Positions 1-64,000 of a stretch of 64,000 nt of DNA are shown in pieces (positions within the stretch are counted from its first letter, which is position 1; the number at the start of each line of letters is the position of its first letter). The stretch is from Trichocoleus desertorum ATA4-8-CV12 (GTDB lineage: Bacteria; Cyanobacteriota; Cyanobacteriia; FACHB-46): assembly GCA_019358975.1 (NCBI GenBank), contig JAHHIL010000002.1, positions 248,001 through 312,000 of the forward strand, in the 5' to 3' direction. The position numbers and the translations under genes are program-made. The notes under the pieces were generated by a model. It worked only from the letters and a program-made list of their open reading frames with translations, searched no databases and was not told the DNA's origin.

Positions 1-93
1 AATGTGCCCCTGAAAAAATTCCCCTGGACTGCGAACATCTAGAATCAGGCCAGGACAATGCAAAAACTCAGCAACATCAACGATTTGGGGCAT
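1..93 (-). CDS. mnmH: tRNA 2-selenouridine synthase, N-terminal fragment
   Basis: Only the first 31 codons are inside the window; the gene runs off the left edge. The minus strand opens with ATG at 93 and encodes MPQIVDVAEFL followed by the rhodanese-type segment LDVRSPGEFFQGHI, which is the start of the MnmH/SelU (YbbB) family. These enzymes replace sulfur by selenium in 2-thiouridine at the tRNA wobble position, using selenophosphate. The gene lies 25 bases downstream of selD on the same strand, so donor synthesis and use are probably co-transcribed. No strong Shine-Dalgarno is visible. A stand-alone rhodanese is the alternative, but the SelD context argues for MnmH. Confidence 0.75.
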   Translation of the reverse strand, partial: MPQIVDVAEFLHCPGLILDVRSPGEFFQGHI

Positions 94-118
94 GAATCAA
101 ACCAAACAGCAAGCAACC

Positions 119-2425
119 CTACAGTTCGATCGTAATCGGCTCAGGGGATGAAGGGGAGGGGAGAACGCCGCCAATCGCCCGACTTCGCTGATAACCCAAT
201 GACTGGAGAGCGCTAATACAATCGCTAGCTTGTTCTGCTGGCACGGTGGCAAGCAGTCCACCTGAAGTTTGGGGATCAAATAACAAAGCGGCTTCTGGGC
301 GATCGCTAACTTTAGACCAATTTTGTACTTTTAACGCGGCCCGTAAGTTTTGGGGTTGCAGAGAACTGACAATGCCTTGTTCTACAACCGTTCTGGCTCC
401 TGTCAACAACGGGATCGCTTCCAGCTTTAGTTCCACCGCGACTTGGGAGGCTTGAGTCATCTCAGCTAAGTGCCCTAATAGCCCAAACCCTGTGATGTCT
501 GTGCAAGCGCTGGCTTGGTGCTGGATCAGACACTCAGCCGCTGCTTGATTTGACTGCAACATTGACTCGACAGCGGCATCAATCCAACGACCTTTAGCTT
601 GGCGCTGCATGTCTGCTGCAAACAAGGCTCCCGTCCCTAATGCTTTCGTCAGAATCAGAACTTGTCCGGGCTGCATTCCCGTTTTTCGCAAAAGGCGATC
701 GCGCTCAGCCAAACCGTTGCATGATAGGCCAAAAGCCAGTTCTGCCCCTTCTGTGGTGTGGCCGCCAATTAGAGCTGCGCCTGCCTGATGCAAAGCCTTG
801 AGCGCTCCAGATAGCAATTGGTAGAGTGTTTCCTCCACCTTGGCCTCAAAGGCGTAGGGAACTGTCGCGATCGCTAAAGCACTTTGCGGATTGGCTCCCA
901 TCGCAAAAATATCGCTGAGGCAATGATTGGCGCTGATTTGACCAAACACAAACGGGTCGTTGATTAAGGAACGGAAATAGTCGATGGTTTGTACCAAAAC
1001 GCGATCGGCAGGTATTTGCAAGACGGCAGCATCATCTGGAGCATCTAAGCCAATGAGAATATCGGAGCGATCGCTGGGCTGGGGATATTCCTGTTGCACC
1101 CGCTGAAGGACTCGCTCTAAAACGCTGCTACCCACTTTGGCCCCACAGCCACCACATCGCATGAGATTCTGGATTTTACTATTAGGTTCTGGCTGTAACT
1201 GATCGGCGGCACGAGCTAATACTGGTTGCTGCGTCATCTCTGGCAACCGACTGAAGCGCTCCATAAACCGCCGATCAATTCCATCTTTGAGCTGCCAAAG
1301 TATAGAAGACTGCCAACCGAACGATCCCCAGGAGGCGATCGCTGCATTGTGCAGATTCGAGTCAGAATCCTCACTGGTGCCAATCAAGCTGAGATAACGC
1401 TTCTGGGGAATGTAGAGCTTGGGCTGCTGGCCTGATAAGGTTCGGCGCAAATTCTCAAACAGGGGCTTGCCTTGACGCACTGCAAACACCCCTGCTTTGG
1501 GTCGAGGATGGTTTTTGATGGTGGCGATGTCACCTGCCGCAAATACAAAGGGATGAGAGAGCGATCGCAGATTTTCATCCACTCCAATAAAGCCTTGAGC
1601 ATCGGTGGCTAAGCCAGATGCTTTTACCCAGTTTGGTGCCGCAGCCTGCGTAACCCAAAAAGTATGGTCACAAGCCACTGTTAACCCCGATTCGCACTTG
1701 ACTTGATGCGCCTGTACTTCAGTGACCATTTCTCCTAGGTGGAGGTGAATGCCTCGCTGAGTCAGGATTTTGTGGAAGCGATCGCCCACCCAACGGCTAT
1801 ATCCTGGCATCAAGACGGTTCCACGCTGAAATAGATGGAGGGTTAGATTTTCTGTAGCTTGTTGCGATCGCCTCAAAACTTTGTGCAAATGCCGTTGGAC
1901 TGCTAGCGACAGTTCCACGCCACCCGCACCACCTCCAATAATTCCTATGCAGATTGGCTGGTCGGGCTTTTGAACCACCTGTTCAATCAGCTGATCCCAA
2001 TGTTCTAGAAAGCGGCGAATCGGTTTGACGGGGATACTCGACTCTACAGCGCTGGCAATGTCTGGAACCGTTGGGGTGCTGCCGATATCAATAGAAACGA
2101 CATCAAAAGCCACAGGCGGACGATGGGCACAAATCACTCGCTTGTTTGGTAAGTCCAAGCCCACCACGCGATCGAGATACAGTTGCGCTTGGGCAAATTG
2201 GGCCAGAGGTCGCAGGTCAATATGGCATTCATCGTGGCTATAAAAACCCGCCACATGTCCAGGGAGCATCCCGGAGTAAGGGGTGTCTGAGGCTTCGGTC
2301 AGGAGCGTAATTCGCACTCCAGAGAGGGGTTTCATGCCAAACATGCGCAAGGCGATCGCATGGCTATGCCCACCCCCTACCAGCACCAAGTCTTTGACGA
2401 TCGGCTCAAAGGCTGGATTCATCAT
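119..2425 (-). CDS. selD: FAD-dependent oxidoreductase fused to selenide, water dikinase
   Basis: This 768-residue protein has two parts. Residues 1 to about 400 form a pyridine-nucleotide-disulfide-type flavoprotein, with a dinucleotide motif VGGGHSH at 16-22, a second one IIGGGAGG at 162-169 and FAAGD at 295-299. Residues from about 418 are selenide, water dikinase with the catalytic segment CGGCGAK at 424-430 and a later IGGHTTEG motif. SelD makes selenophosphate from selenide and ATP. The fusion is a known cyanobacterial form (N-terminal-to-SelD family). The substrate of the flavoprotein half is not known; it may supply reduced selenium, which is inference. The 5' end overlaps the yidD stop by 20 bases and the gene is followed by mnmH, so a yidD-selD-mnmH operon is likely. 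The protein opens with two Met codons; the second (2422) is an alternative start. Confidence 0.93.
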
Positions 2426-2660
2426 CAGTCTCAGGCTTTACGGGAGGGACAGGATCATAACCACCGGGATGGAAAGGGTGACAGCGAGCAATTCGGCGCA
2501 GCGCCAGCCAACTTCCCCGCCTAGGACCAAACCGCTCTACTGCTTCTAAGGCATATTGGGAGCAAGTCGGGTGAAAACGGCAAGCAGGTAGCAACAGCGG
2601 CGAAACTAAAATCTGATAACCTCGAATCGATCCAATCACTAAGCGCTTCATATCTTCCAT
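2406..2660 (-). CDS. yidD: Membrane protein insertion efficiency factor YidD
   Basis: An 84-residue protein with the YidD signature: an N-terminal segment [21 protein letters not shown] followed by SQYALEA, and a C-terminal HPGGYDPVP. YidD assists YidC-dependent insertion of proteins into the inner membrane. The family is usually 70-90 residues, so the length is normal. A second ATG three codons in (2651) is an equally plausible start. The gene precedes and overlaps selD. In many bacteria it sits beside rnpA and yidC; here it is away from them. Confidence 0.9.
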
Positions 2661-2760
2661 TTTAGGCCGCTTGTCCCTGCCCGTATTCGTTCCCTTCTCG
2701 CCCTAGATGGTTGAACAGAGAACAGCTTCAGATTAATTTGCTTTAGCCTCTTTTAAGTTT

Positions 2761-2787
2761 TTGACACAAGGTTTATACTGTTATCTT
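2761..2787 (+). promoter_or_regulatory. Putative promoter of rpsD
   Basis: A perfect TTGACA at 2761-2766 is followed after 15 bases by TATCTT at 2782-2787, which is a partial -10 match with a short spacer. It lies 29 bases before the rpsD ATG, with GAGG at 2805-2808 as ribosome-binding site. The -35 box is convincing; the -10 assignment is weak. Confidence 0.4.
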
Positions 2788-2815
2788 TGGGTAAGTTTTA
2801 GTTTGAGGAAGCTAC

Positions 2816-3424
2816 ATGTCGCGATATAGAGGCGCTCGCCTCAGAGTTGTGCGTCGTTTGGGTGACCTACCTGGCTTGACTCGGAAGTCTCCCAGAAAGG
2901 CATATCCACCTGGACAGCACGGTCAAGAACGCAAGAAGAAATCTGAATACGGTGTCCGTCTAGAAGAGAAGCAAAAGCTGCGCTTCAACTACGGTATCAC
3001 CGAGAGACAGCTGCTTCGCTACGTGCGGAAAGCTCGTCGGGCTGCGGGTTCTACTGGACAAACCCTGTTGCAGTTGCTAGAAATGCGCTTGGACAATACC
3101 GTTTTTCGTCTCGGTATGGCTCCTACGATTCCTGCTGCACGTCAGTTGGTCAACCACGGTCACATCACTGTGAATGGTCGTCCCGTAGATATCGCTAGCT
3201 ACCAGTGCCGTCCCGGCGAAGTCATTGGTGTTAGAGACCGCGATCGCTCTCGTCAGTTGATTGAACAAAATCTACAGTATCCTGGCCTCGCTCACCTGCC
3301 TAGCCACTTGGAGTTCGATAAAGGCAAACTCACTGGCAAGGTGAATGGTGTGATTGAGCGGGAATGGATCGCACTCCAAGTCAACGAACTGCTTGTGGTT
3401 GAGTACTACTCTCGCCAAGCTTAA
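2816..3424 (+). CDS. rpsD: 30S ribosomal protein S4
   Basis: A 202-residue protein that begins [16 protein letters not shown] and contains the S4 RNA-binding domain at about 90-150 ([32 protein letters not shown]). It is the normal length for bacterial S4, which nucleates 30S assembly on 16S rRNA. In this organism it stands alone with its own upstream promoter-like sequence and a downstream terminator, as is usual in cyanobacteria, instead of sitting in the alpha operon. The ATG at 2816 is preceded by GAGG with 7 bases of spacing. Confidence 0.98.
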
Positions 3425-3483
3425 TCGTTCAGAACTCTTTTCAGCATTCTTGTGTTACCGCGGCATTGAAATATTTGATCAGT

Positions 3484-3520
3484 AGCTCCCGAACCGTCAT
3501 TTGGGAGCTTTTGATTTTTT
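3484..3520 (+). terminator. Rho-independent terminator of rpsD
   Basis: A perfect 7-base-pair stem, AGCTCCC at 3484-3490 and GGGAGCT at 3503-3509, is followed by a T-rich tail that ends in six T residues. It lies 60 bases after the rpsD stop and just before the 3' end of the convergent moaA. Confidence 0.8.
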
Positions 3521-3537
3521 AAGCCTTAGTTTTTGGA

Positions 3538-4527
3538 TTAACCGCCAATTTGAGACATCGTGCGACTATAAGCACCCGACTGAGTTCCAGAGTCACGTTG
3601 CTTAAAGTTAACTTCAGGTTTGAGCTGCAAGAGTTTCCTGACTTGGGCGCGTAACTGAGCGGTAGGGACGCCAGAGCGCAAAGCAGTTTTTAAGTCAACT
3701 TGCTCATCTTCGTTTAGCAGGCAGGGGCGGAGCCAACCGTCGGCAGAGAGTCGCATGCGATTGCAGCGATCGCAAAAACACTCGGACATTTGGCTAATAA
3801 AGCCTAGAGTTCCTTTCGCACCCGGAATACGGAATACATCAGCAGGGCCATTGCCTCGCACTTCGCCTTCTGTCAGACCCCAGCGATCACGAATCTGCTG
3901 TCTTAGTTCCTCTGAGGAAATCCACCCGCGATCGCCAAACAGAGAAGCATTACCGATCGGCATAAATTCAATAAACCGGATGTGCCACTCGCGATCGAGA
4001 CTCAAAGCCGCCAAGTCTAAAATTTCTTGGTCATTCACGCCTGGAATCACCACAACATTCAGCTTCAGCGGATTAAACCCAACTCGATGAGCCGTTTGGA
4101 TACCGTCCCAAACTTGCTGCCAGCGCGATCGCCCCCGATGACCAATAATCTTGTCGAAGGTTTCTGGCTCTAGAGAATCCAAACTAATATTGATTCGTCG
4201 CAAACCCGCATCGTAAAGCTCCTGCGCTAGGTCTGCCAACAAGAAACCATTGGTGGTCATGGACAGATCTTGCGTTTCCGGTAAAGCTGCGATCGCCCTG
4301 ACAATATCCACCACCCCTGGACGAATCAAAGGTTCGCCTCCGGTCAAGCGAAACCGAGTAAACCCGACTGGCACAAACACTTCATTGATTAAAGTGAGCA
4401 ACTCAGCATGAGTGAGCAAGTTCTGCTGAAGGGCGTACTCTAGGTCTGTTCCCTCCGGCATGCAGTATAGGCACCGGAAGTTGCAGCGATCGATCAAGCT
4501 GATGCGAAGATAATCTACCTGATTCAT
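3538..4527 (-). CDS. moaA: GTP 3',8-cyclase (molybdenum cofactor biosynthesis)
   Basis: This 329-residue radical-SAM enzyme has the first cluster motif at C15, C19 and C22 (CNFRCLYC), the GGEPL motif, and the C-terminal second cluster ligands in [20 protein letters not shown]. It ends in a Gly-Gly tail, which is needed for activity in the family. MoaA converts GTP to 3',8-cyclo-7,8-dihydro-GTP, the first committed intermediate of molybdopterin, which cyanobacteria need for nitrate reductase. It appears monocistronic: no other moa gene is near. It is convergent with rpsD across the terminator. Confidence 0.97.
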
Positions 4528-4587
4528 CTACAACTGTTATCCCCAGACAACCTATTCTGTTGAGTCAGGAACAGGTAATGGATGTCT

Positions 4588-6120
4588 TTATTGTGCCTGA
4601 TCTGGGAAGTTCGTGGCTTCTACTGCTAAGGCTTGTGGCTTGAGGAGCAAGGGCGATCGCTTTGGTATTCTCAAGGCGTTACTCAAACTCTGCGCCAGAG
4701 CTTGCACCGCTTGGCGAACTGAGCGTGGACGTTGCTCCCGGACAAACAGCAAAGGCAAAATTGCCACTAAGCGAATGACGCTAGAGAGGGCAAACAGTCC
4801 CAAGATGCCACCAGAGTTGGTGAACTCAATCAGAAATCCTCCTGCCGTTGTTCCCAAAGCTCCGCTGACTCCTGCTACAGCTCCGGCGATCGCAAAGTAA
4901 GTAGCCTGATGCTGGACAGGTGCAACTCCTAGCTGAATATTATTGATGCAAAGGTCGATCGCGGCCCAAGTACCCCCCGCCAAAATATGCAGCAGTGGAA
5001 ACCAAACAAGGAGTGAAGTTAAATCCGCCCCTGTCCCCAGCCACAGCAAGGGAGTAACCGCGACCAAAATGCCCACTAAAACAAGAATGGGGCGATTCCC
5101 AATGCGATCGGCTAACTTACCCCATAGCACCAACATGAGCAAGTTAGCTCCCGCTCCCAGGCTCGTATAAGTAGTCACCCAATTAACATCTAAGGACAGA
5201 GTATCCAACAGATAGATGTTAAAAAACGGAGCGCTTAAGTTGACTGAGAAACCCCACAAGGCAAAGTAGAGCAAGAACATCAAGAAGTTTCTGTCTTGCC
5301 AAAAGCTTCTACTCTTAGAAGGCTCTGCTGCAACTGCATCCAAATCAGCAGATTTTTCGAGCGATGACTCAGTGTGCTCCTGCTGCTGCGCTTGAGGATT
5401 GACATCCACCATCCAGTACTGAAACCCGATGCTAACCAGCCCGACAATCACGCCCAAAAATAGCAACACTCCATATCCTTGGATGCTACCTCCTGGCCAA
5501 GCCGTCACCGCCAGTCCCACCAAAGGAACGCTGAGTAAGTTGGTCAAGCTAATGGCACTGTTGCGAATGCCAAAATAGCGACCGCGTAATTGCCGAGGCA
5601 CTAGAGATGCCACCCAACTGAACCACGAGGCTCCCCCTAAAGCTCCTAAGAAATGGGTCAGCACGACGATCGCCAAAGCCCATTGCACTAAAAGATGCGG
5701 GTGAGTTGGCTGAAAGCTCGCAACTCCAATTCCCAGAACCAGAATTAGCCAGAGCAACCTAGCTGGAGCATAAATCCACAAACCATACCGGTGGCGACTT
5801 GTGGTGCGGTTAGCTAGATAAGCTCCCAAAGGTTGTAGTAGGTTGGCCAGCAGCGGAATTGAAGCTAGCATCCCTAGTTCTACAGGGCTGGCATTCAGCT
5901 CTACTAAGAAGTTACTGAGTAAAACGCCACCCGCCACATTAGAGAAGATGGTCGCAAACACACCATCTAGGGTAGAGGCTCTAAGGCTGTTCCGAATTGC
6001 TTGCTTAGAGGGTTTACGGGGGGCCGATATAGGTGCGGGGTCAGCAACCGGATCTACAATCCCAGACACAGGGATAGCTGCCACCTCAACAGTTGTCAAA
6101 TCGACTGCTTGTCTCAGCAT
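4588..6120 (-). CDS. MFS transporter, substrate unknown
   Basis: A 510-residue polytopic membrane protein with about 12 hydrophobic segments, a 50-residue polar N-terminal extension and a charged central loop at about 225-255 (QAQQQEHTESSLEKS) typical of the gap between the two six-helix halves of major facilitator transporters. A motif-A-like segment, GKLADRIGNRP, occurs after the loop, in the second half. The family exports or imports small molecules by proton coupling, but nothing here fixes a substrate. It lies 60 bases downstream of moaA's start on the same strand with no shared function evident. The ATG at 6120 has no clear ribosome-binding site, so a start further in is possible. Confidence 0.8.
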   Translation of the reverse strand: MLRQAVDLTTVEVAAIPVSGIVDPVADPAPISAPRKPSKQAIRNSLRASTLDGVFATIFSNVAGGVLLSNFLVELNASPVELGMLASIPLLANLLQPLGAYLANRTTSRHRYGLWIYAPARLLWLILVLGIGVASFQPTHPHLLVQWALAIVVLTHFLGALGGASWFSWVASLVPRQLRGRYFGIRNSAISLTNLLSVPLVGLAVTAWPGGSIQGYGVLLFLGVIVGLVSIGFQYWMVDVNPQAQQQEHTESSLEKSADLDAVAAEPSKSRSFWQDRNFLMFLLYFALWGFSVNLSAPFFNIYLLDTLSLDVNWVTTYTSLGAGANLLMLVLWGKLADRIGNRPILVLVGILVAVTPLLWLGTGADLTSLLVWFPLLHILAGGTWAAIDLCINNIQLGVAPVQHQATYFAIAGAVAGVSGALGTTAGGFLIEFTNSGGILGLFALSSVIRLVAILPLLFVREQRPRSVRQAVQALAQSLSNALRIPKRSPLLLKPQALAVEATNFPDQAQ

Positions 6121-6316
6121 GCGGGAGCTAGAAATCTTAATTGTTAAATATTTTTACTAAGTTAGTGACCTGCACACCATCAGCCTGAGGGTGAGGCTAC
6201 ATAATTCTTCTGAGCATATCTTGAGGACTCAATCCTAGACACCACCCAACCGAAAGATATATTCCTCAACCTATTGCAACCCATTGCAACAATCGTCTGC
6301 TGTAATAATCGTCTGC

Positions 6317-6859
6317 TTAAGCAGTCTGCTGAGTTCGCATTTCAATGTCTGTATTGCCAGCGGCGTAGCTCACGGGTCTAGAGGGCACTACGTGGGTCGC
6401 ATGTTGAGTCAAATGCTGGGCCGACGTTTGAGCTGCTGCCTGCTTGCGAGCCCAGCTGTGGGTTCGCAAAAATGTTTCAAACTCTTGCTTGCAGAGGTCA
6501 CTCCAAGACCCTAAAGTCACAGCTCGCTGACGTCCCCTCTCTGTTTCCAAGGCTAGCCGAGTCTTCATACTCATTGAACAAATCGAGAGTGATTTGTTCA
6601 AGCTAGTGGCTAGCTTAATTCCTGCTAGCAGGGCGCTCACTCCTTCCTGCTCTACCGCCTCAACATGCAATAAATCCACAATCACTGCGTTCGCTGTCAC
6701 TTCTAGGGCTTGTTCTAGCTCCTGTTGAAATTTAGAACTCGTAACAGCGTTTAGGCAGCCATTGGGTTGCAGCACAATAGTATGAGGCATTGCCTCCTCT
6801 TCTACGCTGATCCCATCGAAGTTAAGAGCATTTGTAGTTGAGTTTATGACGGTTTTCAT
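6317..6859 (-). CDS. STAS-domain protein (anti-sigma factor antagonist-like)
   Basis: I chose the ATG at 6859 because GGAGACC lies 4 bases upstream; the open frame itself extends to 6994. The protein has about 180 residues. Its first part is a STAS domain (IVLQPNGCLNAVTSSKFQQELEQ, then NAVIVDLLHVEAVEQEGVSALL). STAS proteins act in partner-switching cascades with anti-sigma kinases. The position of the usual phosphorylated Ser or Thr (D-S/T-x-G) reads E-Q-E-G here, so control by phosphorylation is doubtful. The C-terminal 60 residues are Ala/Gln/Thr-rich and not recognised. No kinase or phosphatase partner is adjacent. Confidence 0.72.
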   Translation of the reverse strand: MKTVINSTTNALNFDGISVEEEAMPHTIVLQPNGCLNAVTSSKFQQELEQALEVTANAVIVDLLHVEAVEQEGVSALLAGIKLATSLNKSLSICSMSMKTRLALETERGRQRAVTLGSWSDLCKQEFETFLRTHSWARKQAAAQTSAQHLTQHATHVVPSRPVSYAAGNTDIEMRTQQTA

Positions 6860-7051
6860 TGGGGTCTCCAGGAAACGCCACAAGGAAGGCAGCATTGAGG
6901 CTGGACGTTGAAACCCCAACTGCGAGAGGCCATACTCCTCCATCTCCAATCTGAACCTAAAATTCTTATAAAGAAACTGTGATCGATCACTCACTTTTCG
7001 TGATTTTTGTCACAAAAGTAAATTCACGGAGTTGAACTGAGGATTTTTTAC

Positions 7052-8179
7052 TTGCTAGAACTACGGGCTGGATACACGCTTCCTGTCTTTGCCGCCGCTG
7101 CTGCGATCGCTGCTTTACGATGGCTACACCAAGGCCCACAAAGCATTCCTTCCGTTGACTTAGACTTAGTTGAGCCTGCTGAAACAGTCACGATTCCTAT
7201 TGCTCAGGTGGCAGGACTCACGGCTAGCTCTGCTCTAGCGATCGCCCACAGTGACCCCGGCGATAACCTAGACCTGACTCGCGATACCCCTATTTGGGCT
7301 TTAGTGGAGTGGGGCGCTGTAGATCAGCCAGAAGCAGTGGTGATTCAAGGTGGGGAAGGTGTGGGGCGACAGATTAAGGCTGAAAACCAAGAGAATCAGG
7401 CGGCGATCTATGCCTATGCTCAGCGGCTTTTGCATACTAACTTGGAGCGGCAGTTAACTCTAGGCGAAAAAATTCGAGTCACCATTATTCTGCCAGAGGG
7501 ACGAGCTTTAGCAGAGCGCACTTCTAACGCAGCCTTTGGGGTCGTAGAAGGATTATCTCTCCTCGGCACTACAGGTATTTCCCAGCCATTGAGCGCCCCT
7601 GGACAACTCGAAGCATTTCGGGAAGCGCTACACACCAAGCAATCTTACTTCGATGGCCTGGTCTTCTGCGTCGGAGAGAACGGCCTAGACTTAGCCACCC
7701 AGATGGGTATTGACCCGAATCGCTTGGTTAAAACTGCGAACTGGATCGGTCCCCTGTTGGTCGAAGCAGGTTTAGCAGGAGTACAGGCGGTTCTGTTATT
7801 TGGCTACCACGGCAAATTAATCAAGTTGGCGGGCGGCATCTTTCACACTCATCACCATGTTGCCGATGGGCGACTAGAAATCTTGACGGCTCACTGTGCC
7901 AACCTAGGGCTACCGAGCCAAACCCTACCCACCGTCTTTGCCAGTTCTACGGCTGAAGCTGCTTTAAACTACTTGAGATCGCTCGATTCCACCTCAGGCA
8001 CTACTTGGGTGCAACAGGTTTATGGCGCGATCGCCCAACAAATTGATCAACGTTGTCAAGCCTACATCTACACCCACAGCCAGCGTCCAGTCGAAGTTGG
8101 CTCTATTTTGTTCGATCGCGATCGCCAGATTTTAGTCCAAAGCGAAATCGGGCAGAAATTATTGTCGCAAGTCTGTTAA
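7052..8179 (+). CDS. cbiD: Cobalt-precorrin-5B C1-methyltransferase
   Basis: A 375-residue protein with the CbiD signatures RSGYTLP-like GYTLPVFAAAAAIAAL at the N-terminus, the segment GRALAERTSNAAFGVVEGLSLLGTTG, and LFGYHGKLIKLAGGIFHTHHH. CbiD methylates C1 of cobalt-precorrin-5B in the anaerobic (early cobalt insertion) corrin pathway. The start is TTG at 7052, with GAGG at 7039-7042 nine bases upstream; no in-frame ATG or GTG precedes the conserved N-terminus. It is divergent from the STAS gene. No cobalamin riboswitch is visible upstream, unlike cbiX at 49.5 kb. guaA follows on the same strand after 139 bases; this order is common in cyanobacteria. Confidence 0.94.
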   Translation: MLELRAGYTLPVFAAAAAIAALRWLHQGPQSIPSVDLDLVEPAETVTIPIAQVAGLTASSALAIAHSDPGDNLDLTRDTPIWALVEWGAVDQPEAVVIQGGEGVGRQIKAENQENQAAIYAYAQRLLHTNLERQLTLGEKIRVTIILPEGRALAERTSNAAFGVVEGLSLLGTTGISQPLSAPGQLEAFREALHTKQSYFDGLVFCVGENGLDLATQMGIDPNRLVKTANWIGPLLVEAGLAGVQAVLLFGYHGKLIKLAGGIFHTHHHVADGRLEILTAHCANLGLPSQTLPTVFASSTAEAALNYLRSLDSTSGTTWVQQVYGAIAQQIDQRCQAYIYTHSQRPVEVGSILFDRDRQILVQSEIGQKLLSQVC

Positions 8180-8318
8180 TCTAGCTTAAATGCGCGTACA
8201 CTTGATTTACAAAGTAAAGAAATTTTTAGAATCCGTTTTTGGCATCGCTTTCGTGCTTTAGAAAGGCCATAGCAAGGGTTTATCTCCACATCTACCCCAC
8301 CCGCATCAGGATACGTCC

Positions 8319-9926
8319 GTGACTCTACAGACTGAACCAGTGATTCAAGCTGAGGACTTAAAGCAGCTGGATCGGCAAATTATTGTCATTTTAGACTTTG
8401 GCTCTCAGTACTCAGAGCTGATTGCTCGTCGGATTCGCGAAACTCAGGTTTACTCTGAGGTGATTTCTTATCGCACCACAGCAGAACAGCTACGACAGCT
8501 CAACCCCAAAGGCATTATTCTCTCTGGTGGTCCCAGTTCTGTCTATGACCAGGGTGCTCCTCAGTGTGACCCAGAGATTTGGCAGTTAGGCATCCCAGTT
8601 TTAGGGGTCTGCTATGGCATGCAGTTGATGGTGCAACAGCTCGGTGGCGAAGTAGAGCGGGCCGATCGTGGTGAATATGGCAAAGCTGCCCTCGTGATTG
8701 ATGATCCCACCGACTTGCTGACCAATGTGGACGATGGCACAACGATGTGGATGAGTCATGGCGACTCAGTAGCCAAGTTGCCAGATGGCTTTGAGTTGCT
8801 GGCACACACAGACAATACGCCCTGTGCCGCGATCGCCCACCATGAAAAGCAGCTATATGGAGTGCAGTTTCACCCAGAAGTGGTGCATTCTCTTGGCGGC
8901 ATGGCGTTGATTCGCAACTTTGTTTATCACATCTGCCAAGCAGAACCGACTTGGACCACCGCTGCGTTCGTCGAACAGTCGATTCGAGAAATTCGGGCCA
9001 AGGTGGGAGATAAACGAGTACTGCTGGCCCTCTCTGGGGGGGTAGATTCCTCGACCTTGGCTTTCTTGATGCACCGAGCTATCGGCGATCAGCTCACCTG
9101 TATGTTTATCGACCAAGGTTTCATGCGCAAGTATGAGCCAGAACGATTGGTGAAGCTGTTTGAGGAGCAATTTCACATTAATGTTGCTTACGTCAATGCC
9201 CGCGATCGCTTCTTAGCCACCGTGCAGGGAGTGACCGATCCAGAAGAAAAACGCAAGCGGATTGGTCATGAATTTATCAGTGTGTTTGAGGAAGAATCCA
9301 AACGCCTAGGCCCCTTCGATTATTTAGCTCAAGGCACTCTCTATCCAGATGTGATTGAGTCAGCGGATACCAATGTTGATCCGAAGACAGGTGAGCGGGT
9401 TGCAGTCAAAATCAAGAGCCATCATAACGTGGGTGGCTTGCCCAAGGATCTGCGCTTCAAGCTAGTAGAACCTCTCCGCAAGCTGTTTAAAGATGAAGTT
9501 CGCAAGCTAGGCCGCTCAATTGGTTTGCCCGAAGAAATTGTCCAGCGGCATCCCTTTCCTGGCCCTGGCTTAGCGATCCGCATCGTGGGAGAAATCACTG
9601 AGGAGCGCTTAGAAATTCTCCGCGACGCCGACTTGATTGTGCGCCAAGAAATTAATCGGCGCGGTGTTTACCATGATTTTTGGCAAGCATTCGCAGTATT
9701 ATTGCCAGTTCGCAGCGTGGGTGTCATGGGCGACCAAAGAACCTATGCTTACCCTATTGTTCTGCGATTAGTTTCCAGCGAAGATGGCATGACCGCAGAT
9801 TGGTCTCGTGCTCCTTATGATCTGCTCGAAACAATTTCTAACCGGATTGTGAACGAGGTACCTGGCGTCAATCGGGTAGTTTATGACATCACCTCTAAGC
9901 CTCCTGGCACCATCGAGTGGGAATAA
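8319..9926 (+). CDS. guaA: GMP synthase (glutamine-hydrolysing)
   Basis: A 535-residue two-domain enzyme. The N-terminal class I glutamine amidotransferase has GGPSSVY, the nucleophile Cys in GVCYGMQ, and the His-Glu of VQFHPE. The C-terminal ATP-pyrophosphatase domain has the P-loop SGGVDSS, and the dimerisation domain ends in [11 protein letters not shown], the family's canonical C-terminus. It aminates XMP to GMP. The GTG at 8319 is the start; the first 20 residues are a variable extension. The family normally has 510-540 residues. Confidence 0.98.
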
Positions 9927-9978
9927 AACTGCCCTAGATTTTATGACTTCCCTGATCTCGACATCGAGGTGAATAGAT

Positions 9979-10008
9979 AGCTGATTTTTCTCATTCAGCT
10001 TTGTTTTA
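9979..10008 (+). terminator. Possible terminator of guaA
   Basis: AGCTGA at 9979-9984 pairs with TCAGCT at 9995-10000, followed by TTGTTTTA. The stem is short (6 base pairs) and the tail is interrupted by one G, so this is tentative. Confidence 0.4.
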
Positions 10009-10099
10009 CTTTGTCGATCAATCTTGCTGATCAAGACCAATAAGTAGAGTGCTGCTATTAGAGAAATAAATGGCAGCACTGTAACTCTTATGAATTTTT

Positions 10100-10149
10100 T
10101 GTGGAAAACACGGCTAAATCTGTGGAAAAACCCCTTGATCTGTGGAAAA
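10100..10149 (+). repeat. Three phased DnaA-box-like repeats (TGTGGAAAA)
   Basis: Identical nonamers TGTGGAAAA occur at 10100-10108, 10121-10129 and 10141-10149, all in the same orientation and 21 and 20 bases apart, which is about two helical turns. The complement, TTTTCCACA, is the DnaA-box form described for cyanobacterial origins. The following ~50 bases are almost all A and T. This could be an origin element, a DnaA-titration site or a chance cluster; the local genes point towards it rather than away, which does not fit a simple origin. Confidence 0.55.
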
Positions 10150-10259
10150 CTATAGTCTTTGTTAACTATTTATTAAAAATTAATTAAAATCTTTTACGAG
10201 GATTTTAATCCTGCTACCTCTGCGGTCGTATTTTGTCGCTGATCGCTAAAATGGGTCGC

Positions 10260-11165
10260 TTAAGACAGATCACTCTCATAGCTAATTTGGTGGGACACAT
10301 AAGCAGGTGGTTCCACATGAATATTGATTTGGGCAGGGCCGTATCGTTCTTCTAGCCGTGTTTCTACTGCTTCGGTAATTTGGTGGGCAGTTTCAACGTC
10401 ATCAGCCCCCACAATCAAGTGCATTTCGATGAAAACCTGCCGACCTAATATCCCCCTGGAGGCAATACTGTGGCAGTTGATGACCCCAGGGACTTGCGCT
10501 GCGATCGCATGAATAGCTTCAGGAGCGATCGCCATTTCATCCACTAACCAAGGCAAGTTAGACCGTAGAACTGACCAACCACTGGTAAACACCAAAAGCG
10601 CGACCGGAAACGACAAAAATAAGTCGAGCAACTGGATATTCCAGATCCAAATGCCAACTAACCCCGCCAGCACACTAATCGTGACCCAAACATCACTCAT
10701 CGTATGCTGAGCATCTGCAATCAAGATGGGGCTGTTGACTCGTTGACCTACAGCCCGCTCATAAAAGGTGACAAAAATGTTGACCCCTAGCACCAGCAGC
10801 AAGATCCACAACTCAGAAGCCGAGATTTTTACAGGTTCGCTGCCCTGAAATAAACGCTCCACTGCTCCTTGAAGAATCTCAAAACAGGCAATGCCCAAAA
10901 AAGCCGCAATGCCTAAAGCTCCAACGGCTTCAAATTTTTGATGCCCATAGGGGTGATCGCGATCGGGTTCGGGAGAGGAAAAACGACTGGCTACCAGCCC
11001 TAAAATATTGTTAGCGCTATCTGTAACACTGTGCAAAGCATCTGCTAGTAGGCTCAGCGACCCGGTTGACCATCCCACAAACGCTTTTAAGAGCATTACA
11101 AATATATTAAGTAGCAGGGTGATAATCAACACCTTACGAACTTGAGAACGATTGTCAAATACCAT
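10260..11165 (-). CDS. Cation diffusion facilitator family transporter
   Basis: About 301 residues from the ATG at 11165, preferred over an upstream start at 11189 because AGGAGAG lies 7 bases before it. The protein has six hydrophobic segments, with metal-site motifs HSVTD in the second (ADALHSVTDSANN) and HTMSD in the fifth (ADAQHTMSDV), and a C-terminal cytoplasmic ferredoxin-like domain with EMHLIVGAD. CDF proteins export Zn, Fe, Mn or Co by proton antiport. The HxxxD pair in both helices points to a Zn/Fe-type member, but the metal cannot be fixed. No metal sensor is adjacent; the nearest, a SmtB/ZiaR-type repressor, is 3 kb away. Confidence 0.9.
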   Translation of the reverse strand: MVFDNRSQVRKVLIITLLLNIFVMLLKAFVGWSTGSLSLLADALHSVTDSANNILGLVASRFSSPEPDRDHPYGHQKFEAVGALGIAAFLGIACFEILQGAVERLFQGSEPVKISASELWILLLVLGVNIFVTFYERAVGQRVNSPILIADAQHTMSDVWVTISVLAGLVGIWIWNIQLLDLFLSFPVALLVFTSGWSVLRSNLPWLVDEMAIAPEAIHAIAAQVPGVINCHSIASRGILGRQVFIEMHLIVGADDVETAHQITEAVETRLEERYGPAQINIHVEPPAYVSHQISYESDLS

Positions 11166-11310
11166 GATTGAACTCTCCTGATCCTGCATCAGAGTTCTAT
11201 GGCATCCAGTCTAGAAGAGATATCCGTTCAGATCACTAGTACTGTGTAGACCGCTTCCCCGGTACGATAAACACTCAGATGCTCACATCAGATGCTCCAA
11301 CGGACTGCTT

Positions 11311-11661
11311 ATGGCTGCGACTCAACTCATCCTTAATTTGATTGAAGGCTCTGTTTCTTTTAGCTTTACAGCTCAAGCAGCTCAGGAGCTAAAAGCTGCG
11401 CTCACTGGGCTTTTGGAGAGCTTAAAAGTTGTTGCGGCGGCTACTACTCCCGGTGGTAGACTCAATCCGCAAAAATCAGTAGAGTACCGCTACACAGGGG
11501 ACGTGTTTCTAGAAGTTTTCTGTAACCCCAACATCTGGCCCACTCCATTTGCTGCCAAAGTGTTGCTTACGGTACGCGACGATCGCATCCGTTTGACTAC
11601 AGAAGCTGAACTCACTCGCCTGATCGAAGACGTAAATCAGTACCTAGAGCAGGTTGCCTAA
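11311..11661 (+). CDS. Conserved cyanobacterial hypothetical protein
   Basis: A 116-residue soluble protein that I do not recognise as a named family. It has a helical N-terminal half (FTAQAAQELKAALTGLLESLK) and a beta-rich middle (VEYRYTGDVFLEVFCNPN), and ends with a helix ELTRLIEDVNQYLEQVA. It has no signal peptide or membrane segment. The ATG at 11311 follows the divergent CDF gene. The next small gene starts 58 bases downstream on the same strand, suggesting a two-gene unit. Codon use resembles its neighbours. Confidence 0.75.
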   Translation: MAATQLILNLIEGSVSFSFTAQAAQELKAALTGLLESLKVVAAATTPGGRLNPQKSVEYRYTGDVFLEVFCNPNIWPTPFAAKVLLTVRDDRIRLTTEAELTRLIEDVNQYLEQVA

Positions 11662-11719
11662 CTGTGACTTGTAGATAAAATCGAAGCAGCCAATCACCAT
11701 TAGCATTTAGCCCCTACCG

Positions 11720-12127
11720 ATGGATTCTAATAATTTGACTCAGTTATTGCAAAAAGGACTACGTGTCACCTTGGGGGCCACTGCTTCCTTAATTGAGGTG
11801 TTGCAAGATCCTGAGAAGCGCGACCAAAATCTATCTCGCCTGAGATCCGACTTGGGCCAGCTGGCAGAGGAATGGGACACAAAAGGAGCCATGACGGAGC
11901 AAGAAGCTCGCAACTTTGTGGATACGCTGTTGGAACAACGCAATCGTCAACAAGCTCAACCACCTTACGACCCGACAACTTCAGCGAGTCCTACGGCAGC
12001 GAATACCAACCCAGCTAGTCCGACAGCTCCTCCAGATGTGCAACTTGAGTTGCAGGAATTAACGGCTCAAATTGCAGCAATTCGGACTGAGTTAGAAAAA
12101 CTACGGAACCCAGATTTGCCTGAATAG
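11720..12127 (+). CDS. Small helical protein, phasin-like pattern
   Basis: A 135-residue protein with three parts: a helical N-terminal region of about 75 residues (LTQLLQKGLRVTLGATASLIEVL, then LAEEWDTKGAMTEQEARNFVDTLLEQ), a Pro/Thr/Ala-rich linker at about 78-108, and a C-terminal heptad-like helix (LELQELTAQIAAIRTELEKLR). The TEQEARNFVDTLLE pattern resembles phasin-like granule proteins, which also have a coiled C-terminus; this is a weak analogy. It has no signal peptide. It probably forms a unit with the preceding hypothetical gene. Confidence 0.7.
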   Translation: MDSNNLTQLLQKGLRVTLGATASLIEVLQDPEKRDQNLSRLRSDLGQLAEEWDTKGAMTEQEARNFVDTLLEQRNRQQAQPPYDPTTSASPTAANTNPASPTAPPDVQLELQELTAQIAAIRTELEKLRNPDLPE

Positions 12128-12238
12128 TCGTGTGGTAGCGATCGCGTTCTGACGCTAGCTAAATCATCTATTGGAGAGCTATGGCGATCGAGGCGGCTTC
12201 AACTAAGGCAGCCCAGCTTGTCATAGACCCGAATCTAT

Positions 12239-12460
12239 CTAATCGTTTTCCCAATTTTCGCAGCTGATTAGATCCCCAATGCGGTCTCTGAGCAAGAAAT
12301 TGCTGCGCTCCAGTTCACATTCCACCAAGGCCCACTCACGAGCAGGAATGTACTTGCAAAGTGCGTAAATCGGTTGCTGACGACTGACAACGCCTTGCTG
12401 CACGAGGTGTCGTGCTTCGTCCTGAATCAAGCTAATAGAATATTGAATGGACTGAATCAT
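12239..12460 (-). CDS. DUF4327 family protein
   Basis: The start at ATG 12460 is chosen because AAGGGTG lies 3 bases upstream; an upstream TTG in frame at 12481 is less likely. The 73-residue product matches the small cyanobacterial DUF4327 family in its core IQDEARHLVQQGVVSRQQP and the segment LCKYIPAREW, and ends in LLRDRIGDLISCENWEND. Its function is unknown. It is convergent with the preceding helical protein. Confidence 0.82.
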   Translation of the reverse strand: MIQSIQYSISLIQDEARHLVQQGVVSRQQPIYALCKYIPAREWALVECELERSNFLLRDRIGDLISCENWEND

Positions 12461-12915
12461 ATTCACCCTTACTAATTGCAACTACGAAGCTACAAAAAAT
12501 CTCAAACAAATAATATCGTCAGGAAGTTTGTAGCTCAGATGACTTTGTAATCAGCTATACTGAATGTTTTTTATTTTCAGGCTACTTTCCCTTCGATTAT
12601 ATTAATAAACATTGCAAAAGTCATTAAAAGCTAACTCTTTCTGCATGTTTATTTTCCCAATTAAACTACCTCAGGATAGATTTGCCTTGATGTCAGGCAG
12701 TTTTCAGGTTTCGTTTGGCTCAGCTTAGAGTGACCCAATGTTGGCAAAACTTAGCGTAGGCTTAACAGATCTATACTGTTCGCAACTTTCCTCAAGACTT
12801 TGAGTGGCGATCGCTGCACTTCTTCCACCGAGGTCTTGCTTAGTTCATTATTAGTTTGGTTATTTAGTCTATTCGTGGGTTTAGTGGGTTAGTTGGTTGC
12901 AACCCATAGACTGCT
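12461..12915. other. Intergenic region, no gene seen
   Basis: About 455 bases between the DUF4327 gene and pdxA, both on the minus strand. The first 150 bases are AT-rich and should carry the promoter of the DUF4327 gene. The rest contains no open frame of 60 codons and no clear terminator hairpin. The last 80 bases before the pdxA stop have a GGTT/GGGTT-rich pattern without obvious structure. Confidence 0.6.
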
Positions 12916-14058
12916 TCAAGTTTGGCTGACGGCTGCCATTCTACGAGTCGCTAATTCGGCTGCTAGTTGTACGGCTGCTTTCATGCTGTTAGGGTTGGCA
13001 ACTCCTCGACCTGCAATATCAAAAGCGGTGCCGTGATCGGGCGAGGTACGAATAAAGGGCAGGCCAATGGAAGTATTAATGGCTCGATCAAAGGCTAACA
13101 GCTTGACGGGGATTAAGCCCTGGTCGTGATACAGCGCCAAATAAGCATCATGAGCCGAGCCTTCTGCACTAGCAGTACCATACCAAGCTTGACCAGGTTT
13201 CACCCAAAGCGTATCTGGAGGCACTGGCCCTTCGAGCTGCAACTGTGGCCACCGTTGACGCGCTTGCTCTAGCCACGGAATCAGCCAATCCTGCTCCTCG
13301 CTGCCTAACTGCCCTTGCTCACCACTATGAGGATTGAGACCTGCGATCGCAATTCGGGGTGTGGTGAGGCCAAAGTCTTGCTGTAAGCACTCTGCTAATA
13401 ACTCTAACTTGGTTGTCATCAGCTCTGGCGTTAACACATCAGGCACTTGACGGAGTGGAATATGAGTGGTGGCAAGCAGTGTTCGTAACGTCCAGTTACT
13501 ATGGGGCGATCGCGCGACAAAGAGCATACCAAAGCGCTGCACTCCCGCTCGCTCGGCCAACAACTCTGTTTGGCCCGGATACTCATGCCCTGCGGCTTTC
13601 CAGGCTGACTTAGCAATGGGGCCCGTCACGATGCCATCAAATTCTCCTGCCAACGTCCGAGCGATCGCTGTTTCTAGATAAGCGAAACTTGCCGCACCAC
13701 TCGCTGCACTTTCTGTGCCCACCGCAATTTTTGACTCAGTGGCTTGATCCAGCGGGACATCCCAGATCGACAGCGCATCGGGATTTGCCAATGGTTCAGC
13801 TTCCGCTCCATTGACTCCACTTGCATTTACTCCACTTAAGCGTTGCTGTTGCTCACTCAGTTGTTGATAGACTCGATTTAACGCTGTTTGACTGCCTACG
13901 ACTGTAATCTCGCAGTTGTGCGTCACGGCTGGGTCGGCTAAAGCTTTCAAAACCACTTCGGGGCCAATTCCTGCGGGATCTCCTAACGTCACAGCTAAGC
14001 GAGGACGTGGTTGGGAGGCAAGCAAAGCTGAGGCACTTCGAGTGGATTGAATTCTCAT
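12916..14058 (-). CDS. pdxA: 4-hydroxythreonine-4-phosphate dehydrogenase
   Basis: About 380 residues from the ATG at 14058; the open frame extends to a TTG at 14103, but the family's conserved part begins just after, at [23 protein letters not shown]. Further signatures are [27 protein letters not shown], the metal ligand His in GLNPHSGE, and [11 protein letters not shown]. PdxA oxidises 4-phosphohydroxythreonine in the DXP-dependent route to pyridoxal phosphate. The gene is divergent from petM, with about 100 bases between the starts. An insertion with [16 protein letters not shown] at about 85-110 is usual for cyanobacterial members. Confidence 0.96.
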
Positions 14059-14160
14059 AGAACTGAGTTGCTTGCCAATCTCAGGGCAAGGATTAAGGGG
14101 CAAACTGTTCTAAAATACTGACTGCGGGTTTAACCGGGTTTAACAAGGAGCGTTAAAGCA

Positions 14161-14265
14161 ATGAATGGTGAAATTCTCAATGCAGCGGTTCTGTCCTTTA
14201 CCCTGATCTTGGTCGGGTTGGGCATGGGTTTTCTGCTGCTAAAAATTCAAGGCGGCGAAGAGTAA
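14161..14265 (+). CDS. petM: Cytochrome b6f complex subunit PetM
   Basis: A 34-residue protein beginning [13 protein letters not shown] and ending KIQGGEE, with one transmembrane helix between. The length, the single helix and the terminal KIQG-x-EE pattern are those of cyanobacterial PetM, subunit VII of the cytochrome b6f complex in the thylakoid membrane. AAGGAG at 14144-14149 gives a ribosome-binding site about 11 bases before the ATG. It lies between pdxA and ycf39, close to other photosynthesis genes. Confidence 0.93.
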
Positions 14266-14336
14266 GGTTAGCCCTCTAAGATAGCTCACTGCTCGTTATC
14301 AGACGGGGATGGTCAACAGGGATGGGGAAGCTGCAT

Positions 14337-14756
14337 TTAGTCTTCCGGTTCATCCAAGTGATCAGCCACCTCTCGATATAAGTTCAGCACGTGGCTATCT
14401 TTGAGGTAATAGAAAACATTGCGGCCTTGCTTGCGATAGCCCACCAAACGCATGCTACGCAAAGCTCGCAACTGATGAGACACAGCCGACTCGCTCATTT
14501 TGACAGCGGCAGCCAGATCACAAACGCACAGTTCTTGCACCGCCAGCGCTGAGACAATTCTCAGGCGGTTCGTATCTCCTAACAAACTAAAAAATTCTGC
14601 CATTCGCTGAGCCTTGTCCACACTGAGAATGTCTCGATGTAGTTGCCGCACATTGCTCAGACTGACTGGGTGCTGCTCTTTACAATTGAGATCCTCTGCC
14701 ACAACAGCGGTGTCCACTGGGGTAGGGCAGGTAGACAGAGACTCAAGATTAGACAT
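14337..14756 (-). CDS. ArsR/SmtB-family metal-responsive repressor (ZiaR-like)
   Basis: About 139 residues from ATG 14756. The winged-helix core has LGDTNRLRIVSAL, the helix-3 Cys pair in ELCVCDLAAAV (one is an alpha-3N metal ligand in SmtB/ZiaR), the recognition helix SESAVSHQLRALRSMRLV, and a C-terminal alpha-5 site with D-S-H and later H-L-D-E, which are the four zinc ligands of SmtB. The N-terminal arm carries C-P and C-K-E-Q-H, also as in ZiaR. It should therefore repress a zinc (or cobalt) export or storage gene and release on metal binding. No target gene is adjacent, and I could not find a standard SmtB operator upstream. Confidence 0.88.
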   Translation of the reverse strand: MSNLESLSTCPTPVDTAVVAEDLNCKEQHPVSLSNVRQLHRDILSVDKAQRMAEFFSLLGDTNRLRIVSALAVQELCVCDLAAAVKMSESAVSHQLRALRSMRLVGYRKQGRNVFYYLKDSHVLNLYREVADHLDEPED

Positions 14757-15090
14757 AACGGGTAACAAACTCAGTTGTAAGTGGGTCGTTAATACAAAAA
14801 GGTTAGACTTCTCGATAGTCTGAAAGTGCAGCCTGCTTGGTGCTTGAGTTTTTGCTTTGCAGCTAGCAGAGCAGTCTTGTTGTCCAGTTTAACGTTAGTG
14901 AGTGGTTCCCTTGAGGCGATCGCTTCCTGTCTCTCTCATTTTTGATTGCTACCAATTTACGTCACCCTACACTGCTTAACAGCGCTAAATTAGACCCTGC
15001 TGTCGAGATAGCAAGTTGAAATCGCTGTCAAGAAACATACAATTTCTGATAATATCTTATAAAAAGTTAACAAACTATCACTAATCCTTC
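14757..15090. other. Divergent promoter region, repressor gene / ycf39
   Basis: A 334-base region holding the outward promoters of the repressor gene and ycf39. A 5-base inverted repeat AGACT/AGTCT spaced by 7 bases lies at 14805-14821, about 50 bases upstream of the repressor start, and could be a binding site, but it does not match the TGAA-type SmtB operator. The 40 bases before ycf39 are AT-rich, with TATAAA at about 15058-15063 as a possible -10 element. No gene is seen. Confidence 0.5.
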
Positions 15091-16080
15091 ATGCAGTTAT
15101 TAGTTGTCGGTGCCACTGGCACTTTGGGAAGGCAAGTAGCTCGTCGTGCCCTCGACGAGGGGCATCAGGTTCGGTGCTTAGTCCGCAGTCTCAGGAAGGC
15201 AGCTTTCTTGAAGGAGTGGGGAGCTGAACTTGTACAGGGAGACTTGTGTGAACCGGACAGTCTCATTCCAGCTCTCAAGGATGTTAACGCTGTAATTGAC
15301 GCTGCTACTAGTCGGCCTACGGATTCTCTCAGCATGAGACAAGTAGATTGGGAAGGCAAAGTGGCTTTAATCCAAGCGGCTAAAGTGTCTGGAGTCGATC
15401 GCTTTATCTTCTTCTCAATTTTGAATGCTGATCAGTATCCCGATGTGCCCCTGATGGAAATCAAGCGGTGCACCGAGCTATTTTTAGCTGAATCTGGCTT
15501 GAACTACACAATTTTGCAACCGTGTGGTTTCCTGCAAGGCTTAATTGGGCAATACGCCATTCCGATTTTAGAAAAACAAGCGGTTTGGGTCACCGGAGAA
15601 GCAACACCCATTGCCTACATGGACACCCAAGATATTGCTAAGTTTGCAATCCGTGCCCTCTCTGTTCCCAAAACTGAAAACAAAACTTTTCCGGTCGTAG
15701 GTTCACGGGCTTGGGGCAGTTACGAGATTATTCGGCTTTGTGAGCGCCTTTCGAGTAAGGAAGCCAAAGTGACCCGGATGCCAATGGGCTTATTGCGGTC
15801 TTCGCGTCGAATTGCGCGATTCTTTCAGTGGGGCTGGAACTTAGCCGATCGCTTGGCTTTTACTGAAGTCTTAGCCACGGGAAAACCGCTGCAAGCTCCA
15901 ATGGATGAGATCTACAGCACTTTTGGGCTTGATCCACAAGAAACCACAACGCTAGAAGTTTATTTACAAGACTACTTCGGTCGCATCTTGAAGAAACTCA
16001 AGGAATTAGATTACGAGCAAACTCAATCTGCCAAGCAAACTAACAAGAAGACCGCTTTCAAGTCTGGTTTCTTTAAATAA
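15091..16080 (+). CDS. ycf39: Ycf39-type NAD(P)-binding photosystem II assembly factor
   Basis: A 329-residue atypical short-chain dehydrogenase/NmrA-like protein. It opens with the Rossmann motif VVGATGTLGRQVARRALDEGH and has the family's VDWEGKVALIQAAKVSGVDRFIFFSIL and NYTILQPCGFLQGLIGQY. In Synechocystis, Ycf39 associates with high-light-inducible proteins and delivers chlorophyll to the PSII D1 precursor. The full length and colinearity fit that family. Downstream order ycf39-nadK is the same as slr0399-slr0400 of Synechocystis. The C-terminal 15 residues are Lys-rich. A hlip gene is present in the window at 31 kb. Confidence 0.9.
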   Translation: MQLLVVGATGTLGRQVARRALDEGHQVRCLVRSLRKAAFLKEWGAELVQGDLCEPDSLIPALKDVNAVIDAATSRPTDSLSMRQVDWEGKVALIQAAKVSGVDRFIFFSILNADQYPDVPLMEIKRCTELFLAESGLNYTILQPCGFLQGLIGQYAIPILEKQAVWVTGEATPIAYMDTQDIAKFAIRALSVPKTENKTFPVVGSRAWGSYEIIRLCERLSSKEAKVTRMPMGLLRSSRRIARFFQWGWNLADRLAFTEVLATGKPLQAPMDEIYSTFGLDPQETTTLEVYLQDYFGRILKKLKELDYEQTQSAKQTNKKTAFKSGFFK

Positions 16081-16295
16081 GTTGAATTAGAGGAGTCGTT
16101 TGATTGCCTGCGATCGCTGATCTTAGCTACAAAATACTGTACAAACACCTCAGCATAAGCACCTTAGCCCCCTCCTTGCTATAGCTTATAGCTATGACTG
16201 TAGGCTAAGTATAGATTGACCGACTGAGGTGACCTATTTCCTAAGATGTCCAACCTGGTACCATTAGAGCTATTGGAAAACTCCAAGGCTAGCAC

Positions 16296-16325
16296 CTTCG
16301 TTTCAAAAGCGAAGTTTTTGTTTTG
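16296..16325 (+). terminator. Possible terminator between ycf39 and nadK
   Basis: CTTCG at 16296-16300 pairs with CGAAG at 16310-16314, followed at once by TTTTTGTTTTG. The stem is only five base pairs, but the T-rich tail is well placed. It lies 215 bases after ycf39 and 33 bases before nadK, so it could also act as an attenuator of nadK. Confidence 0.4.
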
Positions 16326-16357
16326 CCTTTAATCGATTTATAAGCTGGATTTTAAGC

Positions 16358-17275
16358 GTGCCCAAAGTCGGCATTATCTACAACGACATTAAACCGACCG
16401 CTTGTCGCATAGCTGAGGAGCTAGAAGACAAGCTCATCGCTAGTGGTTGGCAGGTTTACTCAACTACAGGGATCGGGGGAATTCTTGGCTGCTCCGGACC
16501 AGAGGGACCGATCTGTCACACGCCCATTGAGCATCTAATTCCCCCTGGGTTTGATGAAACAATGACTTTTGCGATTGTTTTAGGGGGCGACGGTACGGTG
16601 CTCTCTGCTTTTCGCCAAGTGGCTCCTTGCAATATTCCCTTACTGACCGTCAACACAGGTCACATGGGGTTTTTAACGGAAGCCTACTTAAACCAATTGC
16701 CGCAAGCGTTAGATTTGGTTCTAGCGGGTCAGTATGAGGTAGAAGAGCGGGCCATGCTCTCGGTCCAGGTCTTGCGAGAAGATAACCTGTTGTGGGAAGC
16801 TCTCTGCCTCAACGAGATGGTTATGCATCGAGAGCCGCTGACCAGCATGTGCCATTTTGAGATTGAGATTGGTCGGCACGCTCCTGTCGATATTGCTGCT
16901 GATGGCATCATTGTTTCCACGCCCACAGGTTCTACCGCCTATTCTTTGTCAGCGGGTGGTCCTGTGATTACTCCAGGCGTCCCAGTTTTGCAGCTAGTCC
17001 CCATTTGTCCGCATTCCCTGGCTTCACGGGCTCTGGTGTTTGCGGACAGTGAACCCGTGACTATTTTTTCTGCTAATCCTAATCGGTTAGTGATGGTGGT
17101 AGATGGCAATGCGGGCTGCTATATCTTGCCAGAAGATCGGGTTCGGATGGTGCGATCGCAATACTCTGCTCGTTTCATTCGGCTGCAACCGCCAGAGTTT
17201 TTCCACTTGCTTAGAGAAAAGCTGGGCTGGGGACTGCCTCACATTGCCAAGCCCACCTCTGTAGAGTTGCCTTAA
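16358..17275 (+). CDS. nadK: NAD kinase
   Basis: A 305-residue enzyme that phosphorylates NAD to NADP. The GGDGT motif ([12 protein letters not shown]) lies near residue 77, followed by [12 protein letters not shown], then the second conserved block [21 protein letters not shown]. Start is GTG at 16358. Cyanobacteria usually have two NAD kinases; this one has the slr0400-type context next to ycf39. An OmpR-type regulator follows after 150 bases. Confidence 0.96.
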
Positions 17276-17428
17276 TAGCAGGTTCTCGAAACTTAGTTTA
17301 GAGTTGATACTTTACAGACGTGCTAAAACAAGGAAAGCGCTGGTGAAGTATTAATACTCATTTGGAGCTAGATTGGCACAAAGGCTGAAGCTCTCTGCTG
17401 AACTCTATATGCTTTCTCACCAGGTATC

Positions 17429-18124
17429 ATGAGTACCGTTAATTCTGACCGCAGTCCCTGCATTCTGCTAATTGAGCCAGATGAAGCTTTAGCGCAACAT
17501 GTCATGCTCGACCTTAAGGAGTTTGGCTATGAAGCGGTGGTGGCACATGATGCGAGTAGTGGCTTGCACCAAGCCCATGCTCTACAACCTGCCTTAATTG
17601 TGGTCGATCGCCTGTTATCGGGAGAGTCGGGCTTAAAACTGTGCAATTACCTCCGGAGTACAGGTGCCCGTGTCCCTGTGCTCATGTTGATGGCTCGTGA
17701 TTCTGTAGACGATCGCGTGGCTTGTTTGGAAGCAGGAGCCGATGATTATTTCCTCAAGCCTTACCGTACAGAAGAATTTCTGAAACTAGTACGGCTCTAT
17801 TTACAGCCCGAAACCCACAGTACCGAACAACTGCGCTTTGGCGAATTAGTTTTAGATTTGGCGACCCGCAGAGCGCTTCGTAATGGGCGGGCGATTGAGC
17901 TGACGATGAAGGAATTTGAACTGCTCAAGTATTTAATGGAGCATCCCCGTGAAGTTCTGACCCGTGAACAAATCTTGGAAAATGTCTGGGGCTACGACTT
18001 TTTAGGTGAATCCAACGTCATTGAAGTATACATCCGCTATCTTCGGCTCAAGATTGAAGACGAGGGTGAGAAACGCTTGATTCAAACTGTACGAGGCGTC
18101 GGCTATGTTCTCCGCGAAGCATAA
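17429..18124 (+). CDS. OmpR-family response regulator with atypical receiver, NblR-like
   Basis: A 231-residue response regulator with a receiver domain (about 10-125) and a winged-helix DNA-binding domain (135-231, ending IQTVRGVGYVLREA). The phospho-acceptor Asp is D60 and the conserved Lys is K110, but the acidic pair near residue 16 reads E-P-D and the switch Thr/Ser position is M88. Such an altered pocket is reported for NblR, the regulator of phycobilisome degradation, whose activity does not need phosphorylation. NblR identity is inference from this and from the photosynthetic neighbourhood. The 3' end overlaps the next gene by 20 bases. Confidence 0.8.
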   Translation: MSTVNSDRSPCILLIEPDEALAQHVMLDLKEFGYEAVVAHDASSGLHQAHALQPALIVVDRLLSGESGLKLCNYLRSTGARVPVLMLMARDSVDDRVACLEAGADDYFLKPYRTEEFLKLVRLYLQPETHSTEQLRFGELVLDLATRRALRNGRAIELTMKEFELLKYLMEHPREVLTREQILENVWGYDFLGESNVIEVYIRYLRLKIEDEGEKRLIQTVRGVGYVLREA

Positions 18125-18719
18125 GACAAACTGGCTAACGTATTCTGTAAAGCCTTGGCCCAAATTGCTGTGCGTTGGCCTCAGTGGGTTTTTGTTAGCC
18201 TGTACCTCACCATCCTCTTCGATCGCGCCCTCTAGTCAAGCTCAACGCCCCTTGGATACTCAACCCAGTTCTCCCTCGGTTAAGCCAGTCAAACAAAGCT
18301 TGGGTCAGCAATTGCCAATCAGTGCCCAGGTTAAAGTCAAGGGTCAAGTGATCCAGTTAGAGGTGGCTCAGACTCCACAGCAGCAGGCCACAGGTTTGAT
18401 GTATCGGACGATGCTAGCTGCAAATCGAGGCATGTTATTTGCCTTTAACTCACCGCGTTCGATCGGTTTTTGGATGAAAAACACCTTGATTCCGTTGGAT
18501 ATGGTTTTTTTGCGGAACGGTGAGGTAAAAGCCATCCAGCCTCAGGTACCTCCTTGCAAAGCCGATCCCTGTCCTTCCTATGGTCCTGGCCCAAATACCC
18601 TGATCGACCAAGTGATTGAGCTACGGGGAGGTAGAGCGGCTGAGTTAGGGCTAAAAGCAGGCGATCGCATCACCATTCAATTTTTGTCTAAACAGACTCG
18701 CTCGAACTCCCAATCTTAG
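18105..18719 (+). CDS. DUF192 family lipoprotein
   Basis: A 204-residue exported protein. The N-terminus has a hydrophobic segment ending in the lipobox LLAC (LCVGLSGFLLACTSP), so it should be lipid-anchored at about residue 33. A Ser/Pro-rich linker follows to about residue 70. The DUF192 domain covers 75-195, with GLMYRTMLAANRGMLFAF and FWMKNTLIPLDMVFL. The function of DUF192 is unknown. It overlaps the response regulator by 20 bases and is therefore translationally coupled to it. Confidence 0.88.
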   Translation: MFSAKHKTNWLTYSVKPWPKLLCVGLSGFLLACTSPSSSIAPSSQAQRPLDTQPSSPSVKPVKQSLGQQLPISAQVKVKGQVIQLEVAQTPQQQATGLMYRTMLAANRGMLFAFNSPRSIGFWMKNTLIPLDMVFLRNGEVKAIQPQVPPCKADPCPSYGPGPNTLIDQVIELRGGRAAELGLKAGDRITIQFLSKQTRSNSQS

Positions 18720-19429
18720 GTTGTAGTTGTTACAAAACTTTGTTTCGCTCAACCTTCGTTTAACTTTCATTAAGTAAAGAGAAATACAGTGTACAAACCC
18801 TAACAAATTTGTTATTTTGTCTTTCCTAGCCTGATTAAGGAAGAAAAATACTTGCCTCAAAATTTATCGGTTCTATACGAGTTCTTTACTCTTTACTGAA
18901 CCCCAATCAAGTATTTTTGAGGTACTCTCCCAGAGGATAGAACCTATTTCCTCAGGTCTGTACCCCCTTCAATCTCGTTTTTAGCGCTCAGCCTTGGTGC
19001 TGAAGGTTAAGCAACAGAGATAGAGGAGTTCCTAAGCTTCAGGCTATAGGGTTTAGGTGTGAGAAGAAGCAAGTAAGAGCTGCTAAGGGTCGGTAGCATT
19101 CACTGACGCGCTTAGAAGCAAAGGCAACTTCCGTGAATTAGGATTACTTGGGATTTCAGTAATCTGATTTCATCAAGCTGTTGATCAGCTTAGTTAGCTA
19201 TTCATCACAACTGGGGATAGTTAAATCAGCCTTCCCCGTCGAACTTGGTTTCGAGTAAGCAATTACTTGGAGCTAATTTGTTCATTATTCATGACGTTCA
19301 TGAAAGTAGGTCTGGCCTCACATTCAACGTAAGAGACAGATAATGGACAGATCAAAGAGTGGCCACCCATTTTCAAAAAATTTGTTTCTGACAATACAAA
19401 ATCAGATTTAATTCATCAGGCTAGTTAGT
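18720..19429. other. 710-base hairpin-rich non-coding region
   Basis: No credible gene is present. The region contains several perfect inverted repeats on the plus strand: AAAATACTTG 18845-18854 with CAAGTATTTT 18908-18917; GAGGA 18933-18937 with TCCTC 18949-18953; ATCTC 18972-18976 with GAGAT 19017-19021 around an inner TCAGC/GCTGA hairpin; GATTACT 19142-19148 with AGTAATC 19158-19164; and AAGCTG 19175-19180 with CAGCTT 19186-19191. I do not recognise rnpB, tmRNA, SRP RNA or 6S RNA in it. A small RNA gene is possible. Confidence 0.5.
19288..19304. promoter_or_regulatory. Palindromic operator-like site upstream of the DUF2949 gene
   Basis: TTCATGA (19288-19294) and TCATGAA (19298-19304) form a perfect 7-base inverted repeat around CGT, 126 bases before the start codon. 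The symmetry suits a dimeric regulator; which one is unknown. Confidence 0.35.
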
Positions 19430-19621
19430 ATGGCACCCGCAACCTATTCTCGATTTATTCGGTTTTTACAAGAGGATTTATCCATTTCTGCTGCTTCGAT
19501 CGCGATCGCCCTGCGCCATCGGGAGCAAGACCCAGGACCATTACCTATGATCCTCTGGCAGTATGGCTTAGTTACCTTAGAGCAGCTTAATTGCATTTTC
19601 GATTGGTTGGAGACTGTTTAG
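19430..19621 (+). CDS. DUF2949 family protein
   Basis: A 63-residue protein with the cyanobacterial DUF2949 pattern: RFIRFLQEDLSISAASIAIALRH in the first half, then LPMILWQYGLVTLEQLNCIFDWLE at the C-terminus. The function is unknown. It is soluble and mostly helical. It stands alone, with a 700-base non-coding region upstream and a convergent coiled-coil gene downstream. Confidence 0.85.
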   Translation: MAPATYSRFIRFLQEDLSISAASIAIALRHREQDPGPLPMILWQYGLVTLEQLNCIFDWLETV

Positions 19622-19680
19622 CCATTGGCATGAGGCACTAGCACTATTACCCGTGGAAGACGGGTGAGCCAAAAAGCTTT

Positions 19681-20916
19681 TCAGCTCTGCCGTCGAGCCA
19701 AGAAAGCAGGCAAGTCTACTTTCAAACTACGGCCAAATTGAGAGGAAGTCGTTGGCTTCGAAATCCTAGGCTCTGACGTTTCAGCTACTTCCGGCTCTTG
19801 TGCTGCCCCAATCAACTCTGATAAATCTTCCGCAGAATCTGCTGAGAGCTGTTCTAGCCGTTCTTTTAGGTGTAGCGCCTGACGTTGGCTCTCGGAACAC
19901 CGATCTTTCCAATGCTGTACCGCAGTCTCGTATTCATTGGCCTGCCGAGCCTGCTTGAGAATTTGTTCTTGCATTTCGGCGGCTTGCTGCTCTAGTTCAA
20001 AAACACGGGTTTGATAGCGATCGCGCTCTGTTTCTAGCTCTTGGCCCGCTTGTTGCAGCTTAGCTTGCAGCATGACTTGTTTAGCGACCTGAGTTTCTAG
20101 TTCTTCGATCTTGCCGTGAGCTGTAACTAAATCTTGCTGCAATGTAGCGATGGTTGTGTGCTGCTCGGCCAAGAGGGCTTGAGACTGCTGCATTTGGTGC
20201 ATCAATATTTGATACTCTTCCAAAGCCAAATACGCTTGCTCTAACTGCGTCTCCAATTCGGAAAAAGCGGTCTGACGCTGACTTAAGTTGGCATATAAAC
20301 TTTCAATTTGCTGTTGCGCTTCAGCTAGTTTTATCTCTAGACTCGCTGCTAAGGTGCGGGCTGCTAGGGCCTGAGTTTCCGTTTCTAAAACATGCTGTTG
20401 TTGTTCTGCCAAGGTCTCTTGCAAATCACTGAGCTGCTTCTCTAAACATTTTTGCTGAATCTGCACCTCAGAGCGATCTTTCACGATTTGGGTTCGCAAC
20501 CGCTCTAGTTCTGCTTGCTGAGTTTCGGCGATCGCCTCAGTCGCTGATAAGAGTTCCTGAAAGCTTTGGTTCTGCTCTTGAGCCTCGGCAATCCGGGTTT
20601 CCAGGATTTGCTCTTGCTGCGTCAACTGTAGCTTCAGCTTGGTAATTGCCTGCTGCTGTACGTGAGAAAAATCTTCTGTAGTCGCTAACTGGTCCTCTAA
20701 GACTTGTTGATCCCTCATTTGCAACTTGAGGTCGTTCAAAGACGTTAGCGCTTGGTCGAGCGCTTGTTCTAGCAGCGAAATTCGCTCTAAGCGGTTGTGT
20801 TCCAGCGATCGCAGTTGCTCCAGCTCAGCCAGTAGGGTTTGACGCTCTTGCTCCCACTGGGGTTGAAGTTCTTCAGGAGTTGACTCATGACCAGCGGCTA
20901 AGTCCGGTTCCGACAC
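19681..20916 (-). CDS. Long coiled-coil protein, function unknown
   Basis: A 411-residue protein that is almost entirely coiled coil from about 20 to 360, extremely rich in Gln, Glu and Leu. The N-terminus is acidic (MSEPDLAAGHESTPEE). The C-terminal 50 residues break the coil with a low-complexity region and end in GRSLKVDLPAFLARRQS, which may be a conserved tail. There is no signal peptide or membrane segment. Similarity searches with such sequences give many false hits to other coiled coils, so I name no function; a structural or polar-scaffold role is possible. Confidence 0.75.
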   Translation of the reverse strand: MSEPDLAAGHESTPEELQPQWEQERQTLLAELEQLRSLEHNRLERISLLEQALDQALTSLNDLKLQMRDQQVLEDQLATTEDFSHVQQQAITKLKLQLTQQEQILETRIAEAQEQNQSFQELLSATEAIAETQQAELERLRTQIVKDRSEVQIQQKCLEKQLSDLQETLAEQQQHVLETETQALAARTLAASLEIKLAEAQQQIESLYANLSQRQTAFSELETQLEQAYLALEEYQILMHQMQQSQALLAEQHTTIATLQQDLVTAHGKIEELETQVAKQVMLQAKLQQAGQELETERDRYQTRVFELEQQAAEMQEQILKQARQANEYETAVQHWKDRCSESQRQALHLKERLEQLSADSAEDLSELIGAAQEPEVAETSEPRISKPTTSSQFGRSLKVDLPAFLARRQS

Positions 20917-21105
20917 TCAGGACCTCCCCAGCGTTAATAACTGACTCACAGACTCAGCAAGACAAACTAGCCAATAGAATAACCTTTACAGCAGCAAGGC
21001 ACCATAGGTCTCTAGAAACAAAGCAGGATTAGTTTTGAGAAACCCTGTTTCACGTCAGCAATAGATTATATTCCCTTTGCGATCGCTGCAGGCTATTCAG
21101 GAAGG

Positions 21106-21357
21106 CTATTCAGATGGAGCTGTTTTTTCGGCTTCCGAATTGTTGAGAGACCAACGGTACTCAATGGGCTGGTTAGCGCGTTGACAGTTTTCCTCTAATC
21201 GCTTTTGCTGAGCCAATGCCTTACGTAGAGTGCTGATGAGTTCGTGTACTTGCTCACTTTGAAGTGACCTTTGCTTGACAGCAAACATCGTCTGCCGTTC
21301 TAGCAGTTGTAGTAGCAACTCATAGTGAACGTGAGAGGGAAGAGGAATCGGCTCCAT
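21106..21357 (-). CDS. Small conserved cyanobacterial protein (DUF5340-like)
   Basis: An 83-residue helical protein starting MEPIPLPSHVHYELLLQLLERQT, with a second helix HELISTLRKALAQQKRLEENCQRAN. This resembles the small cyanobacterial family DUF5340 from memory; the family number is tentative. It lies between the coiled-coil gene and trpC on the same strand. Confidence 0.7.
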   Translation of the reverse strand: MEPIPLPSHVHYELLLQLLERQTMFAVKQRSLQSEQVHELISTLRKALAQQKRLEENCQRANQPIEYRWSLNNSEAEKTAPSE

Positions 21358-21521
21358 TTAGGCTGATCTACCTTAAAGTAATGGGTTTACCCTACCGACC
21401 TGATAAGGCAAGTAGGGCTGGAGAATACTGTGAGAACACTCTTCTTGGATTCAGCCCCTAAATCAGAAGCTTTTGTCATCGATTCCAGACCGAAATGATT
21501 ACTCCTGATTTAGCTGAGGGT

Positions 21522-22439
21522 TTATAAAGCTGCCTTTGGGGTCGCTGCGGTTGCAGAGGTCGCTAATATCTGTCGCAAAGCCTGCGCTGGATCACTTTGC
21601 TTGACTAAAGATTCGCCAATCAGAACTGCCTTTGCCCCCGCTTCAGCAACCAAGCTTAAATCAGCAGGCTGATGCAGTCCTGACTCACTCACCACTAGAA
21701 TACCTCGCTCCTGAAGTTGCTGGTTGCGAGCTGCGAGGAGGTGACAGGTGGTTTGCAAGTCAACGGAGAAGTTTTCTAAGTTGCGGTTGTTAATGCCAAC
21801 TAGGGCGACACCTGTTAACGCCAGAACTCGGTCCAGCTCTTCCAAGGTATGCACCTCAATTAAAGCGGTCATGTTCAAGGCATTTGTAATTTTGACAAAG
21901 TACTGTAAGTCTTTGTCCGAAAGAATCGAGGCAATGAGTAGCACTGCATCTGCACCGTGGCACCGAGCCAAGTAGATTTGGTACGGGTAGATAATAAAGT
22001 CTTTGCAGAGTAGAGGCAGGTCAATTGCAGCCCGGACCTTGGAAAGATTGGCAAAACCGCCTTGAAAAAATTTTTGATCCGTTAAAACTGAGACGCAGGT
22101 CGCTCCACCCTCTTTGTAGGCTTGGGCGATCGCCACAGGATCGAAGTCTTCTCGCAATAGCCCTTTACTGGGAGATGCTTTCTTGACCTCCGCAATTACA
22201 GCGGGCTGGGTTTGGCTTTGTCGTAGGGCTTCCACAAAGTTGCGAGGAGGCGCGACCGTCCGAACCTGCTTTTGCAGCTCCAGTAAAGGCTGCTTCTCCC
22301 GCATTTGATCTACTTCAACTTCTTTATGCCAAACAATTTCTTCCAAAATGTGGCGGGGCGCAGCGTCTGGCACAACAACCTGATAGCGCAATTCTTGGAC
22401 AGCAATTGCAGGATTCGGTGAACGACGACGAATTTGCAT
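21522..22439 (-). CDS. trpC: Indole-3-glycerol phosphate synthase
   Basis: A 305-residue (beta-alpha)8 enzyme of tryptophan synthesis. The catalytic Lys is in [13 protein letters not shown], with later signatures [35 protein letters not shown] and [12 protein letters not shown]. The N-terminal 30-residue extension before the conserved [13 protein letters not shown] is typical of cyanobacterial TrpC. No other trp gene is adjacent, which is usual in cyanobacteria. It lies downstream of lpdA with a palindromic repeat between them. Confidence 0.97.
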
Positions 22440-22482
22440 AAGAAATTAATTTAAGAACAACCCAATACGAGAAATATGGAAC

Positions 22483-22570
22483 TGACCTCTCCCCAACCCC
22501 TCTCCCACAGGAAAGGGGCTTTGAATCTAGCTCCCCTTCCCTAGCAGGGAAGGGGCTGGGGGTTAGGTCA
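22483..22570. repeat. Dispersed palindromic intergenic repeat
   Basis: An 88-base element whose ends are inverted copies (TGACCT at 22483 and AGGTCA at 22570) and whose interior has the pyrimidine/purine block CCCCTTCCC...GGGAAGGGG. It is the abundant REP- or MITE-like intergenic palindrome of many cyanobacterial genomes. It sits between lpdA and trpC. A decayed half copy occurs at 46118-46168. Confidence 0.7.
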
Positions 22571-22574
22571 CCGT

Positions 22575-24008
22575 TTAGTGAGCTGCGACTGCCCGCTTGA
22601 AGGCTTCATCCAACACTTCGGAAAGGGTGGGATGAGTATGCACCATGTAAGCGAGATCCTTCACAGAATGACGCTGAGCGATCGCGTTGGCTGCTTCTTG
22701 GATGAGGTCAGAAGCATGCAGACCAAAGATATGCACACCTAAGACTTCACCTGTGTCCTCGCGATAAATCACTTTAGCGACACCTTCTGTTTCACCTTCT
22801 GCCAGGGCTTTCGAGTTGCCTTTAAAGTAGGTCTTAGAAGTCGCCACTTTAAATCCTTCTGCTTCTCCCAAGGCTTTTGCTGCGGGTTCAGTCATGCCGA
22901 CAAAGCTAATTTCTGGATGGGTAAAGGCAGCAGCAGGAATACTGCGGTAGTCCACTTGGCGATCGCGACCACAAATATTCTCAACAGCCACAACTCCCTG
23001 AGCAGAGGCGGCGTGAGCGAGTTGCATCTTGCCTGTAGCATCGCCAATTGCCCATAAGTGAGCCGCAGGTTGGCCATCCACCAGCACCGCCATCCGATCG
23101 TTGACGGGGATGAAGCCACGGCGATCGATTTCTACGCCAACTGCTTCTAGACCTAAATTCTGCGTTGCGGGGATGCGTCCAGTCGCCACTAAGCAAGCAT
23201 CGACTTCCAGCACTTCTACCACTTCCTTGGTTTTGGCATCCGCCAGCTCGATTACGACTGGCGAACCAGGAATCACTCGTTTCGCCAGCATGCCAACTTT
23301 GGTTTCAATGTCGCGGGGAGCAATCAGCACCCGTTGCGCCAACTTGGCGATATCTGGATCAAACCCAGGCATCAGTTGATCCAACGCCTCAATTAGAGTG
23401 ATTTCCGCGCCCAGAGCTGAGTAAACGTCAGAAAACTCCAAGCCAATGTAGCCGCTGCCAATAATGGCGACCCAAGGCGGCAGAGATTCTAGTCTGACCG
23501 CGTCATCGCTGGTAAACACGGTCTTGCCATCCACTTCTACCCCAGGCGGCACCCAAGGCACGGAGCCAGGAGCCAACATTACGTCTTGAGCGGTGACCAC
23601 TCTTTCGCCCGTGGGAGTTTCAATTGAAACTTTTTGTGGGCCTGCAACTTTGCCCCAACCTTGAATCACATCCACACCCAAGCGCTTCAGGCTGTTGGTG
23701 AGGTCGCCTCGAATTTTGCTAACCAAATTGTTAGCGTGGTCGGCGATCGCTTGCCGATCAAAGTCAACTTGGCTGACTTGAATCCCCATTGCCTTGAGGT
23801 GATGAGCATTCCGTAGTTCCCGCACCCGCCCCGAAGCTGCCAGAAGAGCTTTAGAGGGGATACAACCACGATTGACACAGGTGCCGCCCATATCAGCCGC
23901 TTCGACGATGGCAGTTTTCAAACCACAGCTCACTGCATGCAGTGCCGCTCCATGTCCCCCGACCCCTGCGCCGAGAATAACTAAATCGTAATCAAATCCC
24001 TGACTCAC
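22575..24008 (-). CDS. lpdA: Dihydrolipoyl dehydrogenase (E3)
   Basis: The start is placed at GTG 24008 because AGGAG lies 6 bases upstream; an upstream TTG at 24029 would add seven residues. The protein has about 477 residues: an FAD motif [16 protein letters not shown], the redox pair in [14 protein letters not shown], an NAD motif [14 protein letters not shown] contact [15 protein letters not shown], and the C-terminal catalytic HTHPTLSE. It reoxidises dihydrolipoamide in pyruvate dehydrogenase and the glycine cleavage system. No E1 or E2 gene is near. Confidence 0.96.
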
Positions 24009-24394
24009 TTTGCGCTCCTGGAAAGGCAAACCTTTCTAACATACCTCAATGCCAAAAGCCCAAAAAGCTAAGTGCTTAGTTTTAACTTTTTGTTCTTTCT
24101 CAATTGTCTCAATTGTCAACCGGATTTGGTTGATTAGACAACACCTACTCGTAGCAGGACAGCCGCCTCAGCCATAAAGATCGAAATGCTGCGATCGCAA
24201 CAAAATTGGGCACCCTGATAAGCAGTTAACCCCTAGGAGTCTCGGTCGATTGACCTCCGTCAGACTACAAATGGGACGCTGGATCAGCCATATTGATGTC
24301 TTTTCTACGTCTTTCAACGCTTGACCCATGCCGCTTTAAAAGCCAGGATGGCAAGCAGTCTGAGTCCTAGATTCTAAATTTTGGAGTCCAGCTA
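24009..24394. other. Divergent intergenic region lpdA / small ORF
   Basis: About 386 bases between divergent genes. It contains a CAATTGTCTCAATTGTCAA repeat at about 24100-24118 and otherwise no structured element, open frame or clear promoter that I can define. Confidence 0.5.
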
Positions 24395-24640
24395 ATGGAG
24401 CAGCATCAGAACGATCTTCGTCGCGCCGCCGCCCAAGCTTTTGCTGAATCACTTGATCAGTTGCAAAAAACCTTGCAAGTCGATGGCAGGCCACCTACAA
24501 CTGCTCAAACTCAGCCAGAAAAGGTGGCTCCTGTACCTAATAGCAACCCTAACTCGACTCCAGTTCGGCCCGCTCTGGCTGATTGGGAAGCCGCAGTTGC
24601 TGATATTGAACAATTTATTGAGGCTCGGCAATCGGGCTGA
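24395..24640 (+). CDS. Small hypothetical protein
   Basis: An 81-residue protein, not recognised. The N-terminal helix (NDLRRAAAQAFAESLDQLQKTL) and C-terminal helix (LADWEAAVADIEQFIEARQSG) flank a Pro/Thr/Asn-rich linker at about 32-58. Such helix-linker-helix proteins are common in cyanobacteria. It is convergent with the methyltransferase gene, whose stop is only 30 bases away. Confidence 0.65.
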   Translation: MEQHQNDLRRAAAQAFAESLDQLQKTLQVDGRPPTTAQTQPEKVAPVPNSNPNSTPVRPALADWEAAVADIEQFIEARQSG

Positions 24641-24670
24641 AGCGGCTCGCTGAGATTCGCGCCCACTCGC

Positions 24671-25474
24671 TTAACTGGAAGGAGCCTCAGGATTGAACCC
24701 TCGTTGTCGCTGGGCTTCGTACAGTATTAAGGCAGCGGCGATCGCCACGTTCAAGGATTCAACCCCGGACCTAAGGGGAATCTTGACTTGTTGATCCGCC
24801 AAAGTTGCTACTTCCTCAGAGAGTCCTGCGCCTTCATTACCGAGCAAAATTAATGTAGGTTGCCGCAAATCAGCTTCCCAGTAAGTTAGGGCCGCATCTG
24901 GCAGAGTGGCCACGACTTGCATGCCCTGAGCTTGGTAATCAGCCACGACCGTTTTCAAATCTGCACTGACAGCCATCGGCAGCCGGAACCATTGCCCCGC
25001 AGAGGCCCGCAATACTTTGGGATGGTCAAGATCCACGCTGTCAGCACTGAGCCACAACCCTTCTGCCCCGGCGGCTGCGGCGGCCCGAATCATGGTGCCC
25101 AAATTTCCTGGATCTTGAATGGTTTCTAGCACCAGACCCAGGCTGGTAATTTCGCTTAGTTGAATCTGCTCTGGCTGACGCTGGGCTGTCGCAATTACGC
25201 CGTCAGGTTCTACAGTAGTTGCGATCGCCTTCAACACTTCAGGGCTCACCAGTTCTAGTCGTTGCGCGGTTTGACTCACTTGCTGCCATAACTGCTCATG
25301 ATTGGCTTGCCACTCTGGAGTGCAACAGAGGGTTGCCAACGGATAATTCACGGCACAAGCTTCTTCTAGTAAGTGAGTGCCTTCCAGCAAAAACAATTGC
25401 TGCTCCCGGCGATCTCTAGCCCGGTGTAACTTACGAAGTTGCTTAACGAGAGAATTTTGCAGACTGGTCAACAT
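24671..25474 (-). CDS. TrmH-family RNA 2'-O-methyltransferase (SpoU)
   Basis: About 267 residues from ATG 25474; the open frame extends to 25522, but the conserved start is LTSLQNSLVKQLRKLHRARDRREQ. The N-terminal substrate-binding domain (FLLEGTHLLEEA) is followed by a SPOUT knot fold with motif 1 ETIQDPGNLGTMIRAA, motif 2 LILLGNEGAGLS and motif 3 IPLRSGVESLNVAIAAALILYE. It methylates a ribose in 23S rRNA or tRNA; the exact target cannot be told. Confidence 0.92.
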   Translation of the reverse strand: MLTSLQNSLVKQLRKLHRARDRREQQLFLLEGTHLLEEACAVNYPLATLCCTPEWQANHEQLWQQVSQTAQRLELVSPEVLKAIATTVEPDGVIATAQRQPEQIQLSEITSLGLVLETIQDPGNLGTMIRAAAAAGAEGLWLSADSVDLDHPKVLRASAGQWFRLPMAVSADLKTVVADYQAQGMQVVATLPDAALTYWEADLRQPTLILLGNEGAGLSEEVATLADQQVKIPLRSGVESLNVAIAAALILYEAQRQRGFNPEAPSS

Positions 25475-25703
25475 AGCCACAGGGTAGAATCTGGGTCCTG
25501 AATATCGAGAATATCGAGCCAAATATTTAAATATTCTTACAATTAGCTAGGCAATCATAAGTAGATCTGACCAAAACTCCAGTTACCTGAAGAACTTTTA
25601 GGGAAAAATAAAAAAGCAAACCGCTGAATTTCTCATACGGTTTGCTCTTAAACATCATGTAGACTGAGGGAGCCCTTCAGGGCTTGACTCAACTGGCTTT
25701 AGA

Positions 25704-25787
25704 TGCGGAACCCGGGACTTGAACCCGGAAGTCTTTGCAGACACTAGAACCTGAATCTAGCGCGTCTACCAATTCCGCCAGTTCCGC
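25704..25787 (-). tRNA. tRNA-Leu (anticodon CAG)
   Basis: On the minus strand a full class II tRNA folds: acceptor GCGGAAC pairs with GTTCCGC, the D-arm contains GGTAGACGC, the anticodon stem CTAGA/TCTAG frames the loop TTCAGGT with anticodon CAG, a long variable arm follows, and the T-arm is CCGGGTTCAAGTCCCGG. CCA is not encoded. It lies upstream of murA in the opposite direction. Confidence 0.95.
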
Positions 25788-25981
25788 TTGTTGTGCAGTT
25801 TTAGACTGCGATTTATCAATGTAGTAAAATCCGGAAGGTTTGTCAACTCTTACGGTTGAAGATTTCATAGCCTACAGCCCTTCTTTGAGTTCACTATATT
25901 TAGTGCTTGAGAGCAGAGTTCTGGACATCTGAAATCTTTCCGGTAGAATCAAAACCAAATTTGTAAGTTCTAGAAGCATAA

Positions 25982-27372
25982 ATGACTCGGAGGATAAGCC
26001 CATAACTCCCTCTTACGGACTGCCAGATACCCATTCTTCACCTGAAGAAGATAAGTCAGTACTTCAGATTTGGGGTAAATCTTCGCTCAAAGGACATGTC
26101 ACTATTAGCGGTGCCAAGAACTCCGCCCTCGTTGTGATGGCGGGTGCCCTGCTCTGTCCCCAAGACTGCCGTCTTCGTAACGTTCCCTCTCTGGCAGATG
26201 TCTCTCGGATGGGGGAGATTTTGGCATCCTTGGGTGTCAAACTGACACGGCAGGGCGATGTTCTCGATATCAATGCGAGCTACATTGGCCAATCAACCGC
26301 TCCTTATGAGCTGGTTAGCCAACTGAGAGCTAGCTTCTTTGTCATTGGCCCTGTGTTAGCTCGCTTAGGCGTGGCCCGCGTTCCTTTGCCCGGTGGTTGC
26401 GCGATCGGCGCTCGTCCAGTAGACCTCCATGTCCGAGGTCTGCAAGCGATGGGAGCTGATGTCCACATTGAGCACGGCACAGTCAATGCTTACGTCAGAG
26501 GCCCTAGCCGCCGCCTCAAGGGAGCCAAAATTTATCTGGATTATCCCAGCGTTGGTGCGACCGAAACGCTGATGATGGCTGCGACCCTAGCGGATGGCGA
26601 AACCATCCTAGAGAATGCGGCTCAAGAACCTGAAGTGATCGACTTGGCTAACTTCTGCCGAGCCATGGGAGCCCAGATCCGAGGCGCAGGCACGAAAACC
26701 ATCGTGATCTCAGGGGTGCCAAGTTTGCACTCAGCCGACTACACCATTATTCCAGATCGCGTTGAGGCGGCTACTTTTCTAGTAGCAGGAGCTATCACAC
26801 AATCTGAAATTAGCCTCTCTCCGGTTATTCCTGACCATTTGACGGCTGCCATCGCTAAGTTGCGGGCGATCGGTGCTTTGATCGCCCCAGAGTCACCTAA
26901 CTGTTTGCGGATCAGTCCGGGGCATGGCCTGACCGCTACTGATATTGAGACCTTACCCTATCCAGGTTTTCCTACGGATATGCAAGCTCAATTTATGGCT
27001 TTGCTGACCGTCAGTGAGGGCGACAGCATCGTCACAGAAACGGTGTTTGAAAACCGCCTGCGCCATGTGGCTGAGCTAAATCGGATGGGAGCTGATATTC
27101 GGGTGAAGGGCAATCACGCCGTGATTCGGGGAGTCCCGACGCTCTCTGGGGCTCCTGTAGTCGCAACCGATTTAAGAGCATCAGCTGCTTTGGTTCTGGC
27201 TGCTTTGGCCGCAGAAGGTAAAACCACGATTCAAGAATTGCACCACTTGGATCGGGGCTATGAAAACCTCGACACGAAGCTCCAAAAACTGGGGGTGAAG
27301 TTGCAGCGTCTTCAAGGAGACTCGACTACAGAGGCTGAGGTAGCTCCACTGACACCGATCGCGCCCAATTAA
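25982..27372 (+). CDS. murA: UDP-N-acetylglucosamine 1-carboxyvinyltransferase, 5' end unclear
   Basis: MurA adds enolpyruvate to UDP-GlcNAc in the first step of peptidoglycan synthesis. Conserved parts include [13 protein letters not shown] (substrate Lys-Asn), [14 protein letters not shown] with the catalytic Cys, and [17 protein letters not shown]. The conserved N-terminus [21 protein letters not shown] begins near 26065, but the reading frame from 25933 to 26130 has no ATG, GTG or TTG. The only good ATG, at 25982 with AGAAG upstream, is one base out of frame and stops after seven codons. Either a base is missing near 25985-26003 (assembly error or mutation), or a rare codon such as ATA 25978 or CTG 26020 is used. 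The main body is intact. Confidence 0.9.
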
Positions 27373-27557
27373 CTCCTAGCCACAGTTGCAGTGAGTGAGG
27401 TTTGATCCATTGCTCTTGGCTTGTCTCCCGCAGGCCAGGGGCAATCTCGCTATACTAGCTATGTGTAAGTGGTTAAGCGATCGCAATGCAACTCGTTGTT
27501 TGCTGTGCGATTGGCTTAGACACTTGTCTTGACCTCACGTTTCATGGCTGTCCCAGC

Positions 27558-28433
27558 ATGGCTCTTGCAAAGACTCCTTTAATTGGCTTGAAGGCGGATC
27601 AATTTCGTCATCCCCTCGATTTAGAAGCAACCCAATCCCTCAAGCAGTTGCCTGGGCTGGACTTGATGATTCGGAGTTTGCTAGGGCCACTAGCCGAACA
27701 AGTTTTTTACCTCGACAATATTGCCTCCAGCATTTTGGTCAGCGAGCAACAACTGCCGCACCTGCATCAACTGCTGATTGAAGCTTGCAAAATTCTTGAC
27801 TTGGAGTTGCCTCAGCTCTACATTCGGCAACATCCTGTCCCCAATGCTTACACGTTTGCGATTCGAGGTCGGCAGCCCTTTATCGTAGTTCATACCTCTT
27901 TGTTAGAACTACTAAACCCCGAAGAAATTCAAGCGGTGATCGCTCACGAGTTAGGGCACTTGAAATGCGACCACGGGGTTTACTTAACCCTAGCCAACAT
28001 CATGGTGCTGGCGGCAGGACAACTGCCCACTTTGGGGGGAATGATTGCCCAAACCTTGCAGTCCCAAATCTTAGAATGGGTTCGCTGTGCTGAATTCACT
28101 TGCGATCGCGCTGCCCTCTTAGTTACGCAAGATCCGAAGGTGGTGGCTTCCCTGCTGATGAAGCTGACTGGGGGATCGCCAACCTTGGCATCTAAGCTGA
28201 ACCTAGACGCTTTCTTGGCTCAGGCGCGTTCTTACGATGATATCAGTAACAGCGATCTGGGTGAGTTGCTCAAGCAGGCTCAAGTCGCACCCCTCACGCA
28301 CCCAGTCCCTGTGATTCGAGCGAGAGAAATCGATCGCTGGGCTGGAAGTAAAACTTACCAAACCCTGTTGCAAAACGGAAAAAATGAGTATAATAGTGAA
28401 GCTTCATCCAAGGGCGGATGGCGGAATTGGTAG
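27558..28433 (+). CDS. M48 family zinc metallopeptidase
   Basis: About 291 residues from ATG 27558; an upstream in-frame ATG at 27486 would add a Cys-rich 24-residue stretch that does not look conserved. The zinc site is HELGH within VIAHELGHLKCDH, with the third ligand Glu in AEFTCDRAALL. The middle has one or two hydrophobic segments (LTLANIMVLAAGQL). It belongs to the HtpX/Ste24-like peptidases that act on membrane or misfolded proteins. The 3' end runs 22 bases into the tRNA-Leu(CAA) gene and ends at a TAG in the tRNA D-loop, so the last seven residues are tRNA-encoded. Confidence 0.88.
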   Translation: MALAKTPLIGLKADQFRHPLDLEATQSLKQLPGLDLMIRSLLGPLAEQVFYLDNIASSILVSEQQLPHLHQLLIEACKILDLELPQLYIRQHPVPNAYTFAIRGRQPFIVVHTSLLELLNPEEIQAVIAHELGHLKCDHGVYLTLANIMVLAAGQLPTLGGMIAQTLQSQILEWVRCAEFTCDRAALLVTQDPKVVASLLMKLTGGSPTLASKLNLDAFLAQARSYDDISNSDLGELLKQAQVAPLTHPVPVIRAREIDRWAGSKTYQTLLQNGKNEYNSEASSKGGWRNW

Positions 28434-28493
28434 ACGCACCACACTCAAAATGTGGCGGCTTCGGTCGTGAGAGTTCGAGTCTCTCCCCGCCCA
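28412..28493 (+). tRNA. tRNA-Leu (anticodon CAA)
   Basis: A class II tRNA with acceptor GGGCGGA / CCCGCCC (one A-C mismatch at the inner pair), D-arm GGTAGACGC, anticodon stem CCACA/TGTGG around loop CTCAAAA (anticodon CAA), a variable arm, and T-arm GAGAGTTCGAGTCTCTC. CCA is not encoded. It overlaps the 3' end of the M48 peptidase gene by 22 bases on the same strand. Confidence 0.94.
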
Positions 28494-28516
28494 TATCATT
28501 TAACTAAGTACCAAAT

Positions 28517-28729
28517 ATGGCTCAACGTCTGAAACGATGGGAGTCGCCGCGCCGTGAAGGTCGGAACTCCAAAGGTAAAGGTGGTTCGGCTCGTCAGAGA
28601 CAACGTAAGAAACAAATGCAGGTTCTGCGGCAAAAGCTCAAAGAGCAAAGTGATACCAAAGACCAAAGCAACCAAAAAAAACGAGGAAGAGAGTTCAATG
28701 TCTCTTCCTCGTTTTTTTTATGTGCTTAA
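28517..28729 (+). CDS. Small basic hypothetical protein overlapping a terminator
   Basis: A 70-residue very basic open frame (MAQRLKRWESPRREGRNSKGKGG, then RQRQRKKQMQVLRQKLKEQ) directly behind tRNA-Leu(CAA). I do not recognise it. No Shine-Dalgarno is evident. The last 20 codons lie in the strong terminator hairpin at 28682-28711, so full translation would oppose terminator folding. The first 50 residues have the look of a nucleic-acid-binding peptide; conservation in relatives would settle it. Confidence 0.4.
   Translation: MAQRLKRWESPRREGRNSKGKGGSARQRQRKKQMQVLRQKLKEQSDTKDQSNQKKRGREFNVSSSFFLCA
28674..28719. terminator. Strong bidirectional terminator
   Basis: An 11-base-pair perfect stem, CGAGGAAGAGA (28682-28692) and TCTCTTCCTCG (28701-28711), is flanked by eight A residues on the left and eight T residues on the right. 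It can terminate plus-strand transcription from the tRNA and the small ORF as well as minus-strand transcription from the WD40 gene. Confidence 0.9.
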
Positions 28730-28752
28730 TCGCGTGAAACGGCTGAGCCCAA

Positions 28753-29850
28753 CTATTTAGCGGGAGCTAAGACTCCATCTCGCCACACTTGAATCAACCG
28801 ATCAGAACCACCGCTGGCCAGAGTTTGGCCGTCAGGGCTGAAGGCAACCGACTGTACCCAATCTGTATGCCCAGTCAGGGTAGTAATCATTTCTCCTGTC
28901 TCCAGATTCCACAGTCTAACCGCGTCTCGACCCGCACTGGCTAAGATTCTGCCGTTAGGGTTCACCTCAACATCAGTGACCCAATTGTTATGTCCCGCTA
29001 GAGTTTGTCGCAATTCGCCCGTTTCTGGATTCCAGACTTTAATGGTTGTATCTCGACTAGCGCTGATTAAGGATGAACTGTCGGGTGTAAAGGCTAGAGA
29101 GTTAACCACCCCTGTGTGGCCTGGGAGGGTTTGTAGTAGCTGCCCACTGGCCAAATCCCACAGCTTCACCACGCCATTGTCTTCTCCGCTAGCTAGGTAT
29201 TGCCCAGAAGGACTAATGGCTAGGGAATATACTTCATGGCGCTCATCCTCAAGCGTGTACAAAGGGCGTTGTCTTTGTAAATCCCAGAGTTTAATTCCGT
29301 CTAAACCGCCGCTGACTAAGGTTTGACCGTCAGGACTAATAGCGAGTGCCAAAATGTGGCTGGAGTGGTCTAAGAAAATACGAGTCGATTGTTTTGTCTT
29401 CAGATTCCAAAGGTTCAAAATATAGTCGGTACCACCGCTAGCTAAGGTTTGACCATCCGGAGTCAGGGCTAGCGATGCCACCATTGTCTGATGGACTCGC
29501 AACGTCATTGCCTCTCTGCCGCGCTGGAGATTCCAAACCTTAATTCTGGCGTCGTTGTAGCTACCGCCACTAAATAGCGTCTGACCATCTGGACTAAATA
29601 AAAGCACATCAACTGCTCCTTTATGTCCTTCAAGGGTCTGAACTAACTGGGGTTGTCTCCAATCGCCACTAGTGGGGGCATTCGTGACGGTGTTAGCGGC
29701 TACTTCACTCGCTACAGGAGGTGCGGGTAGAGCTTGACTGATGCTAACGCCTTGTATAGGGCAGACTACCCCGATGCAAACTGCTCCCCAAAATGCCAAC
29801 CGCTTATGAAGAAATACACGCAGAGGAAAGCTGGGAGACGGGTGTTTCAT
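28753..29850 (-). CDS. Exported or membrane-anchored WD40 beta-propeller protein
   Basis: About 365 residues from ATG 29850 (MKHPSPSF), preferred to the ORF's first Met at 29940, which would overlap the MerR gene by 137 bases. A hydrophobic N-terminal segment (FWGAVCIGVVCPIQGVSISQALP) looks like a signal or anchor. Then follow seven WD40 repeats of about 42 residues, each with the pattern SPDGQTLASGGxD...VWxLxTG, forming one propeller from about residue 75 to the end. Such proteins are protein-interaction scaffolds; no catalytic domain is present. The true start still overlaps the MerR gene by 47 bases. Confidence 0.85.
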   Translation of the reverse strand: MKHPSPSFPLRVFLHKRLAFWGAVCIGVVCPIQGVSISQALPAPPVASEVAANTVTNAPTSGDWRQPQLVQTLEGHKGAVDVLLFSPDGQTLFSGGSYNDARIKVWNLQRGREAMTLRVHQTMVASLALTPDGQTLASGGTDYILNLWNLKTKQSTRIFLDHSSHILALAISPDGQTLVSGGLDGIKLWDLQRQRPLYTLEDERHEVYSLAISPSGQYLASGEDNGVVKLWDLASGQLLQTLPGHTGVVNSLAFTPDSSSLISASRDTTIKVWNPETGELRQTLAGHNNWVTDVEVNPNGRILASAGRDAVRLWNLETGEMITTLTGHTDWVQSVAFSPDGQTLASGGSDRLIQVWRDGVLAPAK

Positions 29851-30274
29851 AGTTCGATTGAATATTGGGGCAGATTGTTTGATGAATCCGATGGACTGGG
29901 GGCTGTTCTTCCCAACCCGAAAGAATTCCTTGTAGTTCATCTTCTAGAGTTTTGAGCGCTTCGATTTGCTGAGCGATCGCAGCCAACTTAGTCTGCAAGC
30001 GTTGCTTGACTTCACCACAAGGCAGTTGTCCCTGGTCGTGCACACCCAAAACCTCATGAATTTCACTTAAGCTCAACCCTAAAGCTTGAGCCCGCTTAAT
30101 AAAAGCCAAGCGATTCAGCACTGAACGGTCAAACAGACGATACCCTACCTCAGAACGTTCCACAGTTGGCGTCAGTAAGCCAATTTCTTCGTAGTAACGA
30201 ATCGTTTTGACAGGTAACCCACTCTGAGTGGCAACCTCACCGATCTTAAGGAGTTGCTTGATAGTCGGAGCCAT
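29804..30274 (-). CDS. MerR-family regulator, probably metal-sensing
   Basis: A 156-residue regulator. The N-terminal winged helix reads LKIGEVATQSGLPVKTIRYYEEIGLL and the dimerisation helix covers about 85-125. A Cys in the segment QLPCGEVKQRL sits at the start of the dimerisation helix and a second Cys follows it in TICPNIQ; this pair is placed as in CueR/ZntR-type metal sensors. The metal is not predictable. The last 15 residues overlap the start of the WD40 gene. No metal transporter is adjacent. The ATG at 30274 precedes the conserved helix by nine residues. Confidence 0.87.
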   Translation of the reverse strand: MAPTIKQLLKIGEVATQSGLPVKTIRYYEEIGLLTPTVERSEVGYRLFDRSVLNRLAFIKRAQALGLSLSEIHEVLGVHDQGQLPCGEVKQRLQTKLAAIAQQIEALKTLEDELQGILSGWEEQPPVHRIHQTICPNIQSNYETPVSQLSSACISS

Positions 30275-30331
30275 GACGGTACAGAGCTTTAGCCCTAAAA
30301 AAGACCTATCTAAGAAAAATAAGAAGTAAAT

Positions 30332-30625
30332 TTAGTGGGGTGGGTTTTTCTTGGAAACCGATAACATGGGGAGTTGCGGTCGGGAGGAGCGGGATGGCAA
30401 GTAATATTGGGGCACTTGATCGGGTTGTTCTTCCTCTTGGCGGTGCATCAACCACCAACGCAGGGCGATCGCGAGGCCCACGGTTCCCAGACCAAAGCTA
30501 AAGAGAGACCAGCGACTATCAAGCCCGCCAATCGCAGCATCTACAGCACCCACCGTAATAATAAAACTTGAGATGGGCTCCTTACGGTAAGCTGCCCTAA
30601 AAAACCGAGGCCATACAGCATTCAT
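30332..30625 (-). CDS. Small membrane protein, hypothetical
   Basis: About 97 residues from ATG 30625 (an in-frame TTG lies at 30646). Two hydrophobic segments (ISSFIITVGAVDAAIGGL and FSFGLGTVGLAIALRWWLMH) are followed by a polar Gln/Pro/Ser-rich tail. I do not recognise the family, although two-helix proteins of this kind are frequent in cyanobacteria. It lies 58 bases upstream of the MerR gene on the same strand, so it may lead that unit. Confidence 0.65.
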   Translation of the reverse strand: MNAVWPRFFRAAYRKEPISSFIITVGAVDAAIGGLDSRWSLFSFGLGTVGLAIALRWWLMHRQEEEQPDQVPQYYLPSRSSRPQLPMLSVSKKNPPH

Positions 30626-30944
30626 CACAGTATTTCTCTGGCTCAACGTATCAAGAAGTTTAGAGTTTTAAATGAAGTAAAACAGTTAGAAGTTACGTGA
30701 TTCAGTTTAGTGGGAGTTCTTATTTCTAATTTAGACGCATCCCACAACTTATGCAGAATTATAGAAAAAACTGTCTAGGTCGATAAGTATTTATACTACC
30801 CTTTATCATCTCTTTATCTTAGTCTTCCCAAGCCTTTCCAGCCCTTCCCCATTTGAACTAGCCTCTTTTAATTGCTGCTGAGGTGCCGATTCAGTCAGCA
30901 TCAGCCGAGGCCAAGGTAAGAGGAAGAACTGGCAAGTCGAGATA
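30626..30944. other. Intergenic region between two minus-strand genes
   Basis: About 319 bases. The part near 30650-30830 is AT-rich and should contain the promoter of the membrane-protein gene. No open frame, RNA gene or strong terminator hairpin is visible behind the hlip gene. Confidence 0.5.
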
Positions 30945-31115
30945 TTAGCGCAGTCCTAGCCAAGTCAAAACGCCTTGCCCAGTTACATATTCGATGGCAA
31001 CGGCGATCGCAAAACCAAGCATAGCGGCTCGACCATTTAAGCGTTCTGCATATTCTGTAAAGCCGACTTTAGGTTCAGCCAATTTGGGAGTTGTAGTGGG
31101 TTGTAGTTGAGTCAT
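30945..31115 (-). CDS. hlip: High-light-inducible protein (Hlip / small CAB-like)
   Basis: A 56-residue one-helix protein. The chlorophyll-binding signature is E-R-L-N-G-R-A-A-M-L-G-F, preceded by FTEYA and followed by the rest of the helix and the tail GQGVLTWLGLR. Hlips bind chlorophyll and carotenoid in the thylakoid membrane and protect newly made photosystems; Ycf39, encoded at 15 kb, works with two of them in Synechocystis. The ATG at 31115 has only a weak GAAG upstream. Confidence 0.92.
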   Translation of the reverse strand: MTQLQPTTTPKLAEPKVGFTEYAERLNGRAAMLGFAIAVAIEYVTGQGVLTWLGLR

Positions 31116-31402
31116 TGCTTCAAAAAAATTGACGACAGTTCTGCTAATTCAGTCCAAGTGTAAAGCAGCGATTGAGAAATCTTACTCAGGAGGTAAGCCT
31201 TAAGGTAGAACTTTTGGCTGCTTTTGACACTATTTACAATTCTTTACCTCTTTTATCTATTTTAAGGGGGGCTGTCTTGGCGTCAACTCATCCTTTTGGA
31301 TCAAGACCGAGTGGCGATCGCTCAAGCTCAGTCCCTACTTTGATTCCCAGCTACTTTTGTGGCCAGATTAAGCTAGAAGCATAGGGCATTCAGAGGTTTC
31401 AT

Positions 31403-32491
31403 ATGGAAATCGGCGTTCCCAAGGAAACAAAAGACCAAGAGTTTCGAGTGGGGTTGAGTCCAAGTAGTGTTCGCGTCCTGGCAGACAATGGGCATACCCT
31501 TTTTGTCGAAACCCAGGCTGGGATGGGAGCAGGCTTTACCGATGCTGACTATGTCCAAGTAGGAGCAAGAATTGTTCCCAGCGCCGAAGCCGCCTGGAAT
31601 CGGGAGTTGGTGATTAAGGTCAAAGAACCGCTATCGCCGGAATATCAGTTTTTGCAAAAAGGCCAACTACTTTTTACCTACTTGCATTTAGCCGCCGATC
31701 GCGAACTGACTGAGCATTTGATCAGCTCTGGTGTGACTGCGATCGCCTATGAAACGGTAGAGACCCCAGATCGGAAATTGCCTTTGCTAACCCCCATGAG
31801 CATTATTGCTGGGCGGCTATCTGTACAGTTTGGAGCGCGATTTCTGGAGCGGCAACAAGGCGGACGCGGCGTTTTACTAGGAGGAGTGCCAGGTGTGCGT
31901 CCGGGGCAGGTAGTAATCTTGGGTGGAGGGGTGGTAGGAACTGAAGCCGCCCGTATTGCTGTGGGTTTAGGCGCTCAGGTGCAAATTTTAGATGTGAGTG
32001 TAGACCGTTTAGCTTATTTAGAAACTTTATTTGGTTCCCGTGTGGAACTGCTCTACAGCAACTCCTTACAAATTGAGACCGTTGTACCAGAAGCCGATTT
32101 GTTGATTGGGGCTGTGTTGGTGCCCGGTCGGCGTGCGCCCATTCTCGTGGCTCAGTCTTTGGTTGCCAAAATGCGGCCTGGTTCAGTGATCGTGGATGTG
32201 GCAGTGGATCAAGGCGGTTGCATCGAAACCATGCGGCCAACTTCCCATAGCTATCCCACCTACGTCGAGGCAGGAGTGGTTCATTATGGCGTACCGAATA
32301 TGCCTGGAGCTGTGCCCTGGACCGCCACGCAAGCCCTCAACAACAGCACCTTACCCTACGTGCTGAAGCTGGCCAATTATGGCTTAGCCGCATTGGATTT
32401 AGACCCAGTTTTAGCTAAGGGTCTCAACGTGCAAAACCAGCGGCTAGTTCATCCTGCTGTGCAGGAAATGTTTTCTGATTTGGTGCATTGA
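31403..32491 (+). CDS. ald: Alanine dehydrogenase
   Basis: A 362-residue NAD-dependent enzyme that interconverts alanine and pyruvate plus ammonium. It starts MEIGVPKETKDQEFRVGL, the family's canonical N-terminus, with substrate residues in VKVKEPLSPEYQFL, a nucleotide motif VVILGGGVVGTEAARIA, and VDVAVDQGGCIET and HYGVPNMPGAVPWTATQALNN near the C-terminus. Its length is normal. The 287 bases upstream contain a purine-rich GGGGGG stretch at about 31265 but no gene. It probably serves alanine use or nitrogen balance. Confidence 0.96.
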   Translation: MEIGVPKETKDQEFRVGLSPSSVRVLADNGHTLFVETQAGMGAGFTDADYVQVGARIVPSAEAAWNRELVIKVKEPLSPEYQFLQKGQLLFTYLHLAADRELTEHLISSGVTAIAYETVETPDRKLPLLTPMSIIAGRLSVQFGARFLERQQGGRGVLLGGVPGVRPGQVVILGGGVVGTEAARIAVGLGAQVQILDVSVDRLAYLETLFGSRVELLYSNSLQIETVVPEADLLIGAVLVPGRRAPILVAQSLVAKMRPGSVIVDVAVDQGGCIETMRPTSHSYPTYVEAGVVHYGVPNMPGAVPWTATQALNNSTLPYVLKLANYGLAALDLDPVLAKGLNVQNQRLVHPAVQEMFSDLVH

Positions 32492-32569
32492 GAGGGATTG
32501 AACTACAGGTGACTGAATCATAGGAGGGCGATCGCGGCACCCCCGTTCCCCTCCTATGATTCAGAAACT

Positions 32570-35335
32570 TTAACTCTCCAGGGTTGAAGTTTTCTTCTTA
32601 GAGCTACTAGTGCCTGATTTTTTCGTGGTAGCCTTGCGAGTTTTGGTTTGGCTGGTGCCCGTTTCGCTTTTAGTTGTCTCGCTCTTAGTTGTCTCTTTCT
32701 TAGCTGCTGCCGACTTACTTGCCGACTTGCTTGCCGACTTTTTCGTGCCACTGGCAGCCTTGGTGGACTTGCGCCCCGACTTACTGGTTGACTCCTTGGT
32801 ACCTAATAGCTCCAGAGCCGCTTCTAACGTGATCGACTCTACCGCTTGGTCTTCGGGCACCGAGACATTGGTCTTGCCGTGCTTGATGTAAGGGCCATAG
32901 GGGCCATCGTAAATATTGATCGGCTCCTCATCGGCAGGATGAGCACCGAGCGATCGCAGCGATTCTTTAGATTTGCTACGAGCACCCCGGCGACCTGCTT
33001 TTGGCTCAGCCAGCAATTCCAAAGCGCGGTCTAGAGGAATCGTCAGTACATCATCTTCCGCTTTTAAGGAGCGATACTCTTTGCCTTCCTTCCCTTGGTC
33101 ATGCACTACATAAGGGCCAAATCGTCCCAGCCCAGCTTGAATTCTGCCGCTTGTCTCTGGGTGAGTGCCTAAGGTGCGGGGGAGAGACAACAAGCCCACC
33201 GCCATCTCTAGGGTGACATCCTCCATGCCCACCCCTTTAGGTAGTGAAGCCCGCTTCGGCTCCGCATTGGTTTCCCCCAAATCTCCCAACTGGACATAGG
33301 GACCAAAGGGACCAATGCGTAGATAAATCGGCTCTCCCGTGTCAGGTTGCAGCCCTAGCTTATCGGGTCCCTCGGTTTTTTGGCGCAGTAGCACCTCAAC
33401 TTGAGCAGGGTCTAGGTCAGCAGGCGTTAAATCTTGAGGAATTGTAGCTTTAACGATCGCATCATCTTTCTCGGTTTCCAGGTAAGCACCGTAACGACCA
33501 ATGCGGATTTTAGCCGCCAGATCTTCTAGCTCAATGGTGCGGGCTTCTGTGGGATCAATTTGACTTTCCTGTTCTTTAACTTGCGTTTCTAAACCCGCTT
33601 TTCCGAGATAGAACTCCTTGAGGTAAGGCAACCACTTCACCTCACCTGTGGAAATTTCATCCAGGGTTTGCTCCATCCGAGCGGTGAAGCTGGTATCAAC
33701 CAGATCAGGGAAGTGCTTTTCTAATAACGTGGTGACGGCAAAGGCAGTAAACGTGGGCACTAGGGCATTGCTGACCATCTGAGCATAACCCCGGTCAATA
33801 ATGGTGCCGATAATGCTGGCGTAGGTGCTAGGCCGACCAATCCCTTCACTTTCCAAGGTTTTCACCAAAGAAGCTTCGGTGTAACGAGCGGGAGGTTGGG
33901 TTTCGTGACCGATCGCCTCTAAAGCTTTGCAAGCGGGCTTGTCACCCACCTTGAGCGTGGGCAGAATCACTTCGCGATCCTCGATCGCCGCGTCGGGATC
34001 ATCCGAACCTTCAACATAAGCCCGGAAGAAACCAGGGAAGTCGATGCGCTTACCACTAGCTCGGAACCCCGCCTCTTCCACCTGAATTTGCACTGTGATG
34101 TGCGTCTGACGCGCTTCTGCCATTTGGGTGGCGACGGTGCGCTTCCAAATCAAGTCATACAGTTGAAATTCCGCCCCTTTCAGTCCGGTTTCTTGGGGAG
34201 TGCGGAAACTACTTCCGGCGGGACGAATCGCTTCGTGGGCTTCTTGCGCCCCTTTGCTTTTGGTGGAGTATTTTCGGAGTTCGGGGCTGAGATAAGCCTC
34301 ACCATACATACTTTCTACACAAGCTCGAGCTGCCGCGATCGCCTGCTGCGACAAATTCACTGAGTCCGTCCGCATGTAGGTGATAAAGCCTTGCTCATAG
34401 AGGCTTTGGGCCACCCGCATTGTATCCCTGGCCGAGAGGCGGAGTTTGCGGTTCGATTCCTGTTGCAGAGTAGAAGTGGTAAAGGGGGGTGCAGGCTTGC
34501 GAGTAACAGGCCGTTCTTCGATATTAGAAACGGTCCAAGGCTTGTTAGTGATTTGCTCTTGCAGTGCTCTGGCTTCAGCTTCATTCAGCAAGAGGACGTT
34601 GCGACCCGCCGCAATTTGCCCTGTCGCTTCGTCAAAGTCGCTGCCTGTCGCCAAGCGCTGACCTCGCAGCGTCACCAGTCGGGCTTCAAACGCACTTTTA
34701 TCTTTTTCTAGGCTGGCTTTGAGATCCCAGTAAGTTCCTTGACGGAAGGCCCGACGCTGCCGCTCCCGTCTCACCAGAAGCCGCACTGCTACAGATTGCA
34801 CCCGTCCAGCCGACAAACCCCAAGCAATTTTTTTCCACAGCAACGGCGAGAGGGTATAGCCCACCAACCGATCTAAGATCCGCCGCGTTTCCTGCGCCCG
34901 AACTAGCTTCTCGTCTACAGTGCGACAATTTTTCAGCGCTTCCTTGATCGCTTCTTGGGTGATCTCATGGAACACCATGCGCTTGATCGGCACCTTGGGC
35001 TGCAAGAGCTGAAGTAAATGCCAGCTAATGCTTTCTCCCTCGCGGTCTTCGTCCGTTGCCAGTATCAACTCATCGGCTTCTTTGAGCGCGTCTTTGAGAG
35101 CCTTGACTATTTTTTTCTTGTCTTTGGGCACCACATAGAGCGGCTCGAATTCCGATTCGATATTCACTCCCAGCTTTGCCCATTTTTCTTCCTTGACGTT
35201 AGCGGGGATTTCGCTCGCCGATTGCGGCAGATCGCGCACATGTCCCATTGACGCTTCCACTCGGTAGCCTGCGGGCAAGTAGTTGCGAATGGTGCGTGCT
35301 TTGGTAGGAGATTCGACAATGACCAGGGTTGACAT
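32570..35335 (-). CDS. topA: DNA topoisomerase I
   Basis: About 921 residues from ATG 35335 ([20 protein letters not shown]); the open frame extends 30 codons further up. The Toprim domain has VIVESP and [10 protein letters not shown]; the active-site Tyr is in [10 protein letters not shown]. Type IA enzymes relax negative supercoils. The C-terminal part, from about residue 600, has no four-Cys zinc fingers but four repeats with [32 protein letters not shown] (TopA C-terminal repeats), and ends with a 60-residue Lys/Ser/Thr-rich tail, as is usual in cyanobacteria. The Lys-rich tail probably binds DNA. Confidence 0.96.
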
Positions 35336-35425
35336 GGGATCGTTTAACTTCAGGCAAAGTGGTAGCGAAGCTAAGTAGTCTTGGACATGCAGGATTTCAT
35401 CTGGGATGCCAAGCCTAAGTAGCAA

Positions 35426-36127
35426 GGACTGATGGCGAAAACGGGGAGACTAGCGAAAAGTTAGCTTAACTAGATAGCGATCGCTTCATCCTAAAAGAGG
35501 ACTCCCTGAAAGCAGCCTCCCTGACAAAGGAGGACTTCAGGAGAGCTGTAAGTGGAGGCGACATTCAACATGTCTTGACTCTACTTATAACCAATATGGG
35601 TGGAATCCTCAGTTTTGACAAAAGTTTTTGTGTTTATCTCCCTGAGACGCGAATCGTTGCAGCGGAGCGGGGAAGTTAGCTAAGCCAGGACGCAGATAAG
35701 CTAGAAAGCCAAGCTAGTCTTAGATTCGCTCTTCATCCATGAGTTCGACGGAGGGCAAAAATTCCAACTTTCTCGTGAATTGTGAACAAATATTAACAGT
35801 TTGACTGCGATCGCTCTAAGCTGATATCGGTTGCTCTAAGAATAAATACTGATTCAAAATAAGAGTAAGCGTTAAGATAGCGCGATAAGATTCTGGTTAA
35901 AGATCCTAATTGTTGCGGCCTTGCAGGACACAAGGGGATAAAAAATTGCATCTTCTCCGGTGGGGCAGCACGGGGAAGTAAAACAACGCTCGTGGAGTCC
36001 GACGCAATAGCGGGACTAGGAAGCGAGAAGCCTAGAAAGTATCCAGAAGCTCACGCCTGCTCATGGAGCCGCAATGGGTTGGATATAGACTGGGATCTGT
36101 CACTGCTGTTTAGTCTGTCGAACCCCT
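35426..36127. other. 702-base intergenic region, topA to ndhB
   Basis: The first 450 bases include the topA promoter region and a short direct/inverted GGAGG/CCTCC cluster at about 35500-35535, with no open frame of note. The last 220 bases form the structured leader described separately. No gene is seen. Confidence 0.6.
35915..36100 (+). ncRNA. Candidate structured leader RNA of ndhB
   Basis: Four inverted repeats follow one another just before ndhB: CCTTG 35919-35923 with CAAGG 35931-35935; AGTCC 35996-36000 plus CGC 36003-36005 with GCG 36010-36012 plus GGACT 36013-36017; CTAGG 36016-36020 with CCTAG 36031-36035, which overlaps the previous stem by two bases; and TATCCA 36040-36045 with TGGATA 36080-36085. 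I do not recognise a known riboswitch class. It may be a regulatory leader, a free small RNA, or the decayed 3' end of an IS200/IS605-type element. Confidence 0.4.
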
Positions 36128-37732
36128 ATGGATTTTGCTACTCTTGCAGCCCAGCTTAATGCGGGGACGATCGTACCGGAAAGTATCGTCATTGTGACGC
36201 TGCTCTTGGTGCTGATCAGCGACTTGATTGCCGGACGTGCTGCTTCCCGTTGGACTCCTTATTTAGCGATCGCGGGGCTGCTCGGTGCTACAGGTGCTCT
36301 TTATTTTCAATGGGAAACCACCAATCCAATTGCTTTCCTGGGTGGTTTTAATGGTGATGCTCTGAGCGTGGTCTTCCGGGGGATCATTGCGCTGTCCGCA
36401 GCCGTGACCATCCTGATGTCGATCCGCTACGTCGAGCAATCTGGCACCTCGCTAGCAGAATTTATGACCATTCTGCTCACGGCGACGGTGGGGGGAATGT
36501 TCCTCTCCGGTGCAGATGAACTGGTAATGGTTTTTGTTTCTTTGGAAACGCTGAGTATCGCTTCCTATCTGCTCACCGGATACATGAAGCGCGATCCCCG
36601 CTCCAATGAGGCGGCCCTGAAATATTTACTGATTGGGGCTTCTAGTTCAGCGATTTTCCTCTATGGCGTGTCGCTGCTCTATGGGCTGTCGGGGGGGGAA
36701 ACTCGCCTGAGCGCGATCGCAGCTAACGTCGTCACCGATGCCAGCGGACAATCCATTGGTCTGGTGATTGCTCTAGTGTTTGCGATCGCGGGGATCGCCT
36801 TCAAAATTGCTGCTGTGCCTTTTCACCAGTGGACTCCCGACGTTTACGAAGGCTCGCCAACTCCAGTGGTGGCCTTTTTGTCAGTCGGCTCTAAGGCCGC
36901 TGGTTTTGCCCTGGCGATTCGGCTCTTGGTGACGGCTTTCCCAATGCTGACCCACGAGTGGAGGTTTGTCTTCACCGCCCTCGCCATCCTTAGTATGGTC
37001 TTGGGTAACGTTGTGGCGTTGGCGCAAACCAGCATGAAGCGGATGCTCGCCTACTCCTCAATTGGGCAAGCAGGCTTCGTGATGATCGGCTTGGTTTCCG
37101 GTACTGAGGCGGGCTACGCCAGTATGGTGTTCTACCTACTGGTTTACCTGTTTATGAACTTGGGAGCCTTCACCTGCGTGATTCTGTTCTCCCTCCGCAC
37201 TGGAACCGATCAGATCAGCGAATACTCCGGTTTGTACCAGAAAGATCCGCTGCTCACCTTAGGCTTGAGCATTTGTCTGCTGTCCTTGGGAGGCATTCCA
37301 CCGCTGGCTGGCTTCTTTGGTAAGCTCTACCTATTTTGGGCGGGTTGGCGTTCTGGCGCTTATGGCTTAGTTCTTGTGGGCTTAGTGACGACCGTGATCT
37401 CGATTTACTACTACATTCGCGTGGTGCGGATGATGGTGGTGAAAGAACCTCAGGAAATGTCGGATGTCGTCAAGAACTACCCCGCCATTACCTGGAATTT
37501 GCCTGGAATGCGGCCTTTACAAGTAGGTTTGGTGTTGTCTCTGGTCGCAACTTCTCTAGCTGGGATTTTGTCCAATCCCCTGTTCACCCTGGCCAATGAC
37601 TCAGTCACCCATTCTCAAATTTTGCAATCGGCCATTACTAATACTCCTGGCAGCACCCAAGGTGTGACTGGCTACATAAAACCTGTCTTGTCAAGTCAGG
37701 TGCCCGTCACAAAAACCAACGCTGGTCTTTAA
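36128..37732 (+). CDS. ndhB: NAD(P)H-quinone oxidoreductase subunit 2 (NDH-1 subunit B)
   Basis: A 534-residue polytopic protein with about 14 transmembrane helices, homologous to NuoN. Antiporter-like features include the Lys in [15 protein letters not shown] context, [37 protein letters not shown], and [15 protein letters not shown]. It is a proton-pumping membrane subunit of the cyanobacterial NDH-1 complex, used in respiration, cyclic electron flow and CO2 uptake. The gene stands alone, as in other cyanobacteria, with a long structured leader and its own terminator. Confidence 0.98.
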
Positions 37733-37775
37733 CCTGGCGGAGCGGCGTTAGAGAGCGCTTTGGTTTGTTTCAATC

Positions 37776-37806
37776 ACCGCCTGACTTTGTTGTTGGGCGG
37801 TTTTTA
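37776..37806 (+). terminator. Terminator of ndhB
   Basis: ACCGCC at 37776-37781 pairs with GGCGGT at 37796-37801, and the stem runs into a five-T tail. It lies 44 bases after the ndhB stop. Confidence 0.75.
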
Positions 37807-37834
37807 TTCCCCCTAAATTTTTGCCATTCCCTTC

Positions 37835-39817
37835 TTGATTTTGACTACGACTAACAACATTTTGAGTTCTTCACTGTTTCAAGACTGTCAACCGTTGGCA
37901 GCGATCGCCACAACTCCCGCTGGCCTCAAAAAACTAGCCCCTCTCTGCCAAACCAACAGCATTGCTCTTTGGATTCCAGACTCTTTAGCCGAACTCGCTC
38001 AAGCTCAAAACTTGGGCTCTCTCCAGATTTATTCCGGTTCGCTTAAAGAGCAGATTGCTCAGTTGTGGCCGCAGTACCAAGGGTTTGTCTTTTGTCTAGC
38101 CACGGGCGCTGTGGTGCGGTTGATTGCGCCTTTGTTGCAGCACAAGTCTACCGATCCAGCGGTGGTGGTGGTGGATGAGTCAGGGCAATTTGTCATCAGT
38201 TTATGCAGTGGGCATCAAGGAGGAGCCGATCGCCTGACCCAAGCGATCGCCCTACAACTTAATGCCACCCCAGTCCTAACTGGCGCTGCAAACCGTTTGC
38301 AACTACCCGGAATTGATGTTTTAGGTGTGCCTTTTGGTTGGCAAAAAGGAACCGGAGATTGGACGGGTGTAAGTGCCGCGATCGCTCGCCAAGACCCCGT
38401 ACAAGTGATTCAATCAGCAGGAACAACGCTCTGGCAACAGCACCTACCCTCGGAGCATTCATTTCAATTTCATGAGTCGGAAGAAACTGCTACGGCTCCA
38501 GTTCAACCAGCTACTCCGAAAGCTAGGGTTTGGATTAGTCCGTCAGAGCGGCAATTCGTTTCAGAGTCCGACATTCCAGAAGTTCAATGGCATCCCAAAG
38601 TTCTGTGGGTCGGGATTGGCTGTGAACGAGGCACCTCTCGCCAACTGATTGAAAGTGCCATTCAGCAAGTTTGCCAAACTCATCACTTAGCGGAAGCCGC
38701 GATCGCTGGATTGGCAACCCTAGACCTCAAAGCCGATGAAGTGGGTTTGGTCGAGCTGTGTCGCGATCGCCAGTGGCCGCTGCGTTGCTTTTCCGCCGAG
38801 CAACTCAAATCAGTACCAGTCCCGACTCCCTCAGAAGTGGTTGCCGCCGAAGTGGGCACCCCTAGCGTAGCCGAAGCCGCCGCCTTGGTAGGAGCGGGTC
38901 TTGTGCTTGCCTTGGCGGAAGAAACTGGGCACCTGCAAGAGATGCCCCTACAGGTGAAAAAACAAATTTTTCGGTCAGAAGGTCAACCGGGAGCGGTGAC
39001 GATCGCGATCGCCCAAGCTGAGCAAGAATACACAGGCCGCAACGGAAAATTGTGGCTAGTTGGTACTGGACCCGGACAACTGGAACAAATTACTCCTGCG
39101 GCCCAAACTGCGATCGCTCAAGCGGATGTAGTGATTGGTTATTCGCTGTACGTGGATCTCGTCCAGCCATTACTACGTCCAGGGCAGATTGTAGAAGCGC
39201 TGCCGATCACTCAGGAACGCCAACGGGCACATCGGGCGATCGATTTGGCCAACTGGGGCTTAACCGTCACCGTGATTTCGTCAGGAGATTCTGGCATTTA
39301 TGGCATGGCAGGCTTAGTGCTAGAGGAGCTACGAGCCCAAGATTGGGACGGTAAAACGCCAGCGGTGCGAGTGTTTCCCGGCATTACTGCTCTCCAAGCC
39401 GCTGCCTCGCGGGTGGGTACTCCCTTGATGCATGATTTCTGCGCCATCAGCCTCAGCGATTTGTTAACGCCTTGGCCCGTAATTGAAAAGCGCTTAAATG
39501 CTGCGGCCCAAGCAGATTTTGTCACTGCTCTCTATAACCCACGCTCTAAAACCCGCACTGAGCAGATTGCGATCGCCCAACAAATTTTCTTGCAGCACCG
39601 TGGTCCCAGCACACCAGTTGCTTTAGTACGCTCAGCCTACCGCCAAGATGAGCAAATTACACTCACAACTCTAGACGAATTGTTGGCAGTCCCGATTGAC
39701 ATGCTGACCACAGTTTTGATTGGCAATACCAGCACTCGCACCTATGCTGACTGGATGATTACGCCCCGTGGCTACCTAGGCTTTACGCCTGAAGCAGAGC
39801 CTAATCAATTGCCCTAG
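37835..39817 (+). CDS. cbiG-cobJ: Fused cobalt-precorrin-5A hydrolase / precorrin-3B C17-methyltransferase
   Basis: A 660-residue fusion in the corrin pathway. The N-terminal part (1 to about 385) is CbiG: an N-terminal domain with FCLATGAVVRLIAPLL and VVDESGQFVISLCSGHQGGAD, and a C-terminal domain beginning VLWVGIGCERGTSRQLIE. CbiG opens the lactone of cobalt-precorrin-5A. The part from about 405 is a SAM-dependent tetrapyrrole methylase, CobJ/CbiH (LWLVGTGPGQLEQITPAA, then YGMAGLVLEEL), which contracts the ring with C17 methylation. The start is uncertain: TTG at 37835 or 37841. A 17-base overlap with the convergent membrane-protein gene ends it. Confidence 0.93.
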   Translation: MILTTTNNILSSSLFQDCQPLAAIATTPAGLKKLAPLCQTNSIALWIPDSLAELAQAQNLGSLQIYSGSLKEQIAQLWPQYQGFVFCLATGAVVRLIAPLLQHKSTDPAVVVVDESGQFVISLCSGHQGGADRLTQAIALQLNATPVLTGAANRLQLPGIDVLGVPFGWQKGTGDWTGVSAAIARQDPVQVIQSAGTTLWQQHLPSEHSFQFHESEETATAPVQPATPKARVWISPSERQFVSESDIPEVQWHPKVLWVGIGCERGTSRQLIESAIQQVCQTHHLAEAAIAGLATLDLKADEVGLVELCRDRQWPLRCFSAEQLKSVPVPTPSEVVAAEVGTPSVAEAAALVGAGLVLALAEETGHLQEMPLQVKKQIFRSEGQPGAVTIAIAQAEQEYTGRNGKLWLVGTGPGQLEQITPAAQTAIAQADVVIGYSLYVDLVQPLLRPGQIVEALPITQERQRAHRAIDLANWGLTVTVISSGDSGIYGMAGLVLEELRAQDWDGKTPAVRVFPGITALQAAASRVGTPLMHDFCAISLSDLLTPWPVIEKRLNAAAQADFVTALYNPRSKTRTEQIAIAQQIFLQHRGPSTPVALVRSAYRQDEQITLTTLDELLAVPIDMLTTVLIGNTSTRTYADWMITPRGYLGFTPEAEPNQLP

Positions 39818-40148
39818 CGAACCAGCCCAATACTGTCGTGGCGATCGTCAAGACAATGGAGCCTAACAAGGCGGGGATAAAGCCAGTGATATCAAAACCG
39901 GGGGTCAGAGCGGCCACAATCCAAATAGAGAGGGCGTTGACCACAAACAAAAACAACCCCAACGTCAAAATCGTCAACGGCAAGGTGAAGAACAGCAAAA
40001 TCGGTCGCACGATCGCATTGACCAAGCCTAAAACCACAGCCGCGATCGCCGCCGCCACAAACCCTGACAGCACAAAACCGGGCACAAAATAAGCCGTGAC
40101 CAGCAGTGCTAAGGCTGTCACTAACCAAGTTAAGAGAAATTGGGGCAT
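39801..40148 (-). CDS. Four-helix membrane protein of the phage holin 4_2 family
   Basis: A 115-residue protein that is almost wholly hydrophobic, with four predicted transmembrane segments and the signatures NAIVRPILLFFTLPLTILTLGLFLFVVNA. It belongs to the family named after mycobacteriophage holins (PF04020), but most members are ordinary bacterial membrane proteins of unknown role, and there is no phage context here. Its stop overlaps the end of cbiG-cobJ by 17 bases. Confidence 0.85.
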   Translation of the reverse strand: MPQFLLTWLVTALALLVTAYFVPGFVLSGFVAAAIAAVVLGLVNAIVRPILLFFTLPLTILTLGLFLFVVNALSIWIVAALTPGFDITGFIPALLGSIVLTIATTVLGWFARAID

Positions 40149-40214
40149 AAACTTGCCTGAACGCGACTACTCTACTAACTATAGGTTTGACATCGATTTG
40201 ACATCGAATTTTTT

Positions 40215-40706
40215 ATGATCTTTCGCTACCTCACTACATTTCTACTAGCGTTTCTGATTTGGAGTTGGCATTTGCCCGCGATCGCCCTGAGCCAATATGC
40301 CCCACCTCCGTCGTACAGCAATGCTGAGTTGCGCGGACGAGACTTTTCTGGTCAAAATCTGCAAGTGGCCGAATTTTCCAACACTAATCTCACGACTGCT
40401 AACTTTGCTAATGCCAATTTGCAGGGTGCCGTGTTTAGCGCCTCGGTGATGACTGAAACTAATTTACAAAACGCCAATTTGAGCAGCGCCATGATGGATC
40501 AAGTCACGTTCAAGCGGGCAAGCCTCAAGGATGCGGTTTTAGCAAATGCAATTTTGTTTCGCTCCACCTTTACGGAAACTGATATTACCGGAGCCGATTT
40601 TAGTGATGCCCTGCTGGATCGGGCTCAAGTCAACAAACTGTGTGAACAAGCCAGCGGTATCAACCCAACCACAGGCACCGCCACCCGCGATTCCTTGGGA
40701 TGCTAG
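40215..40706 (+). CDS. Exported pentapeptide-repeat protein
   Basis: A 163-residue protein with an N-terminal signal peptide (YLTTFLLAFLIWSWHLPAIALSQYA; likely cleaved after ALS). About 16 pentapeptide repeats of the A(D/N)Lxx type follow from about residue 38 to 135 (NLTTANFANANLQGAVF), which should fold as a right-handed quadrilateral beta-helix. A C-terminal pair of Cys (KLCEQ and DSLGC) may form a disulfide. It resembles thylakoid-lumen pentapeptide proteins; its function is not known. Confidence 0.85.
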   Translation: MIFRYLTTFLLAFLIWSWHLPAIALSQYAPPPSYSNAELRGRDFSGQNLQVAEFSNTNLTTANFANANLQGAVFSASVMTETNLQNANLSSAMMDQVTFKRASLKDAVLANAILFRSTFTETDITGADFSDALLDRAQVNKLCEQASGINPTTGTATRDSLGC

Positions 40707-40713
40707 TAATCTA

Positions 40714-41586
40714 CTAAAATTTAAACTTTTTGGAGCGTTTTAACCTCTCGATTTGAGTGGGATGAATAGCCACGGAGTTCGCGGGATAAGGCCCCTCTAA
40801 AGAGATCGGGGCATAAGGTTTTCTAGGGCGAACAATCACATAGCCCAGGTTCGACAGAAACTCATAGAGTGTGCGAATACTATAAGGTTTATCTGTAAAG
40901 AATCCAGGTAGAGTTTCGAAGTAAATGGTTGGGTAGTAAGTCGTCAAAACTGTTTTACTACCCAGAAGTACGTCGTACTCCATGCCTTCAACATCGAGCT
41001 TGATCACATCAATTTTTTGAGGCTGCTCCAGAGTTACCCATTCATCCAGCGGCAAAACTTCCACGGTTGTCCCTTGGTCGTTATGAAATAACCCTCCATT
41101 GCCACGATAGGTTTGGTCTTCAAAGTACGAGAGTTGGCATCGTTGTTGCCCCAAACCCAACGGCACAACCTGCACCATATCCTTGAGAGTTGGATTTAAA
41201 TCTAAATTTGCTTGGAGGCGCGATCGAATGATGGGGCCTGGTTCAAAAGCATAAACTTTGCCTGTTTCAATACAGCTAGCAGCAACTAATGTAATCGCGC
41301 CACAGTTAGCACCAATATCGAGAAAAACATCATCTTCTCGTAATACTTGTTGCAAGAACCGAGTGGTGGTGAGATCGTAAACCCCTGCCAACCAAACCGA
41401 TGCCTCGATCGGATAAGTAGTGTCTACTTGCAACTGAAAATTTCCAGCGTAGTTCTTGACTAAATGGTGCTGGGCTTTTGGTAAGAACCGCACGAATTTT
41501 CCGCCACCTCTACCCGTCAATCTGACAAACAACTTAACTAATATTTGGAGTAATTGACTATAGAGAAGTATGAGGATTTGTGGCAT
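40714..41586 (-). CDS. FkbM-family SAM-dependent methyltransferase
   Basis: A 290-residue protein. The SAM site is DVFLDIGANCGAITLVAASCIETGKVYAFEPGP, and DVIKLDVEGMEYDVLLGSKTVL is the family's post-motif. FkbM methyltransferases O-methylate sugars or polyketides; the substrate is unknown. The N-terminal 20 residues are hydrophobic. It is convergent with the pentapeptide gene (7 bases apart) and divergent from purK. Confidence 0.88.
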   Translation of the reverse strand: MPQILILLYSQLLQILVKLFVRLTGRGGGKFVRFLPKAQHHLVKNYAGNFQLQVDTTYPIEASVWLAGVYDLTTTRFLQQVLREDDVFLDIGANCGAITLVAASCIETGKVYAFEPGPIIRSRLQANLDLNPTLKDMVQVVPLGLGQQRCQLSYFEDQTYRGNGGLFHNDQGTTVEVLPLDEWVTLEQPQKIDVIKLDVEGMEYDVLLGSKTVLTTYYPTIYFETLPGFFTDKPYSIRTLYEFLSNLGYVIVRPRKPYAPISLEGPYPANSVAIHPTQIERLKRSKKFKF

Positions 41587-41716
41587 TAGAAATCGTTGCG
41601 TTGTAGAACCGAGGAAGCCTGTTTGACTGCCCTCAATGGAGTGACGGTCGTTAGACTCTAAGAGTGGCTGGTTTTGGCGTAATATAGCGGATTGCTACCT
41701 TAAATTTGGCACGCTC

Positions 41717-42946
41717 ATGGTTTCACCGCCCGCCCCTGAACCTTTATCTTCCAACGTTTTAGAAACAATGTCTGCTTATCAGTCAGGATCTCAGCCAGTG
41801 CAGCGAGTCGGGGTTATTGGCGGGGGCCAACTAGCTTGGATGATGGCAGGAGCCGCCAAGAAATTAGGTGTGCAGTTGGTGATTCAAACCCCTCATGCCA
41901 CTGACCCTGCTGTGGCAATCGCGGCGGATACGGTTCTGGCTGCTGTTGCTGATGCGGCGGCCACCAAGGAGTTAGCGACTCGTTGTGATGTGATTACCTT
42001 CGAGAATGAATTCGTTGATTTAGAAGCGTTAGCTCAACTAGAAGCTCAAGGCACTCGTTTTCGACCTCGACTCACAACTTTAGTACCGCTGTTAGATAAG
42101 TATCATCAGCGCTCTTACCTCCGTGATTTGGGCTTGCCAACTCCTGAGTTCGTAGCTTTAGAACACCAACTCAACCCCACCGCTTTAGAACAGTTGGGGT
42201 TTCCGCTAGTTCTGAAAGCCCGCCGCCACGGGTACGACGGTCAAGGAACGTTTATTATTCAGAATCAAGCAGAGCTAGAAGATATTTGGCAAAAGTTAGA
42301 CCACTCCCCCGCCCTATTGGAAGCTTTTGTACCTTTCGAGCGCGAACTGGCGGTAATTGCTGCCCGCAGTACCAGTGGTGATGTGGCCGTTTACCCGGTG
42401 GTAGAAACTCAGCAAGAGAACCAAGTCTGTCGGCGCGTCCTAGCTCCCGCTGATATTCCTGAGAGCGTGCAAGCAGAGGCAGAGGCGATCGCCCAGACCC
42501 TACTCAACAGTTTGCAAGCGGTCGGAGTTTTTGGCATCGAGCTGTTTCTCACCACTGACGGCAAAGTCCTGGTGAATGAAATTGCCCCCCGCACTCATAA
42601 CTCTGGGCATTTCAGCCTAGATGCCTGCGCTACTTCGCAGTTTGAGCAACATCTGCGAGCGGTCTGTGGTCTTCCTCTTGGTAACCCTGCCTTAAGTAGT
42701 GCTGGAGCAGTAATGGTGAACTTGTTGGGGTACGAGCAATCCCACAGTGATTATTTAGAGAAACGTCAGCAAATCGAGAAAATTCCCCAAGCTCGCGTGC
42801 ATTGGTATGGCAAAACTGAGTCTCGCCCAGGCCGTAAGTTAGGTCATGTGACTGTTTTGTTATCAGCCCAAACCGCCCCCAGAGAGCAGGCTCTGGCGAT
42901 CGCCCAAGAAGTTGAAGCCATTTGGTATAACCGTCAGAGCTTCTAG
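41717..42946 (+). CDS. purK: 5-(carboxyamino)imidazole ribonucleotide synthase
   Basis: A 409-residue ATP-grasp enzyme of purine synthesis. The conserved N-terminus VGVIGGGQLAWMMAGAAKKLGV begins at about residue 31, so a second ATG at 41768 is also a possible start. Later signatures are FPLVLKARRHGYDGQGTFII, EAFVPFERELAVIAARS, and NEIAPRTHNSGHFSLDAC. It makes N5-carboxyaminoimidazole ribonucleotide from AIR, bicarbonate and ATP. The gene is directly followed by the 6S RNA, the arrangement described for cyanobacteria since Synechococcus 6301. Confidence 0.97.
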   Translation: MVSPPAPEPLSSNVLETMSAYQSGSQPVQRVGVIGGGQLAWMMAGAAKKLGVQLVIQTPHATDPAVAIAADTVLAAVADAAATKELATRCDVITFENEFVDLEALAQLEAQGTRFRPRLTTLVPLLDKYHQRSYLRDLGLPTPEFVALEHQLNPTALEQLGFPLVLKARRHGYDGQGTFIIQNQAELEDIWQKLDHSPALLEAFVPFERELAVIAARSTSGDVAVYPVVETQQENQVCRRVLAPADIPESVQAEAEAIAQTLLNSLQAVGVFGIELFLTTDGKVLVNEIAPRTHNSGHFSLDACATSQFEQHLRAVCGLPLGNPALSSAGAVMVNLLGYEQSHSDYLEKRQQIEKIPQARVHWYGKTESRPGRKLGHVTVLLSAQTAPREQALAIAQEVEAIWYNRQSF

Positions 42947-43016
42947 GCATCTTTGAATCCTTTGTTCAGCCATTTTTGTTAAAACTTGGTCGTTCTTGTC
43001 TAAGACCGCTAAAATA

Positions 43017-43215
43017 GGGGACAGGTTCTACTGCGGCGTTGGTGACTGCCAATAATGTTTTATGATCTATGCTTCGCTAATACGGGAACTGATTTAAGCG
43101 TCTAGTGGCAGTAGACCGGGCATGTACCCGGAAACTTAAAACTAGAGCTAAGGTACCCACCTGGATTTATTCCAGGTCAAAAACTGAGGTAAGACGGCGT
43201 TGCGGGGAACCCAAC
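43017..43215 (+). ncRNA. ssaA: 6S RNA
   Basis: The region directly after purK has the position of the cyanobacterial 6S (6Sa) RNA and can form its long hairpin: GGTTC at 43024-43028 pairs with GAACC at 43207-43211 as a closing stem, and near the 3' side ACCTGGA/TCCAGGT (43159-43165 and 43171-43177) forms a perfect 7-base-pair hairpin. TAAAAT at 43010-43015 may be the -10 box. 6S RNA binds RNA polymerase holoenzyme and modulates sigma-70-type transcription. The ends are approximate. Confidence 0.75.
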
Positions 43216-43227
43216 TAAAATATTTGC

Positions 43228-43263
43228 AAAAATTCCTTTGTCTCCACAGGCAGGGGAATTTTT
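43228..43263 (+). terminator. Terminator of the 6S RNA
   Basis: A 15-base-pair uninterrupted stem (four G-U pairs in RNA) joins AAAAATTCCTTTGTC (43228-43242) and GGCAGGGGAATTTTT (43249-43263) across the loop TCCACA. The 3' arm ends in five T residues. Confidence 0.85.
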
Positions 43264-43373
43264 ATTGGTCGGGATAGCGGCAAATTTGTATCAAGCTTTT
43301 CGAAACTGGGGGGCATGAAGCGCTACGATAGTCTAATTCGAATTCACTTCGAGTTTGTTTTAGTTAAGCAAGG

Positions 43374-44642
43374 TTGTCACAGCTTTTGGTCGGTTCAAAC
43401 TTTCCCGCCAATGTTTTTCAGCTGGACAATGGGTTGACGGTGATTCATCAAGAAATTGCTGCCACGCCTGTTGCCGTCGTAGATGTCTGGGTCCAAGCAG
43501 GGGCGATCGCAGAGCCAGAGCCTTGGTCTGGGATGGCGCACTTTCTAGAGCACATGATTTTTAAGGGCACCGATCGCCTTGCTCCCGGTCACTTTGACCA
43601 CGCAATTGAAAGTCGAGGTGGGGTGAGTAATGCCGCTACGAGCCATGATTATGCTCACTACTTCATTACCACTGCTGCCGAACATTTACCCGATACGCTG
43701 CCCCACCTAGCGGAATTGGTGCTGCACGCCGCGATTCCCGATGAGGAGTTTGTTCGCGAACGCGATGTGGTGCTAGAAGAGATTCGCCAAGCGTACGACG
43801 ACCCCGACTGGATTGGCTTCCAAGCGCTGATGGAAAGCGTATATCAACGCCATCCCTACGGTCGGTCGGTTTTGGGAACTGAAGCACACCTGCTGCAACA
43901 GTCGCCAGAAGAGATGCGTCGCTTTCACCGCAACCACTACCAACCCGAAAAAATGACCGTGGCGATCGTGGGGGGTGTAGATACCGCTGCCGCCATAGAA
44001 CTCGTGAACGAGGCGTTTGGTGAATTTAGCGATCGCACCGAATGCCCAATTGGCGAAATTGAAGCGGAACCACCAATTGTGGGGATACGTCGCCAAGAAT
44101 TAGGCTTACCTCGCCTAGAGCAAAGCCGCCTGATGATGGCTTGGATTGGCCCCGGCGTAGACCAACTGCAACATGCCTATGGCTTAGATTTATTGTCGGT
44201 TTTGTTGGCGGATGGTCGTTCTTCGCGCTTGGTGCGGGAGTTAAGAGAAGAACGCAATTTGGTGCAAGCCATTCAAAGTGGATTTTCGCTGCAACGGGAG
44301 TCCAGCTTATTCACGATTAACGTCTGGTTAGAGGAAGAAAATTTAGAGCGAGTAGAAGCGATTATTTGCGATCGCCTCTCCGAACTTTTAACCAAACCTG
44401 TTCGTGATCAAGAACTGTCTCGCTGTAAGCGTTTGCTCTGCAACGACTATGCCTTTTCTACCGAAACGCCAGGACAGTTAGCGGGACTCTATGGCTACTA
44501 CAACACGATCGCCCAAGCTCAGGTTGCCGTTACCTATCCTGGAAGAATTCAAGCCTTTCAGCCAGAGGAACTGCAACATCTCGCCAGCCAATATCTCTCT
44601 CCTTACCACTATGCAGCCACCATCCTGCGACCGTTAGACTAG
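43374..44642 (+). CDS. M16 family zinc peptidase, catalytic subunit
   Basis: A 422-residue M16B peptidase with the inverted zinc motif HFLEH (MAHFLEHMIFKGTDRLAPG) and downstream Glu ligand in VVLEEIRQAYDDPD. The C-terminal half reads SSRLVRELREERNLVQAI, where the Tyr of the usual R...LAYE substrate site is Gln. The next gene encodes the opposite pattern, so the two products probably form an alpha-beta heterodimer like other bacterial M16 pairs. The start is TTG at 43374; a second TTG at 43386 is possible. It degrades or processes short peptides; the target is unknown. Confidence 0.92.
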   Translation: MSQLLVGSNFPANVFQLDNGLTVIHQEIAATPVAVVDVWVQAGAIAEPEPWSGMAHFLEHMIFKGTDRLAPGHFDHAIESRGGVSNAATSHDYAHYFITTAAEHLPDTLPHLAELVLHAAIPDEEFVRERDVVLEEIRQAYDDPDWIGFQALMESVYQRHPYGRSVLGTEAHLLQQSPEEMRRFHRNHYQPEKMTVAIVGGVDTAAAIELVNEAFGEFSDRTECPIGEIEAEPPIVGIRRQELGLPRLEQSRLMMAWIGPGVDQLQHAYGLDLLSVLLADGRSSRLVRELREERNLVQAIQSGFSLQRESSLFTINVWLEEENLERVEAIICDRLSELLTKPVRDQELSRCKRLLCNDYAFSTETPGQLAGLYGYYNTIAQAQVAVTYPGRIQAFQPEELQHLASQYLSPYHYAATILRPLD

Positions 44643-44796
44643 CAGAAGTCATCCGTAACGTTTTGTTGAGATACTAGCTTTTGTCAGGTTAAGCTTTGTC
44701 AGCTTATTGGAGATAACGCAGTCAAATTAAACTTGCCAAAGTCCAGTTAAAACCCAGTCAAGTCAGCCCAGTCAGCATAGAAGGATAATTTCGCCC

Positions 44797-46116
44797 GTGG
44801 ATCAAAGTGTGACGCCCTTCCTCCAAAATCGCCAAGTTCATCGGGCAGTACTAAAGAACGGCATGGTGGTGTTAGCCGTAGAAAATCCCGCCGCCGACAT
44901 TATTGCTGCTCGGATCTTTATTCGAGCCGGAAGTATTTGGGAGCGTCCTGAGCAAGCAGGGCTATCTCATCTAGTCGCTTCGGTCTTGACCAAGGGCACC
45001 GATCAACTATCTTCCTTAGAAATTGCCGAACGGGTGGAATCGGTCGGTGCGGGCCTAAGTGCCGATGCTGCCAGTGACTACTTCTTGATGAGCTTGAAGA
45101 CAGTCTCTAGTGACTTCGTGGAAATGTTGGAGTTGGCAGGGCAATTGTTGCGATCGCCCACCTTCCCCGAACCTGAAGTCGAGCTAGAGCGTCGCCTGAC
45201 GTTGCAAAGCATTCGCTCTCAGCAAGAACAACCTTTTGCCGTGGCGATGGAACAACTGCGGCAGGCGATGTACCAAGACCACCCCTACGCCTTGCCCGCG
45301 ATTGGCACGACTGCTAGCGTTTCGCAACTCCACCGCAGCGACTTACAGCAGTACCACCAAACCCACTTCCGTCCTGACAACATCGTGATTAGCTTGGTAG
45401 GACGCATTCCACCAGAAGCCGCGATCGCTTGTGTCGAAAAAGTTTTCGGAGATTGGCAAGCGCCAGCCGAGCCTATTCCTGCTCTCACTTTACCCCTAGT
45501 GCCTGTGGAGCCGCAGCGGTTAGTCACGGCCCAGGAAACGCAGCAATCAATTATCATGTTGGGCTATTTGGCTCCTGCGGCCAAGAGTCAAGCCAGTACG
45601 GAGGAAGACGCTCAGGACTATATTGCCTTGAAGCTGCTCAGCACTTATTTAGGCAATGGCCTTTCTAGCCGCCTCTTTGTGGAATTGCGAGAAAAGCGCG
45701 GCTTAGCTTACGAAGTTTCGGCCTTTTACCCCACTCGCTTAGGCCAATCGCAGTTTGTCACTTACATGGGGACTGCTCCTGACAATACGGCCACGGCTTT
45801 AGAAGGATTGCAGTACGAAGTCCAGCGGCTTTGCGACGCTCCACTCAGCGAACCAGAGTTGCAGACTGCTAAAAATAAATTGTTGGGTCAGTACGCGCTG
45901 GGGAAGCAGACCAACTCACAAATTGCTCAGGTTTTAGGGTGGTACGAGACTTTAGGACTGGGCATTGAGTTTGATGCCCAATTCCAACAAGCGATCGCTG
46001 CTGTCACTCCAGAGTCAGCGCAGCAAGCTGCTTGCCGTCACTTTGCCCAGCCTTACGTTTCTTTGGTGGGGCCAGCCGCCTCAGTCAATGCGATCGCGGT
46101 TCCGGTGCCACTTTAA
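44797..46116 (+). CDS. M16 family peptidase-like subunit without zinc site
   Basis: A 439-residue M16 homologue. The place of the HxxEH motif reads SHLVASVLTKGT, so the zinc site is lost. The substrate-binding pair is kept in SSRLFVELREKRGLAYEVSAFYPTR. This is the non-catalytic partner of the preceding gene, as in two-gene M16B peptidases. GTG at 44797 is the start. The genes are 154 bases apart on the same strand. Confidence 0.92.
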   Translation: MDQSVTPFLQNRQVHRAVLKNGMVVLAVENPAADIIAARIFIRAGSIWERPEQAGLSHLVASVLTKGTDQLSSLEIAERVESVGAGLSADAASDYFLMSLKTVSSDFVEMLELAGQLLRSPTFPEPEVELERRLTLQSIRSQQEQPFAVAMEQLRQAMYQDHPYALPAIGTTASVSQLHRSDLQQYHQTHFRPDNIVISLVGRIPPEAAIACVEKVFGDWQAPAEPIPALTLPLVPVEPQRLVTAQETQQSIIMLGYLAPAAKSQASTEEDAQDYIALKLLSTYLGNGLSSRLFVELREKRGLAYEVSAFYPTRLGQSQFVTYMGTAPDNTATALEGLQYEVQRLCDAPLSEPELQTAKNKLLGQYALGKQTNSQIAQVLGWYETLGLGIEFDAQFQQAIAAVTPESAQQAACRHFAQPYVSLVGPAASVNAIAVPVPL

Positions 46117-46117
46117 A

Positions 46118-46168
46118 ACCTAACCCTCAGCCTCTTCCCTAATAAGGGGAGAACGAGTCGAAGGTTGG
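46118..46168. repeat. Decayed copy of the dispersed intergenic palindrome
   Basis: The stretch ACCTAACCCTCAGCCTCTTCC and the following TAATAAGGGGAG resemble one half of the element at 22483-22570 in inverted orientation, with several substitutions. It fills the gap between the convergent M16 and sipA genes. Confidence 0.5.
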
Positions 46169-46170
46169 CC

Positions 46171-46470
46171 TTATTCTGCGGTGGGGGGTAGAGTTTCCGT
46201 GTGCGATCGCTCAAGCACCTCAGTTTCTGGCGCTTCATTGTTAGAAGCAGTTGCATCAGCAGCCTCAATGTACTGACTGTCTAGCAAAAAATTACCGCCT
46301 GTAAAGTGGATGCCCCAGTAACCTCCGGGTCGGCGATCCAAGATAGTTCCTTCTTCGCCCAGCTGAATCACACTAGGGGGGCGCAGCATCGGCATGGGAT
46401 CGGCTGTCTTGACATAGGGTGGCATCAACACCACGCGAACGCGATCGCCGACGGTAAATTCTTTAGACAT
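46171..46470 (-). CDS. sipA: NblS-interacting regulatory protein SipA (DUF3148)
   Basis: A 99-residue protein whose first 70 residues form the SH3-like SipA domain: FTVGDRVRVVLMPPYVKTADPMPMLRPPSVI, then GEEGTILDRRPGGYWGIHF and LLDSQYIE. SipA binds the histidine kinase NblS and stimulates its autophosphorylation, so it takes part in high-light and nutrient-stress signalling. The Glu/Thr-rich tail of about 28 residues is longer than usual. The ATG at 46470 has no strong upstream purine block. Confidence 0.88.
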   Translation of the reverse strand: MSKEFTVGDRVRVVLMPPYVKTADPMPMLRPPSVIQLGEEGTILDRRPGGYWGIHFTGGNFLLDSQYIEAADATASNNEAPETEVLERSHTETLPPTAE

Positions 46471-46508
46471 AACTTATTCCAGTCTTGGTGATTCTCCGAT
46501 GGGTTAGA

Positions 46509-47123
46509 TTACTCGATCGCCCCGTCCTGAAGCAACTTAGCCAAAGCGACTCCCGTCATCAGCGCCATCAGTAGCCACACTAAGGCTAACCCAACTACTT
46601 CGCCTAAAAACAAACCTGTGAAGGCACGCAGCCAGCCTCCGATGACCCAACCGAGTCCTAGCGCGATCGACCAAGCCAAGATGCTGACCAAGATCCAAGC
46701 CCGGACAGGCGCAAAACATTGCCGCAACACCAGCCATTGCCCTGCTCCCAGCAATACCCCCATCTTCATGCCATCTACTAGGCCGTAGAACAATCTCAGC
46801 AGCGCCGAGTCTGTTTGGGGCACCACCCAGCCCAACGCCCCCAAACGACTGACTCCTAAAAGGCTCCAACAGAGCGTACTGGCTAATATCCACCAGCCTG
46901 CTTGAGAACACCAGCGACGCAACACCAACCACTGCACTAACCCCATTACCGTGCCTCCGATCGCGCCTTCTAAACCCCCCAGGGCGGCTCTTTCACCTAC
47001 TTCAATCCAGTAAAGGCTGAGCAAAAATCCTAAGACATTGCCCCCCATCCATTGCAGCCAAAAGCGATAGGAAAAGCTTTGCAAAGCCTGGGTCAGCGAC
47101 ATGGCAGGCGGTGAGGGCGGCAT
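46509..47123 (-). CDS. Polytopic membrane protein, function unknown
   Basis: A 204-residue protein with about six hydrophobic segments and repeated WLVLRRW/WLVLRQ patterns (LVQWLVLRRWCSQAGWWILASTLCW and GAGQWLVLRQCFAPVRAWILVSILAW), which suggest an internal duplication of a two- or three-helix unit. I do not recognise a named family. Its start directly abuts the stop of the hydrolase gene (47124), so it is co-transcribed and probably translationally coupled. A second Met (47102) is an alternative start. Confidence 0.75.
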   Translation of the reverse strand: MPPSPPAMSLTQALQSFSYRFWLQWMGGNVLGFLLSLYWIEVGERAALGGLEGAIGGTVMGLVQWLVLRRWCSQAGWWILASTLCWSLLGVSRLGALGWVVPQTDSALLRLFYGLVDGMKMGVLLGAGQWLVLRQCFAPVRAWILVSILAWSIALGLGWVIGGWLRAFTGLFLGEVVGLALVWLLMALMTGVALAKLLQDGAIE

Positions 47124-48407
47124 CTAGTTCGTTACCCTTGGCGGTTGAGCAGGCGCAACAAATAAGGTTTTGAATCCCTGTCTGCGGGTTTGCGGCGATT
47201 CTGGCGCAATATAGCTCCACAAACTTTCCCAGTAAAAAAAGGAAACGCCATCGAACCCTTGATCGCGTGTGGCCTGCACTTGCTCCTGAATCTGCTGCAT
47301 GTTCACGGGTCGCCCCCAAGAGCCTGTCAGAATTCCCACAGCCACTGGAATCCGTTGACGTGCTAACTGCACCGCAGGTTGTTGTAGTTCGGCGACAAAA
47401 GTCGGCAAGCTCTGGCGATAGACTTGCAAAACCAGTTCTTCAATCCATCCCCGTTGCACCCAGGTTTGCCAATCTTGCAGATAGGTTTTGTAGGAAAATC
47501 CTTGAGGGTTGGGGGATAAGGTGATCAAGCAGTAGGGCCGCACCAACTTCACCGCTCGAAAAATTTGCTCCATCAAAGCGGTGATTTTATCTGCTCGCCA
47601 GCGCATCCATTCCGGATCTAAAGGGTTGCTGGGAGGCGGTGTGCCACGATGTTCTTGCTGGTAAAGCTTGACTGTAAAAGCGTCGTAACCAAAATCTACT
47701 GGCAGCCCAAAGTGATCGTCGAGTTGGATGCCAGCAACATCATAGTGAGTCGCCACTTCCACAATCAGATCGAGGATGAGTGCTTGCACTTCTGGATGCA
47801 GTGGGTTTAGCCAGACTCGACGGATACTAAACTGCTGCCATATTTTCTGCTGAGCCAAGTCTAGCCAAGATGGTGATTGGGTTTGAGTAGTATTGGGTAA
47901 AGCTAATTGCTCCCAATCTGAGCGAATGGCTGTGGTGCCATCTTGGCGGCTGGTGAGCCAATTAGGATGTTGCTGCACCAGAGCCGAGCTAGCGGGAGCC
48001 ATAAAGCCGTATTCGAACCAAGGAATTATTCTCAGACCTTGCTGGTTTCCCTGCTGAACCATCTCCGCTAAAAGGTCTTTGCCTAAACGCAGACTGGTTA
48101 GCATGGGGTCTTGCGATCGCCCAATGCTCCGCCTCAGTACAAAGCTGGGATAGAGGGTATGCCCCCGATTCCAGACGACGGGGTAGACCGTATTGAAGTG
48201 GAGCTGAGATAGCTGCTTGAAGGCTTGCTGGACTCCCCCAGGCCGAAACAGAACAGCACTTGCGACGTTGGTCAGCCAGACTCCGCGTAGTTCGGTTAAT
48301 GCTGGGGCCGCTGGTGGTGTGGGTCGCTGCGCTGGCAATACTAAAAGCACAACCACCAACATTAAAGAGAGTAAGCAGACCAGCCCAGTCTGAAACTTCT
48401 TGTCCAT
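47124..48407 (-). CDS. Glycoside-hydrolase-like protein (GHL10/DUF187 type)
   Basis: A 427-residue exported protein. An N-terminal hydrophobic segment (LVCLLSLMLVVVLLVLPAQRP) is followed by ELRGVWLTNVASAVLFRPGGVQQAFKQLSQLHFNTVYPVVWNRGHTLYPS, the start of the GHL10 family TIM barrel, and GIQLDDHFGLP with acidic residues at a strand end, expected catalytic positions. Members act on extracellular polysaccharide or peptidoglycan-like substrates; the substrate is unknown. It is the first gene of a two-gene unit with the membrane protein. Confidence 0.87.
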   Translation of the reverse strand: MDKKFQTGLVCLLSLMLVVVLLVLPAQRPTPPAAPALTELRGVWLTNVASAVLFRPGGVQQAFKQLSQLHFNTVYPVVWNRGHTLYPSFVLRRSIGRSQDPMLTSLRLGKDLLAEMVQQGNQQGLRIIPWFEYGFMAPASSALVQQHPNWLTSRQDGTTAIRSDWEQLALPNTTQTQSPSWLDLAQQKIWQQFSIRRVWLNPLHPEVQALILDLIVEVATHYDVAGIQLDDHFGLPVDFGYDAFTVKLYQQEHRGTPPPSNPLDPEWMRWRADKITALMEQIFRAVKLVRPYCLITLSPNPQGFSYKTYLQDWQTWVQRGWIEELVLQVYRQSLPTFVAELQQPAVQLARQRIPVAVGILTGSWGRPVNMQQIQEQVQATRDQGFDGVSFFYWESLWSYIAPESPQTRRQGFKTLFVAPAQPPRVTN

Positions 48408-48468
48408 CCCCTTGCATTAACCAACTTTCTAGAGTCTAGCTGGCGATCGCTCTAGCGGCTCTAGGTCT

Positions 48469-49527
48469 TTAGGGAACTTGCCAAATTCTCTCGTGATATT
48501 GAGCTGGCTCCGCGTAGGGGTCAACGGCAGGATGATCGTGGCCATGCCCATGCCCGTGAGCTTGATCGTGGCTGTGTCCGTGATCATGCCCATGATCGTG
48601 ATGATGGTGGCCGTGATCGTGGCTATGACCGCCACCATTGCCAACAGCCGCCAGACGAAACTTACACATTTCGCAGTTCATTTGCACTTGGCCCAGTTGG
48701 GTTTCAATTTCCCGTTCTCGCAGAATCAAGAAGAGTTGGGGATGTAAGCCCATTTCTGGCAGACAGGTCATAGAGATGTCGGGATACTGGTCTTGTTGCT
48801 GGGCGGTGATGTCAAAAATTTTCTTCATCAACAACCCTGTGAACAGGAAGTAAGGCAGGACGATGATGCGTTTGGGGTCGTAGAGACGGGCGCGCCGGAA
48901 GCCTTCTTCTAGACGGGGATGGGTGATGCCAATAAAGCAGGTTTCTACGGTGCTATAGCCGCTGCCTTCCCAGAGGATGCGAGCCATTTTGTAAACGTCA
49001 CCGTTAGCATCGGGATCGCTGGCTCCGCGACCGACAAACAGCAGGACGGTATCTTTGCGTTCGATGCCTTGGGGGTTCCATTGGGGTTGGTCGAGTTCGG
49101 CTAGACGCGATCGCCACAAGTCTAAAATTCCAGGAGTGATGCCAAAGTGCCGACCATAGTGGAACTTGACTTGGGGATGACGCTGACGGGCGCGATCGAG
49201 TTCATTGGTGACATCGAATTTGTTATGTCGTGCGGCAAAGAGCAAAATTGGCAGGACGGAAAATTCGGTATAGCCTTGCTCGACGCACTGGTCAACGCCT
49301 TCTTGAATGGAAGGGGCGGTGAGTTCGAGGAAGCAAGGAACTGCGGGGCGGGAGGTATCTAGGGCTTGGTAGGCTGCGGCAAATTCGAGAAAGCTCCGCC
49401 GTCCGTCTTCATCCCGACTGCCATGCCCGATGAGTAACAGGGGGCGCTGCATGGGTAGAGGTGGTAATGGCGCTGTAGGGGCAGCAGCATCGATCGCATT
49501 CAACAGGGTTGAATTGGTGGTTAGCAT
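48469..49527 (-). CDS. cbiX: Sirohydrochlorin cobalt/iron chelatase with His-rich tail
   Basis: A 352-residue protein. The chelatase domain covers 25-290: [20 protein letters not shown] holds the catalytic His, and the second half has [25 protein letters not shown]. This two-domain form inserts cobalt (or iron) into sirohydrochlorin. After residue about 295, a Gly/His/Asp-rich stretch of about 40 residues contains over 15 His ([19 protein letters not shown] and more), likely a metal store or chaperone site. A cobalamin riboswitch lies upstream, so the gene should be repressed by B12. Cys pair CEMCKF at about 283-288 precedes the tail. Confidence 0.93.
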
Positions 49528-49559
49528 GAGTCAAATCCTCTTTCCCGTGTGACGCAGGA

Positions 49560-49715
49560 AGTGAGTGAAGTGGTAACAGATAGGCGTTCTGGCTGAGGAG
49601 AGCTGATACTCGATCAGGTCCGAAATTTCAGCTCCATTGACAGCTGCGGCACAGCACCGGACTCGCACCGGATTTTCCCTATCTTGCTACTGTTCACGTG
49701 TGCTTCGTTATCTTA
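49560..49715 (-). promoter_or_regulatory. Cobalamin (B12) riboswitch of cbiX
   Basis: On the minus strand the leader contains the conserved core GGGAAAATCCGGTGCGAGTCC, then GCTGTGCCGCAGCTGT, and finally the B12-box-like AGCCAGAACGCCTATCTG, in the right order and spacing for the adenosyl/methylcobalamin class. It ends about 30-50 bases before the cbiX ATG, so binding probably blocks translation initiation. The outer ends are approximate. Confidence 0.93.
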
Positions 49716-49827
49716 TCCCATCTGTTCTTGGGGCTGTATGCGGGGGAGGGGGTTGGGGGCGATCGCTCTACTATCTTTTGGTAAGGTGTAGTGCGCTCTC
49801 ACCTTATCAATACGGCAAACCAAAGCC

Positions 49828-49888
49828 TTGGGGGCGCTTGCCCCCAAACCCCCGCTGAGGGACGGTTGCGTCCCCCAGACCCCCTCCA
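49828..49888. repeat. Tandem GC-rich hairpin repeat
   Basis: TTGGGGGC-GCTT-GCCCCCAA (49828-49847) is a perfect 8-base-pair hairpin, followed by GGGACG-GTTG-CGTCCC (49859-49874). The same two-hairpin block is a common dispersed repeat in cyanobacterial genomes. Confidence 0.7.
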
Positions 49889-49995
49889 GACGAAGTTGAG
49901 TGTGGGTATTTCGAGTCTTTGGTCGTGTTAGAGATTGGCTATTGGTTCGTAGCTCTTCACCCCTGTCTCCTCTCCCCTCACTTCCTGACTCCTCC

Positions 49996-50051
49996 TCCTT
50001 CATCCTTCCTCCTTCATCCCTCCTCCTTCATCCTTCCTCCTTCATCCTTCC
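49996..50051 (+). repeat. Tandem 14-base repeat (four units) abutting a start codon
   Basis: Four head-to-tail units of TCCTTCATCCTTCC (second unit with one change) end one base before the ATG of the glycosyltransferase. Each unit is two heptamers, so this is the heptanucleotide short tandem repeat type of cyanobacteria. It replaces any normal ribosome-binding site. Confidence 0.85.
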
Positions 50052-50052
50052 C

Positions 50053-51336
50053 ATGCTGCGATCGCGACTTGCCTACATTTCATTCGATACGGTGCCTGCG
50101 CCGAAGGGGGCGGCGGTGCATATTGCGGCTTTTACTCAGGCGTTGGGTGGGGCTTTTGGAGGGGTGGAGTTGGTGACGGTGGCTCCAACTTTGGAGGCTG
50201 TGGTGGGGCGGGAGTTATGGCCTCAGGTGCGGCAGTTGGCGTTGCCTGCGGTGGGGGATACTTTAATTCGTCGGGTGCTGGATTTTCGGCTGCGATTGGG
50301 GCAATGGTGGCAGGGGCGGCGGTTTGAGGTGGTGCAGGTGCGATCGCCTTTTGAGGGGTTTCCGATCGCGCTGAACAAGGACAAGTTGGGCGATCGCTTA
50401 ATTTTTGAGGTGAATGGGTTGCCGTCAATTGAGCTGAAGTATCGCTATCCAGCGGTGGCTGAGGATACGGAGCTGATGCAGAAGTTGGTGGCACAGGAGC
50501 AAGTTTGCTTGGATGCCGCAGATTTGGTGGTGACGCCGAGTGTGGTGACGCAAGCTTATTTGGTCAGTAGGGGAGTCGCTGCGAGCAAAATTCGCGTGAT
50601 TCCCAATGGAGTAGATTTGGAGATTTTCCGGTATCAAGCACCTTGCTCAGAGTGCCTTTTAGAGGCCCCCCTAGCCCCCCAAATTTGGGGGGAAATAGAT
50701 TCAAAGTCCCCCAAATTTGGGGGATTTAGGGGGCAAAGGTTTCAACCCCACCCTTTTCATTTGCTCTACTTCGGGACGCTATCAGCTTGGCAGGGGGTGG
50801 GGCTGACGATTGAGGCGTTGGCTTTGTACTGTCGAGATTTTTCGGGTCGGCTGACAATTGTGGGGCAGGGGCGGGGTGATCAGGCGATCGCGCTGCAAAA
50901 GTTGGCGGCGAAGTTGGGGGTCGCCGATCGCATGCAAATCATTGCGCCTGTTTCTCAAGGTGAACTTGTGAATTTGATGCACCAAGCGGATGCGATCGCG
51001 GCTCCTTTAACGGCAAACGATCGCAATTTGGTTCAGGGCTGTTGTCCCCTGAAGGTGTTGGAAGGGATGGCTTCTGGAACGCCTGTGATCGCCAGCGATC
51101 TACCTGTGGTGCGGGAATTTGGGACTGCTGATGAGCATTTTTTGTTAGTTCAGCCGGGTTCAGCGAAAGCTTTTAAGGATGCGATGGTGCGGTTAAAGAC
51201 AGAGGCAGAATTGGGGGCTAGGTTAGCGATCGCGGCTCGTCAGCGCATTGAAACTCACTACACTTGGCACCAAGCGGGCGCTGCTCTGGTGACTGCCTAT
51301 GAGGAACTGGGGATTAAGCGATCGCAGATGGTTTGA
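50053..51336 (+). CDS. Glycosyltransferase family 4 with in-frame repeat insertion
   Basis: A 427-residue GT-B glycosyltransferase starting MLRSRLAYISFDTVPAPKGAAVHI. The N-terminal domain ends near SKIRVIPNGVDLEIF; the C-terminal nucleotide-sugar domain follows with LLYFGTLSAWQGVGLTIEAL, and PLKVLEGMASGTPVIASDLPVVREF is the donor-binding motif. Between the two halves lies about 30 residues encoded by a palindromic repeat (50655-50742), in frame. There is no Shine-Dalgarno; the tandem array sits directly before the ATG. Base composition is G-rich compared with neighbours. It overlaps the convergent glycosyltransferase by 40 bases. The sugar acceptor is unknown. Confidence 0.85.
   Translation: MLRSRLAYISFDTVPAPKGAAVHIAAFTQALGGAFGGVELVTVAPTLEAVVGRELWPQVRQLALPAVGDTLIRRVLDFRLRLGQWWQGRRFEVVQVRSPFEGFPIALNKDKLGDRLIFEVNGLPSIELKYRYPAVAEDTELMQKLVAQEQVCLDAADLVVTPSVVTQAYLVSRGVAASKIRVIPNGVDLEIFRYQAPCSECLLEAPLAPQIWGEIDSKSPKFGGFRGQRFQPHPFHLLYFGTLSAWQGVGLTIEALALYCRDFSGRLTIVGQGRGDQAIALQKLAAKLGVADRMQIIAPVSQGELVNLMHQADAIAAPLTANDRNLVQGCCPLKVLEGMASGTPVIASDLPVVREFGTADEHFLLVQPGSAKAFKDAMVRLKTEAELGARLAIAARQRIETHYTWHQAGAALVTAYEELGIKRSQMV
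50655..50742. repeat. Palindromic repeat element inserted in a coding region
   Basis: About 88 bases with two CCCCCAAATTTGGGGG cores (50675-50692 and 50708-50723) and outer inverted arms GCCCCCCTAG / TTTAGGGGGC. It is the same type as palindromes dispersed in cyanobacterial intergenic regions. Here it is translated without a stop, between the glycosyltransferase domains. The ends are approximate. Confidence 0.8.
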
Positions 51337-52478
51337 AGCTTAGTTTTTTCTTGGTCTAAGGAGTAATGGGTGAGGATGAGATCGCGGGCTGCTTGGCCAA
51401 TGGTTTGTCGCACGATAGGTTCCTGGTCTAACAACTCCAGGGCGATCGCGCCGAGTTGATGTAACTGAAACCGAGGTAGCAAAAAGCCGTTTTTGCCATG
51501 TTCAATCACTTCGGTATTGCCGCCTGCGTCACTGGCGATACAGCACAGCCCACAGGCCATGGCTTCGAGCAGTGCGTTGGGCATGCCTTCCCAGAGTGAA
51601 GGTTGTAGGTAGAGGTCACAGAGTTGTAAATGCCGAGCGACTGCTTCTGGAGATGGCAAATGGCCTGTGGTGATAATTCGCTGCACGTCTTCTGGGTGCT
51701 GCATGGCATAGGTCTGCAACACGGCTTGCTCGGTCGGACGCACTTCACCAATAATTAGTAAGCAAGCAGGACGTTGGCTGCGTACGGTGGTGAGGGCATC
51801 GAGGAGAAACTGTTGGCCTTTCTTTTCTCGCAGTTCACCGGAAAACCCTAAAACTATCTCGTCTGGGGCAATTCCTAGGGAAGTTTTGAGGGCAGCGATC
51901 GCCTCTTTTGCCAAAATGGCGGGGCGAAATTGTTGCGTGTCTACAACGTTGGGCAGGAGTAGCGTGTCCTCTCGCCTAGACAAGCGCTGAATTTTCTGGT
52001 TTAAGTCTTGGCTAACGGCTGTAATTAAGCTGGTTCGCTCTAAAGTCCACTGCAAGCGAGCAAAGTCACCGGGTGGAAATAGGATGCGATCGATGTCATT
52101 TCCCCTGGCACTAACCAGGCTGGGTAGTTGCTGACCTTCCGCCCACCATACGGCAAGAAATCCAGACGGGAACAAATAGTGTCCCCAAACCGCATTGTAC
52201 GGATAAATTTGGTGCAGCCAATCCAACACATTCAGGGTATGCGGCATCGTCATATCCCAAGCGCGGTACAGGCCAATGCGATGCACGCGCAATTTCCCGG
52301 CGTCGGTTTCAATCACCTCCGGTAGCAGCACCTCTCCCGGCGGCAAATAGCGGCTCCAGGTCACGACATCGACATCCACACCCAATTGGCAAAGGGTAGA
52401 GGTAATGCGACCCGCACTGGTAGCGACTCCCCCTAAGTCAGGCGGAAATCGCTCGGTAATGAAGAGAAGATGCTGCAA
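51297..52478 (-). CDS. Glycosyltransferase family 4
   Basis: A 393-residue GT-B enzyme. It starts MQHLLFITERFPPDLGGVATSAGRI (Gly-Gly phosphate/acceptor loop), the interdomain part is LLLPNVVDTQQFRP, and the C-terminal domain has LGFSGELREKKGQQFLLDAL, and SLWEGMPNALLEAMACGLCCIASDAGGNTEVIEHGKNGFL, the E-x7-E donor motif. The substrate is unknown; with the convergent neighbour it may serve cell-surface glycan synthesis. The 3' end overlaps the neighbour by 40 bases. Confidence 0.92.
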   Translation of the reverse strand: MQHLLFITERFPPDLGGVATSAGRITSTLCQLGVDVDVVTWSRYLPPGEVLLPEVIETDAGKLRVHRIGLYRAWDMTMPHTLNVLDWLHQIYPYNAVWGHYLFPSGFLAVWWAEGQQLPSLVSARGNDIDRILFPPGDFARLQWTLERTSLITAVSQDLNQKIQRLSRREDTLLLPNVVDTQQFRPAILAKEAIAALKTSLGIAPDEIVLGFSGELREKKGQQFLLDALTTVRSQRPACLLIIGEVRPTEQAVLQTYAMQHPEDVQRIITTGHLPSPEAVARHLQLCDLYLQPSLWEGMPNALLEAMACGLCCIASDAGGNTEVIEHGKNGFLLPRFQLHQLGAIALELLDQEPIVRQTIGQAARDLILTHYSLDQEKTKLQTICDRLIPSSS

Positions 52479-52553
52479 CGGTAAACGGTCAGTCAGCGGT
52501 ATTTGAGGATTGAATGAGGCGATCGCGACAATAAATCTAGCTGGGGAATCTAA

Positions 52554-52979
52554 CTAGGGCTCAATTCTGACAGATAGAATTTTGTCGTCTTTACGAATCG
52601 CATTCACGACATCTATATCCTCAGTTTTGCCAAACACGGTGTGCTTGCCATCAAGGTGAGCTTGAGGCGAATGGCAAATAAAGAATTGACTGCCGCCTGT
52701 ATCTTTACCAGCATGAGCCATCGATAGGCTACCCGCCAAGTGCTTGTTGGGGTTGCCAGCCGTTTCACATTTGATTTTGTAACCTGGGCCTCCGGTGCCT
52801 GTGCCTTGAGGACAGCCGCCCTGAATCATGAAGTCAGAAATCACGCGGTGGAAGGTTAGACCGTCGTAAAACCCTTTATTGGCAAGATCAGTAAAATTCT
52901 TCACCGTGTTAGGCGCATCCTGGTCAAATAGCTCCAGGTTAATCGTGCCCCTGTCAGTTTTCATAATGGCGCGGGTCAT
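52554..52979 (-). CDS. Cyclophilin-type peptidyl-prolyl isomerase
   Basis: A 141-residue single-domain cyclophilin with [40 protein letters not shown] and [11 protein letters not shown]. It starts directly with [18 protein letters not shown] and lacks a signal peptide, so it is cytosolic. These are folding catalysts with general roles. ATG 52979 is preceded by GGAGAGACC. Confidence 0.95.
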
Positions 52980-53134
52980 GGTCTCTCCTTAATAAGCTGA
53001 GATGGCTGATTCTGCCAGCCAATTCATCTCATCCAGCTTAGAACAAAAGTCGCGATCGCTACATTTTGCTTTAGCAACGGTGACTCAAACTCACGCATCT
53101 AAAAGCCCCTATGAAACCAAGCTTAGGCTCAAGC

Positions 53135-53608
53135 TTAGGCAGATTCTGGATTCAGCTTTGCCAGCACCCAGGTCGCATAAGTACCAATCGGACTCCAGAT
53201 TAAATAAGGGATCAGGAGTGCCGCAGCCGTAACAGAAACGGGCGCAACCACCGCTGCTAGAATCCAACCTAGAACTGCCCCAGTACCGCCAATAAAGGTG
53301 CCAATCGTGAGGTTACGCAGCCACAGAGTTAGGGGTTGATAAACAATCGTCACGATCTCTAGCAGGAGATAGAACCCCATTAAAAACCAAGTTTTCGAGC
53401 TGCCAGGGTCTCGCTCCCAAACGTTGTAGGCAGACCAAGCGCCACAGACAAAAACCACAGCCCAAATCACCGGAATTGCGGGTTCAAAGGTAAGCCAGCT
53501 CGGACGACGTAAGCGCCGAAACCACTTGACATCACGGGGCCGAATCACACTGCCGCCGATCGCTACCAAAAATGTAACGGCTGCAATCACCATCCAAGAC
53601 TTGATCAT
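53135..53608 (-). CDS. TspO/MBR family membrane protein, copy 1
   Basis: A 157-residue protein with five transmembrane segments and the family motifs WFRRLRRPSWLTFEPAIPVIWAVVF (RRPxW and a Trp-rich loop) and LIPYLIWSPIGTYATWVLAKLN. TspO binds tetrapyrroles and is a stress-related regulator or transporter in bacteria. It is about 45-55 percent identical by eye to the next upstream gene, so the two are a tandem duplication. The start is ATG 53608. Confidence 0.85.
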   Translation of the reverse strand: MIKSWMVIAAVTFLVAIGGSVIRPRDVKWFRRLRRPSWLTFEPAIPVIWAVVFVCGAWSAYNVWERDPGSSKTWFLMGFYLLLEIVTIVYQPLTLWLRNLTIGTFIGGTGAVLGWILAAVVAPVSVTAAALLIPYLIWSPIGTYATWVLAKLNPESA

Positions 53609-53725
53609 GCCTTTACCTTCCCCTGGGCCACACGCTGCGCTTTGCCGAAATGAGTTTTAAGCAAAGATGAGTATGCAGCGATTGTGTCAGGCGATCGCAT
53701 CCGTTGGAATCGACCAGCGGAAAGA

Positions 53726-54202
53726 TTAGTGCGCTGCCTCAGGGTTGAGCCGCATCATTTCTAAAGTCGCGTACGTACCAATGGGACTCCAAATCAGGTA
53801 CGGCAAGAGCAACAGCACTGCCCGACCAGAAATCGGCCAGATGGAGCTAGCCAGGAAAACTCCTAAGACAACCCCAATGCCACCTAAGATTACGCCTACT
53901 TTGATGTTTCGCAGTCTGAGGGTCAGGGGGATGTATGCCACCGTAATCACTTCCAATAGCAAGTAAAGGCCCATCAAAAGCCACATTTGTAGACTGCCTG
54001 GGTTTTGCTCCCAAACAAAATAGGCAGAGGCGGCTCCACAGCTAAAAATGACAGTCCAAATGACAGGAATTAACGGCTCGAAGAACAACCACAATGGCCG
54101 CTGCAATTCTGCTGCCCATTTTGTATCGCGGGGTCTGATCCAAGCAGCGCCCAAAGCGACGAGAAAAGTGATGCCACCAATGACCATCCAGGATTGAATC
54201 AT
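53726..54202 (-). CDS. TspO/MBR family membrane protein, copy 2
   Basis: A 158-residue five-helix protein collinear with the preceding copy: MIQSWMVIGGITFLVALGAAWIRPRDTKW and LLPYLIWSPIGTYATLEMMRLNPE. Typical TspO has about 150-170 residues. The two lie 117 bases apart on the same strand, this one upstream. Divergence in the middle helices suggests they are not redundant. Confidence 0.85.
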   Translation of the reverse strand: MIQSWMVIGGITFLVALGAAWIRPRDTKWAAELQRPLWLFFEPLIPVIWTVIFSCGAASAYFVWEQNPGSLQMWLLMGLYLLLEVITVAYIPLTLRLRNIKVGVILGGIGVVLGVFLASSIWPISGRAVLLLLPYLIWSPIGTYATLEMMRLNPEAAH

Positions 54203-54381
54203 AATTCTTACTCTCCTAATCCTGAACCGCTTGCTTCACGGATTGAGGCGGCTCAGCTTATGTTCATGGTGGCAAGCGCGTCAAAGACCTAAATCAGTCG
54301 TGGGTGAGAACCTGCTCAAAACCAATTTAAGGCAGGAGTTTAGACAGTGGTAGTTAAACAGTGGCAGTTAGATGGTGGCGG

Positions 54382-55371
54382 TTAGACGGTGGCGATCGCT
54401 TCTGGCAGTAGTCCCTTCTCAGCTAACCATTGCTGATTAAACAATCGGGACTGATACCGCGAACCGCTATCACACAGAATGGTCGTAATGATGTGTCCAG
54501 GCCCCATTTGTTTCGCCAGAGCCACAGCAGCAGCCACATTAATCCCGCTAGAACCACCCACAAATAAACCTTCTTCTCGCAGCAAGCGATAGACAACCTC
54601 TACGCACTCCTGATCATGAATGCGAATGGCATCATCCGCAGGTGCGCCTTCCATGTTGGCCGTGATGCGGCTGTTGCCAATCCCTTCGGTAATGGAACTC
54701 CCTTCTGAGCTCGTTTCGCCTGTTTTCACATAACTGTAGAGACCGCTGCCCATTGGATCAGCCAATACTACTCTGATATTGGGGTTCTTTTCTTTGAGAA
54801 ACATTCCGACCCCAGCGTAAGTACCACCCGTGCCAGTCGAAGTGATCCAAGCATCTACTTTGCCTTCAGTTTGTGCCCAAATCTCTGGCCCAGTGGTTTC
54901 GTAGTGCGCCAACCGATTGGCTAAGTTATCAAACTGGTTCGCCCAGATCGCATTCTCCATCTCTTCTGCGATACGACCAGAGAGCCTAACGTAGTTGTTG
55001 GGGTCTTTATAGGGCACAGCAGGCACCGGACGTACTTCTGCCCCTAAAGTCCGTAAGGTGTCAATTTTTTCTTGAGATTGAGTATCTGGAATGATGATCA
55101 GGCACTTGTAACCCTTGGCGTTGCAGATATGGGCTAAACCAATGCCTGTGTTGCCTGCGGTGCCTTCTACCACGGTGCCACCAGGCTTCAGCAACCCTTT
55201 CTTTTCGGCATCTTCAATCATGTAGAGCGCGGCTCGGTCTTTCACAGAGCCACCGGGGTTGAGAAACTCGGCCTTGCCTAGAATTTCGCACCCCGTCTCT
55301 TCGCTGAAGCTGTGCAACCGAATTAAGGGGGTGTTGCCGACGCTGCCGACAAATCCATTTTTAATATCCAT
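54382..55371 (-). CDS. cysK: Cysteine synthase A family PLP enzyme
   Basis: A 329-residue beta-family PLP enzyme. The PLP Lys is in NPGGSVKDRAALYMIEDA; the substrate loop reads EGTAGNTGIGLA, a variant of the classic PTSGNTG. GTGGTYAGVGMFLKEKN binds the cofactor phosphate. CysK makes cysteine from O-acetylserine and sulfide. The EGTAGNTG variant marks a subgroup whose members are sometimes cystathionine beta-synthase-like, so the exact substrate is less sure. The gene is followed by about 180 bases up to the TspO pair. Confidence 0.88.
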   Translation of the reverse strand: MDIKNGFVGSVGNTPLIRLHSFSEETGCEILGKAEFLNPGGSVKDRAALYMIEDAEKKGLLKPGGTVVEGTAGNTGIGLAHICNAKGYKCLIIIPDTQSQEKIDTLRTLGAEVRPVPAVPYKDPNNYVRLSGRIAEEMENAIWANQFDNLANRLAHYETTGPEIWAQTEGKVDAWITSTGTGGTYAGVGMFLKEKNPNIRVVLADPMGSGLYSYVKTGETSSEGSSITEGIGNSRITANMEGAPADDAIRIHDQECVEVVYRLLREEGLFVGGSSGINVAAAVALAKQMGPGHIITTILCDSGSRYQSRLFNQQWLAEKGLLPEAIATV

Positions 55372-55517
55372 GCTGAGTTACCTATTGCTTCCCTTTAAAA
55401 ATTTTGACTTATAGACGTGACAGGATGGTGGTTTTAGTCAAAGGCGATCGCCTAATTTCCAGTCTTCTAATCCCTAGCTATTAAAATAAAATCACCCTGC
55501 GATCGCTGCCTCTGTCT

Positions 55518-56237
55518 ATGGCATCTCGTTCTTCTACTGTTCCGTCTACTGAAATTTTTTATCCCAGTTCTGACGGTGAACGCATAGCAGAAGGTCACAT
55601 TCATCTTGAGGCTCTGTGGGCGACGCTGGAAGTTCTCAAGCAGTACCTTGAGGGTCGTCAAGCAACGGTTTTAGCCAACCAATTCCTCTATTTTGCGCCA
55701 GGTCTACTTAGGCTGCGAGTCGCACCCGATGTCATGGTGATTTTTGATGTTGCTCCTGGAGGCAGAGACAACTACAAGATTTGGGAGGAGAGCCAAGTTC
55801 CGGCGGTAATTTTTGAAGTCACTTCTCCAGGCACCAAAGAGCAGGATCAAGGATTTAAGAAAACCCTTTACGAACAGTTAGATGTGCAAGAATACTGGCT
55901 GTTTGACCCCAGAGGAGAATGGATCGAGGAGCAGTTAAAAGGATTTCGGCTGCATCGAGGGCAGTACGAACCCATTACAGATGGTCGCAGTGAACCCCTA
56001 AAATTGCGCCTACAAGTTGAAGAACAACTGATTGCCTTCTACCGAGAAGACACCGGGGAGAAATTGCTGATTCCTGGCGAATTGAGACAAGCGCTTCAGG
56101 TCGAACAACAAGCACGCCAACAGGCAGAAGCGCAAGCCGAACAAGAACGCCAACGGGCAGAACAAGCAGAGCTACAGGTGCGGCAGTTGCAGGAGAGATT
56201 GCGATCGCTCGGTATCGACCCAGAAACCTTAGAATAA
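55518..56237 (+). CDS. Uma2 family (DUF820) PD-(D/E)XK nuclease-like protein
   Basis: A 239-residue protein. The Uma2 core runs from about 20 to 170, with LRVAPDVMVIFDV and VIFEVTSPGTKEQD carrying the Asp and Glu of the PD-(D/E)XK fold, and YWLFDP. The C-terminus is a 60-residue Gln/Glu/Arg-rich coiled coil (QQARQQAEAQAEQERQRAEQAELQ). Uma2 genes are very numerous in cyanobacteria; their function is not established and they may be mobile. It is unlinked to its neighbours. Confidence 0.9.
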   Translation: MASRSSTVPSTEIFYPSSDGERIAEGHIHLEALWATLEVLKQYLEGRQATVLANQFLYFAPGLLRLRVAPDVMVIFDVAPGGRDNYKIWEESQVPAVIFEVTSPGTKEQDQGFKKTLYEQLDVQEYWLFDPRGEWIEEQLKGFRLHRGQYEPITDGRSEPLKLRLQVEEQLIAFYREDTGEKLLIPGELRQALQVEQQARQQAEAQAEQERQRAEQAELQVRQLQERLRSLGIDPETLE

Positions 56238-56258
56238 CGCCACAGACCAAAAAAATAA

Positions 56259-56275
56259 GGTGGGCAATGCCCACC
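56259..56275. repeat. Short hairpin repeat
   Basis: GGTGGGC-AAT-GCCCACC is a perfect 7-base-pair hairpin between convergent genes, 20 bases after the Uma2 stop. The motif is a common dispersed repeat in cyanobacterial genomes and may also serve as a terminator, although no T-run follows. Confidence 0.6.
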
Positions 56276-56304
56276 CTACAGTCATTCGTTGAACCGCAAC
56301 CCGC

Positions 56305-56940
56305 TTATTTGTCAGGTTGGGGAGTCATGCGGAGGTAAGGTCTGATTTCGGTCACGCCTTTAGGAAACTTCTGCTTCGCTTCTTCGGTGGGGATAGAAGG
56401 GACAACGACCACATCATCGCCATCTTTCCAGTTCACAGGCGTGGCAACGCTGTAGTTGTCGGTCAGTTGCAGAGAATCAATCACTCGCAGAATTTCTTGG
56501 AAGTTGCGGCCTGTGCTGGGGGGATAGGTGATCGTCAAACGGAGCTTTCTTTGAGGATCGATTACGAACACGGTGCGAACGGTGAGCTTGGCATTGGCAT
56601 TGGGGTGGATCATGCCGTACAGATCAGACACCTTCTTGTCGTCGTCGGCCAAGATGGGGTAGTTAACCGTGGTGTTCTGAATTTCGTTGATGTCGCAGAT
56701 CCAGCCTTTGTGGGACTCGGCATCATCAACACTCAGTGCGATCACTTTAGCGTTGCGCTTGTCGAATTCGGGCTTGAGTCTAGAAACTTCGCCGAGTTCG
56801 GTGGTGCAAACTGGCGTGTAGTCAGCAGGGTGAGAGAAGAGAACAACCCAGCTATCGCCAGCCCAATCGTAAAAGTTGATTTCGCCTTCGCTGGATTGCT
56901 GCGTAAAGTTGGGAACTGCGTCACCAAGTTGGAGAACCAT
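56305..56940 (-). CDS. 1-Cys peroxiredoxin
   Basis: A 211-residue Prx6-type peroxiredoxin. The peroxidatic Cys lies in SHPADYTPVCTTELGEVSRL, preceded by FYDWAGDSWVVLFSHP, and the long C-terminal domain VATPVNWKDGDDVVVVPSIPTEEAKQKFP is typical of the 1-Cys class; no resolving Cys is evident at the usual place of 2-Cys enzymes. It reduces hydrogen peroxide and alkyl peroxides. The start is ATG 56940. Confidence 0.95.
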   Translation of the reverse strand: MVLQLGDAVPNFTQQSSEGEINFYDWAGDSWVVLFSHPADYTPVCTTELGEVSRLKPEFDKRNAKVIALSVDDAESHKGWICDINEIQNTTVNYPILADDDKKVSDLYGMIHPNANAKLTVRTVFVIDPQRKLRLTITYPPSTGRNFQEILRVIDSLQLTDNYSVATPVNWKDGDDVVVVPSIPTEEAKQKFPKGVTEIRPYLRMTPQPDK

Positions 56941-57042
56941 AACCGAGATTTCCTGTGGTCTAAGTATGCGAGTCAGATCAAATATTCTAACCCGTGATCA
57001 TGACACAAAACTCCGGTTTTCCGCTCGGAGTTTAGATCTATT

Positions 57043-57996
57043 TTATGATTTTACTGCGGATGGGTCCGTCTTGGGTTGTCGGCCTAAGGCGATCGCAAAA
57101 GACCCAGACACTACTAAAATCGCCCCTACCATTCCTAAAACAGTTAGCTGCTCTGGGGCAATCAGAGTCGGCCAAAAGACAGCAACTCCTAACATGGTGC
57201 CAATGGTAACAACGGGCGTGAGCGCTAGCACAGCACTAACTCTAGAGGCTTCCCAATGATCCAACGCCTCAGCAAAGGCACCATAAGCAATCAAAGTATT
57301 TAAAGCGCAAAAGAGCAAGGCGATCCAGTGAAATGTATCCAAACTTAGAAGTTTCTGGGGGGCAGCAGTTGGGGTAAAGAGCAGCGTCGCCCCGCCATAA
57401 ATCGCCATCATAATTGTGGCGGAGGGCAAAGTTTGTAGCAGTTGCTTCTGGGCTAAAGCGTAGACCGCCCAAGCGATCGCGGCCAACACCAGCAAACCAC
57501 TCCCACCCAGATATTGAGCCGAGCTGGTCATGAGTGCTTGCAGTTGCTCATGAAAAAACAGAGAAAATCCCAGAGTCAGCAAAACTAAACCTGCCCACTG
57601 ACGCAAGGTATAGCGCTCCTTAAACACCCACAAAGCCCCTAATCCCATCGAAACGGGCGCTAGCTGAATCAGCACTTGGGCATTAGCAGGTGAAGTTTGA
57701 GCCAGTCCTTGCAGAAAAAGTAAGTAGTTGATCGCCAGAAACACAGTGGCGATCGCCAACAGCTTCCACAATCCGGGCGATCGCAGCTTTTCTAAATTGG
57801 GTAATTGTTTGCGGCTCGCTAAATACAGCGCCAGCAACCCAAAAGAAACGAGAAAGCGAAACCAAGTAACGGTGTATACATCCAGCACTTGCAACGTCAC
57901 CATTAACGCCACTGGTAGCACTCCCCAAAGCAATACGGTTAGCAGGGACAACGCTAAACCCAAGCGCCAGCGCCCCGAACTATGGTGCAGTGGCAT
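57043..57996 (-). CDS. EamA/DMT-family transporter
   Basis: A 317-residue membrane protein with ten hydrophobic segments and two EamA repeats: the first from LGLALSLLTVLLWGVLPVALMVTLQVL, the second from LGGSGLLVLAAIAWAVYALAQKQL. Family members export amino acids, purines or other metabolites. No neighbouring gene suggests a substrate. The start is ATG 57996. Confidence 0.9.
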   Translation of the reverse strand: MPLHHSSGRWRLGLALSLLTVLLWGVLPVALMVTLQVLDVYTVTWFRFLVSFGLLALYLASRKQLPNLEKLRSPGLWKLLAIATVFLAINYLLFLQGLAQTSPANAQVLIQLAPVSMGLGALWVFKERYTLRQWAGLVLLTLGFSLFFHEQLQALMTSSAQYLGGSGLLVLAAIAWAVYALAQKQLLQTLPSATIMMAIYGGATLLFTPTAAPQKLLSLDTFHWIALLFCALNTLIAYGAFAEALDHWEASRVSAVLALTPVVTIGTMLGVAVFWPTLIAPEQLTVLGMVGAILVVSGSFAIALGRQPKTDPSAVKS

Positions 57997-58204
57997 AAAC
58001 CCTCAGATAAAAATTAGATAGAAAACAGATGCTTCCAACGGCACAGGACTTCTAGTTTAGCGATTGCTAACTTGAGAATTAGCTAGACAGCCCAATCAAC
58101 CGATGCGGCAAGAATGGGTCATGTCGCCAAAGCTCTTGAAAAACCACTTGCATTTCATGCGATCGATTAGTAATTAAAACTAATTGGTGGCATCAGTACC
58201 TCTT

Positions 58205-58528
58205 ATGTTTGATACTTTCCTAATTAGCGTATTGCGACTTCTGTATTTCCTGATCCAGCTGATTCAGCCGATCCTAGTACCCATCTGTTTTATTACGGCT
58301 TGGGGTCTAATTGTCTTAGTGAGTTGGAACACTTGGTCAGCTGTGCGAGATGGGGTCAACAACGCCAAGAAGATGCACCGAATTCCTTGTGCTAACTGCG
58401 AATTCTTCACCGGAGACTATCACCTCAAATGCACTGTGCATCCAGACACAGCCCTCTCTGAGGATGCAATCTACTGTCGTGACTACGAACCCACTTCTCA
58501 GCCCCTCCCGGTTTCTCATCGGTACTAA
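58205..58528 (+). CDS. Small membrane protein with conserved Cys motif
   Basis: About 107 residues from ATG 58205; a GTG start at 58184 is possible. A long hydrophobic segment (LLYFLIQLIQPILVPICFITAWGLIVLVSW) spans the membrane once or twice. The soluble C-terminus has four Cys: CANCEFF, LKCTVHP and YCRDYEP, arranged like a small metal- or cluster-binding site. I recognise no named family; related short proteins are seen in cyanobacteria. Confidence 0.75.
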   Translation: MFDTFLISVLRLLYFLIQLIQPILVPICFITAWGLIVLVSWNTWSAVRDGVNNAKKMHRIPCANCEFFTGDYHLKCTVHPDTALSEDAIYCRDYEPTSQPLPVSHRY

Positions 58529-58581
58529 TTGTTCTCTCTGATACTCTAAGATCGTTGCTGGCGATCGCGTGAGAATTAGGG

Positions 58582-58947
58582 ATGTTAGTACGAAAACTCT
58601 ACGACTGCGAAGAATTTGTGGCAGGCGACAGTACCCTGCTACGGGAACTCCTACATCCTGACAAACAAGCGATCGATTTACGCTACAGTCTCGCCCACGC
58701 GATCGTCCCGGTTGGGGAAACCTCTACGCCTCATGCTCTCACCACCTCGGAGGTCTACTACATGCTCAGCGGTCAAGGTGAGATGCACATTGGCGACGAA
58801 ACCCAAATAGTGGCACCGGGAGATGCCGTTTATATTCCACCCAACGCTAAGCAATTTATTCGTAACACTGGCAGCGAACAGCTAGTATTCATTTGCATTG
58901 TTGATCCTGCGTGGCGCAAGGAAGATGAAACAGTCTATGAGGCGTAA
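58582..58947 (+). CDS. Cupin-domain protein
   Basis: A 121-residue single-cupin protein. The two cupin motifs are TSTPHALTTSEVYYMLSGQGEMHIGDE (here without the usual His-x-His; only one His) and GDAVYIPPNAKQFIRNTG. The incomplete first metal motif makes an enzyme role uncertain. It lies 100 bases upstream of the formaldehyde dehydrogenase gene on the same strand and may be co-transcribed. Confidence 0.85.
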   Translation: MLVRKLYDCEEFVAGDSTLLRELLHPDKQAIDLRYSLAHAIVPVGETSTPHALTTSEVYYMLSGQGEMHIGDETQIVAPGDAVYIPPNAKQFIRNTGSEQLVFICIVDPAWRKEDETVYEA

Positions 58948-59044
58948 GGATTACAGCACTTAAAGCTCCTACAAACTGCACTAGAAGGTCAAATCAGGGA
59001 TACTCAGTATTCTGGATCTATGCAGAGAAACTAGGAGCCGTGAG

Positions 59045-60154
59045 ATGGACGTTAAAGCCGCCGTTGCTTTTGAAGCTGGAAAGCCGTTGAGTATTGAAAC
59101 GGTGCAGCTCGAAGGCCCTCAAGCAGGGGAAGTGCTGGTCGAAATTAAAGCGACAGGTGTCTGTCACACCGATGCCTTTACGCTATCTGGAGCTGACCCA
59201 GAAGGCTTATTTCCGGCGATTTTGGGGCACGAAGGAGCGGGTGTGGTCGTAGAAGTGGGGCCAGGAGTGACTTCGGTGAAACCTGGCGATCATGTGATTC
59301 CCCTCTACACCGCAGAATGCCGCAATTGCGAGTATTGCCTTAGCTTCAAAACCAACCTCTGCCAAGCGATTCGCGGTACCCAAGGCCGAGGACTAATGCC
59401 TAATGGTACTAGCCGTTTCTCGATGGGCGGCAAGATGATCCATCACTACATGGGCACCTCCACCTTCGCCAACTACACGGTTCTACCCGAAATTGCCGTC
59501 GCCAAAATTCGGGAAGATGCCCCCTTCGACAAGGTTTGCTATATCGGCTGTGGCGTGACCACCGGAATTGGTGCAGTACTCTACACTGCCAAAGTCGAGC
59601 CAGGAGCAAATGTCGTGGTATTTGGCTTGGGTGGTATTGGCCTCAACGTCATCCAGGGTGCCCGCATGGTGGGAGCCAACATGATTGTGGGGGTAGACAT
59701 CAACCCCACAAAACGCGCCTTAGCTGAAAAACTCGGCATGACCCACTTCGTCAACCCGAAAGAAGTGGAGGGTGACTTGGTAGCGCACTTAGTAGAACTA
59801 ACCAAAGGGGGCGCGGACTATAGCTTTGAGTGCATTGGCAACGTCAACGTGATGCGGCAAGCCTTGGAGTGTTGCCATAAAGGTTGGGGCGTTAGCGTCA
59901 TCATTGGCGTAGCAGGTGCAGGCCAGGAAATCAGCACTCGACCCTTTCAACTGGTGACTGGTCGTGTCTGGAAAGGCTCAGCGTTTGGGGGAGCCAGAGG
60001 CCGCACCGATGTCCCCAAGATTGTGGATTGGTACATGGACGGCAAAATCAACATTGATGATTTGATTACCAATGTGATGCCAGTGGAGCAAATCAATGAA
60101 GCCTTTGACCTGATGCATAAAGGGGACGCAATTCGGACAGTAGTGACGTTTTAG
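59045..60154 (+). CDS. frmA: S-(hydroxymethyl)glutathione dehydrogenase / class III alcohol dehydrogenase
   Basis: A 369-residue zinc-dependent medium-chain dehydrogenase. Catalytic zinc ligands are in [16 protein letters not shown] and CGVTTG; the structural zinc Cys cluster is [15 protein letters not shown]. The class III signature residues fit glutathione-dependent formaldehyde dehydrogenase, which also acts on S-nitrosoglutathione. It oxidises S-hydroxymethylglutathione to S-formylglutathione with NAD. Together with fghA at 60.8 kb it forms the formaldehyde detoxification pathway. The GTGAGATGG region gives ATG at 59045 with GGAGCC upstream. Confidence 0.97.
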
Positions 60155-60165
60155 CGGAAAAGCCG

Positions 60166-60702
60166 ATGGATGAGATCGTTATTGTTGAATATGATCCATG
60201 TTGGCCAAGCTTATTTGAAGCGGAAAAAGCCAAGCTCCAAAAAGTTTTAGATACTGAGCTAGTTGTTTCAATAGAGCATATTGGAAGTACAGCAGTGCTA
60301 GGGCTAGCCGCCAAGCCCATCATCGATCTGATGGTGGTCATTCGTTCTTTAAATGTAGCGAAACAGGCTGTGCCTTTACTTGAGAAACTAGACTACGTTT
60401 ACTGGCACGATAATCCTGACTCTAATCGCTTGTTTTTTGTAAAAGGGCTACCTCCCTACGATCTACAGCGTACTCATCACATTCATATGGTTGAAGCTGA
60501 GAGTAAGTTTTGCGAGCGATCGCTGTTTCGGGACTATCTACGAATCCATTTGGATGAAGCAAAGAGGTATGAGGCTCTGAAGCGCGACTTGGCAGTGCGC
60601 TTTCGCAGCGATCGCGAAGGCTACACCAATGGTAAGAGCGAGTACATTCAGACTGTCATGGCTCAGGCACGTCAATGGCAATCTTATGAATGGTCGCAAT
60701 AG
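60166..60702 (+). CDS. GrpB family protein (UPF0157)
   Basis: A 178-residue protein of the nucleotidyltransferase-like GrpB/UPF0157 family: VEYDPCWPSLFEAEKAKLQ, IEHIGSTAVLGLAAKPIIDLMVVI with the GS...D.D-like pattern, and HHIHMVEA. Its substrate is not known; some members are fused to dephospho-CoA kinase. It starts only 11 bases after the dehydrogenase and is followed by fghA, which places it inside the formaldehyde operon. Confidence 0.9.
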   Translation: MDEIVIVEYDPCWPSLFEAEKAKLQKVLDTELVVSIEHIGSTAVLGLAAKPIIDLMVVIRSLNVAKQAVPLLEKLDYVYWHDNPDSNRLFFVKGLPPYDLQRTHHIHMVEAESKFCERSLFRDYLRIHLDEAKRYEALKRDLAVRFRSDREGYTNGKSEYIQTVMAQARQWQSYEWSQ

Positions 60703-60766
60703 GCCACTCTGAGTTGATTGTCTTTGTCCTAGCGAAGATCCTATTCGCAGTTCCTTAATCAGGCTC

Positions 60767-61615
60767 ATGGTTAGTGAATTGAAACTTATAACTCAATACG
60801 TCTGCTTTGACGGCACCGTTGGCTTTTACAGTCACTCGTCTTCCGCTTGCAATAGTGAGATGAAGTTTTCGGTGTATCAGCCGCCGCAAGCCCAGACAGA
60901 ACCCGTGCCTGTGTTGTACTTCCTTTCTGGGTTAACCTGCACCGAGGAAAACTTCATTACCAAGGCAGGAGCACAACAGTTCGCCGCGAAGTATGGGGTG
61001 ATACTCGTGGCACCGGATACGAGTCCCCGCAACACAAGCATTCCTGGCGAAGACGACGATTGGGATTTTGGCACTGGAGCAGGGTTCTATGTGGATGCCA
61101 CAGAGGAGCCGTGGAGCCAGCACTACCGCATGTATAGCTACGTCACCGAAGAACTCCCAGCACTGATCACCGAGCATTTCCCGGTAAAGTCCGATCGCCA
61201 AAGCATTTTTGGTCATTCGATGGGCGGTCATGGAGCGCTAGTTTGTGCACTGAGGAATCGCGATCGCTACCTTTCTGTTTCTGCCTTTGCCCCGATTGTG
61301 GCTCCGATGCGTTGTGCCTGGGGAGAAAAAGCCTTTAGTAATTATTTGGGTGCCGACCAGGAGCAGTGGCGAGCTTACGATGCCAGTGAACTAGTCCTGA
61401 CAGCGAAGTGGCAGCGCCCCATTCTAATCGACCAAGGCACCGCAGATAACTTCTTAGAAAATCAACTGAAGCCACAGTTATTTGAGCAAGCCTGTGCCCA
61501 AGTGGGACAACCTCTAACATTGCGAATGCAGTCAGGATACGACCACAGCTACTACTTCATCGCCACATTTATGGAAGACCACATTCGCCATCATGCCGAG
61601 GCTTTGTGGGCATAA
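60767..61615 (+). CDS. fghA: S-formylglutathione hydrolase
   Basis: A 282-residue alpha/beta hydrolase (esterase D). The nucleophile Ser is in [10 protein letters not shown]; the oxyanion segment is [17 protein letters not shown]; the acid and His are in [10 protein letters not shown] and SGYDHSYYF. It hydrolyses S-formylglutathione to formate and glutathione, following the dehydrogenase two genes upstream. The end of the gene overlaps the terminator that serves the opposite strand. Confidence 0.97.
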
Positions 61616-61648
61616 AAAAAATCCCCAGCACAAGGCCAGGGATTAAAT
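61616..61648 (-). terminator. Terminator of the minus-strand small gene
   Basis: Read on the minus strand, ATCCCTGGC and GCTGGGGAT pair across CTTGT with one mismatch each side of the middle, and the stem is followed by seven T residues (the A-run at 61615-61622). It terminates the DUF4177-like gene from the right and may also hinder read-through of fghA. Confidence 0.65.
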
Positions 61649-61770
61649 TCAGGGTGCATCTACCATTCCTTTCTTCTAGGAGGTGGGGGGTAGCTCCGGA
61701 AAAAGTCGAGCAACTTTAGTGAAAATGAAATGTGGAAGTTGCGATCGCTCTACCACTTCACGCCCAGCGG

Positions 61771-61950
61771 TCAACTATCCTGTTGGGGTCGCTTGAAGAA
61801 GGCAACCATATCCTTAGCAGTGTCACTCACCACTGAAACTAACTCCCAGCCTTGCTCACCTAATTCTTTTATGTTTCTCCAGCTACCATTCGCTGCCTGG
61901 TAAGACCCGGACGCATTGACATAAACCGTAAGGTATTCAAAACGCTGCAT
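61771..61950 (-). CDS. Small DUF4177-like protein
   Basis: About 59 residues from ATG 61950; the open frame runs further up (62058) with an unconserved Cys-rich stretch. The core is MQRFEYLTVYVNASG, then IKELGEQGWELVSVV and MVAFFKRP, a pattern typical of the DUF4177 family (short beta-alpha-beta proteins of unknown role). The terminator at 61616-61648 lies downstream. Confidence 0.75.
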   Translation of the reverse strand: MQRFEYLTVYVNASGSYQAANGSWRNIKELGEQGWELVSVVSDTAKDMVAFFKRPQQDS

Positions 61951-62109
61951 AGTGTTTGGCTCAATCGCAAAGTTTCTAGCTGATTCGGAGACGGCCTCAA
62001 TGCAGCGGCTCACTTGGAATCTGCTGCAAATGCTATAGCATGCCCTTTCCCCAAGCATTATTCGTTATCGTGAAAAAAGTTCGGTGCGGCGATAGGGAGC
62101 TTGGGAAGC

Positions 62110-62988
62110 ATGAGCAACGGTCAACTAATCAAACTCTGGGCCTGGTCACTCGGCATTTTTCTGTGTTTCGCCTCACCTGCTTCGGCGCAAACCGTTTTTA
62201 GTCCGATTCAGCAGCGCTTAAGCCCCCAAATTGTCCTCCGACAACTAGCAGCCGCCGATGTGGTTTACCTAGGCGAAACCCACGATAGCCCAGCCGACCA
62301 TCGAGCGCAACTCAAAATTATTCAAGCGCTGCACCAAAAACAGCCCCAACTGGCGATCGCGCTAGAAATGTTTCAACGCCCCTATCAACTAGCAATTGAT
62401 CGCTATCTAGCAGGCAAAATCACCGAAGCAGAACTGCGTCAACAAAGCCAATTCGACCAACGCTGGGGTTACGACTGGGAATATTACGCCCCCATTTTGC
62501 GCTTCGCCAAAGCCAACCGCTTGCCAGTTCTCGCCCTCAACACCCCCACAGAAGTTACCCGAAAAGTGGCGCGCCAAGGCTTAAACAGTTTGACTGCCAG
62601 CGATCGCCAATTCGCCCCACCCGCCTCAGAGATCCGCACTGATAACGCCGCCTATCGCCAACGCATCCAGAAAATTTACGAAGAAATACACCAAGGCCAT
62701 AGTTCCAGCAACAACTTTGAGCAATTCTTTCAAGCCCAAGTGCTCTGGGACGAAACAATGGCCGATCGCATCGCCCAATTTGCCACCACTCATCCCAACC
62801 ACCAAATCGTCGTCCTAGCTGGCCAAGGCCACATCATTTACGGAGACGGCATCCCCAGTCGAGTCGCCCGCCGCCTCAAAAACATCCCTAACTTCGTGCA
62901 GCGCTTAGTCCTACTCAACCCAGCGCCAGAAGAGTTGAAAAAAGGAAGTAGGGCGATCGCAGACTACATTTGGAAGGATGAGGGATGA
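62110..62988 (+). CDS. ChaN-like haem-binding/Tiki-superfamily exported protein
   Basis: About 292 residues from ATG 62110 (a TTG at 62101 is also in frame). The N-terminus is a signal peptide (LWAWSLGIFLCFASPASAQ). The ChaN domain (DUF399) has VVYLGETHDSPADHRAQLKIIQAL, ALEMFQRPYQLAIDRYLAG, and VVLAGQGHIIYGDGIPSRVARR. ChaN binds haem in Campylobacter; relatives in the Tiki/EreA superfamily have the paired GETHD and GQGH. The last codons and stop lie in a heptamer repeat array, so the C-terminal WKDEG may be repeat-derived. Confidence 0.9.
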   Translation: MSNGQLIKLWAWSLGIFLCFASPASAQTVFSPIQQRLSPQIVLRQLAAADVVYLGETHDSPADHRAQLKIIQALHQKQPQLAIALEMFQRPYQLAIDRYLAGKITEAELRQQSQFDQRWGYDWEYYAPILRFAKANRLPVLALNTPTEVTRKVARQGLNSLTASDRQFAPPASEIRTDNAAYRQRIQKIYEEIHQGHSSSNNFEQFFQAQVLWDETMADRIAQFATTHPNHQIVVLAGQGHIIYGDGIPSRVARRLKNIPNFVQRLVLLNPAPEELKKGSRAIADYIWKDEG

Positions 62989-63040
62989 GGGAGGGAGGAA
63001 GGATGAGGGATGAGGGATGAAGGATGCAAGGGAAGATGAG
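62974..63040 (+). repeat. Heptamer repeat array at the end of the ChaN-like gene
   Basis: Repeated GGATGAG/GGGAGGA/GGATGAA heptamers run through the stop codon of the ChaN-like gene. They are the complement of the TCCTTCATCC-type array at 49996-50051, with more irregular units. Confidence 0.75.
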
Positions 63041-63227
63041 GATGTATTTTAGGTGAGGGAATATTGAGGCGATCGTATTGCTTGAGTGCAGTAGCGGGTA
63101 TACCCAGGCGAATGGTATGATGATCAATTCAGTAGTGTCTATTAATGTAGAGTCTAATAGCCGATCGCCCAAAGCCGACAGCTATTAGCTTTAAACTTGT
63201 AATTCCCTAGGAGCAAACCCTTCAAGC

Positions 63228-63476
63228 ATGATCAAACTGCGATTGAAGCGATACGGCAAAAAGCGTGAAGTTAGTTACCGGATTGTAGCGATGAACAGCA
63301 GCACGCGCCGGGATGGCCGTCCCCTGCAAGAACTGGGTTTTTATAATCCCAGAACTGATGAAGTACGTCTAGAAATTGACGCGATCGTTAAATGGCTCAA
63401 AGAAGGAGCCCAGCCTACCGAAACGGTACGCAGCATTCTGAGAAAAGCCAATGTCTTCGAACAGGTCAATGCCTGA
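63228..63476 (+). CDS. rpsP: 30S ribosomal protein S16
   Basis: An 82-residue protein, [41 protein letters not shown], the classical S16 N-terminus. It binds 16S rRNA early in 30S assembly. TAGGAGC at 63208-63214 is the ribosome-binding site, somewhat far (13 bases) from the ATG. The stop overlaps the start of the KH protein gene by 8 bases, so rpsP and khpA are translationally coupled, as in most bacteria. Confidence 0.98.
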
Positions 63477-63879
63477 GGCATCCGGTCGAGAGGGGTTGGG
63501 TCACTCAACTCCGCCTCGTTCTGCTCACCCTAACTATGCTGGGTTGGTGCGCTTTCTAGTTCAACCTTTTCTGGAGTCACCAGAATCCCTCAAAGTAGAT
63601 TGTGAGATATCCCCTAGCCGACCCAGAATTTGGATTCGGCTAGCTTTTGATAGCTCGGATAAAGGGCGTGTATTTGGTCGCGGTGGGCGCAACATCCAAG
63701 CAATCCGAACTGTTTTAGAAGCTTCTGCTCAATCTTCTGGCCAAGCGATCTACTTAGACATTTTTGGGGGTGACTTGGTTGGTAGTCGAAATGAAGAATC
63801 AGACTCTGAGTCCAGTTCGAACTCTCCACCACCTCGTTCTACACCACCCAAAGCTGCTCCTAAACGCCGGACTCAGTAA
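63469..63879 (+). CDS. khpA: KH-domain RNA-binding protein (KhpA-like)
   Basis: About 136 residues from ATG 63469, which overlaps the rpsP stop (ATGCCTGA); an earlier ATG at 63451 would add six residues. The KH domain is at about 30-110, with the GxxG loop [15 protein letters not shown]. The tail (about 110-136) is Ser/Pro/Lys-rich and probably disordered. KhpA binds RNA with KhpB in other bacteria. In cyanobacteria this gene is regularly found between rpsP and phoH. Confidence 0.92.
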
Positions 63880-63985
63880 AGTATAAATTAGAAGCATGTG
63901 TAGGGCTGCCGCTTTATGCAAAGTGCGGTTGCTCTTAGAACATAGCCCCACTCTGAGATACACAGTAAGGAGGTGAGCACAGCAA

Positions 63986-64000
63986 GTGGCAGAAGTCCGT
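63986..64000 (+). CDS. Start of a downstream gene, probably phoH
   Basis: The last five codons of the window read GTG GCA GAA GTC CGT after the purine block AAGGAGG at 63967-63973. In cyanobacteria the gene behind rpsP-khpA is usually phoH, but five residues cannot show this. The 12-base spacing from the Shine-Dalgarno is long. Confidence 0.3.

Follow-up and report, generated by a model that had tools for sequence, protein, structure and literature searches.

A GT4 glycosyltransferase gene of the cyanobacterium Trichocoleus desertorum ATA4-8-CV12 (genome G000) carries a copy of a dispersed palindromic repeat, in frame and between the two domains of the enzyme, as an insertion relative to its homologues. 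The repeat is very likely a small, non-autonomous palindromic element that multiplies in the genus, and that was inserted in frame at a flexible site where it is tolerated. The window is the whole stretch of 64,000 nucleotides that was analysed (contig JAHHIL010000002.1, positions 248,001 to 312,000). G001 and G002 are congeners, and L-numbers denote loci.

The repeat in the GT4 gene and its homologues

The core of the repeat is a double palindrome of 71-73 bp with terminal inverted repeats, one of the features by which MITEs are recognised. In the GT4 gene, two exact CCCCCAAATTTGGGGG palindromes lie inside inverted arms of 27 nt that are 85% complementary and have the termini GCCCCC...GGGGGC (Table 1). 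The CCCCCAAATTTGGGGG pattern, with up to two mismatches, has no other match in the window; dinucleotide shuffles of the window gave 0.04 matches on average, with two matches reached in one shuffle out of 100. The core scores 98.6 bits with the family's covariance model, a value that is not independent support, since the window copy was among the 13 copies from which the model was built. In RNA form the repeat has a folding energy of -46.5 kcal/mol (z = -4.5).

Table 1. Coordinates in the window of the GT4 gene, its insert and a second family copy
Feature	Position	Strand	Evidence or remark
GT4 glycosyltransferase gene (427 aa) with the insert	50053..51336	+	PF13439, PF13692, PF00534; AlphaFold2; Foldseek
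Core palindromic repeat, full model length (1-73)	50663..50735	+	Family copy
Left arm GCCCCCCTAGCCCCCCAAATTTGGGGG; contains the first palindrome (50676-50691)	50665..50691	+	Inverted-repeat arm
Right arm CCCCCAAATTTGGGGGATTTAGGGGGC; contains the second palindrome (50708-50723)	50708..50734	+	Inverted-repeat arm
Expanded interdomain linker CSECLLEAPLAPQIWGEIDSKSPKFGGFRGQRFQPHPF	50644..50757	+	About 29 residues longer than in 17 homologues
Second, degraded family copy, between two genes	22490..22563	-	Model match

The GT4 reading frame is uninterrupted across the repeat. Counted from the first GTG it has 478 aa, and its probable start is the ATG at 50053 (427 aa, with the stop ending at 51336). 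Pfam matches to the GT4 N-terminal domain (PF13439, PF13579) lie before the repeat, and matches to the C-terminal domain (PF13692, PF00534) after it. The palindromes, the open frame and the Pfam domains on either side confirm a preliminary description of this DNA, in which a palindromic repeat with two cores was proposed to lie in frame in the interdomain linker of a GT4 enzyme. The limits given there (50655-50742, about 30 residues) are off by a few bases at most. On balance the insertion adds about 29 residues (87 bp), made up of the core and 13-16 bp of non-core DNA, and EAPLAPQIWGEIDSKSPKFGGFR is a stretch of the insert peptide. Two other repeats lie upstream of the gene: short heptanucleotide-like tandem repeats (tccttcatccttcctcc) at 49980-50052, immediately 5' of the start codon, and a GC-rich inverted repeat ggggg...ccccc (gcgtcccccagaccccct) at 49825-49890, apparently of another family.

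Homologues were drawn from the same class, and their linkers were measured from RVIPNGVD to LYFGTLSAW, both motifs included. The linker has 66 residues in the window, 74 in G002 and 66 in G008, compared with 35-39 in 17 other homologues. Equal linker lengths in homologues without the repeat, which the preliminary description had named as the observation that would speak against an insertion, are thus not found. A long linker as the ancestral state is rejected, as the 17 homologues with short linkers are spread across many families. A related-locus search of the genome contigs with the GT4 protein returned no relative.

The GT4 orthologue of G002 is 87-88% identical and shares both the repeat and its junction; there, an arm that is 24 nt longer stands in place of the second palindrome, and the frame is kept. 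Because of this shared position, the insertion probably predates the split between G000 and G002. Independent insertion at the same site in the two species is unlikely. The core differs by only 3% between them, against about 0.58 at synonymous sites, as could follow from two separate arrivals, but both species share the junction TTTAGAGGCCCCC and have extra linker DNA on both sides of it that is alignable but diverged, and two strikes at one base would be improbable without target specificity. At L002:1478-1493 in G002, a second half-copy of the repeat encodes the last residues of GT4 (LVPPKFGGLGGQKLL), replacing the native C-terminus.

The linker of G008 (locus L003, 65% identity) was considered as a relic of the same repeat. 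This was dropped, since its DNA consists of 15-nt tandem units (encoding SQIHD) with a short hairpin (TCCGCGATAAATCGCGGA) after them, and is thus a different insertion. With an unrelated repeat in the same place in G008, the GT4 linker appears to be a site that accepts insertions.

The repeat family and its in-frame copies

BLAST gives 49 matches to the repeat in G000. The palindrome pattern is found at 18 places in G000, eight in G002 and one in G001, and at none in G008, G017 and G012. When matches of the covariance model were combined with those of BLAST and the pattern, and strands were merged, about 47 distinct copies were recognised in G000 and about 20 in G002. In a class-wide draw, 41 of 116 genomes (31 of 71 genera) have matches at E <= 1e-7. 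Annotated plasmids of Synechocystis carry copies between genes, and a plasmid protein search with the encoded peptides returned chiefly intergenic Synechocystis copies.

Twelve of the about 47 copies in G000 are in frame in conserved genes. These encode GT4, an MmeI-like methyltransferase, MenE, CoaX, CobN, two NRPS adenylation domains, FAAL (fatty-acyl-AMP ligase), an NAD-epimerase-like protein, an RluA-family protein, an Eco57I-like methylase and a tandem TPR protein. G002 has six (GT4, CoaX, the TPR protein, an Orn/Lys/Arg decarboxylase, LarC and a probably ferritin-like protein that matched no family). The search for other copies inside genes, which had been suggested beforehand, was therefore strongly positive, and the element, at first described as normally intergenic, is not strictly so, with about a quarter of the G000 copies in frame in genes. 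Outside the genus, in-frame copies occur in a helicase encoded on a Pseudanabaena plasmid and, between the condensation and adenylation domains, in an NRPS on a Gloeocapsa plasmid. Among 22 loci fetched from the class-wide search, the sole in-frame copy is in an Eco57I-like methylase (G094).

MenE, CoaX and CobN with the insert still score above their curated NCBIfam cut-offs. In alignments with PDB entries, LgrA residues 560 and 562 flank one NRPS insert, which precedes the YKTGD motif, and for the FAAL insert the flanking residues are 129 and 135 of 7r7g; with the CoaX protein, the alignment lies solely downstream of the insert. Several other copies likewise sit between domains or subdomains. 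Contig 40 of G000 (L128, L129) holds an NRPS/FAAL cluster with at least four clear repeat copies and one weak model match, and the two NRPS adenylation domains at these loci have the insert at the corresponding place before YKTGD.

In alignments of orthologues from G000, G001 and G002, the epimerase-like, FAAL and ferritin-like genes have counterparts with a clean empty site. Orthologues of CobN, LarC and the decarboxylase have other sequence where the insert stands, and inserts in the MenE, RluA-like and Eco57I-like genes are common to congeners but decayed, with the frame still kept. In the CobN linker of G002, a translated repeat (PSSLILPPSSLP) resembling tccttcatccttcctcc is found where G000 has the palindromic element. 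The ferritin-like gene offers the one exact empty site for a nearly complete core, and no target-site duplication is evident there, so that transposition of the core is inferred.

In G000, a larger element of about 165 bp, bounded by GCAGGGCTGTTTCAT ends (15-bp terminal repeats), encloses many of the copies. This element has both terminal inverted repeats and a target-site duplication, as MITEs do; the duplications are of 9 bp and were seen by eye around several copies, e.g. L034 and L041. With at most one mismatch allowed, its end sequence has 21 matches in G000 and a single one in G002. At L032, L033, L037 and L038 the larger element is apparently inserted in other core palindromes (CCCCCAGAATTGG-type flanks), and the elements are thus nested. 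CobN of G000 (L160:1520-1720) apparently contains the whole larger element in frame, as about 55 codons; a 9-bp target duplication beside this copy was not clear on inspection. The larger element has taken up a core and spread it within G000.

The consensus core is open throughout in two of its six frames, and 81 of the 222 frames of 37 intergenic copies (about 36%) are open. Genic copies are read in at least three frames and in either orientation; where the loop length differs, the frame changes mid-element. If genic copies sampled frames at random, the chance of finding 12 of 12 open would be 6e-6, a figure that is illustrative, as genic copies were recognised by their open frame and the count of 12 of 12 is partly circular. 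No gene split by the repeat was recognised in a non-exhaustive inspection of the ORFs that flank non-spanning copies; these ORFs look like different genes.

Constraint on the enzyme and fate of the insert

Between G000 and G002, dN is 0.058 and dS 0.58 outside the insert (ratio 0.10), whereas inside it dN is 0.24 and dS 0.06, over just 35 codons. Thus, the enzyme is constrained and the amino acids of the insert are seemingly not. Judged by these substitution rates, the GT4 gene is evolving under purifying selection since the insertion. In an AlphaFold2 model based on an 18-sequence alignment, mean pLDDT is 88.8, and falls below 50 only at residues 203-229, which are the repeat-encoded part between the two domains and are predicted to be disordered. 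Foldseek neighbours of the fold are MshA, sucrose-phosphate synthase and other GT4 enzymes. The first Glu of the EX7E motif is Gly here and in all aligned homologues (G329 is invariant), and is therefore a trait of the subfamily rather than a sign of decay. The donor-binding motif, called intact in the preliminary description, is so relative to this subfamily, but departs from EX7E at that residue.

Core DNA differs between G000 and G002 at two of 67 positions and the rest of the linker at 16 of 50 (Fisher p = 3e-5), suggesting either homogenisation with other copies or selection at the DNA or RNA level. Such low divergence of the core relative to its surroundings is unexpected for a purely neutral passenger unless gene conversion, which we infer, is active. 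The strength of the predicted hairpin, its position exactly between two domains (shared in kind by several further copies) and the conservation of the core would all suit a repeat that is used as RNA or DNA, with an mRNA hairpin that slows the ribosome between domains or affects mRNA stability, and is kept by selection. This is quite unlikely, however, because such an element would not fit into the linker of the other GT4 homologues, because congeners retain the shared copies in the MenE, RluA-like and Eco57I-like genes in decayed form with their frames intact, and because gene conversion would account equally well for the conservation.

Less likely still is a role for the encoded peptide as a functional part of GT4, e.g. 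as a new binding or regulatory segment. The insertion is common to two species and has stayed in frame despite a length change of 24 nt, as such a role would lead one to expect, but the segment is predicted to be disordered, and the dN/dS of the insert is far above that of the rest of the enzyme, although over few codons. Moreover, the same repeat is read in various frames and orientations in other proteins, and thus no particular peptide is favoured. Repeats pose difficulties in assembly, and a gene that has taken an insertion may be heading for loss, but a decaying gene or an assembly artefact is rejected as highly improbable here, given the same insertion with independent differences in the single-contig genome of G002, the low dN/dS outside the insert, a gene without frameshift or stop, and a fold predicted with high confidence.

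As a small, selfish palindromic element tolerated at a flexible site, the repeat would have entered GT4 in an ancestor shared by G000 and G002, with one of its open frames. The additional disordered residues would be harmless in the linker, and the insert would thereby have escaped removal by selection. Genic insertions that break the frame would be purged, leaving intergenic copies and in-frame ones in loops and linkers. The DNA of the insert may be held near the family consensus, perhaps via conversion between copies, and inserts in genes would then decay slowly, with an open frame as the sole requirement. Most likely, the encoded residues are a tolerated passenger, presumably translated with the protein. 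A more far-reaching idea, which we consider improbable, is that in this genus the repeat is a recurrent generator of enzyme linkers; it would enter interdomain and loop sites, have its DNA homogenised by conversion and change length in threes, so as to supply adaptively useful hinges or co-translational pause sites.

Orthologous sites that are filled, empty or decayed in three congeners make the arrival, toleration and decay of such inserts directly observable. In enzymes, among them NRPS adenylation domains and GT4 transferases, the inserts mark places that naturally permit insertion, and they are a pitfall for annotation and structural work.

Comparison with known repeats

Mobile repeats translated as part of functional proteins have mostly been regarded as peculiar to Rickettsia and Wolbachia, which are intracellular and have small effective populations. 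The dozen such genes in a cyanobacterium, among them genes for cofactor, RNA-modification and natural-product enzymes, suggest that the habit does not need an intracellular lifestyle. Small dispersed repeats of cyanobacteria were reportedly described by Elhai et al. in 2008. The present family is like such cyanobacterial repeats and MITEs (Elhai et al. 2008; Nezha) in being a very small mobile repeat and, given its presence across the class, may overlap with them. A literature search for the palindrome, and for repeats that lie in frame in cyanobacterial genes, returned nothing direct; Elhai et al. 2008 was outside its reach.

Tagged REP elements (PMC3733652) are also short, high-copy palindromes, and are found in cyanobacteria among other hosts; unlike the GTAG/CGTC REP elements, the family consensus has neither tag at its ends. 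Enterobacterial RU/ERIC elements are likewise MITE-like and mostly intergenic, and some of their copies lie within ORFs, fused into annotated reading frames (Delihas 2007, PMC2759123). However, they are 103-168 bp long and have different hosts, whereas the family here has orthologous empty sites and selection on a flanking enzyme.

The closest parallel in behaviour is with the palindromic elements of Rickettsia (RPEs), for which in-frame integration in unrelated genes is unusually frequent (PMC10969869). The protein-coding palindromic repeats of Wolbachia, cited in PMC3733652, are a related case. As in both, small palindromes occur between genes and also, in frame, within many unrelated genes that appear functional, and, as with RPEs, there is a dispersed family of strongly folding copies whose segment is missing from homologues. 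The likeness to RPEs drawn in the preliminary description therefore holds for behaviour (in-frame copies in unrelated, functional-looking genes at flexible sites), and is not put forward as sequence similarity or shared ancestry. The core of 71-73 bp compares with about 150 bp in RPEs, the host is a free-living cyanobacterium, and, while RPEs are described as encoding one conserved peptide, the cyanobacterial family is read in several frames and in both orientations. We read it as a cyanobacterial counterpart of the palindromic elements of Rickettsia and Wolbachia, but one that is shorter and makes use of several frames.
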